NCBI RefSeq assembly: GCF_000313565.1
Contig: NZ_HE578933.1
Span: 1-64,000 of the forward strand
From: Dielma fastidiosa
GTDB lineage: Bacteria > Bacillota_I > Bacilli_A > Erysipelotrichales > Erysipelotrichaceae
Direction: 5' to 3'
DNA: 64,000 nt
A model generated the notes under the pieces. That model worked only from the letters and a program-made list of their open reading frames with translations, was not told where the DNA came from and did not search any database. Every line of letters begins with the position of its first letter. The first letter of the stretch is position 1. Below are positions 1 to 64,000 of this stretch, in pieces. The position numbers and the translations under genes are program-made.

Positions 1-70
1 TTTCTTTACTAATTAATGATACAAAAAAGTCTATTTATGATAAAATAGATAAGATGAATGGAGGAATCTT

Positions 71-448
71 ATGAATAACAGACATCAGCTACGCGAAAGT
101 GCGATGACATGTCTTTATCAATACTTCCTGTTGAATAAGGATATCAAGCAGATCGTTTTTGAAAATAGTGAATCAAATGCTATTGATCCGTTTTTATACA
201 CGGTTACTATTGATGCAGTAGCGAATAAAGACTTTTATATTAAAAGAATTAATGAAACTTTGAGTGATGATTGGGAATTTGACCGTTTGGGCTGCGTTGA
301 AAAAGCAATCTTATTGATGGCTGCCAGCGAGCTTGATTTTGAAACAGCTCAAAAACCGATTGTGATTGATGAGGCCGTTACCCTTACTAAAAAATATTGT
401 GACGAAGATGCTTATAAATTGATTAACGGTGTATTGGATCAGCTATGA
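71..448 (+). CDS. nusB: Transcription antitermination factor NusB
   Basis: Small all-helical RNA-binding protein of 125 residues, the usual length for NusB, which with NusE (S10) binds boxA RNA in rRNA antitermination. The N-terminus (residues 3-15, with LRESAMTCLYQY) and the C-terminal stretch with PIVIDEAVTLTKKY and INGVLD are the family landmarks. GGAGGA lies just upstream of the ATG at 71. It opens a tightly packed operon: its stop overlaps the xseA start (ATGA-type overlap at 445-448). The nusB-xseA-xseB-ispA order is standard in Firmicutes and supports the call. Confidence 0.93.
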   Translation: MNNRHQLRESAMTCLYQYFLLNKDIKQIVFENSESNAIDPFLYTVTIDAVANKDFYIKRINETLSDDWEFDRLGCVEKAILLMAASELDFETAQKPIVIDEAVTLTKKYCDEDAYKLINGVLDQL

Positions 449-1782
449 GTCAGGCAATCTGGAGTATTTCCTCATTAGTACGTTATATTAAAGCTTCATT
501 AGATCGCGATATGAATCTTCAGTCAATTTTGATTAAAGGGGAAGTTTCCAATTTTACCCATCACCGCAGCGGTCATTATTATTTTACATTAAAAGATAAC
601 AGTTCCCGCATCAGCTGTGTGATGTTTGCATCTAATGCCCGCCGCTGTCCGCTGCAAATTAAGGATGGCATGAAGGTATTGGTAAGTGCGAATGTTTCAA
701 TGTATGAACCGCAGGGTAATTGTCAGCTTTATGTGCTGCAGGTACAGCTGGATGGTATCGGTGATTTGTATATGCAGCTTGAGGAAATCAAACGGCGGCT
801 GAATGCGGAAGGACTTTTCAGTGAGACACATAAAAAGATGCTTCCTGAATATCCGATGAATATTGGCGTTATTTCAGCACGTACCGGAGCCGCTACCCAA
901 GATGTCTTTACAACGATCAAAAGACGGTGGCCGCTTGCCTCTGTCTTTTTTTATCCTTGTCTGGTGCAGGGCAAAGAGGCGGAAGCTGATTTGATTAAAA
1001 CACTGAAATCAGCTGACAGCAATCATCATGATTGTATTTTGGTTGTCCGCGGCGGCGGTTCTATCGAAGATTTATGGTGCTTTAACTCAGAAGCGTTAGC
1101 GCGCTGTGTTTATCAGTGTCAAACAGTGATCGTAAGCGGTGTCGGACATGAAACGGATACGACGCTGATTGATTATGTAGCTGACCGCCGGGCTCCAACA
1201 CCTACCGCGGCCGCTGAATTGATCACTCCCGACCGCCGTGATGTAAGCGAACGGGTTAACGTTTATCGGCAAAGGCTTCAGCGCTCAGTTGCTTCGCAGC
1301 TTCAGCAATGCACACAGGCATACAATCGTATCAAGGCTAATAAACTATTAAGTGAGCCCTTAAACTATATTCAAAATGATGCGATGCGGCTGGCGATGGA
1401 TGTACAAAGACTGGAGAAGGTCGTAAGTATGGGAGAGCGTGAACGCTATAAGCTCAATCAGCTTTTTGAGGCGATGAGCAGCAGCGGGCGTCAGCTTTGC
1501 CTTGGAAACCGGCATCTGCTTTCTCAGATCAGCATTCAATTGCGGCACAGCGTCGATGCGGTTAGTGAAGCGCGGAAATTGGAATTAAAACGCAGTGCTG
1601 CTTTGCTGGATGCTTTTAGTCCATTAAAGGTTGTAGCCCGCGGTTATTCACTCACTTATGATGAAAATCAACATCTGATTAGTTCAATCAATGATGTAAA
1701 AAACGATGATTTATTAAAGATCCGTGTCAGTGATGGCAGCATTCTGGCTCGGGTTGAAGGAAAGGAGATTATCAATGAGTAA
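445..1782 (+). CDS. xseA: Exodeoxyribonuclease VII large subunit
   Basis: Catalytic large subunit of ExoVII, which degrades single-stranded DNA together with several XseB subunits. The 445 residues comprise an N-terminal OB-fold (about 1-100), the nuclease domain with the GVGHETD motif near residue 232 and RAPTPTAAAE just after it, then a long coiled-coil and a C-terminal segment with VVARGYS. It overlaps nusB by 4 bases and xseB by 8 bases, so translation is probably coupled. Nothing is truncated. Confidence 0.95.
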   Translation: MSQAIWSISSLVRYIKASLDRDMNLQSILIKGEVSNFTHHRSGHYYFTLKDNSSRISCVMFASNARRCPLQIKDGMKVLVSANVSMYEPQGNCQLYVLQVQLDGIGDLYMQLEEIKRRLNAEGLFSETHKKMLPEYPMNIGVISARTGAATQDVFTTIKRRWPLASVFFYPCLVQGKEAEADLIKTLKSADSNHHDCILVVRGGGSIEDLWCFNSEALARCVYQCQTVIVSGVGHETDTTLIDYVADRRAPTPTAAAELITPDRRDVSERVNVYRQRLQRSVASQLQQCTQAYNRIKANKLLSEPLNYIQNDAMRLAMDVQRLEKVVSMGERERYKLNQLFEAMSSSGRQLCLGNRHLLSQISIQLRHSVDAVSEARKLELKRSAALLDAFSPLKVVARGYSLTYDENQHLISSINDVKNDDLLKIRVSDGSILARVEGKEIINE

Positions 1783-1987
1783 TGAAATGCCTTTTAAACA
1801 GTCCATGCAGCGGCTTGAAGAAATTGTATCGCTGCTTGAAAAGAATGAAATTGAATTAGAAACAGCGATTCAATATTTTGAAGAAGGTTTGAAGCTTGTG
1901 AATCAGTGTGATCAGCAATTAAAGAATTTTGAAGAAAAAGTAACGGTATTGATGGACACATACCAAAAGGATAATAACAATGAATAA
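1775..1987 (+). CDS. xseB: Exodeoxyribonuclease VII small subunit
   Basis: A 70-residue helical hairpin protein that binds the coiled coil of XseA. The start at 1775 was chosen because AAAGGAGA lies at 1761-1768 and the protein then begins MSNEMPFKQSMQRLEEIV, as in the family; an in-frame ATG at 1724 would add 17 unrelated residues. The motifs LEKNEIELETAIQYFEEG and the acidic, Asn-rich tail are typical. It overlaps xseA by 8 bases and ispA by 8 bases. Confidence 0.92.
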   Translation: MSNEMPFKQSMQRLEEIVSLLEKNEIELETAIQYFEEGLKLVNQCDQQLKNFEEKVTVLMDTYQKDNNNE

Positions 1988-2816
1988 TTTTGATGAGCTG
2001 TGTACAGCCTTTTTAGAACAAATCAAGCCTTCTGCCGTTAAAGATGCGATGCTCTATTCCTTCTCTGCCGGTGGTAAACGGCTGCGGCCTAAGCTGCTGT
2101 TTGCGGCGCTGGAAAGCTATGGCATTTGTGCTGAGAGCGGCCTGCGCTTGGCGGCGGCCATTGAGATGATTCATACGTATTCATTGATTCATGATGATCT
2201 GCCGGCAATGGATAATGATGATTTAAGGCGCGGCAAGCCTACCTGTCATAAGCAGTTTGATGAAGCAACCGCTATTCTGGCAGGTGACGGCTTACTTACC
2301 GAAGCTTTTTATTATGGCGCAACAGCTACTGCTGATCCGGCGAAGAATGTCAGAATTGTCTGTGCGATGGCTAAAGCAGCCGGTGCCAACGGCATGATTT
2401 TGGGTCAGGCGCTGGATCTTGAGGCGGAAAAAAAGACTGCCTGCGCTCTGTCTGAGCTTGCTGTTATTCACCAGGCGAAAACCGGCGAATTGCTGACTCT
2501 GCCTTTGATTTGTGCCGCAATTATTGCTGATCGTGATGAAGATATTGAAGCATGGCAGACATTTGGCGCTAAGCTTGGTTATTATTTTCAGATTCAAGAT
2601 GATATCCTCGATTTAAGTGTCAGCAGTGAAGAGCTTGGTAAAAGTACCAGTGATCTTCATAATCATAAGCAGACCATGGCAACTTGTTTAGGGATTGATG
2701 AAGCTAAAAAATTGGCCGAAGCATGTTATGAAGAATTAAATCAGCTATGTGATAAGCTATCACAGCCTGAACCGATTCGTGCCATTCTTTTAACACTGCA
2801 TCATCGAAGACGATAA
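1980..2816 (+). CDS. ispA: Polyprenyl (farnesyl) diphosphate synthase
   Basis: Short-chain trans-prenyltransferase that condenses IPP with DMAPP and GPP, feeding undecaprenyl and quinone synthesis. It is 278 residues long. The first Asp-rich motif is DDLPAMDND near residues 74-82, where the spacing of bacterial type FPP synthases is seen. The second is DDILD near 207-211. GGKRLRP, the IPP-binding element, is at about 31-37. The gene overlaps xseB by 8 bases, and dxs, the first enzyme of the MEP route, follows 12 bases later. Product chain length (C15 or C20) cannot be decided from the sequence alone. Confidence 0.92.
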   Translation: MNNFDELCTAFLEQIKPSAVKDAMLYSFSAGGKRLRPKLLFAALESYGICAESGLRLAAAIEMIHTYSLIHDDLPAMDNDDLRRGKPTCHKQFDEATAILAGDGLLTEAFYYGATATADPAKNVRIVCAMAKAAGANGMILGQALDLEAEKKTACALSELAVIHQAKTGELLTLPLICAAIIADRDEDIEAWQTFGAKLGYYFQIQDDILDLSVSSEELGKSTSDLHNHKQTMATCLGIDEAKKLAEACYEELNQLCDKLSQPEPIRAILLTLHHRRR

Positions 2817-2828
2817 AAAGGAGTGTGA

Positions 2829-4706
2829 ATGCTGATGAATATTGAAGAAATCAAAGGTCCGGAAGACATAAAAACGATGTCTGTCAAAGAACTTGAAGCA
2901 CTTTCTTCAGATATAAGAAAGTTTTTGATTGCCAGTATTGCGAAGACGGGCGGTCATCTTTCCAGCAACTTGGGGGTCGTTGAGCTGACGGTTGCCCTGC
3001 ATTATGTATTTGATTCTCCGCGTGATAAAATAATCTTTGATGTTGGTCATCAAAGCTATGTGCATAAAATCCTAACCGGCCGGGCGCCTGCTTTTAAGAC
3101 GCTGCGGCAGTTTAAAGGTCTTTCAGGCTTTCAGAAACGTGCGGAAAGCATTCATGATCCATGGGAAGCCGGGCATTCCAGCACCGCTTTGTCGGCAGCG
3201 CTGGGAATGGCGGTAAGCCGTGATCTGAATCATGAGGATTACTGCGTCGTACCCGTCGTTGGTGATGCGGCGATGGTTGGCGGTTTGTCCATTGAGGCCT
3301 TAAATGAAATTGGCTCGGAACAGCGGAATATGGTCATTATATTTAACGATAATAATATGTCGATATCGCAGAATGTCGGCGCTTTAAACGAAACCTTTAC
3401 GCGGCTGCGGACTTCCAAGCCATATAATGATTTGAAACAGGATATCAGCGGTGCATTATCGACTTCTAAGGCTGGCGAGTCGGTGCTGAATGTCATGCGC
3501 AATGTTAAGAATACGGTAAAGAAAAACATTTCGACGAATTCATTTTTTACGGAATTGAATCTTGATTATATCGGCCCCGTTGACGGTCATGATATTAAAA
3601 GTCTGATTAAGACTTTAAAAATAGCAAAAAAGCACCGCGGACCGATCGTAGTTCATGTGATCACCAAAAAAGGGAAGGGATATTCCTTCGCCGAAAATGA
3701 TACAAGCGGTAAATGGCACGGTGTTTCCCAGTTTAATATTGAAACCGGTGAAGTGCTGAATCGGCTGCCGGAAAATCATTGCAGCTGGAGTGAAATCATT
3801 GCCAATACAGTTTGTGATCTGGCTAAAACCAACGATCATATTGTGACCTTAACACCGGCGATGATATCCGGAAGCAAGCTTGAGAAGTTCTTTTCACTTT
3901 ATCCCGAACGTGCCTTTGACTGCGGAATTGCCGAAGAACACGCGGCGGTATTTGCGGCTTCTCTGGCCAATGCCGGACAGCGGCCTTTTTTAGCCATTTA
4001 CTCCTCCTTTATGCAGCGGGCCTATGATCAGCTGAATCATGAGATGGCGCGCATGGATCTGCCGGTGGTCATCGGGATTGACCGCTGCGGTTTAGTCGGC
4101 GAGGATGGCGCAACCCATCATGGTATCTTTGACATTCAGCTGCTTCGAGCCCTGCCTAATTTTATCCTCTGCGAACCAAAAGACGGCGAAGAGGCTCAGC
4201 AGCTGCTATATACAGGGTTTAATCAGCAGCATCCCTTTGCGATTCGATATCCGCGCGGCAGCAATGTCTATCAAAAGGTCAGTGAATATCAAAGTATTCC
4301 TATCGGATCATGGACGCGCTGGCGCTTTAATCAAGAAAGCAAGGCAATTGTAATTACCTATGGCTGTGATGTGGATCGGGTGATTTCTAAGGCAAGTATT
4401 AATGAAATTCCAATTACGGTTATCAATGCGCGTTTCTTTAAACCTTTGGATATTGAGATGCTGAAGGAATGCGCGCAGACTAAGCTGCCTGTTATCGTCT
4501 ATGAGACTGATATCTTAAGCGGCGGTTTATCCTCAGCCATTCTTGAAATATGCAATGATCTGGGTATCAATATGCCGCTTGTCCGCATTGGGATAAAGGA
4601 TCACTTTGTGGAACACGGCTCACTGCCGCAGCTGCGCAAAGTTGAGAAAATTGATTTAACGACTTTATTTAATAAAATTACGGAGTTGATACATCATGCG
4701 GATTGA
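2829..4706 (+). CDS. dxs: 1-deoxy-D-xylulose-5-phosphate synthase
   Basis: Thiamine-diphosphate enzyme that condenses pyruvate with glyceraldehyde 3-phosphate, the entry step of the MEP isoprenoid pathway; 625 residues, normal length. The N-terminal GGHLSSNLG and DVGHQSYVHK motifs and EEHAAVFAASLA in the pyrimidine domain are clear. The thiamine-diphosphate motif begins GDA (residues about 145-147) where DXS proteins normally have GDG, and ends NDNN (about 173-176). AAAAGGAG precedes two closely spaced ATGs at 2829 and 2835; either could be used. The 3' end overlaps tlyA by 11 bases. Confidence 0.94.
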   Translation: MLMNIEEIKGPEDIKTMSVKELEALSSDIRKFLIASIAKTGGHLSSNLGVVELTVALHYVFDSPRDKIIFDVGHQSYVHKILTGRAPAFKTLRQFKGLSGFQKRAESIHDPWEAGHSSTALSAALGMAVSRDLNHEDYCVVPVVGDAAMVGGLSIEALNEIGSEQRNMVIIFNDNNMSISQNVGALNETFTRLRTSKPYNDLKQDISGALSTSKAGESVLNVMRNVKNTVKKNISTNSFFTELNLDYIGPVDGHDIKSLIKTLKIAKKHRGPIVVHVITKKGKGYSFAENDTSGKWHGVSQFNIETGEVLNRLPENHCSWSEIIANTVCDLAKTNDHIVTLTPAMISGSKLEKFFSLYPERAFDCGIAEEHAAVFAASLANAGQRPFLAIYSSFMQRAYDQLNHEMARMDLPVVIGIDRCGLVGEDGATHHGIFDIQLLRALPNFILCEPKDGEEAQQLLYTGFNQQHPFAIRYPRGSNVYQKVSEYQSIPIGSWTRWRFNQESKAIVITYGCDVDRVISKASINEIPITVINARFFKPLDIEMLKECAQTKLPVIVYETDILSGGLSSAILEICNDLGINMPLVRIGIKDHFVEHGSLPQLRKVEKIDLTTLFNKITELIHHAD

Positions 4707-5463
4707 TCAGCTGTTAGTCGCTCGTAAATTATGTGCCAGCCGTGCTCAAGCCCAAGATGCTGTCAAGGCTGAACGGGTAAAGGTTAACGGTAAAACGATT
4801 ATTAAATGTTCACAGGATTTTGATGAAAACGCCGATATTGAAGTGAGTGCGGCTGAATTAGCGTTTGCTTCCAGAGCCGGTCTTAAGCTTTATCACGCAT
4901 TAATGGATTTTGAACTGAGTGTTAAGGATCGCATCGTCCTTGATGTAGGGGCTTCGACCGGCGGCTTTACTGATGTCTGTCTGTCTCAGGGGGCAGCTCA
5001 TGTTTATGCCTGTGATGTCGGCAGCGGCCAATTGATCGATAAGCTGCGTCAAGATCCGCGGGTCAGCAACATGGAGAACATCAACTGCCGCTATCTTGAA
5101 GTGAAAATGTTTGATCCGTTGCCTGATTTTGTGTGCATGGACGTTTCTTTTATCTCAATCTTATCAATCATGCCGGCAGTCTTATCATGCCTGAAGCCGA
5201 AATATGAAATGGTCTTGCTGATTAAGCCGCAGTTTGAAGCGGGGAAAAAGGATATCGGTAAAAATGGTATCGTTAAAGATTTAAAGGTGCATCAGCGGGT
5301 GCTCATGCAGACGATTGACGGCCTCCTTCAGCTGAAAATCTATCCTCAGAAGCTGGCGAAATCTAAAGTATGCGGCCGTGACGGCAATCAGGAGTATGTT
5401 GTTTACTGTTCCTCAACACCTTCACATAAGGTTTTTGATTATCAAAAAATCGTTAAGAGCTGA
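4696..5463 (+). CDS. tlyA: TlyA family rRNA 2'-O-methyltransferase / hemolysin-like
   Basis: An S4 RNA-binding domain (residues 1-60, starting MRIDQLLVARKLCASRAQAQ) is fused to an FtsJ-like SAM methyltransferase domain, with the SAM loop DVGASTGGFTD near residues 82-92 and later CMDVSFISI and LLIKPQFEAG. Characterised homologues methylate 16S and 23S rRNA; the historical name is hemolysin A (YqxC in Bacillus). The 255-residue length is slightly short, with a compact C-terminus. It is the last gene of the nusB operon and a terminator hairpin follows at 5481. Confidence 0.92.
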   Translation: MRIDQLLVARKLCASRAQAQDAVKAERVKVNGKTIIKCSQDFDENADIEVSAAELAFASRAGLKLYHALMDFELSVKDRIVLDVGASTGGFTDVCLSQGAAHVYACDVGSGQLIDKLRQDPRVSNMENINCRYLEVKMFDPLPDFVCMDVSFISILSIMPAVLSCLKPKYEMVLLIKPQFEAGKKDIGKNGIVKDLKVHQRVLMQTIDGLLQLKIYPQKLAKSKVCGRDGNQEYVVYCSSTPSHKVFDYQKIVKS

Positions 5464-5480
5464 TTGTTAATGATAACGCA

Positions 5481-5503
5481 GAGTGAGCAATCACTCTTTT
5501 TTT
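5481..5503 (+). terminator. Rho-independent terminator of the nusB-tlyA operon
   Basis: A perfect 6-bp stem GAGTGA/TCACTC with a GCAA tetraloop is followed directly by seven T residues. It sits 17 bases after the tlyA stop and separates the operon from recN. Confidence 0.8.
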
Positions 5504-5551
5504 CTGAAACTTTATCAATGAGAAATTCAATATAAAAATATGTGTAAAACT

Positions 5552-5578
5552 GTGCCATTTATTGATAAATAATGGTAC
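5552..5578. promoter_or_regulatory. Imperfect palindrome over the presumed recN promoter
   Basis: Arms GTGCCATTtATT and AATAATGGTAC pair around a GATA centre, with one bulged base and one G.T pair. The right arm overlaps TACAAT (5576-5581), a good -10 candidate for recN. This position suits a repressor. recN is DNA-damage inducible in several bacteria, but the sequence is not a Bacillus-type LexA box, so the regulator is unknown. Confidence 0.35.
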
Positions 5579-5613
5579 AATAACACATATTAAGAGAATT
5601 GAAAGGAGAAGCT

Positions 5614-7266
5614 ATGCTTAAAGAAATTTATGTAAAAGACTTTATCCTGATTGATACTGCCGCTTTGCAGTTTACCAATTCAATGAGTGCGTTTACGGGT
5701 GAAACCGGTGCCGGCAAAAGCTTGCTGATTGATGCGATCGCACTGCTTAAAGGCGGCCGGTGTAATGCATCGATGGTTAAAAAGGGGGCTGAGAAAGCTT
5801 TGGTTGAAGCTGTTTTTGAATTGGCTGCCGATCATCATTCATTAAGCTTATTGAATGAGTATGGCTTTGAAAGTGATGATAATACATTTATTGTTACCCG
5901 TGAAATTAACAGTGAAGGCAAGAGTACAGCGCGTATTAACCATCGCACGGTACCGGTATCAATGCTGAAGGAAATTATGGAGAATATCATTGATATACAT
6001 TCTCAGCATGATACGCAGTATTTATTAAACAGCAAGTATCATACGACATTGTTAGATCAATATCTCAATGATTTTGAAGCTTTGCAGCAGGTACAGACAG
6101 CTTACCGCGAATATGCGGATCTGAAGCATGATTATGAAATGGCAATGAATCAGACTTATAATGAAGATGATCTTGAATTCTTGCTTTATCAGGTGCGTGA
6201 AATTGATGAAGCCGCAATCAGTGCTGATGAGGAGGAACAGCTGATCGATGAGCAGAAGAAGATGATGGCTTTTGAAAAGCTGAGTCAGCGATTAGCAAAC
6301 GCAATTGATGCGCTTGACGGTTCAAACCGCGCCAGTGAATCCTTGTATGAGGCGGTTCATGAATTATCTTATTTAGAGGAGTTTAACGACATTAAAGGGC
6401 AGCATGAAGTCTTGAATGATCTTTATTATTCGTTAAATGACGCGCTGGATAGTCTGAAGCAGATTTATAATCAGCTTGAATATGATGAAGAACGCAACAA
6501 TGAGATTCAGGAGCGATTATTTGTCATAAATAATCTAAAACGTAAATATGGTTCCACTATCGCCCTGATTCTTGAAAAACGTGATGAATTGAATCGCAAG
6601 ATTGAAATGATTACTCATCGTCAGGAGTTTATTGAACAGCAGGAAGCGCTTTTAAAGCAAGCGCTTGATCGTTATAGTGCTGTTGCCCTTGCTTATTCTA
6701 AAAAGCGTCAGAAAGCGGCTAAAACGCTTGAGAAAGAGATTTGCAAGGAATGTGTCGATCTATATCTTGAGCATGCGCGTTTCTCGGTTAGCTTTAAAGA
6801 ACAGGCGCCTTCAATCAATGGCATTGATAAGATTGAATTTATGATTTCAATGAACCCTGGTGAAGATATGAAACCGCTCGCCAGTGTTGCCAGCGGCGGT
6901 GAGTTATCACGTCTGATGCTTGGCATGAAGATCATTTTCACCAGACTGCAGGGCATTGAAACCGTAATTTTTGATGAAATTGATACGGGTGTATCCGGCA
7001 AGGTAGCCTTTGCGATCGGCCGTAAAATGGCTGAACTGGCGAAGCATACCCAAGTGTTCTGTGTTACTCATCTTGCTTCGGTAGCCGCCTGTGCAGCAAC
7101 GCAGTATCTCGTTGAGAAAAATCAGCAAAAAGCCTTTACGAAGACATCAATCCATGCGCTGGATGATGAAGAACGGATTCGTGTTTTAGCGATGATCGCC
7201 AGCAACAGCGATAGTGAACCCGCCCTTTCAGCCGCGCGCGAACTGCTTCATAAGGCACAGTCATAA
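5614..7266 (+). CDS. recN: DNA repair protein RecN
   Basis: SMC-like ATPase recruited early to double-strand breaks; 550 residues. The N-terminal half holds Walker A GETGAGKS near residue 29, and the middle is a long coiled coil. The C-terminal half holds the ABC signature SGGELSR, Walker B VIFDEIDTG and the switch region CVTHLA. The ATG at 5614 fits AAAGGAGA at 5602-5609; an in-frame TTG at 5599 lies upstream of that ribosome binding site and was not used. In Bacillus argR/ahrC lies between tlyA and recN; here that gene is missing. Confidence 0.95.
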   Translation: MLKEIYVKDFILIDTAALQFTNSMSAFTGETGAGKSLLIDAIALLKGGRCNASMVKKGAEKALVEAVFELAADHHSLSLLNEYGFESDDNTFIVTREINSEGKSTARINHRTVPVSMLKEIMENIIDIHSQHDTQYLLNSKYHTTLLDQYLNDFEALQQVQTAYREYADLKHDYEMAMNQTYNEDDLEFLLYQVREIDEAAISADEEEQLIDEQKKMMAFEKLSQRLANAIDALDGSNRASESLYEAVHELSYLEEFNDIKGQHEVLNDLYYSLNDALDSLKQIYNQLEYDEERNNEIQERLFVINNLKRKYGSTIALILEKRDELNRKIEMITHRQEFIEQQEALLKQALDRYSAVALAYSKKRQKAAKTLEKEICKECVDLYLEHARFSVSFKEQAPSINGIDKIEFMISMNPGEDMKPLASVASGGELSRLMLGMKIIFTRLQGIETVIFDEIDTGVSGKVAFAIGRKMAELAKHTQVFCVTHLASVAACAATQYLVEKNQQKAFTKTSIHALDDEERIRVLAMIASNSDSEPALSAARELLHKAQS

Positions 7267-7296
7267 AATGGTTTGTTAAAGAAAATATAACCCAGC

Positions 7297-7330
7297 AATC
7301 AGCCTCCACACTAACAAGGGAGGCTGATTT
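7297..7330 (+). promoter_or_regulatory. Hairpin: recN terminator that also buries the spoIVB ribosome binding site
   Basis: An 11-bp perfect stem has left arm AATCAGCCTCC at 7297-7307, an 11-base loop, and right arm GGAGGCTGATT at 7319-7329 followed by TT. The right arm includes the GGGAGG Shine-Dalgarno sequence of spoIVB, whose ATG is only 3 bases beyond. As RNA from upstream it can act as a weak terminator and also block spoIVB translation. Confidence 0.6.
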
Positions 7331-7332
7331 TA

Positions 7333-8334
7333 ATGAAAAAATTACTGGCATTAAGCTTATCTTTATATCTATGCACCACGCTTCAGCTTTCTGCAAAAGA
7401 AGTCCAGCTCGGCGGCGATACGATCGGTATCCAAATCACCTATGACGGCGTCATGATTACCGGTACTTATACGCTTGAAATTGATGGCATGAACTATAAT
7501 CCTGCCGATCAGGATATCAGGCCTAAAGACTTGATTCAGGCCGTAAATGGTGAAACGGTCACCACAATCAAAGAATTAAGCCGTCAGCTTGGCTTAGCCG
7601 CAGAACATAAGGAAGCTGAATTAACCATTCTCAGAGACGGAGAAACAATTAAGCGCAAACTGCTCATTCAAATGATTAATTCACAGATCCGAACCGGTTT
7701 ATTAATTAAAGATGAAACGCTCGGCATCGGTACCCTGACTTATATCGATGAACAGACACAGACCTTTGCCTCATTGGGTCATGAAATCATTGATGCAGAT
7801 ACCAAAGAGAGCATTCAGGCTGATTCGGGAACCATCTATGAATCACAGGTTCAGTCCATACGCAAGGCTAAAAACGCGCAGGCCGGCGAGAAAAACGCAA
7901 AAATCGATTTTGAACAGCCGCTGGGTATCATCACCAAAGTAAATCGTTACGGCGTGTTTGGTGAAATCGTTGGCAGCAGCTCACAGCCCTTGATTCAGAC
8001 CGGAACCCAGCAGGATATTCATCTAGGCGAAGCAAGCATCTTTACCGTTTTACATGATGATGTTATTGAAGAGATAAAAATCAACATTACCAAAATCAAT
8101 CAACAGGACAACCAAGATATAAAGGGCATTGAATTTGACGTTATCGATGACCACTGTATCAATGTCAGCAACGGTATCGTTCAAGGCATGAGCGGTTCAC
8201 CCATTGTCCAAGATGATCTGCTTGTTGGGGCTGTAACTCATGTGGCGACAAGCAAGCCGCAGAAGGGTTACGGCATCTTTATTGAGTGGCTGTTGATGGA
8301 GAGTGAGAATGAGACGACAAACGTCGACAATTAA
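7333..8334 (+). CDS. spoIVB: SpoIVB-type stage IV sporulation serine peptidase (S55)
   Basis: In Bacillus the forespore-secreted SpoIVB cleaves SpoIVFA to trigger pro-sigma-K processing. The 333 residues have an N-terminal signal/anchor (MKKLLALSLSLYLCTTLQLSA), a PDZ-like domain (about 40-120, with IRPKDLIQAVNGE), and a chymotrypsin-like domain with the candidate catalytic His in FASLGHEI and Ser in GMSGSPIV. It is shorter than the Bacillus protein, mainly at the N-terminus. Its place between recN and spo0A is the conserved Firmicute arrangement. Translation is probably controlled by the hairpin that covers its ribosome binding site. Confidence 0.92.
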   Translation: MKKLLALSLSLYLCTTLQLSAKEVQLGGDTIGIQITYDGVMITGTYTLEIDGMNYNPADQDIRPKDLIQAVNGETVTTIKELSRQLGLAAEHKEAELTILRDGETIKRKLLIQMINSQIRTGLLIKDETLGIGTLTYIDEQTQTFASLGHEIIDADTKESIQADSGTIYESQVQSIRKAKNAQAGEKNAKIDFEQPLGIITKVNRYGVFGEIVGSSSQPLIQTGTQQDIHLGEASIFTVLHDDVIEEIKINITKINQQDNQDIKGIEFDVIDDHCINVSNGIVQGMSGSPIVQDDLLVGAVTHVATSKPQKGYGIFIEWLLMESENETTNVDN

Positions 8335-8414
8335 TGACGAATTATGTCAATTTCATTCCTTTTTTTGTACAAAAACAGCAAAAATATGAGAATATGTATG
8401 AATTCTGAGCCCCT

Positions 8415-8422
8415 TTCGACAA
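8415..8422 (-). promoter_or_regulatory. 0A box upstream of spo0A
   Basis: TTCGACAA is the exact reverse complement of the Spo0A binding consensus TTGTCGAA. It lies about 70 bases before the spo0A ATG and some 30 bases upstream of a TATAAT at 8452-8457. A poorer copy, GTCGACA, is at 8323-8329 inside the end of spoIVB. Autoregulation of spo0A through 0A boxes is known in Bacillus. Confidence 0.6.
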
Positions 8423-8492
8423 AATATTATCAAAAATTTACGTTTAAGTTCTATAATAATATCTATGAGCTAAAAAAGCGGAGGGAATAGTT

Positions 8493-9323
8493 ATGAGTGA
8501 AAAGCTAAGTGTTTACATTGTTGACAACAACTCAGAGTTCAGCAATCGGATTAAAGATGAGATCAGAAAATCATCGTCCTATGTGGTTGTCGGCAGTGCT
8601 GTCAATGGGGAACAATGCTTGAAAGAAATGAGTAATCGCAGCGTTGATTTACTGGTTCTTGATTTAATTATGCCTGTGAAAGACGGTTTGCAGGTATTAA
8701 GAGAAATGAAGGATCATCATATGAGTGCCAAGCATATCCTGTGCATGACATGTTTTATCAATGATATGATGATGCAGGAATTAAACAATTATCAGATTGA
8801 TTATTTATTACAAAAGCCCATTAATTTTTCTGATTTTGTACAGAAGCTTGATATGATATCCAAATATCAAACCAAACAGACCATACCGAGCCGACCCGTA
8901 CCCGTTGTTGATAACAGTGAACGTGATAAGCTTCAAAAACTGGAGCTTGAAAGCGATATCACAAATATCCTTCATGAGATTGGCATCCCAGCACATATTA
9001 AGGGATATATGTATCTGCGGACAGCTATTCTTGAAACATATCTTAACATGGACTTTTTAGGTCAAATCACGAAAGTGCTGTATCCTGAAATAGCCAGAAA
9101 ATATTCTACTACTGCATCAAGGGTAGAAAGAGCGATTCGCCATGCTATCGAAGTAGCTTGGAGCCGCGGCAATATTGATATTATCAATGAAATTTTTGGT
9201 TATACAATCAATGCTTCTAAAGCGAAACCGACGAATTCTGAATTTATCGCGATGATTGCTGATAAGCTGCATCTTGATCATAAGAAGAAAAATCGCAATG
9301 ATTCAATGAGTTGTTACCGTTAA
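8493..9323 (+). CDS. spo0A: Sporulation master regulator Spo0A
   Basis: Phosphorelay response regulator that commits the cell to sporulation; 276 residues. The receiver domain (1-125) has phosphoacceptor Asp57 in LVLDLIMP, Thr in LCMTCF and Lys in LLQKPI. The C-terminal DNA-binding domain carries [23 protein letters not shown] and [19 protein letters not shown], diagnostic of Spo0A. In the acidic pocket residue 11 is Asp but residue 12 is Asn, where Bacillus has a second Asp. The start at 8493 follows GGAGGG with good spacing. A divergent linker of about 30 residues joins the domains. Confidence 0.97.
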
Positions 9324-9345
9324 GGTTTATTCTTCTTCTTGAATT

Positions 9346-9354
9346 TGCTATAAT
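9346..9354 (+). promoter_or_regulatory. Extended -10 promoter of dinB
   Basis: TGCTATAAT is a perfect extended -10 element, 22 bases before the ATG at 9376, with AAGGAG between them. No good -35 box is visible at 17 bases, as expected for extended -10 promoters. The same TGNTATAAT form recurs before xerD, ispG, rpmG and the LysR gene in this window. Confidence 0.55.
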
Positions 9355-9375
9355 GGCAGTTAAGGAGAAAAATAA

Positions 9376-10542
9376 ATGGGAAAAGTATTATTTCATATTG
9401 ATTTAAATGCATTCTATGCGAATGCTGAAATATTGCGTAATTCAGCGTTGGCTGATCAGCCGATAGCGGTATCGGGTATTAGTCGGCGCGGCGTGGTATG
9501 TACGGCTTCATATAAAGCGAGGGAATACGGAGTGCGCTCTGCCATGCCTTTGCAGCAGGCATATCAGCTTTGTCCGGATTTAATCGTATTGCCCTGTGAT
9601 TTTAACTGGTATGAAGCATGTTCGCAGCGTTTTTTTCAATTTATCCGGCAATTTACGCCCTTTGTAGAACCGGCAAGTATTGATGAATGCTATGCCGATA
9701 TGAGTGAGACCATCAAAAAGTTTGAACGGCCGCTTGATCTTGCATGGCTGATTCAGCAGCGCTTATTAAATGAAATCGGACTGCCCTGCAGCATCGGTGT
9801 TGCGCCAAATCGATTTTTAGCTAAGATGGCAAGTGATATGCGTAAACCGATGGGTATTTCTGTCCTGCGCATCCAGGAAGTACCTAAAAAGCTATGGCCG
9901 TTAGATATTCGTGAGATGCAGGGAATCGGTAAGAAAACAGCGCCGCTGCTGATTGAAAACGGTATTCATACGATTGGTGATTTTGCTGATCCGGCAAATG
10001 AGCGCAAAATCATGCAGCTGTTAGGTAAAAATGCCTATACCAAGATTTTAAACGCCCGTGGTCAGGATTCCAATAAGCTATGTTTTGATACCTCTTATCA
10101 ATCAATCTCACAGTCTACGACATTGGATAAGGATATCAATGATTATGATGAGGTAAAGAATGTATTTCGCAGACTGGCGGCTTCACTTTCACAGCGCGCC
10201 CGCCATGAAAACATAAAAGGGAAGCATTTATCGGTATCAATCCGATACAATGATTTTTCTACGATTGTACGCTCATGTTCTTTAAACAACTATACCAATG
10301 ATGCAGATGTAATTTTAGAAAATGCATATTTGCTGTTTGATAAAAACAATGAATCCAGTCTGCCGATCCGGCATTTGGGTATTGCCCTTGGCTCTCTCTA
10401 TTCAAGTACAAGTTCAGTAGAACAAATTGATCTATTCGCTCAGCCGGAAACACTCAGTCAGCAGGATATACTGAACGAATTAAACAAAAATCTAAAAAGC
10501 GGTTCACTGGTTTATGCTTCAACATTGCTTCAAAAGAAGTAA
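9376..10542 (+). CDS. dinB: DNA polymerase IV (Y-family translesion polymerase)
   Basis: Error-prone lesion-bypass polymerase; 388 residues. The catalytic palm motifs are FHIDLNAFYANAE at the N-terminus and PASIDECYADM near residue 101. The helix-hairpin-helix motif MQGIGKKTAPLL follows, and QIDLF near residue 353 fits a beta-clamp binding motif. It lies between spo0A and spoIIM, an unusual neighbour pair. No LexA-like site was recognised at its promoter. Confidence 0.94.
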   Translation: MGKVLFHIDLNAFYANAEILRNSALADQPIAVSGISRRGVVCTASYKAREYGVRSAMPLQQAYQLCPDLIVLPCDFNWYEACSQRFFQFIRQFTPFVEPASIDECYADMSETIKKFERPLDLAWLIQQRLLNEIGLPCSIGVAPNRFLAKMASDMRKPMGISVLRIQEVPKKLWPLDIREMQGIGKKTAPLLIENGIHTIGDFADPANERKIMQLLGKNAYTKILNARGQDSNKLCFDTSYQSISQSTTLDKDINDYDEVKNVFRRLAASLSQRARHENIKGKHLSVSIRYNDFSTIVRSCSLNNYTNDADVILENAYLLFDKNNESSLPIRHLGIALGSLYSSTSSVEQIDLFAQPETLSQQDILNELNKNLKSGSLVYASTLLQKK

Positions 10543-10550
10543 TTGTCGAA
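10543..10550 (+). promoter_or_regulatory. 0A box upstream of spoIIM
   Basis: TTGTCGAA, a perfect match to the Spo0A consensus, begins right after the dinB stop and about 54 bases before the spoIIM start. In Bacillus spoIIM is a sigma-E gene rather than a direct Spo0A target, so the site may be coincidental or a lineage-specific control. Confidence 0.4.
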
Positions 10551-10603
10551 ATATAAATGAGCTAAACTGCTTTTTTCTTTCATAAATTAAACTGAGGTGG
10601 TTT

Positions 10604-11182
10604 ATGAAAAAGAAAGAATCATTTTCGCTGACATTTATCTATTTATTAATGATCGCGGGTTTTCTCTGTGGCTTGATTATTTCCAGAATCGTTGATTTAA
10701 GCAGTGTTACAGCACTAGACTCTTTATTAACGACGGTTAATCAAAACAGTGATACTTATGCATACTTTGTTTCGCAATTTGTGATTGGTATTATTTTTAT
10801 CTTATTTATTTTCTTTTTAGGTACTTCAGTCATCGGTATTCCAGCCATTGCTTTTGTATTATTTACCCGCGGCGTGCAGATTGGTTTTTCATGCGTATTG
10901 TTTGTTGCCACTTATCAGCTAAAAGGGATTTTGGGGATTTTACTTGCCTTGCTTCCGCAAGTGCTTTTAGATATCGCAGCGATCGTTATCGTGGCTGTAT
11001 TTTCGATTGAATGTTCAACGCATCTGCTTTATTGTACGCTGAATCCGATGAAAATGAATGCTAAGGATTATGTCAACCGCGGACTCACGCATTTATTGCT
11101 GGCTTTTGTCTTTGTACTGATTGGCTCTTATTTAAAATCTACGTTGATTCTTAAGCTAATTGAACTCTTTAATTTGATATAG
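10604..11182 (+). CDS. spoIIM: Stage II sporulation protein M
   Basis: Integral membrane protein of 192 residues with about five hydrophobic segments (near 10-28, 54-80, 86-106, 108-132 and 158-178). SpoIIM is part of the DMP machinery (SpoIID-SpoIIM-SpoIIP) that remodels septal peptidoglycan and drives engulfment. The call rests on the hydropathy pattern, length, the stretch GTSVIGIPAIAFVLFTRGVQIGF (family-like), and gene order: spoIIM immediately before xerD and deoB, as in Bacillus. GAGGTGG gives a normal ribosome binding site. A perfect 0A box lies upstream. Confidence 0.87.
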   Translation: MKKKESFSLTFIYLLMIAGFLCGLIISRIVDLSSVTALDSLLTTVNQNSDTYAYFVSQFVIGIIFILFIFFLGTSVIGIPAIAFVLFTRGVQIGFSCVLFVATYQLKGILGILLALLPQVLLDIAAIVIVAVFSIECSTHLLYCTLNPMKMNAKDYVNRGLTHLLLAFVFVLIGSYLKSTLILKLIELFNLI

Positions 11183-11210
11183 TGTGCTATAATATTAGCA
11201 GGTGATATGC

Positions 11211-12098
11211 ATGAAAATCTCAGAAGCAATGGCCGATTACTTTCATTACATAACCGCTGTCGATCAGAAAAGTATGAAGACGGTGGAGAGCTACAAGAAT
11301 GAATGTGCCCATTATCATAAAGCCTTGAATGAGCAGGGTATTGAAGATATGGAAGCCATCACTTATCAAGCCATTCAGCAGTTTATTGATGCCTCCGCAA
11401 AGACTTTGTCGGATAATTCATTGAATCATCGCATCACATGTCTCAGGCTGTTTCATGAATACGCATCCACCATGCTTAACTGCAGCAATCCGGCAGTATA
11501 TCTCAAAAGTAAACGCCATGGTCAGCATCTGCCTAATTATTTAAATAAGGAAGATGTGACGCTGCTGCTGACAAGGCGGAATGAGAGTGAGCGTGAGCTG
11601 TTGGATGTAACGATTCTGGAATTGATTTATGGCTGCGGTTTGCGGGTGAGTGAATGCTGTGACTTAAAAATCAATCAGGTAAATCTGGAACAGGCATTGC
11701 TGCGCTGCCGCGGTAAGCGTGATAAGGAGCGTTATGTGCCGATGAATGAAAATGAGATTAAACTCATTAAGGAGTATTATGGCAGTGTCCGCAGAAAGTG
11801 GGACAGCCATCGCTCGATGTATCTTTTGATTAATTCAAGAGGGAATCAAATCAGCCGTCAATATATTTTCACAATGCTGAAAAAGCGCTGTGCGTCATTG
11901 GGGCTTGATGAGCGGATCTCACCGCATTCACTGCGGCATTCATTTGCATCCCATCTGCTTGACGGCGGTGCTGATCTGCGTGTTGTACAGGAACTGCTGG
12001 GCCATTCCGACATTGCTACTACTCAGATTTATACGCATATCCAGGATGAAAGGCTGAAACAGGCCTATCGGCAGTTCCATCCGAGGAATAAGAAGTAA
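11211..12098 (+). CDS. xerD: Site-specific tyrosine recombinase XerD
   Basis: Resolves chromosome dimers at dif with a partner recombinase; 295 residues. A SAM-like N-terminal domain (about 1-90) is followed by the catalytic domain with Arg in GLRVSECCDL, Lys in RGKRDKERYVP, HSLRHSFASHLL, LLGHSDIATTQIYTHI and the nucleophile Tyr in the last motif. The ATG at 11211 was chosen over an in-frame GTG at 11202, since AGGTGA at 11200-11205 is the ribosome binding site. TGCTATAAT at 11185-11193 is a likely promoter. Its place between spoIIM and deoB marks it as the housekeeping enzyme rather than a mobile-element integrase. Confidence 0.92.
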   Translation: MKISEAMADYFHYITAVDQKSMKTVESYKNECAHYHKALNEQGIEDMEAITYQAIQQFIDASAKTLSDNSLNHRITCLRLFHEYASTMLNCSNPAVYLKSKRHGQHLPNYLNKEDVTLLLTRRNESERELLDVTILELIYGCGLRVSECCDLKINQVNLEQALLRCRGKRDKERYVPMNENEIKLIKEYYGSVRRKWDSHRSMYLLINSRGNQISRQYIFTMLKKRCASLGLDERISPHSLRHSFASHLLDGGADLRVVQELLGHSDIATTQIYTHIQDERLKQAYRQFHPRNKK

Positions 12099-12110
12099 AA
12101 GGAGAACTTT

Positions 12111-13295
12111 ATGAAAAAATATAAACGCATTTTTACGATTGTTATCGATTCTATGGGCGTTGGCGCAGCCCCAGACGCTGCTGAATATGATGATGCCAAT
12201 ACCGACACTTTAGGGCATCTTTCTAAAGCGGTAGACGCTTTTCATATTCCTAATATGCAAAAGCTTGGTTTTGCGAATCTGCACTCAATCGCTCATGTAG
12301 ATCCTATTGACCACCCAGTAGGCTATTATACCAAAATGGCGGAGGCCAGCTGCGGTAAGGATACGATGACGGGGCATTGGGAATTAATGGGATTAAAAAT
12401 TACAACACCATTTAAAACATTCACTGAAACGGGCTTTCCGCAAAGCCTGCTTGATGAATTAAGTGAGCGCTGCGGTCATAAGATTGTCGGCAACAAATCA
12501 GCCAGCGGCACCGAAATTCTTGATGAGCTGGGTGAACACCAGATGAAAACCGGCGATATGATCGTCTATACGTCTGCCGATTCAGTGCTGCAGATCTGCG
12601 GGCATGAAGAAACTTTCGGGCTTGATGAATTATATCGCTGCTGCGCGATTGCCCGTGAATTAACACTGCGTGATGAATACAAGGTTGGCCGAGTAATTGC
12701 CCGTCCATATATCGGTGATTCTAAGGGGCACTTTACCCGTACCAGCAACCGTCATGACTATGCGCTGAAGCCATTTGGCAGAACCGTACTGAATGAGTTA
12801 AAGGATCATCAATATGATGTAATCAGCGTAGGTAAGATTAATGACATCTTTGATACTGAAGGTATTACTGAAGCATATAAATCTAAGAGCAGCGTACATG
12901 GCATGGAACAGACGATTGAGCTAATGGATAAGGATTTTACTGGCTTATGCTTTGTGAATCTTGTTGATTTTGACGCGCTTTGGGGACATCGCCGCAATCC
13001 GGCAGGTTATGCTCAGGAAATTGAGAAATTTGACCAGGCTTTAGGTACTGTGCTTGATAAAATGAAGGAAGATGATTTATTACTCATCACAGCTGATCAT
13101 GGCAATGATCCTACTTATAAGGGAACCGACCATACAAGAGAGATGGTACCGTTTGTCGCTTATTCACCTTCAATGAAGGGCTTTGGCTTATTACCTTATT
13201 CAGAAACTTTTGCTTCCTTGGGAGCGACAATTGCTGATAATTTTGAGGTAGCACTGCCTTCGCTGGGACATTCTTATCTTAATGATCTGGTGTAG
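12111..13295 (+). CDS. deoB: Phosphopentomutase
   Basis: Interconverts (deoxy)ribose 1- and 5-phosphates in nucleoside salvage; alkaline-phosphatase superfamily, 394 residues. Metal-binding and phosphorylation motifs are intact: [22 protein letters not shown] with the nucleophilic Thr, [21 protein letters not shown], and a conserved GKI...F segment near 240. AAAGGAG lies 7 bases before the ATG. It follows xerD by 12 bases and is probably cotranscribed with it. The cytidine deaminase gene cdd, elsewhere in the window, belongs to the same salvage network. Confidence 0.96.
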
Positions 13296-13300
13296 ATAAG

Positions 13301-13329
13301 TTGACAAAATAGGTGCTTCCATTTACAAT
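13301..13329 (+). promoter_or_regulatory. Consensus sigma-A promoter of the Mrp gene
   Basis: TTGACA (13301-13306) and TACAAT (13324-13329) are separated by exactly 17 bases. The promoter starts 5 bases after the deoB stop and lies 24 bases before the Mrp start codon. Confidence 0.8.
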
Positions 13330-13353
13330 ACATGAGAAAGTGAGTTGATTAAT

Positions 13354-14190
13354 ATGGCAAATTGCAATACATGTCCAAGTAAGGGCAGTTGCGGTAAGGA
13401 TGAGAGTTCATGCGGCATTGTAAATAATCCGCATAATCATATAAAAAAGGTAGTCGCTGTCATGAGCGGCAAGGGTGGTGTCGGCAAGTCATCGATGACT
13501 GTGCTGATGGCTAAGGCTTATGCCTCAATGGGCTTCACAGTTGGCATTATGGACGCGGATATTACTGGTCCTAGTATCCCTCGGCTGATGGCATTGGAGA
13601 AGGAAAAGGCATTTGGCAATGCTGAGCAGGAAATTCTGCCGGTAATTGATAAAGACGGCATCAAGACAATGTCGATCAATTATCTGATTGACAGCGAGGA
13701 TACACCGGTAATCTGGCGCGGGCCGATCGTCGGCAACGCAGTGAAGCAATTTTGGACAGATGTTGTCTGGGGTGAGCTTGATGTGCTGTTCATTGATATG
13801 CCGCCGGGAACTGGTGATGTAGCACTGACAATCATGCAAAGTCTGCCGGTAAACGGTGTTATTATGGTTTCTACACCGCAGCCAATGGTATCGATGATTG
13901 TTACTAAAGCGATTAAAATGCTGAAGCAGATGGACATTCCTGTATTGGGTGTAATTGAAAATATGGCCTATATCAATTGTCCTGACTGCGGTAAGAAAAT
14001 TAACATTTACAGTGAAAATGATACTGAGAAATTTATTGCGGATAATGATATTGAATTATTGGGCGAATTGCCGATGGTTCCTGCTATTTCCAATATCCGT
14101 CTGGATGAGGAACTGTCAGCAGACGATCAAAAGCTGATTCAGGATTTGATTATGCCAATTGTTACAAAATTGGTACATGTTTTAAATTAA
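13354..14190 (+). CDS. Mrp/NBP35 family Fe-S cluster carrier ATPase
   Basis: P-loop scaffold or carrier that delivers Fe-S clusters to apoproteins; 278 residues. The deviant Walker A SGKGGVGKSS is near residue 38, Walker B-like VLFIDMPPGTGD follows, and the family Cys pair is CPDCGKK near residue 211. The N-terminus has an additional Cys-rich segment, with five Cys in the first 27 residues (CNTCPSKGSCG..SSCG), resembling the Nbp35/ApbC-type N-terminal cluster. The ATG at 13354 is preferred over a TTG at 13345 because GAAAGTGAG precedes it. It has its own strong promoter. Confidence 0.9.
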   Translation: MANCNTCPSKGSCGKDESSCGIVNNPHNHIKKVVAVMSGKGGVGKSSMTVLMAKAYASMGFTVGIMDADITGPSIPRLMALEKEKAFGNAEQEILPVIDKDGIKTMSINYLIDSEDTPVIWRGPIVGNAVKQFWTDVVWGELDVLFIDMPPGTGDVALTIMQSLPVNGVIMVSTPQPMVSMIVTKAIKMLKQMDIPVLGVIENMAYINCPDCGKKINIYSENDTEKFIADNDIELLGELPMVPAISNIRLDEELSADDQKLIQDLIMPIVTKLVHVLN

Positions 14191-14245
14191 TATTAGTGTT
14201 CAGCAAGACAGATTATTTTTACTTATAAATAAAGAGGTAGCAGCT

Positions 14246-14524
14246 ATGAACCATAGTTATAGTATCTTATTCATAATTCTAGTATCTATTTATGAATATT
14301 ATAAAACAAAAGAATCTATGTTTGTGTTTCTTTTACCAATCATTATTTGGTTTGCTATGCCTTCATTTTATTATCGTCTGATTGTATTTTTAATCTTCTG
14401 CATAGCTAAAGCTATTCAGCTCATCGCTTCTAAAAATATATTAAAGAGTCAGTTCTTAGCAATGTATTTGATTGGAGCAGCCTTGCTATGTTTTGAATAC
14501 GGTGACTTAATTTTTAGAATCTAA
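14246..14524 (+). CDS. Small integral membrane protein, unknown function
   Basis: Not recognised. The 92 residues form three to four hydrophobic segments (about 5-17, 25-42, 44-62 and 70-85) linked by short basic turns, with no motif or catalytic residue visible. AAAGAGG sits about 9 bases before the ATG, which supports translation, and a terminator-like repeat follows the stop. It stands alone between the Mrp gene and a secreted protein. Base composition is more AT-rich than that of its neighbours, which may only reflect hydrophobic codons. Confidence 0.55.
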   Translation: MNHSYSILFIILVSIYEYYKTKESMFVFLLPIIIWFAMPSFYYRLIVFLIFCIAKAIQLIASKNILKSQFLAMYLIGAALLCFEYGDLIFRI

Positions 14525-14526
14525 TT

Positions 14527-14594
14527 AAAACGCTCTTTTTGTGATATGCCATAGTTGTTCATAAGGTATAGATCATGATTTGAGCGTTTTTTTT
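14527..14594 (+). terminator. Terminator after the small membrane protein
   Basis: AAAACGCTC at 14527-14535 pairs perfectly with GAGCGTTTT at 14582-14590, which continues into a run of eight T. The 46-base loop is long for an intrinsic terminator; inner pairing may shorten it. Confidence 0.5.
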
Positions 14595-14602
14595 GTATTA
14601 AA

Positions 14603-14632
14603 TTGACAAATCAATTCAAGGTGAAATATAAT
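14603..14632 (+). promoter_or_regulatory. Consensus promoter of the secreted-protein gene
   Basis: TTGACA (14603-14608) and TATAAT (14627-14632) are both perfect hexamers, separated by 18 bases. The ATG at 14691 lies 58 bases downstream, so the mRNA has a leader of about 50 bases. Confidence 0.8.
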
Positions 14633-14690
14633 CTTATTGAAAGCTGAATGTTTTATATAAAAGCTTACTGATTGAGCTAAGGAGCTGATT

Positions 14691-15272
14691 ATGCTGAAAA
14701 AAATAGTATCATGGGGTTTAATCATGTGTTTAACCATTATCACACTCTTGCTTCCAGGCAGGATAGTAAACTTTGCTTGGCAGTCTGTTTATGCCGCTGA
14801 ACAGTCAGAAGATGACCCGGCGATGATAAGCAGCGGTATTCTTGGTTACAGCTATCGTGTCTATAATTCAGGTGATATCGTTGCCTTCACAACAGCTGAA
14901 ACTGATTATGAATATAAATCTATTCTTGTGGATCTTACAGCCAATATGACATCCGTTTACGCCAATGATTTTATTCAGGCAGTAAATAGTGCTGAAGCTG
15001 TATATGAAGATATGCAGAATGCAGTCATAAAATCACAGACGGCCGGCATCATTGGCTTATGGCTTGCATCCGGACCATTGGCGCCTGCTGCTTTCATACC
15101 AATGATCATAGCATTAGAATTAAAGAATGAGGCAGATGAATTAGCACCTGTGTTGGATGAATACTTAAATGATATAAGACGAGCTTATCGCTTTCTTTAC
15201 AGACATCGGATTATGGATAATAATGGCTGTGTTATCATTGATAACCAGCAAATCTGTTCAATCAAAGGTTAA
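14691..15272 (+). CDS. Secreted protein of unknown function
   Basis: Not recognised. The 193 residues begin with a clear signal peptide (MLKKIVSWGLIMCLTIITLLL, then cleavage likely after VYAAE near residue 36). The mature part has a beta-rich start (residues 45-85), then mainly helix with a Gly/Ala/Pro-rich hydrophobic stretch at about 120-147, and ends with two Cys (in NNGCVII and QQICSI) that could form a disulfide. GGAG precedes the ATG. It has one of the strongest promoters in the window. The hydrophobic helix within an exported protein recalls some bacteriocin-like or pore-forming proteins, but there is no proof of this. Confidence 0.65.
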   Translation: MLKKIVSWGLIMCLTIITLLLPGRIVNFAWQSVYAAEQSEDDPAMISSGILGYSYRVYNSGDIVAFTTAETDYEYKSILVDLTANMTSVYANDFIQAVNSAEAVYEDMQNAVIKSQTAGIIGLWLASGPLAPAAFIPMIIALELKNEADELAPVLDEYLNDIRRAYRFLYRHRIMDNNGCVIIDNQQICSIKG

Positions 15273-15336
15273 ATGTGATGATCATGAAATCGGGCAGGGG
15301 AGTTTAAGAGTCAAATCAAGCTTGGAGGTAATAATT

Positions 15337-15915
15337 ATGAAGCAATTAGAAGAAGCTATTTTAAAATATGGCAGTGCTATCAATGAGCAGGTATTAAAGG
15401 TTGATACATTTTTGAATCATCAAATAGATCCAAATTTAATGTACTTAATGGCAGCAGATATACTTGAGCATTTTAAAGATAAAAAGATTGATAAAATTAT
15501 CACAATAGAAGCAAGCGGTATTGCCCCTGCACTCATGGTCGCTTACCAGCTGAATGTTCCACTCGTATTCTTTAAAAAAGCAACTTCAAGCATCTTAAAC
15601 GAGGAGCTATATCAGTGTCAGGTGCATTCTTTTACTAAAAATAAGGATTATACACTGACCGCCAGTAAGAACTATATTCATGAAGGTGAAAAATTATTAT
15701 TTGTCGATGATTTTCTCGCTAATGGTGAAGCAGCCCTTGGTGCAATTAATATTGTGAAGCAGGCTAACGCAGAAATTAGCGGTATTGCTATTATTATTGA
15801 GAAATCATTTCAGCCAGGACGTGAGCGGCTGACCGCTGAAGGCTACGATGTTTATAGTTTAGCACGCATTAAACAGATGGCTGCCAATCATATTGAATTT
15901 ATAAAAAACGAATAA
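15337..15915 (+). CDS. xpt: Xanthine phosphoribosyltransferase
   Basis: Converts xanthine and PRPP to XMP in purine salvage; 192 residues against 194 in Bacillus. The N-terminus MKQLEEAILKYGSAINEQVLKVDTFLNHQ is a family hallmark (residues 1-29), the PRPP-binding loop is LLFVDDFLANGEAA near 122-135, and ASGIAPA near 63 and EKSFQPGR near 155 also match. The ATG at 15337 follows TTGGAGG. An in-frame ATG at 15223 would overlap the preceding gene and add 38 unrelated residues. No purine riboswitch was found in the 64-base leader. A strong terminator follows. Confidence 0.93.
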   Translation: MKQLEEAILKYGSAINEQVLKVDTFLNHQIDPNLMYLMAADILEHFKDKKIDKIITIEASGIAPALMVAYQLNVPLVFFKKATSSILNEELYQCQVHSFTKNKDYTLTASKNYIHEGEKLLFVDDFLANGEAALGAINIVKQANAEISGIAIIIEKSFQPGRERLTAEGYDVYSLARIKQMAANHIEFIKNE

Positions 15916-15921
15916 CTGTCT

Positions 15922-15962
15922 AAGAATAAGCCAATGATTAAGATATCGGGCTTATTCTTTCT
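15922..15962 (+). terminator. Terminator of xpt
   Basis: An 11-bp perfect stem AAGAATAAGCC (15922-15932) / GGCTTATTCTT (15949-15959) with a 16-base loop, followed by a T-rich tail interrupted by single C residues. Confidence 0.8.
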
Positions 15963-16094
15963 TTATTCTTTTATATTATAAGTATATTAATATAACATAA
16001 TATATATTATGCGAAGTAATGGATAATTAAATATATATTCTCTTTCATATATATATATAAACATGATCATACATGCCTATCAAAGCAATTAGTT
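15963..16094. other. AT-rich spacer between convergent genes
   Basis: About 130 bases made largely of alternating TATA runs (for instance around 15972-16016 and 16029-16062). No open reading frame, promoter pair or RNA gene can be supported. It lies between the terminators of two converging transcripts. Confidence 0.5.
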
Positions 16095-16126
16095 AAAAGA
16101 AGGCGCTAAAGACTGAGCCTTCTTTT
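16095..16126. terminator. Terminator of the cyclophilin-like lipoprotein gene (bidirectional form)
   Basis: A 10-bp perfect stem AAAAGAAGGC (16095-16104) / GCCTTCTTTT (16117-16126) with a 12-base loop and U-rich flanks in both directions. It lies 4 bases beyond the stop of the minus-strand gene. Confidence 0.75.
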
Positions 16127-16130
16127 CGTT

Positions 16131-16898
16131 CTATTCAAAATCAAATACAACTTGTATGCTGCCTGTACCTAATGCTTCTGCTAATTCATCAGCATTGGCT
16201 GCATAACCAAGCTTTGTATAACTGTATGAGGATATAAAATCTTTATAAAAGAGAACCAAGCAATCTGAGCCAAAAAGCATTAAGTCTCCAGTTTGTATTT
16301 GATTAGGCCTTATAGCATTAACAGGCAAATTTTCATCCAGATAATAATATTTTTCATTACCATTTAACTCCCCCATCGTTATAGTTAACGGGAGCTGATT
16401 CAGCAGTGCTTTTGCTGTCTCGTTTTCATAGAGAGTGACCGTAAACTTTTTACTTCCAATGGTAATAACTAGGTGTTTCATTTCATTATCTCCCTCGATT
16501 AAATTTTCTCCTTCATCAGTAGGTATTATTACATCATTTTTATTAACCTCTGGTTCTATCGTTACAGCTGGCTGTTCTTCAGTCATTGATTCATCTATTT
16601 GCTTTTCTTCCCGCCAAGAGCCGTCCAATTCATTTGATTCAACATTATTATCAACATCGTTATTCGATTCACTAATTGGTTGGCTATAATCAGATACATT
16701 CTCAGTTTTCTCTGTTTCATTCACATTTTCATTATCAGTATAATCCATTAATGGCAGCTCAGACTGCTTTTCCTCACCTGATGGTAGATGATTGATCACA
16801 TTTCCTGAATTAGGTATCACAGTCTCGTTCTCTTCGTTAGCGGCACAAGCGTTTAAAATCATACTCATTACCGCTATGATCAGTATATATTTTTTCAT
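16131..16898 (-). CDS. Lipoprotein with C-terminal cyclophilin-like domain
   Basis: A 255-residue exported lipoprotein. The signal MKKYILIIAVMSMILNAC ends in a lipobox (LNAC, lipidated Cys18). Residues 20-140 are an acidic, Asn/Glu-rich low-complexity linker. Residues 145-255 match the cyclophilin-like fold family, with ITIGSKKFTVTLYENETAKALL, NGNEKYYYLDENLP, GDLMLFGSDCLVLFYK and TKLGYA. Such domains often occur alone near redox proteins; their activity is not established. The start follows an A/G-rich ribosome binding site. It lies 10 bases after a small Cys-containing protein, so the two are probably cotranscribed. Confidence 0.82.
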   Translation of the reverse strand: MKKYILIIAVMSMILNACAANEENETVIPNSGNVINHLPSGEEKQSELPLMDYTDNENVNETEKTENVSDYSQPISESNNDVDNNVESNELDGSWREEKQIDESMTEEQPAVTIEPEVNKNDVIIPTDEGENLIEGDNEMKHLVITIGSKKFTVTLYENETAKALLNQLPLTITMGELNGNEKYYYLDENLPVNAIRPNQIQTGDLMLFGSDCLVLFYKDFISSYSYTKLGYAANADELAEALGTGSIQVVFDFE

Positions 16899-16908
16899 TT
16901 TCTTTTCC

Positions 16909-17157
16909 TCACTTCAGCGGCTTACGCTGCAGCATATAGATCAGATAATCAAGGCAATCGATTCGTTTTTGCTCCTGATGAAGATTAGTAAGCAAACAAC
17001 ATCGATGCTTATTTAGTAAACATATGCCTTCTGACAGCCGGTCATTATTTAATTGATTCATGAAACATTCAATGGTTTGTTTGTTACATCCTGCATCTTT
17101 TAAATTCTGTATAATTTCTTCATTCGTCTGATAATATGAATTTATTTGTTTAATCAT
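16909..17157 (-). CDS. Small conserved Cys-containing protein, unknown function
   Basis: 82 residues, cytoplasmic and helical. The features I recognise from a widespread uncharacterised Firmicute family are DAGCNKQTIECF near residues 21-32, KHRCCLLTNLHQEQ near 49-62 and RIDCLDYLIYML near 64-75; the function is unknown. It has six Cys, several in conserved-looking places, which fits a redox or metal role but does not prove one. It is the first gene of a pair with the cyclophilin-like lipoprotein. The ATG at 17157 follows AAGGGTG. Confidence 0.7.
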   Translation of the reverse strand: MIKQINSYYQTNEEIIQNLKDAGCNKQTIECFMNQLNNDRLSEGICLLNKHRCCLLTNLHQEQKRIDCLDYLIYMLQRKPLK

Positions 17158-17267
17158 GGCACACCCTTGTTTTCTATAATGTTTATTAATTTATATTTAT
17201 ACAGTTTATTAAGAGGATCCGCTGACTTCCCTCTTTACTGAATGCTTTCCCGCCATCATCCCGCTTA

Positions 17268-18089
17268 TCATTCTTTCGATATATCCGTACCAAAATATTT
17301 CTCAGAAAGTCTTGTCAGTTCACCATTTTCTTCTAAGTCCGTCAGTGCGGTATTAACTGCCTGCAGCAGTGATGCTGATGCATCTCCCTTTCGCATAGGA
17401 ATCGCTGTCTTACTTGCTTCCTTTGTTAAGACAGCAATTTTGATTTGCGCATCAGGATGAGCTTTCATATAATCATAATAAGTTACTTCAGCATTTAAAG
17501 TTGCATCAATTCGGCCGCTGAGCAGTAATTCAAAGGTTTGGTTCAAATCGTCGACACCAGTTACTTCAGCACCATAAGCCTCGGCTAAATCAGCATATGT
17601 ACTAGAGATAGTATTGGCCGTCTGTTTGCCTTCAAGATCACTCATTGCCTGTATTTCATTATTATTAATTAAAGTAATTACAGCTGTGCGGTTGTACGCA
17701 TAAGGTTTACTGAAATCATATTTTTCAGCACGGTCATCCGTAATTTCAACACCGTTTACCATAATGTCATAGCGTCCCGCATCAAGACCAGCAAGTAAAC
17801 CATCCCACTCACCTTCCACAAATTCTGCTTCTACGCTCAACTTATCGGCGATTAATTGTGCAACCTCAACATCATATCCGACTAACTGATCGTTTTCATC
17901 ATGATATGTCCATGGCGCCCAAGTGCCTTCCATTGCGATTATGATTGAACCTCTCTCTTGTATTTGAGCTAATAAGTCACTGCTTTCTGGATTTGAGGAT
18001 AAATCATTCCCCTTTGAACAGCTGGTCAAATTCAAGCTGCCCATTATAAATAAAGCTAAAACAAGCATTTTAAATATTTTATTTTTCAT
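17268..18089 (-). CDS. Amino-acid ABC transporter, substrate-binding lipoprotein
   Basis: Family 3 extracellular solute-binding protein of 273 residues. The signal peptide ends in lipobox LTSC (Cys24). The two-lobed domain starts near residue 45 with ERGSIIIAMEGTWAPWTYHDENDQLVGYDVEVAQLIA (family pattern, residues 46-82) and contains WDGLLAGLDAGRYDIMVNGV. The ligand class is polar amino acids; cystine or a related compound is possible, but the residues do not decide it. The stop of the ATPase gene is 2 bases upstream. AGGAGG lies before the start. It is the last gene of the operon. Confidence 0.9.
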   Translation of the reverse strand: MKNKIFKMLVLALFIMGSLNLTSCSKGNDLSSNPESSDLLAQIQERGSIIIAMEGTWAPWTYHDENDQLVGYDVEVAQLIADKLSVEAEFVEGEWDGLLAGLDAGRYDIMVNGVEITDDRAEKYDFSKPYAYNRTAVITLINNNEIQAMSDLEGKQTANTISSTYADLAEAYGAEVTGVDDLNQTFELLLSGRIDATLNAEVTYYDYMKAHPDAQIKIAVLTKEASKTAIPMRKGDASASLLQAVNTALTDLEENGELTRLSEKYFGTDISKE

Positions 18090-18090
18090 T

Positions 18091-18876
18091 TTATACCTCC
18101 TCGTTTACTCGTCTTAATTCATAGGATTGCGAACCTTCATCACTGTTTAAATAAGTTCGCAAAAATGTTTTTATACATGCCTGCTCAGGATTATTAAAAA
18201 AATCCTTAGCTGTTTTAGTTTCAATGATTTCTCCATCCATCATAAATATAACCTTATTTGAAACATTTCTGGCAAAATTCATTTCATGAGTGACGACTAA
18301 CATTGTCATTCCTTCTTCCGCCAGTTTACGCATCACTGACAATACTTCTCCAATCAGCGTGGGATCTAACGCCGAAGTAGGTTCATCAAAATATATGATT
18401 TCGGGGTCACTGGCCAGTGCGCGGGCAATGGCTACCCGCTGCTGCTGGCCGCCTGAAAGCTGATGCGGATATGCATCATATTTCGCAGACAAGCCTACCT
18501 TATCTAAAGCATACATCCCTTTTTCAAGTGCTTCTTTTTTAGAAAGCTTCCGAGCGATAATCAATCCCTCAGTTACATTTTGTAGTGCTGTCTTATTACG
18601 AAACAAATTATAATTTTGAAAAACAAAAGCTGTTTTTTTTCTTACACTGGCAATTTCTTTTTTAGTGATATATTTCAGATTAAATAAGTCACCATCAAAA
18701 TTCATCGTCCCGCTTTGTGCGGTTTCAAGAAAATTGAGACAGCGCAGAAGCGTTGTTTTGCCGGAACCGCTGGGACCAAGAACAGCAACGACATCCCCCT
18801 GTTGGACAGATAAATCTAATCCTTTCAAGACTTCATGACTGCCGAATGATTTATGCAGATCTTTTATCTCTAACAT
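18091..18876 (-). CDS. Amino-acid ABC transporter ATPase
   Basis: 261-residue ABC ATPase of the polar amino-acid family (GlnQ/TcyC-like). Walker A is GPSGSGKTT near residues 34-42, the Q-loop follows at VFQNYNLF, the signature is LSGGQQQR, Walker B is [13 protein letters not shown] and the H-loop is VVTHEM. The C-terminus is slightly extended (after KTFLRTY) compared with typical members of about 245 residues. It lies between the permease and binding-protein genes with spacings of 3 and 1 bases, so the three are one transcript. Confidence 0.94.
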   Translation of the reverse strand: MLEIKDLHKSFGSHEVLKGLDLSVQQGDVVAVLGPSGSGKTTLLRCLNFLETAQSGTMNFDGDLFNLKYITKKEIASVRKKTAFVFQNYNLFRNKTALQNVTEGLIIARKLSKKEALEKGMYALDKVGLSAKYDAYPHQLSGGQQQRVAIARALASDPEIIYFDEPTSALDPTLIGEVLSVMRKLAEEGMTMLVVTHEMNFARNVSNKVIFMMDGEIIETKTAKDFFNNPEQACIKTFLRTYLNSDEGSQSYELRRVNEEV

Positions 18877-18879
18877 TTG

Positions 18880-19557
18880 TCAGCCCTCCTGATTTCCATA
18901 TGTACTTAGCTTTTTCTCACCCAGCCGCTGTAAAAAGGTCAGTACAGATGAAAATAATAAATAAATCAAACCAACCTCAATATACAGCAGTAAAGGTTCA
19001 TATGTTCTTGCAACGATCCGCTGTGTGGCCATAAACATTTCTGATACCGTAATATTGGCCGCCAGCGACGTATCCTTAACCATCGCGATTAATGAATTGG
19101 ATAATGGCGGAAACGCGGTTCTAAGTGCCTGTGGAAGAATGATGCGCCGCATAATCTGCATATAGGACATGCCGACACAAAGACCTGCTTCAAATTGACC
19201 CTTGGGGACTGATTCTAAAGCTGAGCGAATCGTTTCCGCACAATAAGCTCCTTCATTGAATGAAAACACTAGTACCGCGGCAGGAAAAGGATCAATCAAA
19301 ATGCCGATATTAGGCAAGCCATAAAAAACAACAAATAACTGAACCAACAGTGGTGTGCCGCGGAAAACCCAAATATAAAACCGCGCTAACTGCTTCAATC
19401 CCTTAAGATCAGCAAATTGGACAAGAGCTGCAATAACAGCCAGCAGTAATGCCAAGGTGAATGAAATAATCGTTAAAGGTATCGTCATTGTTAAACCAGG
19501 CAGCAAAATCTTCCAAAATGAATCAACAATAATCGCTAATAAATGTTCATCTGCCAT
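18880..19557 (-). CDS. Amino-acid ABC transporter permease
   Basis: 225-residue inner-membrane subunit with five predicted transmembrane segments. The HisM/GlnP family signatures are FRGTPLLVQLFVVFYGLP near residues 62-80, EGAYCAETIRSALESVPKGQFEA and the EAA loop. A single permease gene implies a homodimer. It is the first gene of the operon. The start at 19557 follows AAGGAGGG, and a GATCCA/TGGATC hairpin (19574-19594) sits just upstream of that ribosome binding site. The divergent neighbour is a LysR-type regulator. Confidence 0.93.
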   Translation of the reverse strand: MADEHLLAIIVDSFWKILLPGLTMTIPLTIISFTLALLLAVIAALVQFADLKGLKQLARFYIWVFRGTPLLVQLFVVFYGLPNIGILIDPFPAAVLVFSFNEGAYCAETIRSALESVPKGQFEAGLCVGMSYMQIMRRIILPQALRTAFPPLSNSLIAMVKDTSLAANITVSEMFMATQRIVARTYEPLLLYIEVGLIYLLFSSVLTFLQRLGEKKLSTYGNQEG

Positions 19558-19640
19558 TCAATCCCTCCTTTTTGATCCATAAAAGCTGTGGATCATCTAT
19601 ACCCTAATTTTAATGATTAATTTTATGAATAGCAAATACT

Positions 19641-19653
19641 TATATTGAATATA
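19641..19653. promoter_or_regulatory. LysR-type operator candidate
   Basis: TATATTGAATATA is a perfect 13-bp palindrome of the T-N11-A form bound by LysR-type regulators. It lies between the divergent permease and LysR genes and just upstream of the LysR promoter (TTGTAA at 19663-19668, TATAAT at 19685-19690, with an extended TG). Confidence 0.5.
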
Positions 19654-19662
19654 TTGCTATGC

Positions 19663-19690
19663 TTGTAAGTTATGGATATGGTGTTATAAT
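19663..19690 (+). promoter_or_regulatory. Promoter of the LysR-type regulator gene
   Basis: TTGTAA and TATAAT are separated by 16 bases, and TG at 19682-19683 gives an extended -10. AAGGAGG at 19700-19706 precedes the ATG at 19714. Confidence 0.55.
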
Positions 19691-19713
19691 GATTCTATCA
19701 AGGAGGAAGATTT

Positions 19714-20607
19714 ATGGAATTACGTGTATTGCAGTATTTTCTCGCTGTTACAAGAGAACAAAGTATATCCGCGGCTGCCGAGTCGCTGCATCTTTCGCAG
19801 CCTACCCTTTCAAGACAGCTGAAGGATATGGAAGAGGAATTAGGCAAGCAGCTGCTGATCCGTGGTAATCGCCGCATTACTTTAACTGAAGAAGGAATGA
19901 TTTTGCGCAAGCGGGCTGAAGAAATATTAGAATTGGTGCAGAAAACCGAGAATGAAATTACCCTGCCCGATGAAACAATTGCCGGTGATATTTTTATTGG
20001 TGCCGGTGAAACTGAAGGTGTGCGTTTTTTAATTGAGGCAGCTCAAAGTCTGCGTGTTCAATATCCAGACATTCATCTGCATATTCACAGCGGTGACGGC
20101 TGTGATGTAATGGAAAAATTAGATAAAGGCTTGATTGACTTTGGTTTAGTTTTTGACAATGTCGATACTGCCAAATATGAATCACTGCGAATGCCAAGCT
20201 GTGATACATGGGGTGTCTTAATGCGCCGAGATTCACTTTTGGCAAATCTGTCAGCCGTAACCCCTGAAGATTTATGGGATCAGCCATTGATTGTATCCAG
20301 AAATTCCATTGAGAATGTCAGCCTGCCCGCGTGGTTTAAACAGGATAAAACGAAATTAAATATTGTCGCAACTTATAACCTGCTGTATAATGGTTCGCTG
20401 ATGGTTGATGAAGGCTTGGGATATGCATTGGCTTTTGATAAAATCATCAATACAGCTAATACCAATCTTTGCTTTAAGCCGCTGCAGCCTTCCTTGCATG
20501 CGGAAATAAATATTATCTGGAAACGATACAGCATTTTTACTAAGGCTGCCGAAAGGTTTATGCTGAAGCTAAGAGAAATGACAGACACAGAAAAAGCCGC
20601 TGATTAA
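19714..20607 (+). CDS. LysR family transcriptional regulator
   Basis: 297 residues: N-terminal winged HTH (MELRVLQYFLAVTREQSISAAAESLHLSQPTLSRQLKDME, residues 1-40) and a C-terminal periplasmic-binding-like effector domain (about 90-290). It is divergent from the amino-acid ABC operon, with a perfect T-N11-A palindrome between them, so it probably controls that operon and itself. The effector is unknown. Its stop codon lies in the loop of the terminator shared with the converging DeoR-type gene. Confidence 0.92.
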   Translation: MELRVLQYFLAVTREQSISAAAESLHLSQPTLSRQLKDMEEELGKQLLIRGNRRITLTEEGMILRKRAEEILELVQKTENEITLPDETIAGDIFIGAGETEGVRFLIEAAQSLRVQYPDIHLHIHSGDGCDVMEKLDKGLIDFGLVFDNVDTAKYESLRMPSCDTWGVLMRRDSLLANLSAVTPEDLWDQPLIVSRNSIENVSLPAWFKQDKTKLNIVATYNLLYNGSLMVDEGLGYALAFDKIINTANTNLCFKPLQPSLHAEINIIWKRYSIFTKAAERFMLKLREMTDTEKAAD

Positions 20608-20616
20608 TGCGGCTTT
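20593..20616. terminator. Bidirectional terminator between the LysR and DeoR-type genes
   Basis: An 8-bp perfect stem AAAGCCGC / GCGGCTTT with an 8-base loop that contains the LysR stop codon (20605-20607). A-rich on one side and T-rich on the other, so it can serve both converging genes. Confidence 0.7.
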
Positions 20617-20619
20617 CTT

Positions 20620-21402
20620 CTATTCATTGACCAATTTTATTTCTGAACATTTTTCTTTAATTTCGGCAAGTGATTCATCACTTAAATGATTATCAGTAAT
20701 AATCATATCGACATCTTCAACATTGCAGATACTCCAGCGCTTTACCAAGCCATATTTTGAACTATCGGCACATAGAACTACCTTTTTCGCACATTGAAGC
20801 ATGGCTTTTTTTGTACTCACATCATCAAGGTAGGTATGCGTGATGCCTGTTTTATTATCAAAAGCGGCTACACCCATAAAATAGAGATCCACATTCAATG
20901 ATTTCAAGATTTCTACGATCGTAGGGCCATAAAGGTCAAAGGATTCCTTATGCTTCATGCCGCCTAATACAAACAATGAAAGATTATCGTTTTCAGCTTC
21001 AGCAAGTGTATAAGCAACCTTTAAATCACAGGTTATAACGGTTAAATTTTCAATATCACGGCGTTTAACTAATTCTTTTGCCAGATACCAAATCGTACTG
21101 CCGGAATCCAGTATGATTGACTGATTGCTTTGAATCAGCGAAACCGCCTGAGTGGCGATGGCTTCTTTATAAGCCTTGTTATAGAGCTCTTTTTTATTGA
21201 TTGGCAATTCAAAGGTCTGCATCGGTAAGTTGCTGACTACCCCGCCATGTACCTTGCGGATACTTTCTTCTTTTTCTAAATCAGTTAAATCACGGTTTAA
21301 GGTAGCTTTTGAAATATGAAAATGCTCCAGTAATTCCGCAATGGATACAGTCCCTTTATTATTGATATATTGCAGCAGGTCGATTTGTCTTTGATATTTC
21401 AC
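20620..21402 (-). CDS. DeoR family regulator of the PTS operon (inferred)
   Basis: 260 residues: DeoR-type winged HTH (MKYQRQIDLLQYINNKGTVSIAELLEHFHISKATLNRDL, residues 1-39) and a DeoRC sugar-phosphate sensing domain with DSGSTIWYLAKEL near 99-111 and the closing ADSSKYG segment. Such proteins repress sugar operons and respond to a phosphorylated intermediate. It lies directly downstream of the PTS operon. A TATATCAT element at 21442-21449, over its own -10 region, matches the repeats at the PTS promoter, which suggests autoregulation. It is compared here with SgcR of the E. coli sgc cluster by analogy only. Confidence 0.9.
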   Translation of the reverse strand: MKYQRQIDLLQYINNKGTVSIAELLEHFHISKATLNRDLTDLEKEESIRKVHGGVVSNLPMQTFELPINKKELYNKAYKEAIATQAVSLIQSNQSIILDSGSTIWYLAKELVKRRDIENLTVITCDLKVAYTLAEAENDNLSLFVLGGMKHKESFDLYGPTIVEILKSLNVDLYFMGVAAFDNKTGITHTYLDDVSTKKAMLQCAKKVVLCADSSKYGLVKRWSICNVEDVDMIITDNHLSDESLAEIKEKCSEIKLVNE

Positions 21403-21439
21403 TTATATTCCCCTCTCTGTAGAGATTCCCTTAAATAGA

Positions 21440-21468
21440 ATTATATCATTTCACACATTAAACGACAA
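21440..21468 (-). promoter_or_regulatory. Promoter of the DeoR-type regulator gene
   Basis: On the minus strand TTGTCG (21468-21463) and TATAAT (21445-21440) are 17 bases apart. The TATATCAT operator-like word at 21442-21449 overlaps the -10 box. Confidence 0.5.
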
Positions 21469-21488
21469 TGCACTATCTGTTGGAAACA

Positions 21489-22121
21489 TCACAGATTCAT
21501 CAGTTCCTGAAAGCTGTGAACCTCAAGATCAGCCTTGGAGGTATCCTGAATAATTTTAGAACCCTTATAACCAATTACCCGCATGCCTGCTGCTTTGCCG
21601 GCATTGATGCCATTGACAGAATCTTCAATAACCAGGCATTCATCTGTCTCTACACCCAGCTGTTCTGCCGCTTTTTGAAAGATTTCCGGATGCGGCTTGG
21701 AATGGCTTACCATTTCACCGCTTACCACTAAATCAAAGGCTGCTTCAATATGCAATGCAGTCAGCACCTGATTGATCCATCCTTGTTCAGATGATGAAGC
21801 TAGTGCGATTCTGATGTTTTTACGCTTTAAAAATTCAAGAAAAGACAGCAGGCCAGGCATCGGTTCAAGAACGCTTTTTGCGACTTCACAGTCAAAGGCT
21901 TCATCCTGCAGCGCCGACAACTCTTCTGCCTTATAGGGAAGCGGATAATGAGCAATCAAATAATTAGAAATAGCATCCATCTTCATGCCGACAACCACAG
22001 CTAATTCATCGATTTCCGCATAAACATTCAATCTCGCCAATAAGCTTTTCAGGCTATGCAGATAGATCCATTCACTATCCAAAAGCACACCATCCATGTC
22101 AAATAGGACAGCCTTAATCAT
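21489..22121 (-). CDS. HAD superfamily phosphatase / beta-phosphoglucomutase-like
   Basis: 210-residue HAD hydrolase of subfamily IA. Motif I is FDMDGVLLDSE at residues 7-17 with Asp8 as nucleophile and Asp10 as acid/base, motif II is ALASSSEQGW, the Lys is in SHSKPHPEIF, and motif IV is CLVIEDSVNG. The helical cap (about 18-85) resembles phosphoglycolate phosphatases and beta-PGM. It is the last gene of the PTS operon and overlaps the BtpA-like gene by 8 bases, so it likely dephosphorylates or isomerises the PTS product. The substrate is unknown. Confidence 0.87.
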   Translation of the reverse strand: MIKAVLFDMDGVLLDSEWIYLHSLKSLLARLNVYAEIDELAVVVGMKMDAISNYLIAHYPLPYKAEELSALQDEAFDCEVAKSVLEPMPGLLSFLEFLKRKNIRIALASSSEQGWINQVLTALHIEAAFDLVVSGEMVSHSKPHPEIFQKAAEQLGVETDECLVIEDSVNGINAGKAAGMRVIGYKGSKIIQDTSKADLEVHSFQELMNL

Positions 22122-22935
22122 AAATCTTCCGCAATTCCTTTACCTTATCCATAAAGGCTTTTACGCGCTCACCATCGATCTGATTTCTGAATTTACCTTC
22201 TTTTTTGAAGCTTGTTCCGACAAATGCGCCGTCAACAACAGCCAAGTAATCCTGTACGTTATCAATTTTAACACCAGTGGCCGCAAACAGCACCGCATCA
22301 GGATACGCTTCCCGGCATGTTTTTAATGTTGAGACATCTACTTTCTGGCCTGCTACCATACCAGCAACAGCAATACCGTCAGGCTGATTTAGAAAATATG
22401 TCGGCTTCATGATGGCGATGGGATCACGGCCGCCTACATCAGCAGCTGATTCAGGAATTAAATAATGAATTAATTTAAAATCGTCAATCCCTAAATTATG
22501 CTTCAAACGAACGGCACCGCCGCCATTGCTGTCACAAAAACCACTGCTGGTTGCCCAAGTGCCATGATAAACACCGCGGGTAAATAAAGCACCGCTGGCT
22601 GCCGCAAGCGAAATGCTCGCCATATCATCACTGATGCAGTCATTGCCGTAAGGCAGCTTAATTTCCGCTCTTAAAGCTCCCATGACGTAGGCCATCGCCG
22701 CCACTGTTTCAAATTCTACCTTGGCCATATAAGGTGTACTGAATTCATTGGTAAATAATAAGCCGTCTACCCCGCCTTCCTGCAAGGCTAAAACATCAGC
22801 CCGTGCCATATCGATCACCTTCTGCATACCGCCTTCTTGATCATAATAAGGATCACCGGGCAGCGGCTGCATATGCACCAGTCCAATAATCGCTTTTTTT
22901 GTTTTAAATGTTTCTTCAATCCAGTTTTTATCCAT
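22114..22935 (-). CDS. BtpA/SgcQ family TIM-barrel protein
   Basis: 273 residues matching the BtpA/SgcQ family: KAIIGLVHMQPLPGDPYYD near 14-32, EGGVDGLLFTNEFSTPY, and a C-terminal DNVQDYLAVVDGAFVGTSFK barrel segment. BtpA was linked to photosystem I stability in cyanobacteria, while SgcQ sits in a PTS gene cluster in E. coli; the biochemical activity is not settled. Here it lies between PTS IID and a HAD phosphatase, so an enzymatic step on an imported sugar phosphate is the best guess. AAAAGGAGAGCG precedes the start. Confidence 0.85.
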   Translation of the reverse strand: MDKNWIEETFKTKKAIIGLVHMQPLPGDPYYDQEGGMQKVIDMARADVLALQEGGVDGLLFTNEFSTPYMAKVEFETVAAMAYVMGALRAEIKLPYGNDCISDDMASISLAAASGALFTRGVYHGTWATSSGFCDSNGGGAVRLKHNLGIDDFKLIHYLIPESAADVGGRDPIAIMKPTYFLNQPDGIAVAGMVAGQKVDVSTLKTCREAYPDAVLFAATGVKIDNVQDYLAVVDGAFVGTSFKKEGKFRNQIDGERVKAFMDKVKELRKIYD

Positions 22936-22955
22936 TTTAACGCTCTCCTTTTAGC

Positions 22956-23792
22956 TTAGAACACACCAAGGAATGCACCGGCAATACCGATCACCACAAG
23001 AATCAGCATAATTTTAATAACTGATACATTCTTTCTGATCAATGCGTACAAGCCCAGAACAGTTCCTACACTTAATAATCCCGGCATAATTTCATCAAGC
23101 AGCGGCTGAATTTCAACAACTGTTTCGCCGAAAGTAAAGACTGCCGTTGTCGAGATTGCCACATAATTTGCGACCATGCAGCCGGCTACCGTCAAACCGA
23201 GGATGCCCATGCAGTCTGTCAGTTTGCGGATGATTGCCGCATCGTTGATTTTACTGAAAGCATTGCGGCCCATCTTATAGCCGGTAAAATACATCATATA
23301 GCCGACGCCTAGGATATAGGCAGTATAAACAAAGAAGAACATAATCGGTCCAAATACATTGCCGGCAAGTCCCATTTCAACAGCAATGGCCAACAAGATC
23401 GTTTTGACAAGCCCCTGTGTAATCGTATCACCAACTCCGGCTAAAGGTCCCATTAAACCAATCTTTAAGCCGTTGATTACTTCATCTGAATAATCCATGC
23501 CGTTAGCCCGTTCTTCCTCGATTGAAGCAATCATGCCTGGAATTAAGGCACCCCATTGATTTTCAGTATTAAAGAATGCCATATGTCTTGTTAGACCGGC
23601 AGCTAAATCTTCTTTATCAGGATATAATCTTTTTAGAATCGGGACCATGGCATGACAGAAGCCCAAAGACATCAGACGCTCATAGCTCAAACACATTTCT
23701 GATGTCAATTCCCAAATCATAAAACTTTTCATCAAATCTGAACGGCGCAGTTCAATTTTCTTTTCGGTGTTATTTTCCATTGTTTGTTCCAT
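22956..23792 (-). CDS. PTS mannose/fructose/sorbose family IID component
   Basis: 278-residue membrane component of a mannose-family permease. The family features are an N-terminal LMKSFMIWELTSEMCLSYERLMSLGF, the HMAFFNTENQWG motif near 70-81, GLMGPLAGVGDTITQG, and three to four C-terminal membrane segments. It works with IIC (next upstream) to transport the sugar. The ATG at 23792 follows AGGAGG. The gap to IIC is 2 bases. Confidence 0.93.
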   Translation of the reverse strand: MEQTMENNTEKKIELRRSDLMKSFMIWELTSEMCLSYERLMSLGFCHAMVPILKRLYPDKEDLAAGLTRHMAFFNTENQWGALIPGMIASIEEERANGMDYSDEVINGLKIGLMGPLAGVGDTITQGLVKTILLAIAVEMGLAGNVFGPIMFFFVYTAYILGVGYMMYFTGYKMGRNAFSKINDAAIIRKLTDCMGILGLTVAGCMVANYVAISTTAVFTFGETVVEIQPLLDEIMPGLLSVGTVLGLYALIRKNVSVIKIMLILVVIGIAGAFLGVF

Positions 23793-23794
23793 GA

Positions 23795-24538
23795 TTAAGC
23801 CTCCTGTTCATCTCGGTAACTGAACCAATAAAGAATTGCAAACGCACCGCCAAGCAGTGAAACAGGGATGATTCCCAATCCTAAATAGACAGATACTACA
23901 TAACCGATAATAAAATATGGAATAAAGCGGAAGCTGAATAAAGCTTTCAGCAGCATCGCGATTCCCAGTGCCGGCAGCAGCATACCAACCGCTTCAAGAC
24001 CGCTTAATAATACCTCCGGCAGCATGTTTAAGAATTCATTCAGATATTCAGCACCATAGTATACACATAAGAAGGCTGGTATAAAATAGAGAAAGAAATT
24101 CAAAATCTGCGGACAGATTACATTATAGAAAAAGATCCCCTGCGTATTTGCATTTTCAGCACACGTATCCGCGCGGTGAACAAAGAATGAACTGAGCGTC
24201 ATCTTTGATGTTTCTACGACCATGCCAAATAAACCAAACGATACCGCAATCGTAACCCCCATTTCATAGCCTGAATGGGTTGCAATTGCTAAGGCGGTCG
24301 CAACGCAGCCGGCCATTGGATAATCGACAGAGCTGATGCCGCCAACCATGATATTTCCCATATATACTAGCTGAGTCATTGATCCGATAATCAGTCCCGC
24401 CTGCATATCGCCCATGATTGCACCGATAATCGGGCCGAAGATAATAGGTGAACAAAGCTGAATGGACCAGCATGTAAATTCGATTCCCGATGCACATAGC
24501 CAAGTACAAAGTGCAACCAGGATTGCTTGTGTGAACAT
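23795..24538 (-). CDS. PTS mannose/fructose/sorbose family IIC component
   Basis: 247-residue polytopic membrane protein with about seven hydrophobic segments, the substrate-binding channel part of the permease. Features are IIGAIMGDMQAGLIIGSMTQLVYMG near 38-62 and VDYPMAGCVATALAIATHSG, with the conserved loop motifs of the SorC/ManY family. It has a GGGAGG ribosome binding site and is followed closely by IID. The sugar specificity is not readable from the sequence. Confidence 0.93.
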   Translation of the reverse strand: MFTQAILVALCTWLCASGIEFTCWSIQLCSPIIFGPIIGAIMGDMQAGLIIGSMTQLVYMGNIMVGGISSVDYPMAGCVATALAIATHSGYEMGVTIAVSFGLFGMVVETSKMTLSSFFVHRADTCAENANTQGIFFYNVICPQILNFFLYFIPAFLCVYYGAEYLNEFLNMLPEVLLSGLEAVGMLLPALGIAMLLKALFSFRFIPYFIIGYVVSVYLGLGIIPVSLLGGAFAILYWFSYRDEQEA

Positions 24539-24553
24539 AATATTCCTCCCTTT

Positions 24554-25027
24554 TTATTTTAAATTTTTCAAATCAATTTGCTTATCATTTGGTGTCGCTT
24601 GAAAATAAACACGGATTCCCGCATCTTCCATTGCTTTTAATACAGCAACTTCATCATCACTGGCAGATACATTTTTATAAAGATTTTTACGTGTTTTACT
24701 AGCGCCCATACCGCCGACATTCAAAGCTCTCAGCATAGCACCGCTGTCAAATACTTTTTGAGCCGTCTGCGGTGTTTTCATCAGCAGCACTGTATTTTTA
24801 TCATCCGCTTCATATTCCGCAATCAACTGTGTCAAATTGTCGGTTCCCTCAATTCTTAATTCAATACCGGAAGGTGCAACCATCTTCAGCACATTGATCA
24901 AAAAGCTGTCAGCAGCTACCTGATCATCGATAATTAAAATCTTTTTAGCCTGATAATTCTTGATCCAAGCGGTTACGACCTGGCCATGAATCAAGCGGTC
25001 ATCGATGCGTATAAACTTAATACTCAT
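24554..25027 (-). CDS. PTS mannose/fructose/sorbose family IIB component
   Basis: 157-residue cytoplasmic phosphotransfer protein. The active-site His14 lies in RIDDRLIHGQVVTAW, the classical IIB-Man motif. It accepts phosphate from IIA and passes it to the sugar during transport. IIA and IIB are separate polypeptides here rather than fused as in E. coli ManX. It lies 7 bases after IIA. Confidence 0.94.
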   Translation of the reverse strand: MSIKFIRIDDRLIHGQVVTAWIKNYQAKKILIIDDQVAADSFLINVLKMVAPSGIELRIEGTDNLTQLIAEYEADDKNTVLLMKTPQTAQKVFDSGAMLRALNVGGMGASKTRKNLYKNVSASDDEVAVLKAMEDAGIRVYFQATPNDKQIDLKNLK

Positions 25028-25034
25028 TTTTCAC

Positions 25035-25445
25035 TCACTCCTTTGCAAAGCTGTTTAATAATTCATTTTTAGTCATTAAACTCTTCATTCCCATGTTCTT
25101 AGCAAATTCTGCTAATTCATCCAGTGCATAATGTTCCTGATTCAGCATAACCTCCAGCATCATGCCAAGATTGACACCTACTACAACCTGCACATTCGGC
25201 TTTTGAAGTCTGCCGATAATGCTGTTGAAGGGTGTTCCTCCTAAAATATCAATCAGCACAAGAAATTCATGATCAGGATATTGCAGGAAAACCTCTTCAA
25301 GCGTTTCTTTATACGCTTCCGGTGCCATTCCTGCCTGCAAGCCAACCGCAAGCATGTCCTCATGCGGACCGATAATCATCTGCGTGGTCTCCAGCAACGC
25401 CTGCGCTAAGCTGCCGTGTGTTGCGAGTATCACTTTTCTTTTCAT
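25035..25445 (-). CDS. PTS mannose/fructose family IIA component
   Basis: 136-residue IIA-Man domain with active His10 in KVILATHGSLAQALLETT, accepting phosphate from HPr; DILGGTPFNSI near 74-84 is the second landmark. The start at 25445 was chosen because it gives the normal IIA N-terminus and AAAGGGGT precedes it; an in-frame ATG at 25481 lies within the -10 region of the promoter and would add 12 unrelated residues. It is the first gene of the IIA-IIB-IIC-IID-BtpA-HAD operon. Confidence 0.93.
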   Translation of the reverse strand: MKRKVILATHGSLAQALLETTQMIIGPHEDMLAVGLQAGMAPEAYKETLEEVFLQYPDHEFLVLIDILGGTPFNSIIGRLQKPNVQVVVGVNLGMMLEVMLNQEHYALDELAEFAKNMGMKSLMTKNELLNSFAKE

Positions 25446-25471
25446 CTTGGTACCCCTTTCTTTATACTCAA

Positions 25472-25499
25472 AGTATATCATTTTATTTCATTATGTCAA
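25472..25499 (-). promoter_or_regulatory. Promoter of the PTS/BtpA operon
   Basis: On the minus strand a perfect TTGACA (25499-25494) and TATACT (25477-25472) are separated by 16 bases. The ATG of the IIA gene is 27 bases beyond the -10. Direct repeats cover the whole promoter. Confidence 0.75.
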
Positions 25500-25554
25500 C
25501 TTAATATCTCATATTATTTCACATAAAATCAAGTAATATCTCATTTTATCTCAT
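25474..25554 (-). repeat. Operator array: three pairs of an 8-bp direct repeat
   Basis: On the plus strand the 8-mer TATNTCAT occurs at 25474 (TATATCAT), 25484 (TATTTCAT), 25505 (TATCTCAT), 25515 (TATTTCAC), 25537 (TATCTCAT) and 25547 (TATCTCAT). Within each pair the copies are exactly 10 bases apart; successive pairs start 31 and 32 bases apart. So all sites lie on one face of the helix. The first pair overlaps the -10/spacer, the second and third lie upstream of the -35 box. DeoR-family repressors bind direct repeats, and the DeoR gene downstream carries one such word in its own promoter. Confidence 0.7.
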
Positions 25555-25582
25555 ATTCAAACGATTATTCTGCCAAAAATAA

Positions 25583-25610
25583 CAAAACAGGAGCATATTG
25601 TCTCTCCTGT
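25583..25610 (-). terminator. Terminator of the Ig-like surface protein gene
   Basis: A 7-bp stem ACAGGAG (25587-25593) / CTCCTGT (25604-25610) with a 10-base loop, followed on the minus strand by TTTTG. It starts directly after the stop codon at 25611. Confidence 0.65.
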
Positions 25611-27095
25611 CTATTTGATAAATTTTGTCTCAGCGAGCAGCTTAGGATTTTTCAGCATATCGAACAGATATGTGTATTTGCGTGTCCAATTTTTGGGAAT
25701 TGGCTCTTCATAAAAGGGTTTATCCTGATCAATATAACGGATTTTCTCCCGAGGGTTGCGGATCACTTTAACGATAATCGTCTTTGTATCAATCAATCCT
25801 TCACTGTCCATGACATAGTAAGTCACAGGGTATTCACCCAAAACCCATGTATCTACATAACCCGTATAACTGATCACATCATTCAGCCAGCCATCTTCAT
25901 AATCATAAGCAGAGACATCCTTCATGTAATCAAAGTCATCGTATTGATAAATCGTATGATCACTGGCATCAATCAGCGGCGGATAATTGTCCGGTTCAAT
26001 CACTGTAACAAGCATCTGTTTAATATCATACAGCCCCTTACTGTCCTCAACATAAAAGGTTATCAGATAATTGCCGGGCGCATCCATGACCTCGCCATCA
26101 ATAATCTGCAGCTGATCCGTAAGATCGCCATCCTCAATATCATAAGCAATTGCATAATCAAGCGGATGAATGACCTCACCGGTATAAATGATCGGATGAG
26201 CTAAAATTGTAATCTCGGGCGGATTATTGATTTCATAGGCGCTGATGAGTAATGGTTCACCGATATAGTCAACAAAATTACCGGCAATCCAGCTTTCATG
26301 ATCCTCGCCTTCATGGGAGACATTACGGCCGTTCACACATTCAATCGTCTTGCTTGTATGAACCTTGTAATAAGTCACGCCGCCTTTTTGAATCCGATCA
26401 TAAACATGTGTAAAAACCGTGCCGGGTTCATAAAAGACAAAATACCCATAGGTTGGTGAACAGAAAGTATCCGCTGTTCGGTTTGCGTTTTCTTTTACCG
26501 GTTCACTGCGTTCAAATACCGACTGATAGGCAACTCGCAGCTGAGTATCGATCAGATCAGAAAATGCCTGATAAATCACCGTGTCTCGCTGTGTCTGAAG
26601 CGGTACAAGGGTCGGATAATAAATCAATGTTTCCCGGCTGATGCCGCTGCTTAGGCCATGAACGATCAGCGAGGCATAATATGCGGTATCTGTCTGCAGC
26701 AATTCAAAAGGAATGACAAATTGAAAGCCGACATTGCGGTAATCATAGTAGCAGACTTCCCCATCCCGATTAAATTCACCATCCCCGCATTTTCTGACAT
26801 TCATCGTCCGCATAACCTCAGTCTGATCATTAGCCAGAATCGTCCCCGGCAGCACTAAAACTTCTCCCTGATCACTTGTCAGCTTCAATTCAAATTGATG
26901 ATCGCTGCCATCACGGAAATGCTGAACACTGCTGAGCATCCCCCAGCCATGAATTACAAAGCCTTCCTCACTGATTTCAATCGATTGGATTTCATAAGGC
27001 AGCCTTTCTTTATCCGTCGCACTATAACTTTCTATTTTCAGTGAATGAACAGCCAGCAGTAAACAAATTGTCAGAAGCCATTTCAAAATTCTCAC
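25611..27095 (-). CDS. Exported protein with two C-terminal Ig-like (DUF5011-type) domains
   Basis: 494 residues. The signal peptide at residues 1-25 ends near SYSA. Residues 30-200 look beta-rich and include a CGDGEFN...GEVCYYDY segment with two Cys that may pair. The region 190-300 has a possible SH3-like repeat. Two tandem Ig-like modules of about 80 residues follow, each with the NPPEI or NYPPLI start, the YDIEDGDL or YDYEDGWL motif and a closing beta strand with VEDSKGL or VMDSEGL. No cell-wall anchor is visible. The GTG start at 27095 follows GGAGGTGG with good spacing; an ATG at 27128 lies upstream of that site. Confidence 0.75.
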   Translation of the reverse strand: MRILKWLLTICLLLAVHSLKIESYSATDKERLPYEIQSIEISEEGFVIHGWGMLSSVQHFRDGSDHQFELKLTSDQGEVLVLPGTILANDQTEVMRTMNVRKCGDGEFNRDGEVCYYDYRNVGFQFVIPFELLQTDTAYYASLIVHGLSSGISRETLIYYPTLVPLQTQRDTVIYQAFSDLIDTQLRVAYQSVFERSEPVKENANRTADTFCSPTYGYFVFYEPGTVFTHVYDRIQKGGVTYYKVHTSKTIECVNGRNVSHEGEDHESWIAGNFVDYIGEPLLISAYEINNPPEITILAHPIIYTGEVIHPLDYAIAYDIEDGDLTDQLQIIDGEVMDAPGNYLITFYVEDSKGLYDIKQMLVTVIEPDNYPPLIDASDHTIYQYDDFDYMKDVSAYDYEDGWLNDVISYTGYVDTWVLGEYPVTYYVMDSEGLIDTKTIIVKVIRNPREKIRYIDQDKPFYEEPIPKNWTRKYTYLFDMLKNPKLLAETKFIK

Positions 27096-27144
27096 CCTAC
27101 CACCTCCGTTATAGTTATATATAAGCATTAAAAACTTAATTGTT

Positions 27145-27170
27145 TAAAAAAAAACGAACCGAAGTCCGTT
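27145..27170 (-). terminator. Terminator of the zinc peptidase gene (UUCG loop)
   Basis: On the minus strand a 7-bp stem AACGGAC / GTTCGTT (one G.U pair) is closed by a UUCG tetraloop and followed by about nine T. It starts one base after the stop codon at 27171. Confidence 0.8.
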
Positions 27171-27863
27171 TTAATCGTTATTTCTTCTTCCTGAAATCAA
27201 CAGCATACGCAGAATCTGGAAGACAGTATTGATTAATGCCGCCACATAGGTCAATGCCGCTGCTTTAAGCATACTCTGAGCGTCTGCCTGTTCCGCTTCA
27301 TCAACGATAGCTAAACTCTCAAGCTGCATTAAGGCGCGTTTTGACGCATTAAATTCAATTGGCAAAGTAATGATTTGGAAAACAGCAACAATACATAATG
27401 CTGCGATTCCCAGCATCAGCAAGGGCCGAATACTGAATATCAAGCCCAGAAACAGCACACCCCAGCCCAACTGACTGGCTATGTTTGCCAATGGCAGAAT
27501 ACGGTTTCTCAATTCAATAGCGCCATAGCCTTCCTTATGCTGGATGGCATGACCCACTTCATGAGCCGCAACCGAAACTGATGCAATCGATGTTTTATAA
27601 TAAATATCCGGTGACAGATTGACTGTATGATCCATTGGATTGTAATGATCAGAAAGTGAACCGCCGTTACTTAACTGAACAGCTACATCCTGAAGACCAT
27701 TCGCATCCAAGATCATCCGGGCTGTCTGCGCGCCGGTATATCCTTTTTCAGTATCAATTTTACGATAACGGTGATAGGCGCTCTGCATTCTAGCATTGGC
27801 GATCATAATCACTGCGAAAGCAGCAATATACAGCAAATACTGCAGATAATAGATATCGTTCAC
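27171..27863 (-). CDS. Membrane zinc metallopeptidase (YugP-like)
   Basis: 230-residue integral membrane protein of the neutral zinc metallopeptidase family (Bacillus YugP type). The catalytic motif HEVGHAIQH lies near residues 93-101, with the third ligand probably a downstream Glu or Asp. There is an N-terminal anchor (residues 5-22) and three C-terminal membrane helices (about 120-150, 153-168 and 205-225). The substrate is unknown; a role in cell-envelope quality control is only plausible. AGGGAGG precedes the ATG. Confidence 0.86.
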   Translation of the reverse strand: MNDIYYLQYLLYIAAFAVIMIANARMQSAYHRYRKIDTEKGYTGAQTARMILDANGLQDVAVQLSNGGSLSDHYNPMDHTVNLSPDIYYKTSIASVSVAAHEVGHAIQHKEGYGAIELRNRILPLANIASQLGWGVLFLGLIFSIRPLLMLGIAALCIVAVFQIITLPIEFNASKRALMQLESLAIVDEAEQADAQSMLKAAALTYVAALINTVFQILRMLLISGRRNND

Positions 27864-27883
27864 GCTAGTCCCTCCTTAGAAAG

Positions 27884-27909
27884 AAAAATAGAAGCCGAAG
27901 CTTCTATTT
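27884..27909 (-). terminator. Terminator of the HU gene (UUCG loop)
   Basis: A 10-bp perfect stem AAATAGAAGC / GCTTCTATTT around a UUCG tetraloop (minus strand), followed by TTTTC. Its first arm overlaps the HU stop codon at 27904-27906. Confidence 0.85.
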
Positions 27910-28188
27910 AACAGCATCCTTTAATGCTTTAGCTGCCTTAAATGCAGGAGCTTTTGTAGCAGGAATAGGAAGTGGTTCTTTTGTAGCAGGGTTAATACCT
28001 GTACGTGCCGCACGTTCCTTAACTTCAAATTTACCGAAACCGCTGATGTCAACTTTTGATCCGTCAACTAATGCAGCAGTAATAGATTCAAATACTGTAT
28101 CAACTGCAACTGTTGCATCCTTTTTTGTAATTTCTAGTTTATTAGCCAAAACTTCGACTAAACCTTTTTTGTTTAAAACTTCACTCAT
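27904..28188 (-). CDS. hup: DNA-binding protein HU
   Basis: 94-residue histone-like protein that bends DNA and compacts the nucleoid. The signatures are GFGKFEVKERAARTGINPATKEPLPIPATKAPAFK (beta-arm region, about 47-81) and the helical N-terminus MSEVLNKKGLVEVLANK. The ATG at 28188 was chosen because GGAGGT (28201-28196) precedes it; an ATG at 28203 would start ahead of that site. The order spoIVA-hbs is conserved in Bacillus. The Bacillus name is hbs. Confidence 0.95.
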   Translation of the reverse strand: MSEVLNKKGLVEVLANKLEITKKDATVAVDTVFESITAALVDGSKVDISGFGKFEVKERAARTGINPATKEPLPIPATKAPAFKAAKALKDAVK

Positions 28189-28213
28189 GTTAATTACCTC
28201 CAAACATGAATAT

Positions 28214-28242
28214 ATAATATCATCAAACAGTTACTATTTCAA
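28214..28242 (-). promoter_or_regulatory. Promoter of the HU gene
   Basis: On the minus strand TTGAAA (28242-28237) and TATTAT (28219-28214) are 17 bases apart, near-consensus for sigma-A, with the start codon 25 bases downstream. Confidence 0.7.
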
Positions 28243-28281
28243 CACTTTTATCGAATAAATAAATTTTCAATAAAGGCTTAA

Positions 28282-29760
28282 TTATAGGACTATCGCAATG
28301 ACATTTCCCTTTCCTTTATTAACCAGTTTAGTTAAAATATCCTGTAAGCGCACCCGTGCAGCCTCAGGGATCATGGAAAGCTTGGCATTAAGCCCGTCAC
28401 GAATCAGATCAGAGAGTTTACGGCCAAAGATATCAGAATCCCAAATACTCTGATCATCCTTGCCCTGATCTCTTAACAGATAGTTAATTAATTCCTCACT
28501 CTGCTCTTTTGAGCCGATAATTGGTTCAAAGGAGCTCTCTACATCAACCTTAATCATGTGAATGCTCGGCGCGATTGCTTTCAGTCTGACACCGTAGCGA
28601 TTGCCCTGCTTAATGATTTCCGGTGTCGATAATTCGATATCACTCAGACTCGCCGAGGCAAAGCCATATCCGGTTTGTTTCACCATCTTTAATGCGGAAC
28701 TGATTGCATCATATTCTTTTTTGGCTTTAGAGAAATCCTGCATCAATGACATTAACTCAGCCTTATCCTTGATTTCAACACCCATGATTTCTCGAAGAAT
28801 ATCATTGTATAATCCTGGCTTAATCACAATATCGACAAACACGTTGCCATTGCCGGGATCAATTGTTGAAAGGTTGCTGCTGTCAATGTATTCATTCTCA
28901 TTGAGCACATCGGTAATTTTTTCAACCTCACGCAGCTTGTCGACGGATGACATGCTCGCCTCAATAGAAGCATTGATATTTTTCTTCAGCCAATGATCAT
29001 CGCTGAGTACCGCCACCCACTGAGGCAGCTGAATGTTGATCTCCGATACCGGGAATTCATAAAGCGCTTCTCTTAAAATTGTATGAATATCAACTTCATT
29101 CATTGATTCTACAGAGATAGCCAGAATCGGTACATCATATTTTTCTTTCAATTTCTCAACAACACCGCTGGCTGCTGCACTGGTAGGATCAGTCGTATTA
29201 ACAATCACGATGAATGGCTTGCCGATTGCGATCAGCTCATCAATGACCTCCTGCTCAGCCTCTACATAAGCTTCCCGCGGCAGATCGGTGATGCTGCCGT
29301 CACTCGTTACAACAATACCAATTGTCGAATGATCCTGAATTACCTTCTGAGTGCCTGTTTTAGCTGCCTCATTAAACGGTATGGCTTGATCATACCATGG
29401 TGTACGCACCATCCGCATGCCATTCTCATCCTTGTAGCCCTTAGCTTCAGGAATAACATAACCGACACAGTCAACAAGTCTTACTTTAACGTTAAAGCCG
29501 TCCTCAAATTCAATGGTCGCTGCATTATTCGGTACAAATTTCGGTTCGGTGGTCATGATTGTCTTACCTTCACCGGATTGCGGAAGCTCATCTGTCATCC
29601 GCGCTTTTTCATACTCATCACTGATGTAAGGAATAACAGCCTTTTCCATAAACTTTTTAATAAATGTTGATTTGCCGACACGGACTGGTCCGACTATTCC
29701 CAGATATATGTCTCCGCCCGTACGTTGTGCGATATTTTTTAAAATCTCTGTGGTATTCAT
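28282..29760 (-). CDS. spoIVA: Stage IV sporulation protein A (spore coat scaffold ATPase)
   Basis: The 492-residue morphogenetic ATPase builds the basement layer of the spore coat around the forespore. Walker A GPVRVGKST is near residues 24-32, followed by the diagnostic ARMTDELPQSGEGKTIMTTEPKFVP (about 53-77), a Sensor-like VTSDGSITDLPREAY, and a C-terminal GKGNVIAIVL that anchors SpoIVA through SpoVM in Bacillus. Full length. It is preceded by a sigma-E-like promoter at 29784-29812. HU follows, the conserved order. The strong sequence identity to other SpoIVA proteins argues that this organism really sporulates. Confidence 0.97.
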   Translation of the reverse strand: MNTTEILKNIAQRTGGDIYLGIVGPVRVGKSTFIKKFMEKAVIPYISDEYEKARMTDELPQSGEGKTIMTTEPKFVPNNAATIEFEDGFNVKVRLVDCVGYVIPEAKGYKDENGMRMVRTPWYDQAIPFNEAAKTGTQKVIQDHSTIGIVVTSDGSITDLPREAYVEAEQEVIDELIAIGKPFIVIVNTTDPTSAAASGVVEKLKEKYDVPILAISVESMNEVDIHTILREALYEFPVSEINIQLPQWVAVLSDDHWLKKNINASIEASMSSVDKLREVEKITDVLNENEYIDSSNLSTIDPGNGNVFVDIVIKPGLYNDILREIMGVEIKDKAELMSLMQDFSKAKKEYDAISSALKMVKQTGYGFASASLSDIELSTPEIIKQGNRYGVRLKAIAPSIHMIKVDVESSFEPIIGSKEQSEELINYLLRDQGKDDQSIWDSDIFGRKLSDLIRDGLNAKLSMIPEAARVRLQDILTKLVNKGKGNVIAIVL

Positions 29761-29783
29761 TAGGTTCCTCCCTTATTCATTAA

Positions 29784-29812
29784 ACTGTATGTGTCAGAAT
29801 GCACAGATATGC
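29784..29812 (-). promoter_or_regulatory. Sigma-E-like promoter of spoIVA
   Basis: On the minus strand GCATATC (29812-29806) and CATACAGT (29791-29784) are 14 bases apart. The Bacillus sigma-E consensus is a -35 of the ATATT type, 14 or so bases, and CATACANT. spoIVA is a mother-cell sigma-E gene in Bacillus, which agrees. The ATG is 23 bases downstream. Confidence 0.6.
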
Positions 29813-29832
29813 ATAGAATAAGGGGTTAATCT

Positions 29833-30375
29833 TTATTTTATTTCATTTTCCGGCTGAATGTGAATTACTTTTTGTACCAGCACTTTATTCGCAAAAGCTA
29901 AAGCCGCAAACTTCATCGGTATCGCACTCATAACTACTGGATCAATACTATTCAGCGCGCCGCCCTTCAGAATCAGGGAAAGCATCATCTGCAAGGCTTG
30001 TTCCTGCTCTTCACAGAACAAATTATAGGAATCCTTTTCACTCATCACAACGGTTTGCATCGTAATTGCTGTTTTGATATCAGAAAGTGAAAATACTTGT
30101 TTAAACGTAGAAATAACGATCAGATAAGCGAGATGGACACGGTTGTATCGTTTTTTCTGCGGTGAAGGAATCAGTTTCATCTTTACATAATTATTTACCA
30201 TGGCTGGGGTGATGATCTTCTCATCGGGAATGCTTAAGGGTGCCAGATAACGTTCAATCAGAGAAATCAGTTGATCCATATATAAATCAATAGAGGGCAG
30301 CTCATGCCAGCGCGGTAAATGAAAAGTCAGCATGTCCTCTCCCCATTGATATAATTCTTCAGTGTTATTTTTCAT
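29833..30375 (-). CDS. DUF1836 domain protein, putative regulator
   Basis: 180 residues. The DUF1836 family is recognised from the pattern of an acidic N-terminal helix, LPRWHELPSIDLYMDQ near 20-35, ITPAMVNNYVKMKLIPSPQKKRYNRVHLAYLI near 61-92 (a MerR-like HTH with the KKRY turn), and a helical C-terminus. Function unknown; in Firmicutes these proteins are often near sporulation or central genes. It lies directly upstream of the spoIVA promoter on the same strand. GGAGGAATAGCT precedes the ATG. Confidence 0.82.
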   Translation of the reverse strand: MKNNTEELYQWGEDMLTFHLPRWHELPSIDLYMDQLISLIERYLAPLSIPDEKIITPAMVNNYVKMKLIPSPQKKRYNRVHLAYLIVISTFKQVFSLSDIKTAITMQTVVMSEKDSYNLFCEEQEQALQMMLSLILKGGALNSIDPVVMSAIPMKFAALAFANKVLVQKVIHIQPENEIK

Positions 30376-30433
30376 AGCTATTCCTCCAAGTTATAGTTTA
30401 CCTTTTTTTTCTGTTAAGTGCAAATCTTCAATA

Positions 30434-30462
30434 TTGATGAAATAAGAAAAGAGGATTATAAT
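30434..30462 (+). promoter_or_regulatory. Promoter of the threonine aldolase gene
   Basis: TTGATG (30434-30439) and TATAAT (30457-30462) are 17 bases apart, 23 bases before the start codon at 30485. Confidence 0.65.
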
Positions 30463-30484
30463 AGTTAAAATGACGGAGGTAGAT

Positions 30485-31516
30485 ATGATGTACAGTTTTA
30501 GAAATGATTACAGTGAAGGGGCGCATCCCTCGATATTAAAAGCGATGAACGATGAGAATTTAAATCAGAAAATCGGTTATGGAATGGATGAAATATGTGA
30601 GCAGGCACGTGCTTTAATCCGCAAGGAATGCGATGCCCAGCAGGCTGATGTGCATTTCCTAGTCGGCGGTACGCAAGCCAATCTTACCGTGATAGCCGCT
30701 GCCCTGCGGCCCTATGAAGCGGTGATTGCCTGTGAGAGCGGACATATCAACGTTCATGAAACAGGATCTATTGAGGCATGCGGACATAAGGTATGTACAG
30801 CTTATGCAAAGGACGGCAAATTAACACCGGCCATGATACAGAAGATTGTTGATTTTCATGCGGATGAGCATATGGTCAAACCTAAAATGGTTTATATTTC
30901 TAATGCGACCGAGCTGGGAACCATATATTATAAGGAAGAATTAACTGCCCTTCATCAAATCTGCAAGGAACTGGATTTATATCTGTTTATGGATGGGGCG
31001 CGGCTGGGCAGTGCTTTAACAGCCGAAGGCAACGATCTGACGCTTGCTGATATCGCAAGGCTTTGTGATGTATTCTATATTGGCGGCACAAAGAACGGCG
31101 CGCTGTTCGGTGAAGCTGTGGTGATCAATCATGAACAAATTAAAAAGGAATTTCGCTATAATATCAAACAGCGCGGCGGTATGTTGGCTAAAGGCTTCCT
31201 TTTAGGTCTTCAATTTAAAACGCTTTTTGAAAATGATTTGTTTTATTCATTAGCCAAGCAAGCAAACGAATGCGCACAGCGAATGGTCAAAGTCATCAAG
31301 GATGCCGGTTTTGAATTTTATGCCGATTCCCCGACGAATCAGCTATTCCCGATTCTGCCGAATTCACTCGCCGATAAGATCAGTGAGAAATACGCATTTC
31401 AGGTTCAGGAAAAAATAAATGATGAAACCACAGCGCTGCGCTTTGTAACATCCTGGGCTTGTCCAAATCATGTCATTGATGAATTTATCAATGATTTTAA
31501 ATCATATACCAAATAG
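30485..31516 (+). CDS. Low-specificity L-threonine aldolase-like PLP enzyme
   Basis: 343-residue fold-type I PLP enzyme of the beta-eliminating lyase/threonine aldolase family, cleaving threonine or allo-threonine to glycine and acetaldehyde. NDYSEGAHPSILKAM is at the N-terminus, LFMDGARLGSAL carries the PLP-contacting Asp, and FYIGGTKNGALFGEAVV carries the Schiff-base Lys. The start at 30485 (or 30488) fits GGAGG at 30475-30479; the ATG at 30470 precedes the site. It is a single + strand gene inserted into the minus-strand spoIVA-gpsA-der-cmk block, with its own promoter and terminator. Confidence 0.88.
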   Translation: MMYSFRNDYSEGAHPSILKAMNDENLNQKIGYGMDEICEQARALIRKECDAQQADVHFLVGGTQANLTVIAAALRPYEAVIACESGHINVHETGSIEACGHKVCTAYAKDGKLTPAMIQKIVDFHADEHMVKPKMVYISNATELGTIYYKEELTALHQICKELDLYLFMDGARLGSALTAEGNDLTLADIARLCDVFYIGGTKNGALFGEAVVINHEQIKKEFRYNIKQRGGMLAKGFLLGLQFKTLFENDLFYSLAKQANECAQRMVKVIKDAGFEFYADSPTNQLFPILPNSLADKISEKYAFQVQEKINDETTALRFVTSWACPNHVIDEFINDFKSYTK

Positions 31517-31523
31517 GTAAAAT

Positions 31524-31550
31524 AAAAAATACGCATGACGCGTATTTTTT
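31524..31550. terminator. Bidirectional terminator between the threonine aldolase gene and gpsA
   Basis: An 11-bp perfect stem AAAAAATACGC / GCGTATTTTTT around a 5-base loop between two converging genes. The A and T runs give U-tracts in both directions. Confidence 0.85.
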
Positions 31551-31555
31551 AATTT

Positions 31556-32551
31556 TTAAAGTTCTGCTTTTAATTCACGCAGCATTAAATCACGGGCTGA
31601 AACCGATGGCTTTTTACCTTCATACAACACTTTATAAATCTCATCAACGATTGGCATATCAATCTGATGCTGCTCCTTCAGTTCATACAAAACCTTAGCG
31701 GTGCGCACCCCTTCAACCGTTTTCGTATTGTTCTGCCAGAAGACTTGCGCATCATCCGCCTTGCCTATCTGATAACCCGCTTGAAAATTACGGGAATGTA
31801 CGCTTGTACAAGTAACAACTAAATCACCGATGCCGGTCAATCCCATAAACGTTTCCTGACGGCCGCCCATTGCAGTACCAAAGCGAATCATTTCAGCTAA
31901 GCCGCGGGTGATCAGCGCTGCCTTCGTATTATCGCCATAACCAAGACCTGCCAATACACCGCTCGCTAAAGCAATCGCATTTTTAACCGCTACACCAAGC
32001 TCCGAGCCAAGCTCATCATTACCGCGGTAAACCCGGAAGTAATTGTTTGAGAACAGGTGCTGAATCGTCATAGCGTCAGCTTCATTTAATGAAACCGCGC
32101 AGATCGTTGTCAGCATTCGCAGTACAACCTCCTCCGCATGACTTGGGCCAATCAGTGAAACTACACTACTCAGCTTATCTGATGGAATACAGTCACGAAT
32201 AACATTTGACATACGATCGTTGTTGCCCGGATGAAAACCTTTGGCGGTATTGACAACAATGATTTTCTTAGTTAAATAAGGCAGAATACTTTGGCATACT
32301 TCCTCAATCGCAATCGAAGGTACTGATAAAAGCACAACATCCGCATCTTTAACTACGCTGAGATCAGCCGTCGCCTGAAGCTGTGGATTCAACTGCACAT
32401 CAGGAAAGAATTTCTTTATTGTATGTTCATTTTGAATCTCATTGACTTCCTCATGATTTTTACCCCAAATGATACAATCTTGTCCATTATCAACGAGCAC
32501 CTGAGCCAGAGCGGTTCCCCAGCTGCCGCTGCCAATTACAACAGTTTTCAT
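31556..32551 (-). CDS. gpsA: NAD(P)-dependent glycerol-3-phosphate dehydrogenase
   Basis: 331 residues. Reduces dihydroxyacetone phosphate to sn-glycerol 3-phosphate for phospholipid synthesis. The Rossmann motif GSGSWGTALAQVL is at 7-19, followed by NTAKGFHPG, the catalytic-Lys region GVAVKNAIALASGVLAGLGYGDNTKAALITRG near 185-216, and FMGLTGIGDLVVTC. It lies 11 bases after der and is the last gene of the cmk-der-gpsA block, which is conserved in Firmicutes. Confidence 0.96.
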   Translation of the reverse strand: MKTVVIGSGSWGTALAQVLVDNGQDCIIWGKNHEEVNEIQNEHTIKKFFPDVQLNPQLQATADLSVVKDADVVLLSVPSIAIEEVCQSILPYLTKKIIVVNTAKGFHPGNNDRMSNVIRDCIPSDKLSSVVSLIGPSHAEEVVLRMLTTICAVSLNEADAMTIQHLFSNNYFRVYRGNDELGSELGVAVKNAIALASGVLAGLGYGDNTKAALITRGLAEMIRFGTAMGGRQETFMGLTGIGDLVVTCTSVHSRNFQAGYQIGKADDAQVFWQNNTKTVEGVRTAKVLYELKEQHQIDMPIVDEIYKVLYEGKKPSVSARDLMLRELKAEL

Positions 32552-32562
32552 TTTATCTTCTC

Positions 32563-33873
32563 CTATTGCGTTTTTTCTCTGGCGATGATTCTTAATGTCG
32601 TACCAGTGAAATCAAATGCCTCACGCAGCTTATTTTCTAAAAAGCGTTTATAGCTGAAATGCAGAAGCTCAGGATCATTAACAAAGAGTACAAAGGTCGG
32701 CGGTGCTACCGCAACCTGTGAACAATAATAGATACGCAGACGCTTACCGTTGTGTGTTGGCGGCGGCGTCATTAACTGAGCATCTAAGATGACTTCATTT
32801 AACACATTCGTCTGAATTCTCAGCAATGAATAATCATGTACCATATCAATCAGCGGCAGAATTTGATGAATCCGCTGTTTAGTGAGTGCTGATACAAACA
32901 GAATCGGCGCATAACTCAGATAGACAAACTCATTGCGCAGTTTCTTTTCGATACTGACAGTTGAGTTTTCATCCTTATCAACCGTATCCCACTTATTATA
33001 GATAAGTATTACACCCTTACCGGCTTCATGCGCATAGCCAGCCACATGCTTATCCTGATCGCGGATACCGCTCTCGCCGTCAATGACTACCAATACAACA
33101 TCACAGCGCTCAATGGCACTCATGGCCCGCATCACAGAGTATTTTTCTACATTTTCATAAACCTTGCCGCGTTTGCGGATACCCGCTGTATCAACAACGA
33201 CATATTCCTTGCCTTCCCGCTTAAAAGGTGTATCGATGGCATCTCGAGTTGTACCTTCAACATTTGAAACGATAACTCGATCCTGATTCAAAATCGCATT
33301 AACCAATGATGATTTACCGACATTAGGACGGCCAATCAGACAGAAGCGCGTCATGCCTTCATATTCATTGCGGATATTCTTAGGGAAAGACTCGACAATT
33401 TTATCAAGCATATCACCAATACCGATGCCATGCGTACCTGACAATGCGATTGGATCACCAAGTCCCAAAGCATAGAATTCATAGATTGCATCCATAAATT
33501 GCAGATCATCAATCTTATTGACAACAAGAATCACCGGCTTCTGTGATTTACGAAGCATCTTGGCAATATATTCATCATCTTTCGTCAGACCATCTCGGCC
33601 ATTTACAACAAAAACAATTGAATCCGCTTCCTCAATCGCGATTTCAACCTGCATTTCAATTTCTTCTTTGAACGGCTGATTTTCAATCTGAATACCGCCG
33701 GTATCAATAACTCTGAATTCTTTTGTGAGCCATTCTGCCTTGCCATAGATACGGTCACGGGTTACCCCCGGTGTATCCTCGACAATTGATTTCCGCTCGC
33801 CGATAATTCGGTTAAATACTGTCGACTTACCAACATTAGGACGTCCGACAATTGCTGTTATTCCATAGATCAT
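32563..33873 (-). CDS. der: Ribosome-assembly GTPase Der (EngA)
   Basis: 436-residue tandem GTPase for 50S maturation. Two G domains each carry GRPNVGKS (near 11 and 181), switch II DTGGI and DTAGIR, and NKID or NKWD. The C-terminal KH-like domain has [30 protein letters not shown]. Start and stop are normal. It lies 2 bases after cmk. Confidence 0.96.
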
Positions 33874-33875
33874 GT

Positions 33876-34544
33876 TTAACCCTCCTCATTCGATTTGGTT
33901 TTCAGTAAGCCTCTGATTTCATCAATCACCTCTTCAATACTCATGTCTGAAGTATCAATTTCAATGGCATCTGCCGCTTTCTTTAAAGGTGAATTTTCAC
34001 GATGTGTATCCTGATAATCACGCACCTCAATATCACGGATTACTTCCTGTTCATCAAATGGAATGTTTTTTTCTATATATTCTTTAATGCGGCGCTGCGC
34101 ACGCGCTTTGACCGATGCTACTAAAAAAATCTTAAGCATCGCATCCGGCAATACCACCGTTCCGATATCGCGCCCATCAAGCACATAACCGCCTGCGGAT
34201 GCAATTTGCTGCTGCAGGGTAACTAACCGTTCCCGCACCATTTTCAATTTAGATACATCAGAAGCCCGCATCGACATTTCATTGGTTCTGATTTCTGATG
34301 AGACCTCTTGATTGTTGAGATAAATATGACCCGCTGAATCAACATCCAATTTCATTTGATCCATCATATCGGCTAAAGCCAATTCATCATCAACGGCAAT
34401 ACCTTTTAATTTAGATAAATAGCCGACACAGCGATACATTGCCCCGGTATCTAAATGTTTATAACCAAGCTCTTTGGCGCATAAGCGCGCAATTGTGCTT
34501 TTACCAGCCGCACTCGGCCCATCAATAGCAATATTTCTTTTCAT
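33876..34544 (-). CDS. cmk: Cytidylate kinase
   Basis: 222 residues; phosphorylates CMP and dCMP. P-loop [14 protein letters not shown] at 6-19, [15 protein letters not shown] near 28-42, [13 protein letters not shown] near 120-132, and the lid segment RRIKEY. Its ATG (34544-34542) overlaps the TAA of the upstream coiled-coil gene by one base, giving a TAATG junction typical of translational coupling. rpsA, which follows cmk in Bacillus, is absent; der follows instead. Confidence 0.95.
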
Positions 34545-35359
34545 TAGATTTTCCCCATTGACTGCAGTACCCAGAACACACTGATGCCGACGATGATTAC
34601 AAATGCCAGCACCAGCAGCAGCATAATCATATTCAACAGCTTATGTGTTTTATTGATACCCTTATTCAGTCCTGTAATTTCTTCTTCATATTCGTCCAGC
34701 TGCACCCGAATCTGCTGCGTCTCTTCAGTTATTTTGCGCTGAAAATCTTCATTCATGCGGTTCATCATCGTATATTCATGGGTAGCGTCCTGCTGAATCA
34801 TCGCCGGTGTGGTTTCCTGCTTCTCAATTTCAACTCGTTTCACACTCATCCCTTGAACTGGCAGCGTCTCGCTTTCATGCAGCAATTCCTGAATCTGTTT
34901 AGCAATCTCCTGCTTTGACTGAGATGCCGTTTCTGATTCAACAACTGGCTGCGGCTGGCTGATTGGATCATCATTCAGTTCTTTTATGTAATCTTCTCTG
35001 CGTCTTACCGCCGGCCGATTCAGCTGGTGAAGGATATCAATCTGCGTATTATCACTTTCCATTAAACCGCGCTTAAGATTGTATTCTTTAACATCTCTGA
35101 TAATATCATCCATATATTCATTCTTAAATGAATCTGTATTAAAAAGATCCGTCGATGTATCCGCCAGCGTTTCCTTCTTTTCTCTTACCGGCACATGAAC
35201 TTCCTCTTTAACTTCCATCTTTTTGAATAAGACAGGATCAAATTCATTCAGACGATTTGCATATTGTGAAAGTTGGTCACTTTTAATTTCTTCTGCAGGT
35301 TCAGTCTCGATTTCTTTTCGTAATTGTTCATATTTTTTTACCCGAGATAATTTTTCCAT
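34544..35359 (-). CDS. Tail-anchored coiled-coil protein, unknown function
   Basis: Not recognised. The 271 residues are highly charged and mostly disordered or coiled-coil (Glu/Gln/Lys-rich, residues 1-235). A probable coiled coil spans residues 196-235, and a single hydrophobic segment at 243-265 (LLNMIMLLLVLAFVIIVGIS region) precedes a six-residue tail. This places the bulk in the cytoplasm with a C-terminal membrane anchor. The TAATG overlap with cmk suggests coupled translation. It is the first gene of the cmk-der-gpsA operon. Length and charge recall membrane-tethered adaptors, but no function can be inferred. Confidence 0.72.
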   Translation of the reverse strand: MEKLSRVKKYEQLRKEIETEPAEEIKSDQLSQYANRLNEFDPVLFKKMEVKEEVHVPVREKKETLADTSTDLFNTDSFKNEYMDDIIRDVKEYNLKRGLMESDNTQIDILHQLNRPAVRRREDYIKELNDDPISQPQPVVESETASQSKQEIAKQIQELLHESETLPVQGMSVKRVEIEKQETTPAMIQQDATHEYTMMNRMNEDFQRKITEETQQIRVQLDEYEEEITGLNKGINKTHKLLNMIMLLLVLAFVIIVGISVFWVLQSMGKI

Positions 35360-35430
35360 AAAAAAAGCCTCCTGACTTTTAATATTATACCAAAAACAGG
35401 AGCACTTTTCATCTAATTTAGCAAAACCGC

Positions 35431-36048
35431 TTATTTTTTTAATAACGGAGAGACACGTTTATAGATCAATGAAACAATTACGGTACAGGCAGCCCCTTTA
35501 ATCAGGTTCAGCGGTGTTGTCGCAAAGATCACAAAGGTAAAGATACCCGTGATGTTGGCGTTTAATTCTGATCCCATCGCAATCAGTGCGTCCATCGGCA
35601 TCTGATAAGCCCAAGCATAGACAGGCAGCAGTATGAAGGCATTGACTAAAGCACCAAACAGCATCATTGATAGTGTACCGATTACCATGCCATAAAGCGC
35701 TGAACGCTTATTTTTATGATATTTATAAATCAAGGCAGCCGGCACAACAAAGGAACAGCCGATCAAAAAATTGGCAAACTCACCGACAAAAAGCGTAGTC
35801 GTTCCTTTAATCAGCAGATGTACCACAATTTTGATAAATTCTACCAGCACCGCTGCCAGCGGTCCTAGTGCAAAACCGCTGATCAGCACCGCTACCTCTG
35901 AGAAATCAATCTTGTAGAAAGGCGGCAGAAAAGGCAGCGGAAATTCAAAAAACATTAACGCTCCGGCCAGCGCCCCCATGACGGCAATCTTAGCGATCAT
36001 ATTAATATTAAGATAATTCTTTTTTAAACCTGATTCTGTTGATGACAT
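35431..36048 (-). CDS. ribU: Riboflavin ECF transporter S component RibU
   Basis: 205-residue S component of an energy-coupling factor transporter with six hydrophobic helices. The SAxxG-like surface at AVMGALAGALMFFEFPLPFLPPFYKIDFSEVAVLISGFALGP (about 18-59) matches RibU. The upstream FMN riboswitch and its terminator confirm riboflavin as the ligand. The ECF ATPases and T component are not in the window. GGAGG precedes the start. Confidence 0.93.
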   Translation of the reverse strand: MSSTESGLKKNYLNINMIAKIAVMGALAGALMFFEFPLPFLPPFYKIDFSEVAVLISGFALGPLAAVLVEFIKIVVHLLIKGTTTLFVGEFANFLIGCSFVVPAALIYKYHKNKRSALYGMVIGTLSMMLFGALVNAFILLPVYAWAYQMPMDALIAMGSELNANITGIFTFVIFATTPLNLIKGAACTVIVSLIYKRVSPLLKK

Positions 36049-36081
36049 ATCTTTTCCTCCTCGTCATACCTTTTTTACAAT

Positions 36082-36114
36082 AAAAAAAGGTTCCAACAAA
36101 ACCTTTAGGGAACC
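36082..36114 (-). terminator. FMN riboswitch terminator
   Basis: On the minus strand stem GGTTCC (36114-36109) / GGAACC (36094-36089) closes a 14-base loop and is followed by seven T. An alternative helix AAAGGTT/AACCTTT overlaps it. It sits between the aptamer and the ribU start, the classic attenuator position. Confidence 0.75.
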
Positions 36115-36130
36115 GATTAAAAGCTTAATC

Positions 36131-36237
36131 AACTTCTTTCATCCAGACTTTACTGTCGCCATCGGAATTGCACCGATTCATGCCCAAAGGCTCGCGGGGT
36201 ATACCGCCGGTTGGGACTTGCACCCTACCCTGAAGTT
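36131..36237 (-). promoter_or_regulatory. FMN riboswitch (RFN element) controlling ribU
   Basis: Read on the minus strand, the conserved elements occur in order: P1 arm CTTCAGGGTAGGGTG, GTCCCAACCGGCGGTA, CCCGCGAGCC, ATTCCGATGGCGACAGT, GTCTGGATG and the closing arm GAAAGAAG. The P1 helix pairs AACTTC with GAAGTT. FMN binding is expected to switch off ribU by premature termination at the downstream hairpin. Confidence 0.95.
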
Positions 36238-36249
36238 TTTGCTGTATAT

Positions 36250-36278
36250 AGCATAACACTACTTATAAATCTTGTCAA
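36250..36278 (-). promoter_or_regulatory. Promoter of the ribU transcript
   Basis: On the minus strand a perfect TTGACA (36278-36273) and TATGCT (36255-36250) are 17 bases apart, directly upstream of the aptamer. Confidence 0.75.
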
Positions 36279-36286
36279 ATCATAAG

Positions 36287-36316
36287 AAAAGCAGATAAAA
36301 CATCAGTTCTATCTGC
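36287..36316 (-). terminator. Terminator of efp
   Basis: A 7-bp stem GCAGATA (36316-36310 on the minus strand) / TATCTGC (36297-36291) with a 12-base loop, followed by TTTTC. Located 8 bases after the efp stop. Confidence 0.65.
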
Positions 36317-36323
36317 CCTTTAC

Positions 36324-36881
36324 TTACGCTCTGCCTGAATATTTGCCGTCCGCAGTATTAACAACGATCATTTCTTCATTGTTGATGAAAAGCGGTACAC
36401 GAATTTCCAAACCAGTTTCCAGTTTCGCATTCTTAGTTGCTGAAGTTGCTGTATCACCCTTAACGGCTGGTTCAGCTTCTACAATCTGTAATTCAACCTT
36501 ATCCGGAAGAATAACACCTAATACTTCACCTTCATACATTGAAATATTTACATTTGAATTCGGCTTAATGAAATTTAATTCCCAAGTCAGTTTTTCCATT
36601 GGAATTTCTAATTGTTCATAAGTTTCATTATCCATAAAGATGCAGTTAGTTCCATCATCATACAGATACTGCATTTCACGCTTGTCAATACGAGCCTGCT
36701 CTACCTTGTCACCGCCAGTAAAAGATAAATCAATAATTGTTCCTGTTCTTAAGTTTTTAGCTTTAGCCTTTACAATCATTTGACGCATTGCAGTTTTGTT
36801 GTGAGAGATGTCCAACACAACATAAATATTATTTTCGTATTCGATAGTAATACCTGGTTTTAAATCATTAACAATAATCAT
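36324..36881 (-). CDS. efp: Elongation factor P with a non-canonical loop tip
   Basis: 185 residues; relieves ribosome stalling at polyproline. Domain I begins MIIVNDLKPGITIEYENN and has the NLRTGTIIDLSF segment; domains II and III have the family pattern (YLYDDGTNCIFMDNETYEQ and VPLFINNEEMIVVNTADGKYSGR). With numbering identical to Bacillus EF-P, the loop that normally reads PGKG or its Arg variant reads HNKTAMRQM: residue 32, the modified tip residue, is Met, followed by Arg33. The ATG at 36881 follows AAAGGCGG; an upstream ATG at 36899 would add six unrelated residues. Confidence 0.93.
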   Translation of the reverse strand: MIIVNDLKPGITIEYENNIYVVLDISHNKTAMRQMIVKAKAKNLRTGTIIDLSFTGGDKVEQARIDKREMQYLYDDGTNCIFMDNETYEQLEIPMEKLTWELNFIKPNSNVNISMYEGEVLGVILPDKVELQIVEAEPAVKGDTATSATKNAKLETGLEIRVPLFINNEEMIVVNTADGKYSGRA

Positions 36882-36913
36882 TCTACGACCGCCTTTCAAT
36901 AGTTCACCCTTAT

Positions 36914-36941
36914 ATTTTATATAAATTTATAGATTTGTCAA
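36914..36941 (-). promoter_or_regulatory. Promoter of efp
   Basis: On the minus strand TTGACA (36941-36936) and TAAAAT (36919-36914) are 16 bases apart, 32 bases before the start. Confidence 0.65.
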
Positions 36942-37018
36942 TTATATTCGATAAATAGGGCTTTTTTTTAGTGTTTAGCCTTAAATATCTTATTTTTCAG
37001 ATGGCTTAAGGATAGGTG

Positions 37019-37345
37019 TTAAATCAATATTTTATATCGGTGTGAACAGCCCAGATTCACTGATGCAATAAAATTAACGGTATAAATTACCCATAGATTA
37101 TCCAAATTGAATTCAACTTTATTAAACCACCAAAACGCGGCGCAGAAAGCAGTAAAAAGCAAGGCAAAAAGAAAGTCTTTCCATTCGATCGGCTTACAGC
37201 TGGCCTGATAGCTTGGTGAAAGCAGGAATGTGTAAGCGGCAAAGAAAAAGGCAAAGATCCAAGCATTTTGATCGACAAACTGAAAAACGATACAAAGCAG
37301 AATCATAATCATATAAAAAGCAAAACTGACAATGGCATTTCGCAT
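37019..37345 (-). CDS. Small membrane protein, unknown function
   Basis: Not recognised. 108 residues with three or four hydrophobic segments (about 4-22, 28-44, 59-72 and 84-95) and several Trp and Cys. GGGGTGAATT before the ATG is a good ribosome binding site. It follows the last comG gene by 29 bases on the same strand, so it may be cotranscribed with competence genes; there is no other functional hint. Confidence 0.6.
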   Translation of the reverse strand: MRNAIVSFAFYMIMILLCIVFQFVDQNAWIFAFFFAAYTFLLSPSYQASCKPIEWKDFLFALLFTAFCAAFWWFNKVEFNLDNLWVIYTVNFIASVNLGCSHRYKILI

Positions 37346-37374
37346 AATTCACCCCATAGTTAGTTTTGCTGTTT

Positions 37375-37719
37375 TTAATTAAGATATTCAAAATTCATGA
37401 TACATTCATCAAGATCGTTAAAGGTTATCAAATACCTAAGCGTTTGGTTGGGATAGTAAACACTGACTCTCGCCTGCATTTTATCATAGACAATGGATAT
37501 GGGAATTCCCTCATATTCAAAATCAATATCAGATTGAGCATAGTTCAGATAATCACTTTTAACCTTCATAATCACAACGGTTTCCAGCCGCTCGCTTAAC
37601 GAATCACTCTGAAACAACAGCATCGCTGTCTTGATTCTGGTACTCATCAGCAGGATTAATGAGATCATCAGCTGCAGCATCATCAGGGAATAAAGTGAAA
37701 TCCATCCCCGGCTGTTCAC
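37375..37719 (-). CDS. comGG: ComGG-like minor pseudopilin
   Basis: 114 residues from a GTG at 37719. The N-terminus MNSRGWISLYSLMMLQLMISLILLMSTRIKT (residues 1-31) has the short charged leader, a Gly before an aromatic residue, and a hydrophobic helix; as in Bacillus ComGG the Glu5 of other pilins is absent. Longer in-frame starts exist (37737 and 37752). In every case the gene overlaps comGF by more than 100 bases in another frame. No clear Shine-Dalgarno sequence precedes any start, so coupling to comGF translation is likely. Call based on position and N-terminal form. Confidence 0.62.
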   Translation of the reverse strand: MNSRGWISLYSLMMLQLMISLILLMSTRIKTAMLLFQSDSLSERLETVVIMKVKSDYLNYAQSDIDFEYEGIPISIVYDKMQARVSVYYPNQTLRYLITFNDLDECIMNFEYLN

Positions 37720-38104
37720 AGGTGAGCCAGCGTTCATTGATTTTAGATTCATTATTCTTTTGATATTGTAGATAGATGCACTCTCCTTTAGTGATAAAAT
37801 TCATTGCTGAAAGATCCATAAGCATGATTTCATAGCCCGGTGTCTTAACTAAGCGCTGACGGTCAAAGATCAATGTGTATTCCTCATTGTACATCATGCC
37901 GCTTAGAGTATCGTCAACCGCACTGACAGCCTCACTTAGCAAAAGGATATGCCGAAGCTGACGCAGTCCGATTTGATCCTGAATAAAATCATCTTTCTGA
38001 ATCAAGCTTTGCAGCATCGGCATAACCGCAGCCAAGAGCATCATTGAAAAGGATATGATCCATAGGCTCAGCAGTACCTCAATACTGGTAAATCCTTTAT
38101 TCAT
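37604..38104 (-). CDS. comGF: ComGF-like minor pseudopilin
   Basis: 166 residues. The prepilin motif KGFTSIEVLLSLWIISF (Gly before Phe1, Glu5) and the helix to residue 30 are followed by a domain with DDFIQDQIGLRQLRHILLLSEA and a C-terminal acidic tail. The ATG at 38104 overlaps the comGE stop by 8 bases (ATGAATAA), which is why it was preferred to a TTG at 38143 or ATG at 38125. The last 38 residues lie in the region that overlaps comGG and look unstructured. Confidence 0.75.
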   Translation of the reverse strand: MNKGFTSIEVLLSLWIISFSMMLLAAVMPMLQSLIQKDDFIQDQIGLRQLRHILLLSEAVSAVDDTLSGMMYNEEYTLIFDRQRLVKTPGYEIMLMDLSAMNFITKGECIYLQYQKNNESKINERWLTCEQPGMDFTLFPDDAAADDLINPADEYQNQDSDAVVSE

Positions 38105-38267
38105 ATAAGGCTTCAAGACGTTCATCCTCACTTTTGAAATCAAATTGATTCTTTAATTGCTGGAAATGATGCTCAGCGGCAAGGGATGAAAGAATCATCA
38201 CACAAAGCAGCACTGCCCCGGCAAACAGCAGCAGACTTTCCGCCAGCATAAAGCCTTTCTTATTCAA
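38097..38267 (-). CDS. comGE: ComGE-like short pseudopilin, TTG start
   Basis: A 56-residue protein not obvious as an ORF because it starts at TTG (38267-38265). It reads MNKKGFMLAESLLLFAGAV onward: KKG before Phe1, Glu5, then a hydrophobic helix, exactly the type IV pseudopilin form. It then ends in a short hydrophilic tail (to ALYE). The start overlaps the comGD stop by 8 bases and the stop overlaps the comGF start, so it is translationally nested. It is about half the length of Bacillus ComGE. Confidence 0.72.
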   Translation of the reverse strand: MNKKGFMLAESLLLFAGAVLLCVMILSSLAAEHHFQQLKNQFDFKSEDERLEALYE

Positions 38268-38637
38268 GCGCCATCCGCCCGCTGCCTAGCTGAATAACGA
38301 TACATCGGCATTGATTCCCTTCATGAAAGCAGTAAGTTCCGGCGTGATTTACATTACCTGCAGCATTAAATTCAATTTTACCCTCATCAGCACTTCGCGA
38401 TGCCGGCAAAGCTTCACACACCTCATTAAAACAGAGCTGATGCGTACTTAGGGTAATACTGTTAGAATGCTGATTCAAAATCGCATCCAGCTGGGCAGCT
38501 TCCAGCTTAGCCATAAATCTGCGGGTATCAGAAGTCAGCGAGGCCGGCGGTCTGACAAAAGGGAAAAGCAGAAGCAGCATAGCAAATGTTGAAACCACAA
38601 ATAATACTTCAAGTAAAGTATAGCCTTTATTGAACAT
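38260..38637 (-). CDS. comGD: ComGD-like pseudopilin
   Basis: 125 residues. Prepilin site NKGYTLLEVLFVVSTFAMLLLLFPF (Gly before Tyr1, Glu5) near residues 3-27, followed by a mixed alpha/beta domain with two Cys pairs (CFNEVC and CFHEGNQCRC). The ATG at 38637 follows GAAGGAGAGG; the ATG at 38661 belongs to an upstream in-frame extension. It overlaps comGC by 11 bases. Confidence 0.85.
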   Translation of the reverse strand: MFNKGYTLLEVLFVVSTFAMLLLLFPFVRPPASLTSDTRRFMAKLEAAQLDAILNQHSNSITLSTHQLCFNEVCEALPASRSADEGKIEFNAAGNVNHAGTYCFHEGNQCRCIVIQLGSGRMALE

Positions 38638-38923
38638 ATGCCTCTCCTTCACTGATTTCAATCATTTTGCCATCGGGACAGCGGCGCTGACTCTCTTTTA
38701 AATATTTGCCGTCAATTAACTGCTGGATGCTGACAGGTGTCTCCAATGTATCAATCTCATAAAGCAAAATCTGTGAATTAACAACCTCAACCAATGCTTC
38801 ACAGCCCTTTTTGCGAATGATCTGCTCCTTTTGCTGAATATTAGGTAAGGTAATGAGAAAGATCAATGAGATAACAGATAATACTAAAATCATTTCTAAT
38901 ACCGTAAAACCGTCCTTTTTCAT
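38627..38923 (-). CDS. comGC: ComGC major pseudopilin
   Basis: 98 residues. Prepilin site KKDGFTVLEMILVLSVISLIFLITLPNI (Gly before Phe1, Glu5) at residues 2-29, and a short C-terminal domain with Cys. ComGC forms the transformation pilus fibre in Gram-positive bacteria. AAAGGAGG lies before the ATG at 38923. comGB ends 10 bases upstream. Confidence 0.9.
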   Translation of the reverse strand: MKKDGFTVLEMILVLSVISLIFLITLPNIQQKEQIIRKKGCEALVEVVNSQILLYEIDTLETPVSIQQLIDGKYLKESQRRCPDGKMIEISEGEAYVQ

Positions 38924-38933
38924 AACGCCTCCT

Positions 38934-39866
38934 TTAAAAGCTGCCAATCATTTCCAGCGGCAGCAGCATGATTTGGTAAATCAACACAACAATTAAAGCA
39001 ATAAAACCATATGAAAAGCACTGAATCCCGATACATACTAGCTTGATTTGTCTGATCCACCGCTGCTGCTGAAAAAGCAGATAATCATCCAAACATGATG
39101 ACAGCTGCTGAGTGTGCAAGCCACATTTAAAAAAATATTTAAACCGCGCTGACAAATACATAGAGGAAGTAACGGTATCTTCAAAGGACTCACCCGCCTG
39201 CAAAGCGTTAAATAACGCATTGCTCGCATCAGCGCTGAGACCTTGTTTGCGCAAATGATGCAGATAAGTAAACATCTCCTTGGTGGAACAGCCGCAGTGA
39301 ATCAAAGAAAGCATATCAGAAGCAATGACATAGGATATAAGTTCAAGAAAGAGCGGCAAGCGGCAGAGGAGTGAACGGTAATCAGGCTTTAGATAACAAA
39401 CGATACATAATAGCGGTACAATAATCAGCAGCATCAGCAGCCCATAGGTCAGCCCCTTCATAAAAGTAATCATAAGCCTTAATTGATTGAGATTTTCAGC
39501 TTCCGAAAAAGTCAGGGTCAGCTGTGGAAATACTGCGGTTGTGAAAACAAACAAGGTGATCAGCGCAAAACAAAGAATAAACAGCGGATAACTGGTTTCC
39601 TTAAGCCAAAGCCTTTTTATCGCCTGCTGTTTCTCAACCAGTGATGCGGCATTCATAATTGCCTTAGGCAGTGTTGACAGCTCAAGAAAAAATCTGCAGT
39701 GCTGATAAAAAGCACCCTTTCCCTTTGCCAGTACACAATCGTAAAAGCTGATGCCCTGTTCCAGCTGATCGACGATCGGCTGCAGATTTTCATCAACAAT
39801 CAATAACGAATGGGCCAATGGATATCCCTTCTCAAGCAGGCTGGCTAACTGGACAAACTGATTCAT
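38934..39866 (-). CDS. comGB: ComGB, pilus assembly membrane protein
   Basis: 310 residues; PilC/GspF family platform protein. Two repeats of about 120 residues, each with an N-terminal helical bundle (MNQFVQLASLLEKGYPLAHSL and ASDMLSLIHCGCSTKEMF), carry hydrophobic segments near 115-140, 170-195 and 285-305. The start is uncertain: the ATG at 39866 gives the usual N-terminus but overlaps comGA by 35 bases and has no Shine-Dalgarno sequence; the open frame continues upstream to 40016 inside comGA. Coupling to comGA translation is likely. Confidence 0.82.
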   Translation of the reverse strand: MNQFVQLASLLEKGYPLAHSLLIVDENLQPIVDQLEQGISFYDCVLAKGKGAFYQHCRFFLELSTLPKAIMNAASLVEKQQAIKRLWLKETSYPLFILCFALITLFVFTTAVFPQLTLTFSEAENLNQLRLMITFMKGLTYGLLMLLIIVPLLCIVCYLKPDYRSLLCRLPLFLELISYVIASDMLSLIHCGCSTKEMFTYLHHLRKQGLSADASNALFNALQAGESFEDTVTSSMYLSARFKYFFKCGLHTQQLSSCLDDYLLFQQQRWIRQIKLVCIGIQCFSYGFIALIVVLIYQIMLLPLEMIGSF

Positions 39867-40857
39867 CGAAATCGTAGAGGTCGGCTTTAGCGTCTTTTTT
39901 ATAGATAATTCCTTCCTCAGCAGCTCTCTTGATTTCTTTAAAAATATCGATATGCTCGCGGCTTGGCTGATCCTCCTCGATCCATCTTCGCAGCGGCTGT
40001 TTTTCCAATATTTCATAAAGACAGATCCTACCCTTTCTTTTCTTGCTTACAAACAGCCGCTGATTCGTAATAGCGCTTAATGTATCAAGCAGCTCATGCT
40101 TCTCTAAACCAAACTCACACAATCGTTTTATGGCTTCACTCGCACATTTGCAGTGCATCGTAGAAAAAACTAAATGACCGCTTAACGCGCAGCGAAAAGC
40201 CATTTTAGCCGTCTCACTGTCGCGGATTTCACCAATCATCACAACATCAGGATCATGTCTCAAAAGCTGCTTGATGCCCTCCTCATAAGTCAGATTCAGC
40301 CGCTCGTTAATTTGCAGCTGCAGATAATTAGGAGAAACAATCTCAATTGGATCTTCAAGCGTTATTACCTTTAACTGCTTATTCAGCGCAATTTCTTCAA
40401 GAATCGCATTTAACGTTGTCGTCTTGCCGCTGCCAGTGGGTCCAGTGACTAGAATCATTCCGCTTCTCAAATGTGTCCAGTTATAAAACGTCCGCGTCTG
40501 CTCTTTGCGAATGCTTAAATCATCAATAGTAATTACCTCATGATTATTCAAAAGCCGCAGAACAGCGGTCTGCACCTGCAAGGTCGCCAGCATTGAGAAA
40601 CGAAAATACAGCCGTTTGCCATTGATCATCATTTCAAAATTACCGGACTGCGGCACACTGAGATTCCCCAAATCAAGATTTGCCTGATATTTAATAAAGT
40701 TAAATAAAGCCAGATCATAACCATCGCCTTCAATGTCGATAAAACCGCGGATTGAACGCATGGCAATTTTAACCTGCTGATCGCGGATCGTGAAATGGAT
40801 ATCGGTAGCACTATGCTTTTGTGCTTCACGAATCAGATTTTCAAGCCTCTCCTTCAT
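39832..40857 (-). CDS. comGA: ComGA, pilus assembly ATPase
   Basis: 341-residue GspE/PilB-type secretion ATPase powering the competence pseudopilus. Walker A GPTGSGKTTTLN near 142-153, Asp box VITLEDPIE, Walker B RHDPDVVMIGEIRD, His box FSTMHCK. The short N-terminal domain (1-100) is typical of ComGA, not PilB. It heads the comG operon; GAGGTGAGAGG precedes the start. In Bacillus the neighbouring yqgX homologue is also near comGA, as here. Confidence 0.93.
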   Translation of the reverse strand: MKERLENLIREAQKHSATDIHFTIRDQQVKIAMRSIRGFIDIEGDGYDLALFNFIKYQANLDLGNLSVPQSGNFEMMINGKRLYFRFSMLATLQVQTAVLRLLNNHEVITIDDLSIRKEQTRTFYNWTHLRSGMILVTGPTGSGKTTTLNAILEEIALNKQLKVITLEDPIEIVSPNYLQLQINERLNLTYEEGIKQLLRHDPDVVMIGEIRDSETAKMAFRCALSGHLVFSTMHCKCASEAIKRLCEFGLEKHELLDTLSAITNQRLFVSKKRKGRICLYEILEKQPLRRWIEEDQPSREHIDIFKEIKRAAEEGIIYKKDAKADLYDFDESVCPVSQPA

Positions 40858-40925
40858 CCTCTCACCTCACCTTGTATATATGCATTGAAATATAAAAACA
40901 CTAAGTTATTTTTATTTTCTTATAA

Positions 40926-40964
40926 CAAAATGGAGCCAACTTAGATGCTGCTAAGTTGACTCCA
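40926..40964 (-). terminator. Terminator of the metallo-hydrolase gene
   Basis: A 14-bp stem TGGAGTCAACTTAG / CTAAGTTGGCTCCA (one wobble pair) with a 6-base loop, then TTTTG on the minus strand. Located between the hydrolase stop at 40981 and the comGA promoter region. Confidence 0.8.
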
Positions 40965-40980
40965 TTACTGGTTCATCGAT

Positions 40981-41589
40981 TTAATTTAAATATGGATTAT
41001 GAGCAAATTCTTCAAAAAGTGTCGTCGCATCTCCATGACCTGGAAACACTTGATAATCAACGCTCATTTTCTTTATTTCATTCAAAGTATTGACCATCTG
41101 TGAATTTGAACCGGTTGCCAAATCTGTGCGGCCGATACTGCCTTTAAAAAGCACATCACCGGCAAAAAGATTTTCATCCCAAAGCATCATCACACAGCCA
41201 GCAGTATGGCCTGGCGCATCAATAAACTCAACATTAAAACTGCCGATGCTTGCCTTTCCATAAGGAATCGCTCTTGGCTTGGTTTTAATTATGATTTCCC
41301 GGCCGCCGGCAGATTCATTCAATCTGGGATTGGTAAGCAAAGGCATGTCTGCCTCACTGATATAGACAGGACAGCCATAATGCGCCGCTAAATCATCAAC
41401 CGCGCCGATATGGTCCAGATGTCCATGAGTCAGCACAATCCCGCTGACAGAAGCCTGCTTTTCGTCAATCGAAGCAATCATTCGTTCAGCCCGCGCGCCT
41501 GGATCAACAATCAGTGCTTCCTGATCTTGATAGAGGACATAACAATTTGTTTGATAAGCACTTACTACAAAACGTTCTATCTTTTTCAT
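40981..41589 (-). CDS. MBL-fold hydrolase (glyoxalase II-like, YqgX family)
   Basis: 202 residues; metallo-beta-lactamase fold. Metal ligands are in THGHLDHIGA near 54-63 (HxHxDH), APGHTAGC with a His, FAGDVLF with an Asp, and FPGHGDATT with a His. The best match in gene order is Bacillus YqgX, adjacent to comGA. The likely reaction is hydrolysis of a thioester such as a bacillithiol or S-lactoyl adduct; the substrate is not known. The ATG at 41589 is the expected start; ORF extensions to 41616 would read through the rpmG terminator. Confidence 0.87.
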   Translation of the reverse strand: MKKIERFVVSAYQTNCYVLYQDQEALIVDPGARAERMIASIDEKQASVSGIVLTHGHLDHIGAVDDLAAHYGCPVYISEADMPLLTNPRLNESAGGREIIIKTKPRAIPYGKASIGSFNVEFIDAPGHTAGCVMMLWDENLFAGDVLFKGSIGRTDLATGSNSQMVNTLNEIKKMSVDYQVFPGHGDATTLFEEFAHNPYLN

Positions 41590-41602
41590 CTTCTTCACGA
41601 AT

Positions 41603-41624
41603 AAAAAAAGCCGCAAACGGGCTT
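41603..41624 (-). terminator. Terminator of rpmG
   Basis: Stem AAGCC (41624-41620 on the minus strand) / GGCTT (41612-41608) with a 7-base loop, then about seven T. It starts 3 bases after the rpmG stop. Confidence 0.65.
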
Positions 41625-41627
41625 CTC

Positions 41628-41777
41628 TTATTTTTTCTCCTTATGTGCAGTTTTCTTGTTGCAACGCGGACAATATTTGCTGATTGTCATACGTTCAGGA
41701 TTTTTACGTTTATTACGTGTTCCGATGTAGTTCTCTTCACCACATTCTGAACATTTGAATGTAATTCTGTCTCTCAT
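41628..41777 (-). CDS. rpmG: 50S ribosomal protein L33
   Basis: 49 residues, too short for a usual ORF list but clear: begins [19 protein letters not shown], later [11 protein letters not shown] and [10 protein letters not shown]. The two Cys pairs (CSEC and CPRC) mark the zinc-binding C+ form. AAGGAGGG precedes the ATG at 41777. The order PBP-rpmG is the usual Firmicute one. If a Cys-free paralogue exists elsewhere, zinc control would be expected; none is in this window. Confidence 0.93.
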
Positions 41778-41805
41778 GGTTTCCCTCCTTGATAATGGCT
41801 ATAAA

Positions 41806-41814
41806 ATTATAACA
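41806..41814 (-). promoter_or_regulatory. Extended -10 promoter of rpmG
   Basis: On the minus strand TGTTATAAT (41814-41806) is a perfect extended -10, 29 bases before the start. TAGCAT at the -35 distance is poor. It sits in an AT-rich 94-base gap that otherwise holds nothing recognisable. Confidence 0.5.
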
Positions 41815-41871
41815 TAAAAATATTGTAAATGCTATACCTTATTTTGTCTAGAGAAATTTAAACTTTTTCCC

Positions 41872-43989
41872 CTATTCATACGTTTTATAGTATTCAGTAA
41901 GCACATCATTCATGATTTCCAAACAGATATTGATCTGTGAACGGTCATTATTTGAATCCGGTGCCATACAAACAAATGAAATTGTCGGGTTATTACTTGG
42001 TGCGAAACCAACAACAGCTGAATTTGTTCTTATTACTTCAGTATTGAGTTCAGCGGTTCCGGTTTTAGCCGCAATATCCTTATTCAAATTTTTAAACCCG
42101 CTGCCGCAGAAGGTCGTACTGACGCACTCACGCATTCCCTGTTTTACACGTTCAAGATAATCAAGGTTACCGCTCACCGTATTCAGCACATTGGTATCAT
42201 ACTGATAAATCACAGATTCATCAGAATTAATCTCATAAACCTCTTTTAAGAAATGCGGCTGAACTCGATAGCCGCCGTTGCCGACTGTTGCGACATATTG
42301 AATCAGCTGCAGCGGTGTATAAGAATCATATTGGCCAATCGCAAAGTCTAATAGCGTTCCCTGTTCACGAGCAGTCGATATAAAACCAATTTCTTCTTTT
42401 GGAACATCAATGCCCGTCTCTAAACCTAAACCAAACATCTGATAATACTTTCTGAAAATATCATATGCCGTCATATCCGGCAGATAAAGCGGTGCATTCG
42501 GCACATAAACACCACCGGCCAAACGAATCGCGATATGGAACATATAAACGTTACTAGATTTCGCAATCGCTGTGATATCGTTGATTGCTCCCTTATTCTC
42601 GGCTGACTGCTTCACCAGTCTTGACGCGCCGCTGCCAAATACCATCGGCGCATCGACGATTATTTCATTAGGCTGAACAACGCCTTCATTCAAACCCATA
42701 TACAATGTCGCTAACTTGACCACCGAACCAGATGGCTGAGCTTCGAGATAATTACCGCTGGCATAAGGGGTAAAGGTGCCATCCTCATTACGCTGCTGAC
42801 CATTCATTGTAATGATTTCACCATTTTGCGGATTCATTAATATCACAAACGCTTTTTTAAAGTTCTTACGATATTCATTATCCTTTTCACGCTCTAAGAC
42901 ACGCTGAAGGATTTCATCAACCTTTTGCTGAAGCTCGATATCAACGGTCAGCTTCAGATTATAGCCCTTGCGGCCAACTGTTGACGGTGAAAAAATAGCA
43001 ATACCGCTTTCTTCATCATAACTGATATTCTGTACCGTTCTTGTACCGCGCAGATAGTCCTCATACTGCAGTTCAAGGCCACTGCTGCCAACCCGCTCAT
43101 TCAACGCATAACCCTGGGCCAAATAGTAATCCTTACTGATTTCATCAAGGCCGCGGGTCGATACACTGCCTAAAACATCACGCAAAGTAGAACCATATTC
43201 GTAATTGCGAATCCAGTCGGCAGTCACATCAAAGCCCGGAAATTCTTCCTTATGTTCAACCAGATAAGCGACATCTTCTTTAGAAGCATTCTCAACAATT
43301 ACCGAGCTGTCCTGACTGGTCGCTTTTTCCATTAAAATCATCACCGGCCATGCAATACGCTTATCCGCATTACTGAGATAACCGGCATTCTTTTGAGCCT
43401 CGGTTAATTCTTCTAAACAGATGCGGTCAATATCCGCCTGCGTTACCCGATTGATTTTGATGCGATACACCTCATTGGTCGTTAATTCACCACGCAGTGC
43501 CTTATCCAATTCTTCCTCGGTCAGCAAATCATTACCATAATTATCGGCAGCAACTAAATAAAAATCTTTCCAGTCGCGTTCCGTAATCGTATCTTCCTTA
43601 ATCTGAAATACTTGGGCGAATTGTTTTGCTAAGGCCCATTTTGATTCTGAATAAGAAGAAACATTAGAAGGCGGATAATATGTAATATTCAATGATTCCT
43701 TATTGCTGACAAGCACATTGCCGTTGCGGTCTACCATTTCACCGCGCGGCGGTGTCACTACCTGCTGTTTGCGGGTAAAGGCCTCCAACTTAACAATATA
43801 ATCTTCATTTTCCAGTATCTGCACATTAAACAGCTTAACGCCGATGGCAATAAAAAAACATAATACAACAATGATCATGACTTTCATCCGCTGATTGACA
43901 ATCTTATTGAAATCAGCCGTTTTCTTTAATAAATCACTGCTGTTTTTACGATTTTTGTTATCAATTTCTCTAAAAGGATTTTTTAACAT
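41872..43989 (-). CDS. Class B penicillin-binding protein (PBP2 family)
   Basis: 705 residues; a peptidoglycan transpeptidase for elongation or division. It has a short cytoplasmic tail, a transmembrane helix at about 36-56, an N-terminal dimerisation domain with PPRGEMVDRNGNVLV near 78-92 and a RGTRTVQN-like hinge. In the transpeptidase domain the active Ser is in PSGSVVKLAT, the SxN motif is SSNV, and the third motif is AAKTGTAE. No PASTA domain is present, so it is not the PBP2x type with PASTA. It is divergent from ispG and rpmG follows it. Confidence 0.92.
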   Translation of the reverse strand: MLKNPFREIDNKNRKNSSDLLKKTADFNKIVNQRMKVMIIVVLCFFIAIGVKLFNVQILENEDYIVKLEAFTRKQQVVTPPRGEMVDRNGNVLVSNKESLNITYYPPSNVSSYSESKWALAKQFAQVFQIKEDTITERDWKDFYLVAADNYGNDLLTEEELDKALRGELTTNEVYRIKINRVTQADIDRICLEELTEAQKNAGYLSNADKRIAWPVMILMEKATSQDSSVIVENASKEDVAYLVEHKEEFPGFDVTADWIRNYEYGSTLRDVLGSVSTRGLDEISKDYYLAQGYALNERVGSSGLELQYEDYLRGTRTVQNISYDEESGIAIFSPSTVGRKGYNLKLTVDIELQQKVDEILQRVLEREKDNEYRKNFKKAFVILMNPQNGEIITMNGQQRNEDGTFTPYASGNYLEAQPSGSVVKLATLYMGLNEGVVQPNEIIVDAPMVFGSGASRLVKQSAENKGAINDITAIAKSSNVYMFHIAIRLAGGVYVPNAPLYLPDMTAYDIFRKYYQMFGLGLETGIDVPKEEIGFISTAREQGTLLDFAIGQYDSYTPLQLIQYVATVGNGGYRVQPHFLKEVYEINSDESVIYQYDTNVLNTVSGNLDYLERVKQGMRECVSTTFCGSGFKNLNKDIAAKTGTAELNTEVIRTNSAVVGFAPSNNPTISFVCMAPDSNNDRSQINICLEIMNDVLTEYYKTYE

Positions 43990-44007
43990 AAACGTCCTCC
44001 GTTATCT

Positions 44008-44013
44008 ATTATA
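44008..44013 (-). promoter_or_regulatory. -10 box of the PBP gene
   Basis: TATAAT on the minus strand (44013-44008), with TGTTCA (44036-44031) 17 bases upstream as a weak -35. The ATG is 18 bases downstream with GGAGG between. It overlaps the region of the divergent ispG promoter. Confidence 0.45.
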
Positions 44014-44043
44014 ATACAATTTTGCCATTCTGAACATCTTTCA

Positions 44044-44052
44044 TGCTATAAT
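44044..44052 (+). promoter_or_regulatory. Extended -10 promoter of ispG
   Basis: TGCTATAAT ends 18 bases before the ATG at 44071; TTGCCA at 44022-44027 is a weak -35 at 19 bases. GAGGTGA follows the -10. Confidence 0.5.
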
Positions 44053-44070
44053 ATCAGCGAGGTGAAAAAC

Positions 44071-45129
44071 ATGAAAAGAACAGAAACCCGCCCGATCCAT
44101 GTAGGCAACCTGCAGATTGGCGGTCAGCAAAAAGTAATCATTCAGTCCATGTGTTCAACAAGGACTAAAGATATAGATGCCACAGTCAAACAGATTCTTG
44201 CTTTAGAAAGAGCTGGCTGTGAGCTTGTGCGCATGGCGGTCATCGATGAGGAAGACGCCGCGGCAATCACGGAAATAAAAAAACAGGTGCATATCCCTTT
44301 AGTCGCCGATATTCATTTTGACTATCGGATCGCTATTGCCGCTGTAAAGGCTGGCATAGATAAAATCCGCTTAAACCCCGGCAACATCGGCAAGCGGGAA
44401 AATGTTGTTGAGGTTGTTAATGTCTGCCATGAATATAATGTACCAATCCGCATTGGTATCAACAGCGGTTCATTAGAAAAAGATATTCATGAAAAATACG
44501 GCCGTCCAACTGCCGAAGGGATGATTGAAAGTGCGCGACGCCATGTCAAAATTCTTGAAGATCTTGGCTTCTATGATATCTGTCTATCCTTTAAATCAAG
44601 TGATGTAAGCCTGTGTGTAGAAGTCTATGAAAAGGCCTCTGAGGTCTTTCCCTACCCGCTGCATCTAGGCGTTACAGAAGCGGGTACTAAACTCACCAGC
44701 TCCATTAAATCAAGTGCTGCCTTAGGTATTCTGCTCCATGAAGGCATCGGTGATACAATCCGAATCAGCATTAACGGTGATCCCGTCGATGAAATCGTTG
44801 TTTGCCGGCAATTACTTCGCAGTCTTCATTTAATCGATGCTGTTCCAAACCTGATTGCGTGTCCGACATGCGGCCGCACAAGCTATGATATCCAATCTGT
44901 AGTGAATGAAATGGAACCCTTTGTCCTAGGCTTAAACAAAGATATTACAGTCGCAATCATGGGCTGTGCTGTTAATGGTCCCGGTGAAGCAAAGCATGCA
45001 GATATTGCCATTGCAGGCGGTAAAGATGAAGGCTTGCTGATTAAAAAAGGTGAAATTATTGACCGAGTGCCAACCGCAATGATGGTACAGCGATTGAAAG
45101 AAGAAATAATGAAAATGATTGAAGAATAA
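44071..45129 (+). CDS. ispG: 4-hydroxy-3-methylbut-2-enyl diphosphate synthase
   Basis: 352 residues; penultimate step of the MEP pathway, with a 4Fe-4S cluster. The N-terminal TIM barrel begins MKRTETRPIHVGNLQIGG and has SMCSTRTKDIDATVKQI. The C-terminal domain has the cluster Cys in CPTCGRTSYD, then MGCAVNGPGEAKHADIAIAGG. The ATG at 44071 follows GAGGTGA; the GTG at 44062 is inside that site. It works with dxs and ispH, both in this window. Confidence 0.96.
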   Translation: MKRTETRPIHVGNLQIGGQQKVIIQSMCSTRTKDIDATVKQILALERAGCELVRMAVIDEEDAAAITEIKKQVHIPLVADIHFDYRIAIAAVKAGIDKIRLNPGNIGKRENVVEVVNVCHEYNVPIRIGINSGSLEKDIHEKYGRPTAEGMIESARRHVKILEDLGFYDICLSFKSSDVSLCVEVYEKASEVFPYPLHLGVTEAGTKLTSSIKSSAALGILLHEGIGDTIRISINGDPVDEIVVCRQLLRSLHLIDAVPNLIACPTCGRTSYDIQSVVNEMEPFVLGLNKDITVAIMGCAVNGPGEAKHADIAIAGGKDEGLLIKKGEIIDRVPTAMMVQRLKEEIMKMIEE

Positions 45130-45130
45130 T

Positions 45131-45152
45131 AAAAGACCTAACCAGGTCTTTT
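45131..45152. terminator. Bidirectional terminator between ispG and the ABC exporter operon
   Basis: A 9-bp perfect stem AAAAGACCT / AGGTCTTTT with an AACC loop between converging genes. Confidence 0.8.
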
Positions 45153-45903
45153 AATTTGTTTCCTTTTTTAATTGCATATAAGCAAAACTAAAACTGATGC
45201 CGCTTAACAAGATGAGCATGATAATAACCGCTGCTAATTGATGCGGATCAATCGAGCCATTTAAGATTAAAGCGCGCAGTGCATCAATCACATAGGTAAA
45301 GGGATTGCAGCTAAGTGCAATAGCTAATGCATTGTTCATTCCTGCTGCTGGAAATAAAGCGGAACTGAGAAAGAATATCGGCAGTACAATCGCGTTCATA
45401 ACCGTCTCATACACTACCTCATTAGGCAATATCATACTGATCCCATAGCATAAGCCAGCCATAAAAAAGACTGTCAGAGCAATTAAAATAAGTACCCAAG
45501 CAATTACTGTCAAGTTTAGCGGTAGCTTAACGGATAAGCATAAGGCAGTGACACACAAGACAGCCGCTTCAAGGTAAGAACATAACACCGCTTCCAAGAG
45601 CTGGCCTAATATTATGATTCCACGATGCATCGGAGCAATTAATATCCGATAAAAACTGCCGTCCTTTTTCATCAAGTAATTCATCATCCCGCTGCTGCTG
45701 CAAGTGCCAAAGCTGACCAAGATCAAGATACCCGGTAAAATAAACGCCGTATAATTATCAATGCCCGTATTTTGCATCGTCTGCTTTGCGGCACTGCTGT
45801 AAAGAATCAGCCAAAGCAAGGGCTGAAGCAGGGTGATGATAATTGTAAAAGCATTATGAAACCGCCATTTAACATTTCGGTATAATAAAGTGAATACCCT
45901 CAT
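45151..45903 (-). CDS. ABC-2 type exporter permease
   Basis: 250 residues with six hydrophobic segments and the ABC-2 membrane pattern (FHNAFTIIITLLQPLLWLILY at 15-35, then NYTAFILPGILILVSFG, and a C-terminal LALSCNPFTYVIDALRALIL). It overlaps the ATPase gene by 4 bases. Exporters of this type move drugs, antimicrobial peptides or lipids. The substrate is unknown. Confidence 0.87.
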   Translation of the reverse strand: MRVFTLLYRNVKWRFHNAFTIIITLLQPLLWLILYSSAAKQTMQNTGIDNYTAFILPGILILVSFGTCSSSGMMNYLMKKDGSFYRILIAPMHRGIIILGQLLEAVLCSYLEAAVLCVTALCLSVKLPLNLTVIAWVLILIALTVFFMAGLCYGISMILPNEVVYETVMNAIVLPIFFLSSALFPAAGMNNALAIALSCNPFTYVIDALRALILNGSIDPHQLAAVIIMLILLSGISFSFAYMQLKKETN

Positions 45904-46847
45904 TTCCCTGCCTCCTGTTCAGCCGTTAAACGCACAAACACATCTTCTAAACTGGGCTGTACGATTTGAATACCCAAACAGGGTATTTTTTGTGTCAGTA
46001 TCAAACTGAGTGCCTTTTCCATATCAAAATGGCTGTTTTGGGTATGAAGCATCACTGCCGCATCATTTAACATGGCTTGTTGATTTGTGAAACATTGCTT
46101 AAAGGGTTTTAAATATTTATTGGCCGTCTGTTTGGTATCAAATTGAATCTGCAGATATTCCTGATGAATAACTGCGCGCAGTGCCTGTGGGCTATCCTGA
46201 ATTAATGCTTTCCCTTCTTTCATGATGCAGATTGTATCACTTAAATTTTCAGCTTCTTCTAAATAATGGGTGGTAAGGAAAATCGTAGTTTTAAATTCAT
46301 CTCTAATTTTTCTCATCATCTGCCACATTTGTCTTCGTGAACAGACATCCATTCCCACCGTAGGTTCATCTAAAAATAAAATTTTAGGATTTGACATCAT
46401 ATTCAGTGCAACATCTAATCTGCGTTTCACACCGCCGGAATAAGAGGACACTGCATATTCTTTAAACGGTGCTAAATCAAAAGCGTTGATAAGCTCATTC
46501 ATTCGCTTTATGGCCGCTTGCTTAGGAATCTTATAAAGCTGGCTTTGGAAGAGCATATTATCAGTTAAAGATAAATGCGTATCAATTGAAAGCTGCTGAG
46601 CAACACAGGCAATTATGCACCGAACTTCATCTGCATGACAGTTAAGATCCATGCCTTGTATTAAAATCTTCCCAGAAGTCGGTTTCAAATAAGTGGTTAG
46701 AATGTTGATCAATGTTGATTTACCCGCTCCATTAGGCCCCAATAAAGAAAATATTTCTCCTTCTGCCACCATCATATTAAAACCGTTTAATGCCTGTTTG
46801 CCATTTTTATAACGTTGAACTAAATCATATGTTTCAATAATTGCCAT
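45900..46847 (-). CDS. ABC exporter ATPase (DrrA/multidrug type)
   Basis: 315 residues. Walker A GPNGAGKSTL near 34-43, Q-loop-like CVAQQLS, signature YSGGVKRRLD, Walker B KILFLDEPTVGMD, H-loop TTHYLEE. The C-terminal 80 residues are the extension common in daunorubicin-type ATPases, ending IVQPSLEDVFVRLT. It is paired with the ABC-2 permease and preceded by an AraC-type regulator, giving a three-gene operon. Confidence 0.92.
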   Translation of the reverse strand: MAIIETYDLVQRYKNGKQALNGFNMMVAEGEIFSLLGPNGAGKSTLINILTTYLKPTSGKILIQGMDLNCHADEVRCIIACVAQQLSIDTHLSLTDNMLFQSQLYKIPKQAAIKRMNELINAFDLAPFKEYAVSSYSGGVKRRLDVALNMMSNPKILFLDEPTVGMDVCSRRQMWQMMRKIRDEFKTTIFLTTHYLEEAENLSDTICIMKEGKALIQDSPQALRAVIHQEYLQIQFDTKQTANKYLKPFKQCFTNQQAMLNDAAVMLHTQNSHFDMEKALSLILTQKIPCLGIQIVQPSLEDVFVRLTAEQEAGK

Positions 46848-46867
46848 CAGTTTGCCTCCATCATGTC

Positions 46868-47725
46868 TTAATTTTTTACTTTTTTAATTGCTATCCATAT
46901 TTCAAAATGACCTGATTCAGACATATCATGATTGATTGGATATATTTCAATATCCGGCAGTTCCGCATAAGCATAGCCGGAAAATGGCAGCCATTCAGTC
47001 AGAAAACGTCTGAAAATTGCTTGGCTTGCTTCTTTAAAAAGACCGTCACATTCAAAGACAACCCATACTGCGGCAGGAATTTCCAATACATTCATTCCTA
47101 TAGGTACAGCTTTGCTGCTGGCTGCTGCAACACTATAATAAAACTGATCATTTAGAGTATGGGTGATACCCGCTATGCCAAATGGTTCGTCTGTTAAATC
47201 ATATAAGCTATTAATCTGACCATTTTTTAATAATTTGTCCCAAAAGAATGGCACCATGTTCTGATTTTCTTCCATGTTTTGCGTCAATGGGAAGCGGATG
47301 CCGACAAACCGCATTGCCTTTTTTTCCTCAATACGATAAGACATAGGCTGTTTGCCGCTGACTGTTACCGTAAAACGAATCGGTAAATAGGCGGTTAAGG
47401 GCTTGCCTGTTCTTCTGAGCGAAACCGGTGAAACACCATGCACAGCCTGAAATGCCCTATTAAATGAAGTGGGTGAAGCATATCCATACTTAAGAGCGAT
47501 ATCCAGCACTTTACATTTAGTTGTCTGTAAGTCAAAGGCGGCTTGTGTCATTTTGCGCCGACGGATATATTCGGATAATGAAATTCCTGCTGCATATGTA
47601 AACATCCGCTGAAAATAAGTGGTTGAACAGCAGGCGATGCGGGCGGCTTCATCATAAGATATTTCTTTATCCAAATTATTTTCTATATAATCAATGGCTT
47701 TGTTTAGATTTTGTAACCACTCCAT
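46868..47725 (-). CDS. AraC family regulator with a GyrI-like effector domain
   Basis: 285 residues. The N-terminal AraC double HTH (MEWLQNLNKAIDYIENNLDKEISYDEAARIACCSTTYFQRMF, and ALKYGYASPTSFNRAFQAVHGVSP) spans 1-105. The C-terminal domain (about 125-285) matches GyrI-like small-molecule binding proteins, as in Rob and BmrR-type regulators. This suggests sensing of a drug-like molecule to control the downstream ABC exporter. AGGAGG precedes the ATG. The 142-base gap upstream holds a TATAAT on the minus strand (47767-47762). Confidence 0.9.
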   Translation of the reverse strand: MEWLQNLNKAIDYIENNLDKEISYDEAARIACCSTTYFQRMFTYAAGISLSEYIRRRKMTQAAFDLQTTKCKVLDIALKYGYASPTSFNRAFQAVHGVSPVSLRRTGKPLTAYLPIRFTVTVSGKQPMSYRIEEKKAMRFVGIRFPLTQNMEENQNMVPFFWDKLLKNGQINSLYDLTDEPFGIAGITHTLNDQFYYSVAAASSKAVPIGMNVLEIPAAVWVVFECDGLFKEASQAIFRRFLTEWLPFSGYAYAELPDIEIYPINHDMSESGHFEIWIAIKKVKN

Positions 47726-47831
47726 ACCTTACCTCCTATGCCTATCTTAAACGAATGAATAATTATATTCCTCACTTTTGATGTTCTCTTTTGTAAAGTT
47801 TAAATCAATATAAATTTCAAATCAAATAGAT

Positions 47832-47862
47832 AAAAAAAATCACTGCTTATCAGTCAGTGATT
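47832..47862 (-). terminator. Terminator of nfo
   Basis: Minus-strand stem AATCACTG (47862-47855) / CAGTGATT (47845-47838) with a 9-base loop, then about seven T. It starts 4 bases after the nfo stop. Confidence 0.8.
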
Positions 47863-47866
47863 CTGT

Positions 47867-48742
47867 TTATCCTTGCTGCTTATTTAAAAGGCGGCTGTCA
47901 AATACGCCTTGTTTCAGCATTTTAATTTCTTCTTTATAAGGCGGCTGATCATCTACATAAGGAGTCTCTAAAATTTTAGGTATCTGCTCAAGCCGTGGGT
48001 GGTGAGCAATCATATTCAGAATATCAAAGCCGATCTTCCCATAACCGATATTTTCATGACGATCCTTGCGGGCTCCGCAGCTGTTTTTAGAGTCATTCAA
48101 ATGAATTACCCGCAGCCGGTCCAGCCCGATGATTTCATCAAATTCATCAAGTAATTCGTCAAATTTAGAGAGATCACGGCCCGAATCATGAACATGGCAT
48201 GTATCAAAGCAAACAGCCAGATGATCCTTATAACGGCAGCCATCAATAATTGCTTTTAACTGATGAAAGTCACAGCCGCATTCACTTCCCTTACCGGCCA
48301 TCGTTTCCAAAGCAATCATCGTATCACCGATGTTTTCCATTGCTTGATCAAGACCCTCACAAATTTTCTTTATTCCTGCCTCAGTGCCGGCATTGACATG
48401 ACTGCCGGGGTGCAGCACTAAAATTTTTGCGCCAATCGCTTGTGTTCTTTCAATTTCACGAACTAAGAATTCAACACCGCCCATAAAAGTTTCCGGTTTA
48501 AATGTATTGGCCAGATTAATTAAATATGGCGCGTGTATGATGATGTTCTCCGGCATAATGCCATGCTCTGCCATCAATTCCCTCGCTTCATCAATTTTAA
48601 ACTTGGACAGTTCTACCCGCCGTGAATTAGAGGGCGCACCGGTATAAATCATACAGGCGTTGGCATCATAGCTGATGGTATCCTTAATGGCCTGAAGCAT
48701 ATAGTCCGGCGCGGACATCGAAACATGTGATCCGATGATCAT
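47867..48742 (-). CDS. nfo: Endonuclease IV (AP endonuclease)
   Basis: 291 residues; TIM-barrel AP endonuclease of base-excision repair with three zinc ions. IGSHVSM at the N-terminus, [70 protein letters not shown] and the closing DILNM motif give the ligands. It overlaps cshB by 4 bases, the Bacillus yqfR-yqfS order. Confidence 0.95.
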
Positions 48743-50097
48743 TCTTCATTCCTCTCCTTCTGCTTCTTCTTAGCTCGCTCCTTTTGCTGACGCTTGATGT
48801 CCTGTTGGATCATCTCACGATGGGCACGGCGTTTCAGCTTTTCTACCTCCGCCTTGCGTTTCTTCTTATAACCAGGCTTCACCGCTGCCTTTTTACGGCT
48901 TACTACTTTCGCAATTTCTTTATCCAGCGGATTGTCTTTTTTTACCTTTGGTGCATTAAAGGTTTTTAATTCAACCCATTCACCATTTTTATAATTCTTA
49001 GTTTTGAAACCGATTCCCTTAACCTGAAGCTGCTTGATGAGAGGCTCATCCTCTTTTTTATATAAAGAGAAGCAAGTGCCGTCACGGCCCGCACGGCCAG
49101 TCCTGCCTGAGCGATGAATGAAGAAATCTAATTCCTTTGGAAAGCCTAAGGAGATAACATGGGATACTCCTTCAACATCGATACCCCGTGCCGCAATATC
49201 CGTAGCCACTACATATGTTTTATCAAGGTTCATCAAATTTTTCATCGCTGAGCGGCGTTCACGCGGCTGCAAATCACCATGCAGTTCAATTAAATCATAA
49301 CCGTTCTCACGCATTAAAGCCGCGCAGCTGGCTGCCTGTGAGCGTGTGTTAGCAAAAATCAAACAAACATAAGGCGTAAAGCCCGGCAAGATTTCAAGCA
49401 GTTTCTGCTCATAGCTTAAATGCTTGCATGGAATCAAAATCTGTTCGATTTTTGGTGAGCTCTTATGCTCATCTTCAATTTGAACGGTGACTGGATTCGT
49501 CATATATTTTTTTAAAAAAGGTCTTAAGCCCTGTGGAATTGTAGCTGAAAAGCTCAGCATCTGTAAATCCTTGCGCATTCTGCCCGCAATCGCATCAATA
49601 TCCTCTAAAAAGCCAAATTCAAGTGTCATATCCGCTTCATCAATAACCAGAATTGAAGCCTTTTCAATCCGCAGCGTCTGCTCATTCAAAAACAAATCGC
49701 GGATTCTGCCTGGTGTACCGATAACGATCTGCGGCTGAACCTTAAGCTGTTCACTCATTCTTGATTTCTCAAGACCGCCGGAAATCAGCTTTACGTTAAT
49801 CTTTGGACATGCCTCGCTGATCTGCTGGGCACGCACATACAGCTGCATTGCCAACTCACGGGTTGGCGCGGTAATCACTGCCTGTACCTCATTCAAATCA
49901 GGATTGATTCTTTCTAATATAGGAATTAAAAATGCATGGGTCTTACCGGTACCTGTATCTGAAATACCAATAACATCCTTATTCTTCATGACTAATGGAA
50001 TTACCTGCTGCTGAATCGGCGTTGGTTCTGTAAACTGATTTATTTCTAAAAAGCGCTGAGTTGCGGCGCTGAAATTATAATCGCTGAATTTACTCAT
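48739..50097 (-). CDS. cshB: DEAD-box ATP-dependent RNA helicase (CshB-like)
   Basis: 452 residues. Q motif and motif [15 protein letters not shown] near 42-55, [15 protein letters not shown], motif [13 protein letters not shown], motif III SFSATIP, motif [19 protein letters not shown], motif [16 protein letters not shown] long basic, KKK-rich tail (residues about 395-452) probably binds RNA. The ATG at 50097 follows AGAGAGG; the longer in-frame start at 50169 gives 24 residues that are not helicase-like. It precedes nfo, as in Bacillus. Confidence 0.93.
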
Positions 50098-50289
50098 AAA
50101 ATCATCCTCTCTATTTATTATAACCATTTCTGAATCACAGCTTGCCGCTGATTCAAAAATAATTGCCAAACTTCCTTAAAATTATAACATAACCGCTGTT
50201 TATCGGCAATTTTTTAATTTTTCTCCACATCAATTCAAATAATTTCACGGCCGATACAGAATATGGTAGAATTGTACTGAGGTGAAATC

Positions 50290-51174
50290 ATGAAAATCAT
50301 TAAAGTACAGCCGCGCGGTTATTGCAAAGGTGTTGTTCGGGCTATACAAATTGCTAAACAAACCCGGCTTGAGCATCCTGACAAAAAAATAACCGTACTC
50401 GGCATGCTTGTTCATAATCAATATGTGGTCGATGCGCTGAAATGCCTGAATATCGATACAATCGAAGATAAAACAAAAAGCCGTCTTGAATTGCTGGATC
50501 AGATTGACGAGGGCATTGTCCTCTTTACAGCTCACGGCATTGCTTCGCAAGTAAAAGAAAAAGCTGCTGCGAAAGGGTTGATCTGTGTAGATGCCAGCTG
50601 TCCGGATGTGCTTTCAACACAGGCCATAATTAAAAACGCGCTGGCTGACGGCAAGCATGTAGCATATATCGGCAAAAAAGGGCATCCAGAAGCAGAAGCG
50701 GTATTAAGCATCAGCCCTACCATTCAGCTGATTGAACTGCATCAGCCCCTGCCGCCATTAGCAACGCCGCTTTTTGTCACTTGTCAGACAACGATGAGTA
50801 CCAGTGACGTACTTGCTGTTTTTCAAGAAATCAAGCAGGCTTATCCGCAGGCAGAGATCGGTGAAGAAATCTGTAATGCCACCCGCATCCGCCAGCAGGC
50901 GGTGCATGAGCTGCAGGATGTAGATGTCTTAATCGTTGTTGGCGATAAACAAAGCAACAATTCCACAAGGCTTGCGGAAATCGGCCGCAATCACGGCATT
51001 CCGCATGTCTTACTGATTGATGATGCTGCTCAGCTTGACTTGACAGCCTTTCATGACGATGACGTTGTGGCAGTTACCAGCGGTGCTTCCACCCCTTCTC
51101 AGCTTACCGCTCAGGTAATCGATAAGCTTAATGGAGAGCCAATGAAGCCGCTTGACTTAACACGGCTGCTATAA
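50290..51174 (+). CDS. ispH: 4-hydroxy-3-methylbut-2-enyl diphosphate reductase
   Basis: 294 residues; last step of the MEP pathway. Cluster Cys12 in RGYCKGVVRAI, Cys in DASCPDVLST near 96, and Cys in EEICNATRIRQQAV near 195; His at VHNQYV and AHGI. GAGGTGAAATC precedes the ATG. In Bacillus ispH (yqfP) lies in the same strand between trmK and cshB; here it is inverted, so it has its own promoter and converges on trmK. It works with ispG, dxs and ispA. Confidence 0.95.
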   Translation: MKIIKVQPRGYCKGVVRAIQIAKQTRLEHPDKKITVLGMLVHNQYVVDALKCLNIDTIEDKTKSRLELLDQIDEGIVLFTAHGIASQVKEKAAAKGLICVDASCPDVLSTQAIIKNALADGKHVAYIGKKGHPEAEAVLSISPTIQLIELHQPLPPLATPLFVTCQTTMSTSDVLAVFQEIKQAYPQAEIGEEICNATRIRQQAVHELQDVDVLIVVGDKQSNNSTRLAEIGRNHGIPHVLLIDDAAQLDLTAFHDDDVVAVTSGASTPSQLTAQVIDKLNGEPMKPLDLTRLL

Positions 51175-51177
51175 AAC

Positions 51178-51206
51178 AAAAACGGGTTCATCAGGAACTC
51201 GTTTTT
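51178..51206. terminator. Bidirectional terminator between ispH and trmK
   Basis: Stem AAAAACGGGTTC / GAACTCGTTTTT (one G.T pair) with a 5-base loop, shared by two converging genes; the trmK stop at 51191 lies inside it. Confidence 0.75.
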
Positions 51207-51856
51207 AATTGCTTATCGATGCGCTGAAACAATTCGGTTAATTCAGCATATTTATCATGATCCTCAGCCAGCTGATCAAGAATCAGTGAAAGCTTATGCC
51301 GCCGGTATTCCCAATATTCCTGAAACAATTCCTTCTGCGGCATTAAAGGACCGAACAAAATCTCATCATCACTCAGTTTCCTGCCGCCAAATGGTTCTGC
51401 GACAACGATCTGATAATAATGACCTTCATGAACCAAATCTTCATCAACAATGGCAAAGCTATGATCACTGAGCCATTGGCGCAGCAGGTCTACATCACTG
51501 TTAGACTGTAAAATCAAACGTTTAAACTGCGGCAATCGCTCAAAATCATTCTCCAAAATCATTTTAATTGTTTCATAGCCCATGCCGGAGATAATCACAC
51601 AATCAACTTCTTCAGGACAATCACTCAAGCCCGCACAAAGCAAAGGAAAAACCCGATCCAATGTATCGGTTTCTTTAATCGTAGCCATGGCTCGCTGAAG
51701 CGGCCCTTCATTAATATCACATGCATATGCCCTGACACATGTGCCGTCAAGCACACATGCACAAGGCAGATAAGCATGATCACAGCCAATATCGGCTAAT
51801 ATACTGTCTTTTAATACAAACTGCTTAATGGCAGCCAGACGTTTGCTTAACTTCAT
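51191..51856 (-). CDS. trmK: tRNA (adenine(22)-N(1))-methyltransferase TrmK
   Basis: 221 residues; SAM-dependent methyltransferase (YqfN family). The N-terminus [35 protein letters not shown] contains the SAM motif DIGCDHAYLP, later VIISGMGYETI and LQSNSDVDLLRQWL. It overlaps the sigA stop by one base, and the sigA-trmK order is the Bacillus one. A shorter C-terminal helical domain follows near residue 165. Confidence 0.92.
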   Translation of the reverse strand: MKLSKRLAAIKQFVLKDSILADIGCDHAYLPCACVLDGTCVRAYACDINEGPLQRAMATIKETDTLDRVFPLLCAGLSDCPEEVDCVIISGMGYETIKMILENDFERLPQFKRLILQSNSDVDLLRQWLSDHSFAIVDEDLVHEGHYYQIVVAEPFGGRKLSDDEILFGPLMPQKELFQEYWEYRRHKLSLILDQLAEDHDKYAELTELFQRIDKQLKTSS

Positions 51857-53061
51857 TATGGCTTATCAACAAAGTCCTTCAGCCGTTTGCTGCGGGTCGG
51901 ATGCTTCAGCTTACGCAAAGCCTTCGCTTCAATCTGACGGATACGCTCACGGGTAACATTAAACTCCTTACCCACTTCTTCAAGCGTACGGGTACGGCCA
52001 TCATATAATCCAAAGCGCAGACGCAGCACTTTTTCCTCACGCTCCGTCAGGCCCTGCAGAACCATATTGATTTCATCCTTAAGCAGCTGATTGTTTGCAT
52101 ATTCATCCGGTGACATCGCTTCTTTATCTTCGATGAAATCACCCAGATGCGAATCATCTTCTTCACCGATCGGTGTTTCAAGAGAAACGGGTTCAAGCGC
52201 GATTTTTTGAATCTCACGAACCTTTTCCGGTGAAATACCTTCCATCTTTTCAGCAATTTCTTCAGCCGTAGGATCACGCCCTAAATCCTGAACCAATTGA
52301 CGCTGAATACGGGTCAGCTTATTGATCGTTTCAACCATATGAACCGGAATACGAATCGTTCTGGCCTGATCAGCGATTGCACGGGTGATGGCCTGACGAA
52401 TCCACCAAGTTGCATATGTAGAAAACTTAAATCCCTTGGTATAGTCAAACTTTTCGACAGCCTTAACAAGACCCATGTTGCCTTCCTGAATCAGATCCAA
52501 GAAAAGCATACCGCGGCCAACATATTTCTTTGCGATGGATACGACCAAGCGCAGATTGGCAGCAATCAAAATACGTTTTGCTTCCTCATCACCATTTTGA
52601 ATCCGGCGGGCAATCTCCGGCTCATCCTCAGGATTCAGCAGTTCAACACGGCCGATTTCCTTTAAATACATCTTAACCGGATCATTAATCTTCGTATGTG
52701 AAGAGTTAGCGAAAGACTGTTCCAGAGACTCAATATCACTTGCCAGATTTTCTTCATCAGTAAAATCATCAACTTCATCATCAGCATCAAAATCCATGCT
52801 GTCATCATCTAATGCAAGGTCAGCGTCAGTAATATTCAAATCCTCATCATCTGTAATGACGATTTTATTCTGATTAAACCAGTCAAATAATTCATCACTG
52901 TCCTGATCACTCAGATCCAAATGCTCGATGGCATCCGCAACATCTTTCTGATACAGGATTTTATTTATTTTATAAGATTCCAGAAGTTCCTGCTTAATAT
53001 CATCTAAAGTTTTTAATTCTTCAAGCGATTTAACTTCTGCGGCAGTTTGTTTTTTAGCCAT
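51856..53061 (-). CDS. sigA: Primary sigma factor RpoD / SigA
   Basis: 401 residues. An acidic N-terminal region 1.1 (about 60-140 is strongly Asp/Glu-rich) precedes region 1.2-2 ([16 protein letters not shown] to [76 protein letters not shown], family core), region 3, and region 4 with the [39 protein letters not shown] helix-turn-helix. It lies 21 bases after dnaG. Confidence 0.98.
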
Positions 53062-53082
53062 GGTATTGCGCCTCCTGTTTTA

Positions 53083-54834
53083 CTATCGTTGTTTAAGCAA
53101 TTCACTGCGCTGTCTTTTTAACTGTATGATTTCATCACCTATTTTAGCCTTTTCAAGCGGATCACTGATTTTAAGTGACTGTTCACTCAGCTTTTTCATC
53201 TTATCTTCTAAGCATGCCGCCTGGATCTTTAAACATGAGTGTAAGAATACATCTTCATTATAATCCGGCAAAGCCAGTTCCCATTCGCTCAATTCAATCA
53301 GTAAAGACTTGACAGCCTCTTCTTTAATACTGTTATAAAAATCAGCGATTTCAATTTCATCATGTGTCCGATAGTAATCAATAATATAGATTGCAAGCTT
53401 GTTGCAATTTTCATCAATTAAAAATCCCAGCTTATCTTTGAATGCATTATTTGCCTGCAGACTTACCAGCATCTGTGAGAGAATCTCATACTCGGCCCGC
53501 AGACTGCCATTCTTCGGCTGCCGCAAACCAATAGAAGGAGTAACTAAAACATTCTTTTTCTCCTTCACCTCAGCTTCACTCATATCAAACTGGGTAAGCT
53601 CAAACAATTTCGCAAGATAATTCTTACGTTCAAAACGCTCGGTGCAGGCATTGATTTCACGGCCTAATTCAACCGCGAACTCTTTTCGCTGCGAATAATT
53701 TTCAAGATTGTACTTTTGCTGCAGATAACGGAACAAAAAATCGATCCACGATATCGTTTTCTCTGCCATATGGATCAGCTCATCCCTGCCATATCCATCA
53801 ATAATCTCATCCGGATCAAGACCCAGCTGATTATCAACAACTTCAAAATGAAGTCCGATTTCCCGTGCCAGCTTGCCAAATTTATAAGTGGCATTAATAC
53901 CGGCCCGATCACCGTCATAGCAGATCACGCACTTAGCATGCAGATTTTTAAGCAGCATCAGCTGTTCGCGGGTACAGGCTGTTCCCAGCGTAGCGACACA
54001 ATCATGAATACCTACTTTCTCAAAAGCGATAACATCCATTGCCCCCTCAACGATCAATATGCGGCCCGTTGACTTTGCCTCAACCTTGGCACGGTGATAG
54101 TTAAAGATGAGCGATCCCTTTTTAAAAGCCGGCGTTTCTGATGTATTGATATATTTTGCTTCATCATTTTCATCGACGCGGCGGGCGGTAAACCCAACCG
54201 GATTCCCATTACGGTCATGAATCGGAATTAAAATACGATTGGCAAATACATCATGCATTCCACTTGGACTTATCCGCACCACATTGCTTTCAACAAGCTG
54301 TGCATCCGTAAATTTTTTGGCATTCATATACGCGTAAAGCGCATCTCCCTTAGGATTATAACCAATTTCAAATTTTCGGATACATTCTTCATTGATGCCG
54401 CGCTGAAGCAAATAAGCCTTCACTTCAGCAGCCTGGGGCGTTGCCAAGGTATAATTTGTATATTCGATCACGGATCGGCAGACCTTATGGATCGACGCGA
54501 TATTCGGATCGAGTGTTTCATTGACCAGCATCCGATCAGCTTCTTCAACTTCTACACCAGCATAATCAGCAACCTTCAGCACCGCTTCGACAAAAGAGAT
54601 GTGTTCAAAGTTTTGAACAAAAGTAAAGACATTGCCGCCGGCATTGCAGACAAAGCATTTATAAATCTGCTTATCCGTAGAAATAGACATTGACGGATTG
54701 TGATCATCATGAAAAGGACAAGTGCAGACAAAGCCGCGGGCTTTCCTTGTCAATGGCACATAACGCGATATTACATCGGCAATATCGGCGCGTGAGCGAA
54801 TTTCATTAATTTTTTCCTCACTGAGTCTGGCCAA
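53083..54834 (-). CDS. dnaG: DNA primase
   Basis: 583 residues. Zinc finger CTCPFHDDHNPS...IYKCFVCNAGGN near 38-70, the RNA-polymerase domain with KYINTSETPAFKKGSLIFNYHRAK, a Toprim domain with LIVEGAMDVIAFEK and VICYDGDRAGINAT, and a C-terminal helicase-binding domain from about 440. The macromolecular-synthesis operon order dnaG-sigA is standard. Start at 54834 with normal spacing to glyQS. Confidence 0.96.
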   Translation of the reverse strand: MARLSEEKINEIRSRADIADVISRYVPLTRKARGFVCTCPFHDDHNPSMSISTDKQIYKCFVCNAGGNVFTFVQNFEHISFVEAVLKVADYAGVEVEEADRMLVNETLDPNIASIHKVCRSVIEYTNYTLATPQAAEVKAYLLQRGINEECIRKFEIGYNPKGDALYAYMNAKKFTDAQLVESNVVRISPSGMHDVFANRILIPIHDRNGNPVGFTARRVDENDEAKYINTSETPAFKKGSLIFNYHRAKVEAKSTGRILIVEGAMDVIAFEKVGIHDCVATLGTACTREQLMLLKNLHAKCVICYDGDRAGINATYKFGKLAREIGLHFEVVDNQLGLDPDEIIDGYGRDELIHMAEKTISWIDFLFRYLQQKYNLENYSQRKEFAVELGREINACTERFERKNYLAKLFELTQFDMSEAEVKEKKNVLVTPSIGLRQPKNGSLRAEYEILSQMLVSLQANNAFKDKLGFLIDENCNKLAIYIIDYYRTHDEIEIADFYNSIKEEAVKSLLIELSEWELALPDYNEDVFLHSCLKIQAACLEDKMKKLSEQSLKISDPLEKAKIGDEIIQLKRQRSELLKQR

Positions 54835-54847
54835 TTTATCACCTCAA

Positions 54848-56230
54848 TTAGAACTTTATTTTCTCGGCGATCCAACGATTTAAGTCACTGATAGCAACCC
54901 GGCTCTGTTCCATCGTATCACGTTCACGAATCGTAACACAGCCGTCATCCTTGGTATCAAAGTCAACTGTAATGCAGAACGGTGTACCAATTGCATCCTG
55001 ACGGCGATACCGTTTACCGATGCTGCCGGCTTCATCATATTCGCAATTATAATCACCAGCAAGCTGTGCGAACACTGCCTCGGCTTCCTTGCTTAACTGC
55101 TTTGACAGCGGCATAACACAAGCCTTAAACGGCGCTAATGCCGGATGCAGACGTAAAACGATACGCGTATCCTTTTCACTCAGCACCTCTTCATCATATG
55201 CGTCACAAAGGAATGCAAGCATCAGGCGTTCACAGCCAACTGACGGTTCGATACAATATGCGAGATATTTTTCATTCGTAGCTGGATCAAGATATTCAAG
55301 ACTCTTCTTACTAGTCTCTTGATGCTGACGGAGGTCATAATCCGTACGGTCAGCAATACCCCAGATTTCACCCCAGCCAATCTGTGAGCCAAAATTATAT
55401 TCGATATCACATGTACCTTTGGAATAGAAAGCCAGTTCTTTCGCGTCATGATCACGGAAACGCAGGTTTTCAGCTTTAATGCCTAAATTTGTCAAGAAAC
55501 TCATGCAGGCATTTTTATAAAATTCATACCATTCCAAATCAGTACCCGGCTGACAGAAGAATTCAAGCTCCATCTGTTCAAATTCACGGGTACGGAAAAT
55601 AAAGTTGCCCGGCGTAATTTCATTACGGAATGATTTACCGATCTGACCGATACCAAACGGCAGCTTTTTGCGCATTGTGCGCTGTACATTTTTAAAATTG
55701 ACGAACATTCCCTGAGCGGTTTCCGGGCGCAGATAAATCGCGTTCTTCGCGTCTTCAACAACTCCCTGGAATGTTTTAAACATCAAGTTAAACTGACGGA
55801 TATCCGTAAAATCATGGCTGCCGCAATTTGGACAGGCAATCTTATGTTCCTTGATGTAAGTCATCATTTCTTCATTGCTCCAGCCGCCTGGATTTACAGT
55901 TCCCTTTGATTCATCTTCAATCAGCTTGTCGGCACGATGTCTTGTCTTGCAGTTGCGGCAGTCCATCAATGGATCTGAAAAACCGCCCACATGACCAGAG
56001 GCAACCCATACCTGCGGATTCATTAAAATCGCTGATTGGATACCTACATTGTAAGGACTCTCCTGGATAAATTTTTTCCACCAGGCACGTTTGATATTGT
56101 CCTTGTATTCAACGCCTAAAGGACCAAAATCCCATGTGTTTGATAAGCCGCCGTATATTTCAGAACCCTGAAATACAAAGCCGCTGTTTTTCATATGGGA
56201 AACGATCGTTTCAAACTTCTTATCATTCAT
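54848..56230 (-). CDS. glyQS: Glycyl-tRNA synthetase, alpha2 type
   Basis: 460 residues; class II synthetase of the single-chain dimeric form. Motif 1-like [16 protein letters not shown] near 24-39, RHRADKLIE, motif 2 [24 protein letters not shown], motif 3 [14 protein letters not shown] and the anticodon domain with [15 protein letters not shown]. It is slightly shorter than eukaryotic-type relatives. It lies between recO and dnaG with its own promoter and a leader hairpin. Confidence 0.95.
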
Positions 56231-56250
56231 CTGCTTTTTCCCCTTTCAAG

Positions 56251-56277
56251 AAAAACTAACCATGACAAAGCATGGTT
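56251..56277 (-). terminator. Leader hairpin (possible attenuator) of glyQS
   Basis: Minus-strand stem AACCATG (56277-56271) / CATGGTT (56264-56258) with a CTTTGT loop, followed by AGTTTTT. It lies between the promoter and the start codon. The upstream leader has CTATGGTT (minus strand, 56318-56311), which can pair with AACCATG and compete with the hairpin. Confidence 0.5.
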
Positions 56278-56321
56278 TATTAAGAATTAATCCTCGTTAA
56301 TATTACAATTAACCATAGTAT

Positions 56322-56351
56322 TTTATACCACATTTCAAGCCCGATTGTCAA
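56322..56351 (-). promoter_or_regulatory. Promoter of glyQS
   Basis: On the minus strand TTGACA (56351-56346) and TATAAA (56327-56322) are 18 bases apart; TTGACA starts 2 bases after the recO stop. Confidence 0.65.
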
Positions 56352-56352
56352 C

Positions 56353-57069
56353 TTAATTCAAGCCCTCAACAATTCGCAGAAATGCCGCGCTCTGTAAATT
56401 TATACCGCTGTAATTCTGAAACAGCTGAAGATATACATCTACAATTGGATAGGTCCACTCACCGGCCGTCAGCAGCACCTGCGCGTGTTTCAGCTCGGCT
56501 TTACACGCCAAGCGAAGCAGCCTCAGCTGTTCTACATTTAAACGCAGATCACTGCTATGCTGACAGCGCTGACAGACAAAGCCGCCGTCATTGATAGAAA
56601 AAGCGGCAATCTGCTGTTTTGAACCGCAGCGGCAGCAGCTGTCAACATTAGGCTCAATGCCGATTTCATGGGCGATCAAGGCTAAAAAAAGCGTCAGGAT
56701 GCAATAAGGCTGCTTGGCGGTTTCCAATAAATCCAAACAAGTAAGCAGCTCCTCATAGCCAAACATCATTTCTTCCAAGCGGTCCATCACTTCCATCATC
56801 AGCTGCGCAATCCCCTGTTTCAGAAGATCTTCGCGCAGACCGCGATAGCTTTTTATTAACTCCGCATTCTTCAGCGTGCTGCCTTTCTCAAGCAAATTAA
56901 AGCGGCTTAAGGTAAACAGCTGACAGCAATGAGCGTTTTTACTGCTGATTTTATTAATGCCGCGGGCCAGAACACTCCGTTTTCCCGAAGCAGTCAGCAC
57001 ACTCAGCATCGCATCATAATCACGATAATCAACTTTTTTTAGTACAATTCCTTCAAAGCTGTTATTCAT
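56353..57069 (-). CDS. recO: DNA repair protein RecO
   Basis: 238 residues; loads RecA with RecR. N-terminal OB-fold (MNNSFEGIVLKKVDYRDYDAMLSVLTASGKRSVLARGINK) and a zinc finger with Cys pairs CCRCGSKQ and VCQRCQ. The start at 57069 overlaps the era stop by 8 bases; an ATG at 57072 is an alternative. The order era-recO is conserved. No truncation. Confidence 0.92.
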   Translation of the reverse strand: MNNSFEGIVLKKVDYRDYDAMLSVLTASGKRSVLARGINKISSKNAHCCQLFTLSRFNLLEKGSTLKNAELIKSYRGLREDLLKQGIAQLMMEVMDRLEEMMFGYEELLTCLDLLETAKQPYCILTLFLALIAHEIGIEPNVDSCCRCGSKQQIAAFSINDGGFVCQRCQHSSDLRLNVEQLRLLRLACKAELKHAQVLLTAGEWTYPIVDVYLQLFQNYSGINLQSAAFLRIVEGLN

Positions 57070-57958
57070 CATCCTCATCCATTTCACGGATACCGAATTG
57101 CTGAAGCTTGCTTGCACGGTTGCGCCAATCCTTCTCAACGCGGACATAAAGTTCCAGATAAACCTTCTTGCCTAAAATCAACTCCAGATCACGGCGTGAA
57201 TCAATACCGATATCCTTAATCATACTGCCCTGCTTACCAATCAGAATACCTTTTTGAGAAGGCCGCTCTACGATGATTAAAGCATTGATCACCACCGAGC
57301 TTTTCTTATTTACTTTCTTTTCCAGCACTACTGCCACGGAATGCGGAATTTCTTCTTCCGTCTTATAAAGCACCTTTTCCCGAATCAGCTCGGTAATCAT
57401 AAAATCTTCATCATGATCACAGATCATATCATCAGGGAAATACTTAGGGCCTTCATTGAGATAGTTTTTACTGACTTCAAGCAGCTCATGTATATTGTCA
57501 TGCTTTAGAGCAGAAACGGGAAAAATTTCCTTGCAGTCCAGTCTTTCCTGCCACTCAATAAGCAGCTTCATCAGCGCTTCCTTGCTTAATAAGTCCACCT
57601 TATTCAGAATCAGAAAAATCGGCAGCTGTTTTTCTTTCAAATTATTTAATACAAATTCCTCACCGCTGCCAAAGGGCACCGATGCATCAACCATATAATA
57701 AACAAGATCCACACCCGCCAACGATGAAAACGCACTTTTATTCAAAGTCCGCCCCAATTCATGATGCGGCTTATGAATCCCCGGTGTATCAATAAATACC
57801 ATCTGCGCGTCTTCAGTAGTTAAAATCCCCTGAATATTGTTGCGGGTCGTCTGCGGCTTCGGCGATATAATGGCCAGTTTTTGATTCATAATCGCATTCA
57901 GCAGGGTTGATTTACCGGCATTGGGCCGGCCCACAATCGCAATAAATCCAGATTTCAT
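57062..57958 (-). CDS. era: GTPase Era
   Basis: 298 residues; 16S rRNA processing and 30S assembly. G1 GRPNAGKST at 9-17, switch I TTRNNIQG, G3 DTPGIHKP, G4 NKVDLL and a C-terminal KH domain (IGKQGSMIKDIG near 233). The ATG at 57958 gives the family start MKSGFIAIVG; it lies 1 base after the cdd stop. Confidence 0.96.
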   Translation of the reverse strand: MKSGFIAIVGRPNAGKSTLLNAIMNQKLAIISPKPQTTRNNIQGILTTEDAQMVFIDTPGIHKPHHELGRTLNKSAFSSLAGVDLVYYMVDASVPFGSGEEFVLNNLKEKQLPIFLILNKVDLLSKEALMKLLIEWQERLDCKEIFPVSALKHDNIHELLEVSKNYLNEGPKYFPDDMICDHDEDFMITELIREKVLYKTEEEIPHSVAVVLEKKVNKKSSVVINALIIVERPSQKGILIGKQGSMIKDIGIDSRRDLELILGKKVYLELYVRVEKDWRNRASKLQQFGIREMDEDDE

Positions 57959-57959
57959 C

Positions 57960-58355
57960 CTAGAGATCCTCGTTAGTAAACGCCATCGGCAGCAATTCTC
58001 TGATTGAAGTCGTCGTCTCTGCCTCACGGTTTGCCAGATAGATCGGTGTATCAAAGCCAATCAGTTCACACAATACCTGACGGCATGCCCCGCATGGCGC
58101 CGCAATCGTTTTGCCTTCACTGACAATGGCCAGCGCCTCAATATCTTCCTTTCTTACCCCGTTGGAATAAGCCGAGAAAATCGCGCTGCGCTCTGCACAG
58201 TTAGCCAGTCCATAAGACGCATTTTCAATATTCGCGCCATAGAAAGTACGGCCATCCTTGCATAATACACAGGCTCCCACACGGTAATGGGAATAAGGCA
58301 CATACGCATTCTCCATCGCCTTAAATGCCAGATTAACTAATTCATTTTTATTCAT
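57960..58355 (-). CDS. cdd: Cytidine deaminase
   Basis: 131 residues; deaminates cytidine and deoxycytidine in salvage. Zinc motifs NCAERSAIFSA and PCGACRQVL, plus VPYSHYRVGACVL near 19-31. It overlaps dgkA by 4 bases. The cluster dgkA-cdd-era is the standard Firmicute order. Confidence 0.95.
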   Translation of the reverse strand: MNKNELVNLAFKAMENAYVPYSHYRVGACVLCKDGRTFYGANIENASYGLANCAERSAIFSAYSNGVRKEDIEALAIVSEGKTIAAPCGACRQVLCELIGFDTPIYLANREAETTTSIRELLPMAFTNEDL

Positions 58356-58711
58356 CGTAAAGCTCCTTTCAAAATTAACAGGCCTGCCAGCAAGGCGGCC
58401 AGTGATACGACAAGCACCGCTGCCGCACCATAATCCTTAATAATTTTAGCCAGTTCATTGTACTGGGGAGAAATCAGATCCACACATTTTTCAATCGCTG
58501 AATTAAAAAACTCAGCAGCGATCACTAAACAGATCAGCAGCAGGATAAACAGCCACTCACTTAAGGTAAAGCCATACAGCCCGCCAAAGAGCAGCACCGC
58601 TGCCCCAATCAGACACTGAAAGCCGATGCTGCGGTCATGCTTGAGACCATAAGCAATGCCGCTGAAAGCATTGGCAAACTTATTAATCAGCCGTCTTAGG
58701 TACGAGATCAT
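58352..58711 (-). CDS. dgkA: Undecaprenol/diacylglycerol kinase DgkA
   Basis: 119 residues, three membrane helices (about 34-50, 53-72 and 92-115). The catalytic motif AAEFFNSAIEKCVDLI near 65-80 is diagnostic. In Gram-positive bacteria it recycles undecaprenol for wall synthesis. It overlaps ybeY by 29 bases; a later start is possible. Confidence 0.93.
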   Translation of the reverse strand: MISYLRRLINKFANAFSGIAYGLKHDRSIGFQCLIGAAVLLFGGLYGFTLSEWLFILLLICLVIAAEFFNSAIEKCVDLISPQYNELAKIIKDYGAAAVLVVSLAALLAGLLILKGALR

Positions 58712-59150
58712 TAAGGATCACATCCTGTAAGGCAAACATAATTTTTTCATCCTCGCTCTGCATGTGATCATAGCCGAGAAGATGAAGCAGACCATGGGTA
58801 AACAGAAAACATACCTCACGGCGGATAGAATGCCCGTATTCCTGTGCCTGATTTCTTACTGCCTCTACATTGATAAAGATATCACCCAGTTCCTCATCAA
58901 TTTCTTCACTGATCATATAATCTTCTTCACTGTCTTTCAGGGCAAAAGAGATCACATCGGTAGGCTTGTCGATGGAGCGATAATCCCGATTTATTTCCTG
59001 AATGGCATCTGGCGTCACAAAAACAACAGAGCAGCTGGACTCATAAGCCGTCCGCAGCACCTTACTTGTTTTTCCACTGATCTTTTGAAAATCTTCAGCG
59101 TAACTTTCCCATTCACTTTCTTCTGTTTGATTGATCATATTAATTTCCAT
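58683..59150 (-). CDS. ybeY: Endoribonuclease YbeY
   Basis: 155 residues. The zinc site HGLLHLLGYDH near 119-129 is complete, with RSIDKPTDVISFAL near 57-70. It matures 16S rRNA and degrades defective ribosomes. AAAGGAG precedes the ATG at 59150. phoH, which normally precedes ybeY in Bacillus, is missing; a small C39-like gene takes that place. Confidence 0.95.
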   Translation of the reverse strand: MEINMINQTEESEWESYAEDFQKISGKTSKVLRTAYESSCSVVFVTPDAIQEINRDYRSIDKPTDVISFALKDSEEDYMISEEIDEELGDIFINVEAVRNQAQEYGHSIRREVCFLFTHGLLHLLGYDHMQSEDEKIMFALQDVILNDLVPKTAD

Positions 59151-59201
59151 AGAATCTCCTTTATAAGCTTGTTATTCCTAATAAGTATACCATAATTATT
59201 T

Positions 59202-59564
59202 TCAATTAACATAGAGAAGGATCAGCGTTTTATGCCAAATCATAAAGAAATGAAACAATGACAGCAGCGCTTCACCCTTTAAAGGATCATAAACCCAGAT
59301 TTTTCTTCCCTGCCGCTTTGCAAGCATAAAATGCCCCAGCCAGCGTGAACCGACAAAGGCGATGAAATAAGTATCTGGAATCCGCCAAGTATGATAAGCC
59401 CGCGCATCGACATGACTCAAAGCCAAACCGGCACATAAATCATAGATACTCAAGCCGTGTTCATCGATTAACGAATCACAATAATTAATGGCCGCACTTA
59501 GGTCAATCGCCATTTTTTCTTGCAGTGCATATAAGATTTTGACTGCGCAATCTTGTTTTTCCAT
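59202..59564 (-). CDS. Stand-alone C39-peptidase-like domain protein
   Basis: 120 residues. QDCAVKILYAL at the start resembles the C39 catalytic Cys motif, and GHFMLAKRQGRKIWVYDPLKG near 77-97 resembles the His/Asp segment of the same family, which processes double-glycine leaders. No signal peptide, ABC domain or membrane helix is present, so it looks like an isolated papain-like domain. The conserved Gln six residues before the Cys is absent because the chain starts there. AAAGGGGTGA precedes the ATG. Function and substrate are unknown. Confidence 0.62.
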   Translation of the reverse strand: MEKQDCAVKILYALQEKMAIDLSAAINYCDSLIDEHGLSIYDLCAGLALSHVDARAYHTWRIPDTYFIAFVGSRWLGHFMLAKRQGRKIWVYDPLKGEALLSLFHFFMIWHKTLILLYVN

Positions 59565-59642
59565 AGAATCACCCCTTTATATATAAGTAAAAATTTGTTT
59601 TTATCCTATTCTTAGCCTATTTTATAAAAATTCTTAATCAAA

Positions 59643-59681
59643 TGTAAAAAAATATTTATAATTTTGTTAATTTAATGTTAA
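59643..59681. promoter_or_regulatory. Pho-box-like repeat upstream of the Na/Pi cotransporter
   Basis: TGTAAA at 59643, TGTTAA at 59665 and TGTTAA at 59676 are spaced by 22 and 11 bases; a degenerate ATTTAT at 59654 completes an 11-base register. On the other strand these read TTTACA, TTAACA and TTAACA, the Bacillus PhoP half-site (TTHACA) with its typical 11-base period. The ATG of the cotransporter gene is 32 bases downstream. Confidence 0.5.
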
Positions 59682-59712
59682 AATAAGAGTGTCTATATAT
59701 GGAGGATAAACT

Positions 59713-61377
59713 ATGCCTACTGAACTCATGCCAGAAGCTGCCGTCCAATGGGACCTGATCATTGGTGGTTTTGCCTTCTTTTTATTTGGCATCCAGTATA
59801 TGGGTGACGGATTAAAGAGCATTGCCGGTGATAAGCTGCGTTACTTTATTGACAAATACACATCAAAACCATGGATGGGAATTATTATCGGTGCCTTGGT
59901 TACCGTAGTAATTCAGTCAAGCTCAGCAACCACAGCCATTGCCATCGGATTTGTGCGTGCTGGAATCATGCGGCTCGATCAGGCCATCGGGGTTATTATG
60001 GGAGCTAACATCGGTACGACCGTAACCGCCTTCCTGATTGGTCTGAATGTCGAACAGTTTTCATTATATTTTGTATTTATCGGTGTTTTGTTTATTGTTT
60101 TCTCAAAACGGCGCAAAACAACCTACATGGGAGAAATCATTCTCGGCTTTGGTATCCTGTTTTTCGGACTAAAGCTGATGGGTGATGAATTATCGATGAT
60201 CGGTGAATATCCGCAGTTTGAAGCGGTAGTAACCGCTATGGCGCAGAATCCGATTCTGGCGCTTTTGGGCGGTACCCTGATGACCGGTCTTGTACAGTCA
60301 TCAAGTGCTGTCATCGGTATTATTCAAAAGCTGTACAGCTCAGGCGCGATTACTATTGCTGTTGCCCTGCCCTTTGTCTTCGGCAGCAACATCGGTACTA
60401 CTATCACCGCGATCTTTGCGGCTATCGGAGGTTCCATTTCCAGTAAACGGGCAGCTGGCATTCACGTAATGTTTAACGTATTCGGTACCCTGCTCTTCAT
60501 GCTGATTCTGAAACCTTTTACCGGTTTTATCAGCACTGTCTCCACGCATTTTGCCATTAACAGCATGATGCAGATTGCCTTTGCGCATATCGTCTTTAAC
60601 TTATCTACGACGATTCTCGCCTATCCATTTATTAATCTAATGGTCAAAGCGGTTAAAACACTGATTCCCGGTGATGAGAATCAGCGCATTGAAGTCAACA
60701 TGGAAAATCTTGATCCTAAGATTGCCGCGACCTTACCGGCCGGTGCCTTGGGCGTATCTAAGCAGGCTACGATTAAAATGGGAATGCTTGCCTATGATTC
60801 CCTGAAAAACACAAAGGATTATTTTAATACAAAACAAAAACGTTATTCAGAATCTACGCATCAATGTGAGGAAGCAATTAATTCACTGGACAGTAAGATT
60901 ACCGATTATCTGATGGAAATTGCCCATCACAATCTTGGCACGAACGATACAGATGAATTGATCGCCAATCTTAAATCGTTAAAAGATATTGAACGTATGG
61001 GCGATTTAGCAATGAATCTAAGAGAATTTTATTCTATGGCTTTTGAGGAAAAAGGTAAATTCTCTGAAGGCGCGATTGCAGATGTCAATGAAATGTATGA
61101 TATTATCCTTGAGATGACAAAGCTGGCCATTGATTATTTTAATACCCGTGATGAAAAGCTGATCGACATGATTCAGGATAAAGAAAACTATCTTGATCTG
61201 ATTGAAGAAAAAGCCCGTCAGCGTCACTTTAAACGTATGGCCCAATCAGAATGTGCAAGAGCGATTACCGGCAGTGTTTATATTGATATTCTATCCAATC
61301 TTGAACGTGTCGGCGATCATGCCTGCAACATCGTACGCAACTGTAATATCGAATTGCCATTACATAACAGTTTATAA
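59713..61377 (+). CDS. Na/Pi cotransporter family protein with PhoU-like domain
   Basis: 554 residues. The N-terminal half has eight or more hydrophobic segments with the two inverted QSSSATT / QSSSAVIG motifs (near 75 and 196) of the NptA/PNaS family. The C-terminal 220 residues are a PhoU-like helical domain with two repeats (DIERMGDLAMNL and NLERVGDHACNI). It probably imports phosphate with sodium. A Pho-box-like repeat precedes it. The separate phoU-pstB genes lie 1.4 kb away. Confidence 0.92.
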   Translation: MPTELMPEAAVQWDLIIGGFAFFLFGIQYMGDGLKSIAGDKLRYFIDKYTSKPWMGIIIGALVTVVIQSSSATTAIAIGFVRAGIMRLDQAIGVIMGANIGTTVTAFLIGLNVEQFSLYFVFIGVLFIVFSKRRKTTYMGEIILGFGILFFGLKLMGDELSMIGEYPQFEAVVTAMAQNPILALLGGTLMTGLVQSSSAVIGIIQKLYSSGAITIAVALPFVFGSNIGTTITAIFAAIGGSISSKRAAGIHVMFNVFGTLLFMLILKPFTGFISTVSTHFAINSMMQIAFAHIVFNLSTTILAYPFINLMVKAVKTLIPGDENQRIEVNMENLDPKIAATLPAGALGVSKQATIKMGMLAYDSLKNTKDYFNTKQKRYSESTHQCEEAINSLDSKITDYLMEIAHHNLGTNDTDELIANLKSLKDIERMGDLAMNLREFYSMAFEEKGKFSEGAIADVNEMYDIILEMTKLAIDYFNTRDEKLIDMIQDKENYLDLIEEKARQRHFKRMAQSECARAITGSVYIDILSNLERVGDHACNIVRNCNIELPLHNSL

Positions 61378-61404
61378 AAGAAAGCCAAAAAGCTTTCTTT
61401 TTTT
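61376..61404. terminator. Bidirectional terminator between the Na/Pi cotransporter and SDR genes
   Basis: A 10-bp perfect stem AAAAGAAAGC (61376-61385) / GCTTTCTTTT (61392-61401) with a 6-base loop; T runs continue to 61405. Confidence 0.75.
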
Positions 61405-62162
61405 TATATTTTCATTTTTGCGACAGCTGCCATTTTCAATCGCTTTGGCAGCCAGCGTATCAGCTGATTCATCGTGCCAGGAATAATGATTTCCTGATCT
61501 TTCATCAATCCATGATAGGCGGCCTTGGCGGCCCTTTCTGGAGATCCAGCAAATTTGGGCGTTGGTTTTCCTGCTTTCGTGAAGAAAGCTGTATGGGTTG
61601 AACCAGGACAGAGTACAGAGATATGGATCCCGCTGTTTTTAGCTTCATAGCGGATAGCTTGAGTATAGCTTAAAACATAGGCCTTGCTGGCATAATAGGA
61701 GGCTGTATAAGGTCCTGGCTGAAAGGCGCCGATCGATGCCACATTTAAAATGCGGCCGCCGCTTTGCTGATGCTCAGCGATAAACAGCTTGCAAAGCATC
61801 GTTAATGAAATTATATTCAGCGTCAGCATCTGCAGCTCCCTGTCAGCATCCAGTGTCTCACTTTTCCCGATTAAACCTAAGCCGGCATTATTTATCAAAA
61901 TATTAAATCGCACATCATCTGCCTTAAGTGACGCATAAAGCTTAAATGCCGCGTCATTGACTGCCAGATCCTGTTCATAAATCAATATTGGAACCGCATA
62001 CTCTGCCTTTAATTTACACTGCGCTGCAAGCAGATGGCTCATAACCGATGAAACCAAGATTAAACCATAGCCATGGCTTGCGAATACCTCCGCCAGCGCA
62101 TAACCGATGCCGCTTGTCGCACCGGTAATCAGCACATATTCCTTATCCATTGACGCAGCCAT
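61404..62162 (-). CDS. Short-chain dehydrogenase/reductase
   Basis: 252 residues. Rossmann GATSGIGYALAEVFASHG near 14-31, NNAGLG near 90, catalytic NVASIGAF Ser, YYASKAYVLSY Tyr and Lys. No cofactor-specific acidic residue can be assigned safely. The C-terminus is basic (RLKMAAVAKMKI), of unclear meaning. It overlaps the upstream GNAT gene by one base and is probably cotranscribed with it. Substrate unknown. Confidence 0.85.
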   Translation of the reverse strand: MAASMDKEYVLITGATSGIGYALAEVFASHGYGLILVSSVMSHLLAAQCKLKAEYAVPILIYEQDLAVNDAAFKLYASLKADDVRFNILINNAGLGLIGKSETLDADRELQMLTLNIISLTMLCKLFIAEHQQSGGRILNVASIGAFQPGPYTASYYASKAYVLSYTQAIRYEAKNSGIHISVLCPGSTHTAFFTKAGKPTPKFAGSPERAAKAAYHGLMKDQEIIIPGTMNQLIRWLPKRLKMAAVAKMKI

Positions 62163-62719
62163 TAAACAGCTTTTGGATAATCCTGAGCAAGCAGCGCATA
62201 GACCGCCATATCGGCTAATCCCGCTTGATTAATGCCGGTCTGCCTCAACGTTCCTTCATACTGCAGGCCGCACTTTGCCATTACCTTTCCAGAATTAGGA
62301 TTTAATACATCATGATGAGCCTCAATGCGGTTTACCTGCACTTCTTCAAACAAGAACTGAATCACTGCCGCAAAAGCTTCCGTGGTAATTCCCTGATGCC
62401 ACCACTTTCTTGACAGGCAATAACCGATATGCACACACTTGATGTCTTCCTCAATTTTAACCACTGAAATATTGCCGATTACCTCATCATTATCCTTTAA
62501 AGCAATAGCCCACATATACTGCTGATCATGATCCTGAATGATCCATTCATTCAAAATCATTTTAGTCACCTCAACCGATGAATGTGCCGGCCAAGTCAGA
62601 TAACGGGTAACCTCGGGATCACTGGCCCAGTTATGATACATATTTTCAGCATCCTCAATCTTAAATTTTCTCAAAACCAAACGTTTGGTTGTCAGCAAGG
62701 CGGTTCCTTTATGATGCAT
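62162..62719 (-). CDS. GNAT family N-acetyltransferase (RimJ/RimL-like)
   Basis: 185 residues. N-terminal TTKRLVLRKFKIEDAENMYHNWASDPEVTRYLTWPAH, acetyl-CoA region IGYCLSRKWWHQGITTEAFAAVIQFLF, and the closing NRIEAHHDVLNPNSGKVMAKCGLQYEGTLR, a typical RimJ-type pattern. The ATG at 62719 follows AAAGGAG; ORF extension to 62746 adds nine residues upstream of that site. The acceptor is unknown; ribosomal protein or small-molecule amines are possible. Confidence 0.85.
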   Translation of the reverse strand: MHHKGTALLTTKRLVLRKFKIEDAENMYHNWASDPEVTRYLTWPAHSSVEVTKMILNEWIIQDHDQQYMWAIALKDNDEVIGNISVVKIEEDIKCVHIGYCLSRKWWHQGITTEAFAAVIQFLFEEVQVNRIEAHHDVLNPNSGKVMAKCGLQYEGTLRQTGINQAGLADMAVYALLAQDYPKAV

Positions 62720-62773
62720 AATCTTCACTCCTTTAATTTTAACCATTATAGCTCACTCCCTGGTTTCAAGCAA

Positions 62774-62797
62774 GAAAAAAAGCCATTTGCATGGCTT
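62774..62797 (-). terminator. Terminator of phoU
   Basis: Minus-strand stem AAGCCAT / ATGGCTT with a GCAA loop, followed by about six T. It overlaps the phoU stop by a base or two. Confidence 0.75.
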
Positions 62798-63434
62798 ATC
62801 CAAAATCATAGTGCTGACCCTTCACACAATAAATTACATGCTCACAGATATTAATCGTATGGTCACCGGCACGTTCAATGCTTCTTAAAATCTGCGAGCC
62901 TCTCAGCATGATCCGCAGTGACTGCTGATCCGCGTTTTCCTCTAATGTCTGATAGCATTCCTCAATTAACAGATCAATTTCTTTATCTCTTTCAGGAATA
63001 TCAAAGGCCATATCTACATCCTTTTCCTCATAGCAAAGCATTGCTGCCTTCAGCATCTCAACCATCTTTTCTTCCATTTGAATAATATATGCCTCAACTG
63101 TAGGATTAATTGAATCATTTCTGATAATATAGGAAGCGATATTTTTCGCATAGTCACCGATTCGTTCAAGTTCTGAGGCAATTTTAATAGCGGATATAAC
63201 CCGCCGAAGATCACTGGCTACCGGTGACAGCAGCGCAAATACCGAAATAGCGATATCATTAATTTCCTCTTCCATGTTATTGATGAAGCTGTCTGCCTTA
63301 ATCAGTTCCAGGGCCTGCGCGCGGTCCTTTGACACATAAAGCCGCTGCAGCGTTTCATGCATGGAAATAACACGGCTGCCCATCTTCACAACCGAATATT
63401 CTAACACTTCAACTTCTTTATCAATTTTAACCAT
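62796..63434 (-). CDS. phoU: Phosphate transport regulator PhoU
   Basis: 212 residues, two three-helix PhoU repeats with SELERIGDYAKNIA near 90-103 and RSIERAGDHTINICEHVIYCVKG near 188-210. It modulates the Pst transporter and PhoR/PhoB-type signalling. It follows pstB by 9 bases; pst structural genes are beyond the right edge. A terminator follows its stop, so it ends the pst operon. Confidence 0.94.
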   Translation of the reverse strand: MVKIDKEVEVLEYSVVKMGSRVISMHETLQRLYVSKDRAQALELIKADSFINNMEEEINDIAISVFALLSPVASDLRRVISAIKIASELERIGDYAKNIASYIIRNDSINPTVEAYIIQMEEKMVEMLKAAMLCYEEKDVDMAFDIPERDKEIDLLIEECYQTLEENADQQSLRIMLRGSQILRSIERAGDHTINICEHVIYCVKGQHYDFG

Positions 63435-63443
63435 AACCCTCTC

Positions 63444-64000
63444 CTATCCGAAACGGCCTGTAATATAATCTTCCGTTCGCTTATCTAATGGCTGTTTAAA
63501 TAATTTTGATGTTTCCTGAAATTCAATAACTTCTCCCAATAAGAAGAAAGCTGTATAATCACTGACTCTTGCCGCCTGCAGCATGCTGTGAGTGACAATG
63601 ATGATTGTATAGTCATGCTTAAGCTCTTCAATAAGATCTTCAATCTTAGCGGTGGCTATTGGATCAAGGGCACTGGTCGGCTCATCCATTAAGATAACCT
63701 CCGGCTCCATCGCAATCGCTCTGGCAATGCATAAACGCTGCTGCTGACCGCCGGACAACCCCATCGCTGAATCATTAAGCCGATCACTCACTTCATCCCA
63801 TAGGGCTGCCTGCTTTAATGATGTCTCAACGATTTGCGTAAGCAGATGCTTGTCCTTGATTCCCTGACAGCGCGGGCCATAGGCTACATTGTCAAAGATA
63901 CTCATAGGAAATGGGTTTGGTTTTTGGAAAACCATACCTACCCGGGTACGCAGATCCACCACATTCATCTTGCCCGAATTAATATCTGTATCATTAATCG
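63444..64000 (-). CDS. pstB: Phosphate ABC transporter ATPase PstB (5' end cut by window edge)
   Basis: The C-terminal two thirds of PstB. The visible 184 residues include [24 protein letters not shown] (Q-loop, PstB-specific), [33 protein letters not shown], the H-loop VTHSM, and [25 protein letters not shown] at the end. The frame stays open to base 64000, with residues IND...SGKM upstream of an internal ATG at 63968, so that ATG is not the true start. Walker A lies outside the window. Confidence 0.95.

Follow-up and report, generated by a model that had tools for sequence, protein, structure and literature searches.

The window, by which we mean the entire analysed stretch of 64,000 nucleotides, carries on its minus strand an operon encoding, in this order, IIA, IIB, IIC and IID of a mannose/sorbose-family PTS, a BtpA/SgcQ protein, a HAD phosphatase and, as the last gene, a DeoR-family regulator. 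Three pairs of direct repeats lie over and upstream of its promoter:

25537–25554, minus strand: distal pair, direct repeats ATGAGATA-AA-ATGAGATA
25505–25522, minus strand: middle pair, GTGAAATA-AT-ATGAGATA, the first half-site with one mismatch to the 8-mer of the sequence-only reading
25474–25491, minus strand: proximal pair, ATGAAATA-AA-ATGATATA, within the promoter spacer and −10
25472–25499, minus strand: promoter TTGACA-16-TATACT with an extended −10 (TG before the −10), 11 of 12 matches
25035–25445, minus strand: PTS EIIA, mannose family (PF03610), likely start ATG 25445
24554–25027, minus strand: PTS EIIB, sorbose/mannose family (PF03830)
23795–24538, minus strand: PTS EIIC (PF03609)
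22956–23792, minus strand: PTS EIID (PF03613)
22114–22935, minus strand: BtpA/SgcQ family protein (PF03437 and TIGR00259)
21489–22121, minus strand: HAD-family phosphatase, beta-phosphoglucomutase-like (PF13419)
20620–21402, minus strand: DeoR-family regulator (PF08220 and PF00455), the proposed ligand of the array

The regulator is composed of an N-terminal HTH_DeoR domain (57.6 bits, cut-off 21) and a C-terminal DeoRC sensor domain (148.7 bits, cut-off 31.8). At the other end of the operon, the mechanical open reading frame of IIA starts at 25481, within the promoter; the ATG at 25445, which follows AGAAAGGGG, is the likelier start.

The 8-mers of the array start at 25474, 25484, 25505, 25515, 25537 and 25547 in the same orientation and read, on the plus strand and in this order, TATATCAT, TATTTCAT, TATCTCAT, TATTTCAC, TATCTCAT and TATCTCAT (25474–25554). 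The sequence-only reading had described six identical 8-mers within 81 bases; the six positions and their single orientation are confirmed, but only five copies are exactly TATNTCAT, the sixth (25515–25522) being TATTTCAC with C replacing the last T. Recomputed from these starts, the copies within each of the three pairs are 10 bases apart and the pairs follow each other at 31 and 32 bases, as had been claimed, and all six starts are found on one helical face within 1 bp (at 10.5 bp per turn). Along the direction of transcription, i.e. on the minus strand, the array reads ATGAGATAAAATGAGATA, 14 nt, GTGAAATAATATGAGATA, 13 nt, ATGAAATAAAATGATATA, with ATGARATAWW as the half-site, repeated head to tail. 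The near-consensus TTGACA/TATACT promoter previously placed under the array is indeed present on the minus strand at 25499–25472; the nearest pair occupies its spacer and −10, while the other pairs are located upstream of the −35.

The array at the PTS/BtpA promoter is real and not a product of chance. When the 165-bp intergenic region was shuffled 20,000 times with its dinucleotides preserved, five copies of the 8-mer never arose (mean 0.17, maximum 3), and five copies of any 8-mer with one free position arose in 2 of 3,000 shuffles. Furthermore, at lag 10 this region matches itself at 57% of positions, compared with an expected 35% (z 4.2). An A+T content of 73% in the array region and a period that is about helical could point to phased A+T-rich DNA, acting by curvature or like an UP element, or to a chance tandem duplication instead of protein-binding sites. 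This is very unlikely, as the invariant positions spell TGA and AT and form no A-tracts, dinucleotide shuffles do not reproduce the array, the spacers between the pairs differ, contrary to a simple duplication, and both motif and position recur in a second genome.

This genome, G006, belongs to the same family but another genus and contains the seven genes in identical order, with 77% identity for BtpA and 65% for DeoR. Its IIA promoter sequence is TTGATAAAATGAAATGTTATGATATACTTTGAGTATA, with the core elements TTGATA-TATACT. A half-site matrix built from the six copies of the window was scanned across the 8-kb G006 locus, and the two top-scoring pairs are located over the −10 and 32 bp farther upstream:

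L040:5618-5601: G006 counterpart of the proximal pair, ATGAAATGTTATGATATA
L040:5650-5632: G006 counterpart of the middle pair, ATGATATAATAATGAAATT

For the middle pair, an equal score within 1 bp of its position occurs in 1 of 20,000 shuffles (P about 5e-5); the third pair, ATGAAATTATCGATATA, is weak and is matched in about 7% of shuffles. The period within pairs is 10 and 11 bp in G006 versus 10 bp in all three pairs of the window. In the ungapped alignment of window and G006, 30 of 48 site columns agree compared to 20 of 40 spacer columns, so that conservation of individual letters is mainly a feature of the −10, the proximal pair and the 19-nt ATGATATACTTTGAGTATA; farther upstream, the motif and its phase are retained rather than every base. 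Since the proximal pair overlaps the conserved extended −10, part of its conservation is explained by that of the promoter. The search for the repeats in front of the orthologous operon, proposed earlier as a check, has thus recovered the promoter and the proximal and middle pairs, with a weak third one. Both DeoR orthologs have the same recognition helix, SKATLNRDL, in keeping with their common motif; it differs from the SEATIRRDL-type helix of other DeoR proteins of the order.

The 19 nt of ATGATATACTTTGAGTATA (window 25463–25481, minus strand) are identical between window and G006 and contain an inverted repeat, TATACT-TTG-AGTATA, that runs across the −10 and the probable start of transcription. 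TTGAGTATA lies in 10-bp phase with the two proximal half-sites, to which it could add a weak third one. G006 also harbors four identical copies of ATGAAATAGTATGAAATA (C1:620860, C1:1147461, C1:1271062 and C1:1504998; L121, L123, L125 and L127). The two copies inspected fall outside open frames of at least 100 aa, and the four may belong to a dispersed repeat and not be operators at all.

Besides G006, no ortholog of the DeoR protein was found in the genus, in 315 genomes of the order or in sampled genomes of the class (395) and the phylum (392). Among the matches listed by a tblastn search of plasmids there were only DeoR homologs of about 33–35% identity, and scans of genome contigs revealed no relatives of IID or DeoR.

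Within the 3.6-Mb genome to which the window belongs, searched by pattern matching only, RTGADATNNNRTGADATA occurs five times without mismatch. Three occurrences are the pairs of the array and two are situated inside open frames; the other intergenic DNA of the genome contains no exact paired motif. A weaker intergenic match is present at C4:166569-166586 (GTGAAATTATGTGAAATT). The target of the array thus looks local, as judged from this distribution. This bears on the possibility that a different regulator binds the array, be it a DeoR paralog encoded elsewhere or an activator from some other family, in which case the pairs upstream of the −35 would function in activation. Two of the three pairs are indeed located where activators bind, and the genome encodes six further full-length DeoR paralogs. 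Such a regulator is nonetheless improbable, given that the exact paired motif is confined to this promoter as far as intergenic DNA is concerned, that one pair lies across the −10 and spacer, as would suit a repressor, and that a DeoR gene is part of the operon and accompanies both operon and motif in another genus.

A further copy had been noted in front of the DeoR gene. The 8-mer is present at 21442–21449 as ATGATATA and does overlap a −10, lying inside the extended −10 ATGATATAAT of a promoter-like TTGTCG-17-TATAAT, but an operator role for it was rejected. It is a lone extended −10 match of a kind expected by chance (21 single TATNTCAT in the window versus 20.5 expected), no paired site scores near 21442 in the paired-motif scan, and the G006 DeoR gene is not preceded by a counterpart. 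As the DeoR gene is part of the operon, autoregulation is still expected, through the same promoter.

In order to compare the array with other DeoR loci, intergenic DNA of 34 such loci from the same genome and from the order was inspected for repeat events, defined as 10 of 12 identical positions, along with control DNA of equal size from other loci. At lag 10, 12 events are found at the DeoR loci versus 2 in the control; the DeoR loci further show 2 events at lag 11, 7 at lag 20 and 0–1 at each of the remaining lags from 6 to 17. Some of the 34 loci are mutually related and therefore not all events are independent. At L086, an operon of fructose type as judged from gene names assigned by reading the ORF sequences, three ATCAAAAACA-like repeats precede a TTGACATATTC element and about four follow it. 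At L071, next to a gene that reads as deoC, ATGAAAGTAAATGAAAC is located upstream of TTGACA, and more phased repeats are found downstream. Arrays of six to seven copies at these two loci make six or seven half-sites ordinary here, and the earlier impression that six sites exceed the usual number is not upheld. Phased 10-bp arrays of ACAATCAAAN/ATGATTGTTT flank TTGACA on both sides in the DeoR-linked operons at L086:907-1027, L073:906-1010 and L084:2678-2785.

Most probably, the array serves as operator for the DeoR-family repressor whose gene closes this operon, a prediction to which we assign a probability of about 0.8 because of the conservation in G006, the absence of further exact paired motifs from the intergenic DNA of the genome and the 10-bp repeats at other DeoR loci. 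The single orthologous operon found, the weak third pair of G006 and the six other DeoR paralogs were counted against it. The core of the sequence-only reading is hence strengthened by comparison, while two of its elements, a site at a promoter of the DeoR gene itself and an unusual number of half-sites, are given up.

We infer that the DeoR protein binds the array with one dimer per pair, cooperatively and as a repressor that responds to an inducer. Each pair, ATGARATAWW twice at 10 bp, would constitute a single operator unit that probably accommodates a dimer of the repressor, and the three units, aligned on one face, extend across the promoter from the −10 to a point some 55 bp beyond the −35 on its upstream side. 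When no sugar signal is present, repressor at the proximal unit would block RNA polymerase in the spacer and at the −10, and repressors at the two upstream units would reinforce the block via contacts along the helical face; cooperative binding is a fair inference. A phosphorylated sugar, probably made by the operon's own PTS, would then free the repressors. It is doubtful that a stacked or filament-like oligomer of DeoR assembles from the three in-phase units to silence the promoter with high cooperativity, with ATGATATACTTTGAGTATA as an extra contact; to our knowledge, no such stoichiometry has been described for this class of regulators.

The array yields a concrete candidate operator motif, the paired ATGARATAWW, for a so far uncharacterised DeoR regulator that is encoded in a mannose-family PTS/BtpA operon. 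Face-aligned multi-copy 10-bp arrays recur at DeoR-linked operons of the order, which aids regulator annotation; the array belongs to an already known kind and alters no general view.

A literature search on IolR tandem 11-mers and multi-operator DeoR regulators gave nothing usable. Among family models, the window regulator scores best with those of AgaR and SrlR, the DeoR-family regulators of E. coli; AgaR exerts negative control of a PTS sugar pathway (PMC4694137). Both scores are under the equivalog cut-offs (AgaR, NF040755: 167.6 bits versus a curated 260), too low to assign orthology or the sugar of the operon. In Caldicellulosiruptor, DeoR-family sites either overlap promoters or fall within 5′ UTRs (PMC8579813), and the array likewise overlaps and flanks the promoter of its regulator's own operon. 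Its repeats also have the 10–11 bp period of DeoR-family operators. PMC3870299 describes the motifs predicted for DeoR-family RhaR in four lineages, one of them validated in Chloroflexus, as two imperfect direct repeats with 10–11 bp periodicity. The present units resemble these RhaR operators in having two such repeats per site and a regulator encoded with the sugar operon. They differ in sequence and in that three in-phase units precede one promoter, a per-promoter count of units being absent from the text consulted. Within the same family, the fructose-type operon at L086 and L073 is similar in its phased 10-bp repeats (about three plus four) around TTGACA and in the DeoR gene contained in the operon, whereas its half-site, in an operon whose genes were named from sequence, is close to ACAATCAAAN and its copies are found on both sides of the promoter.
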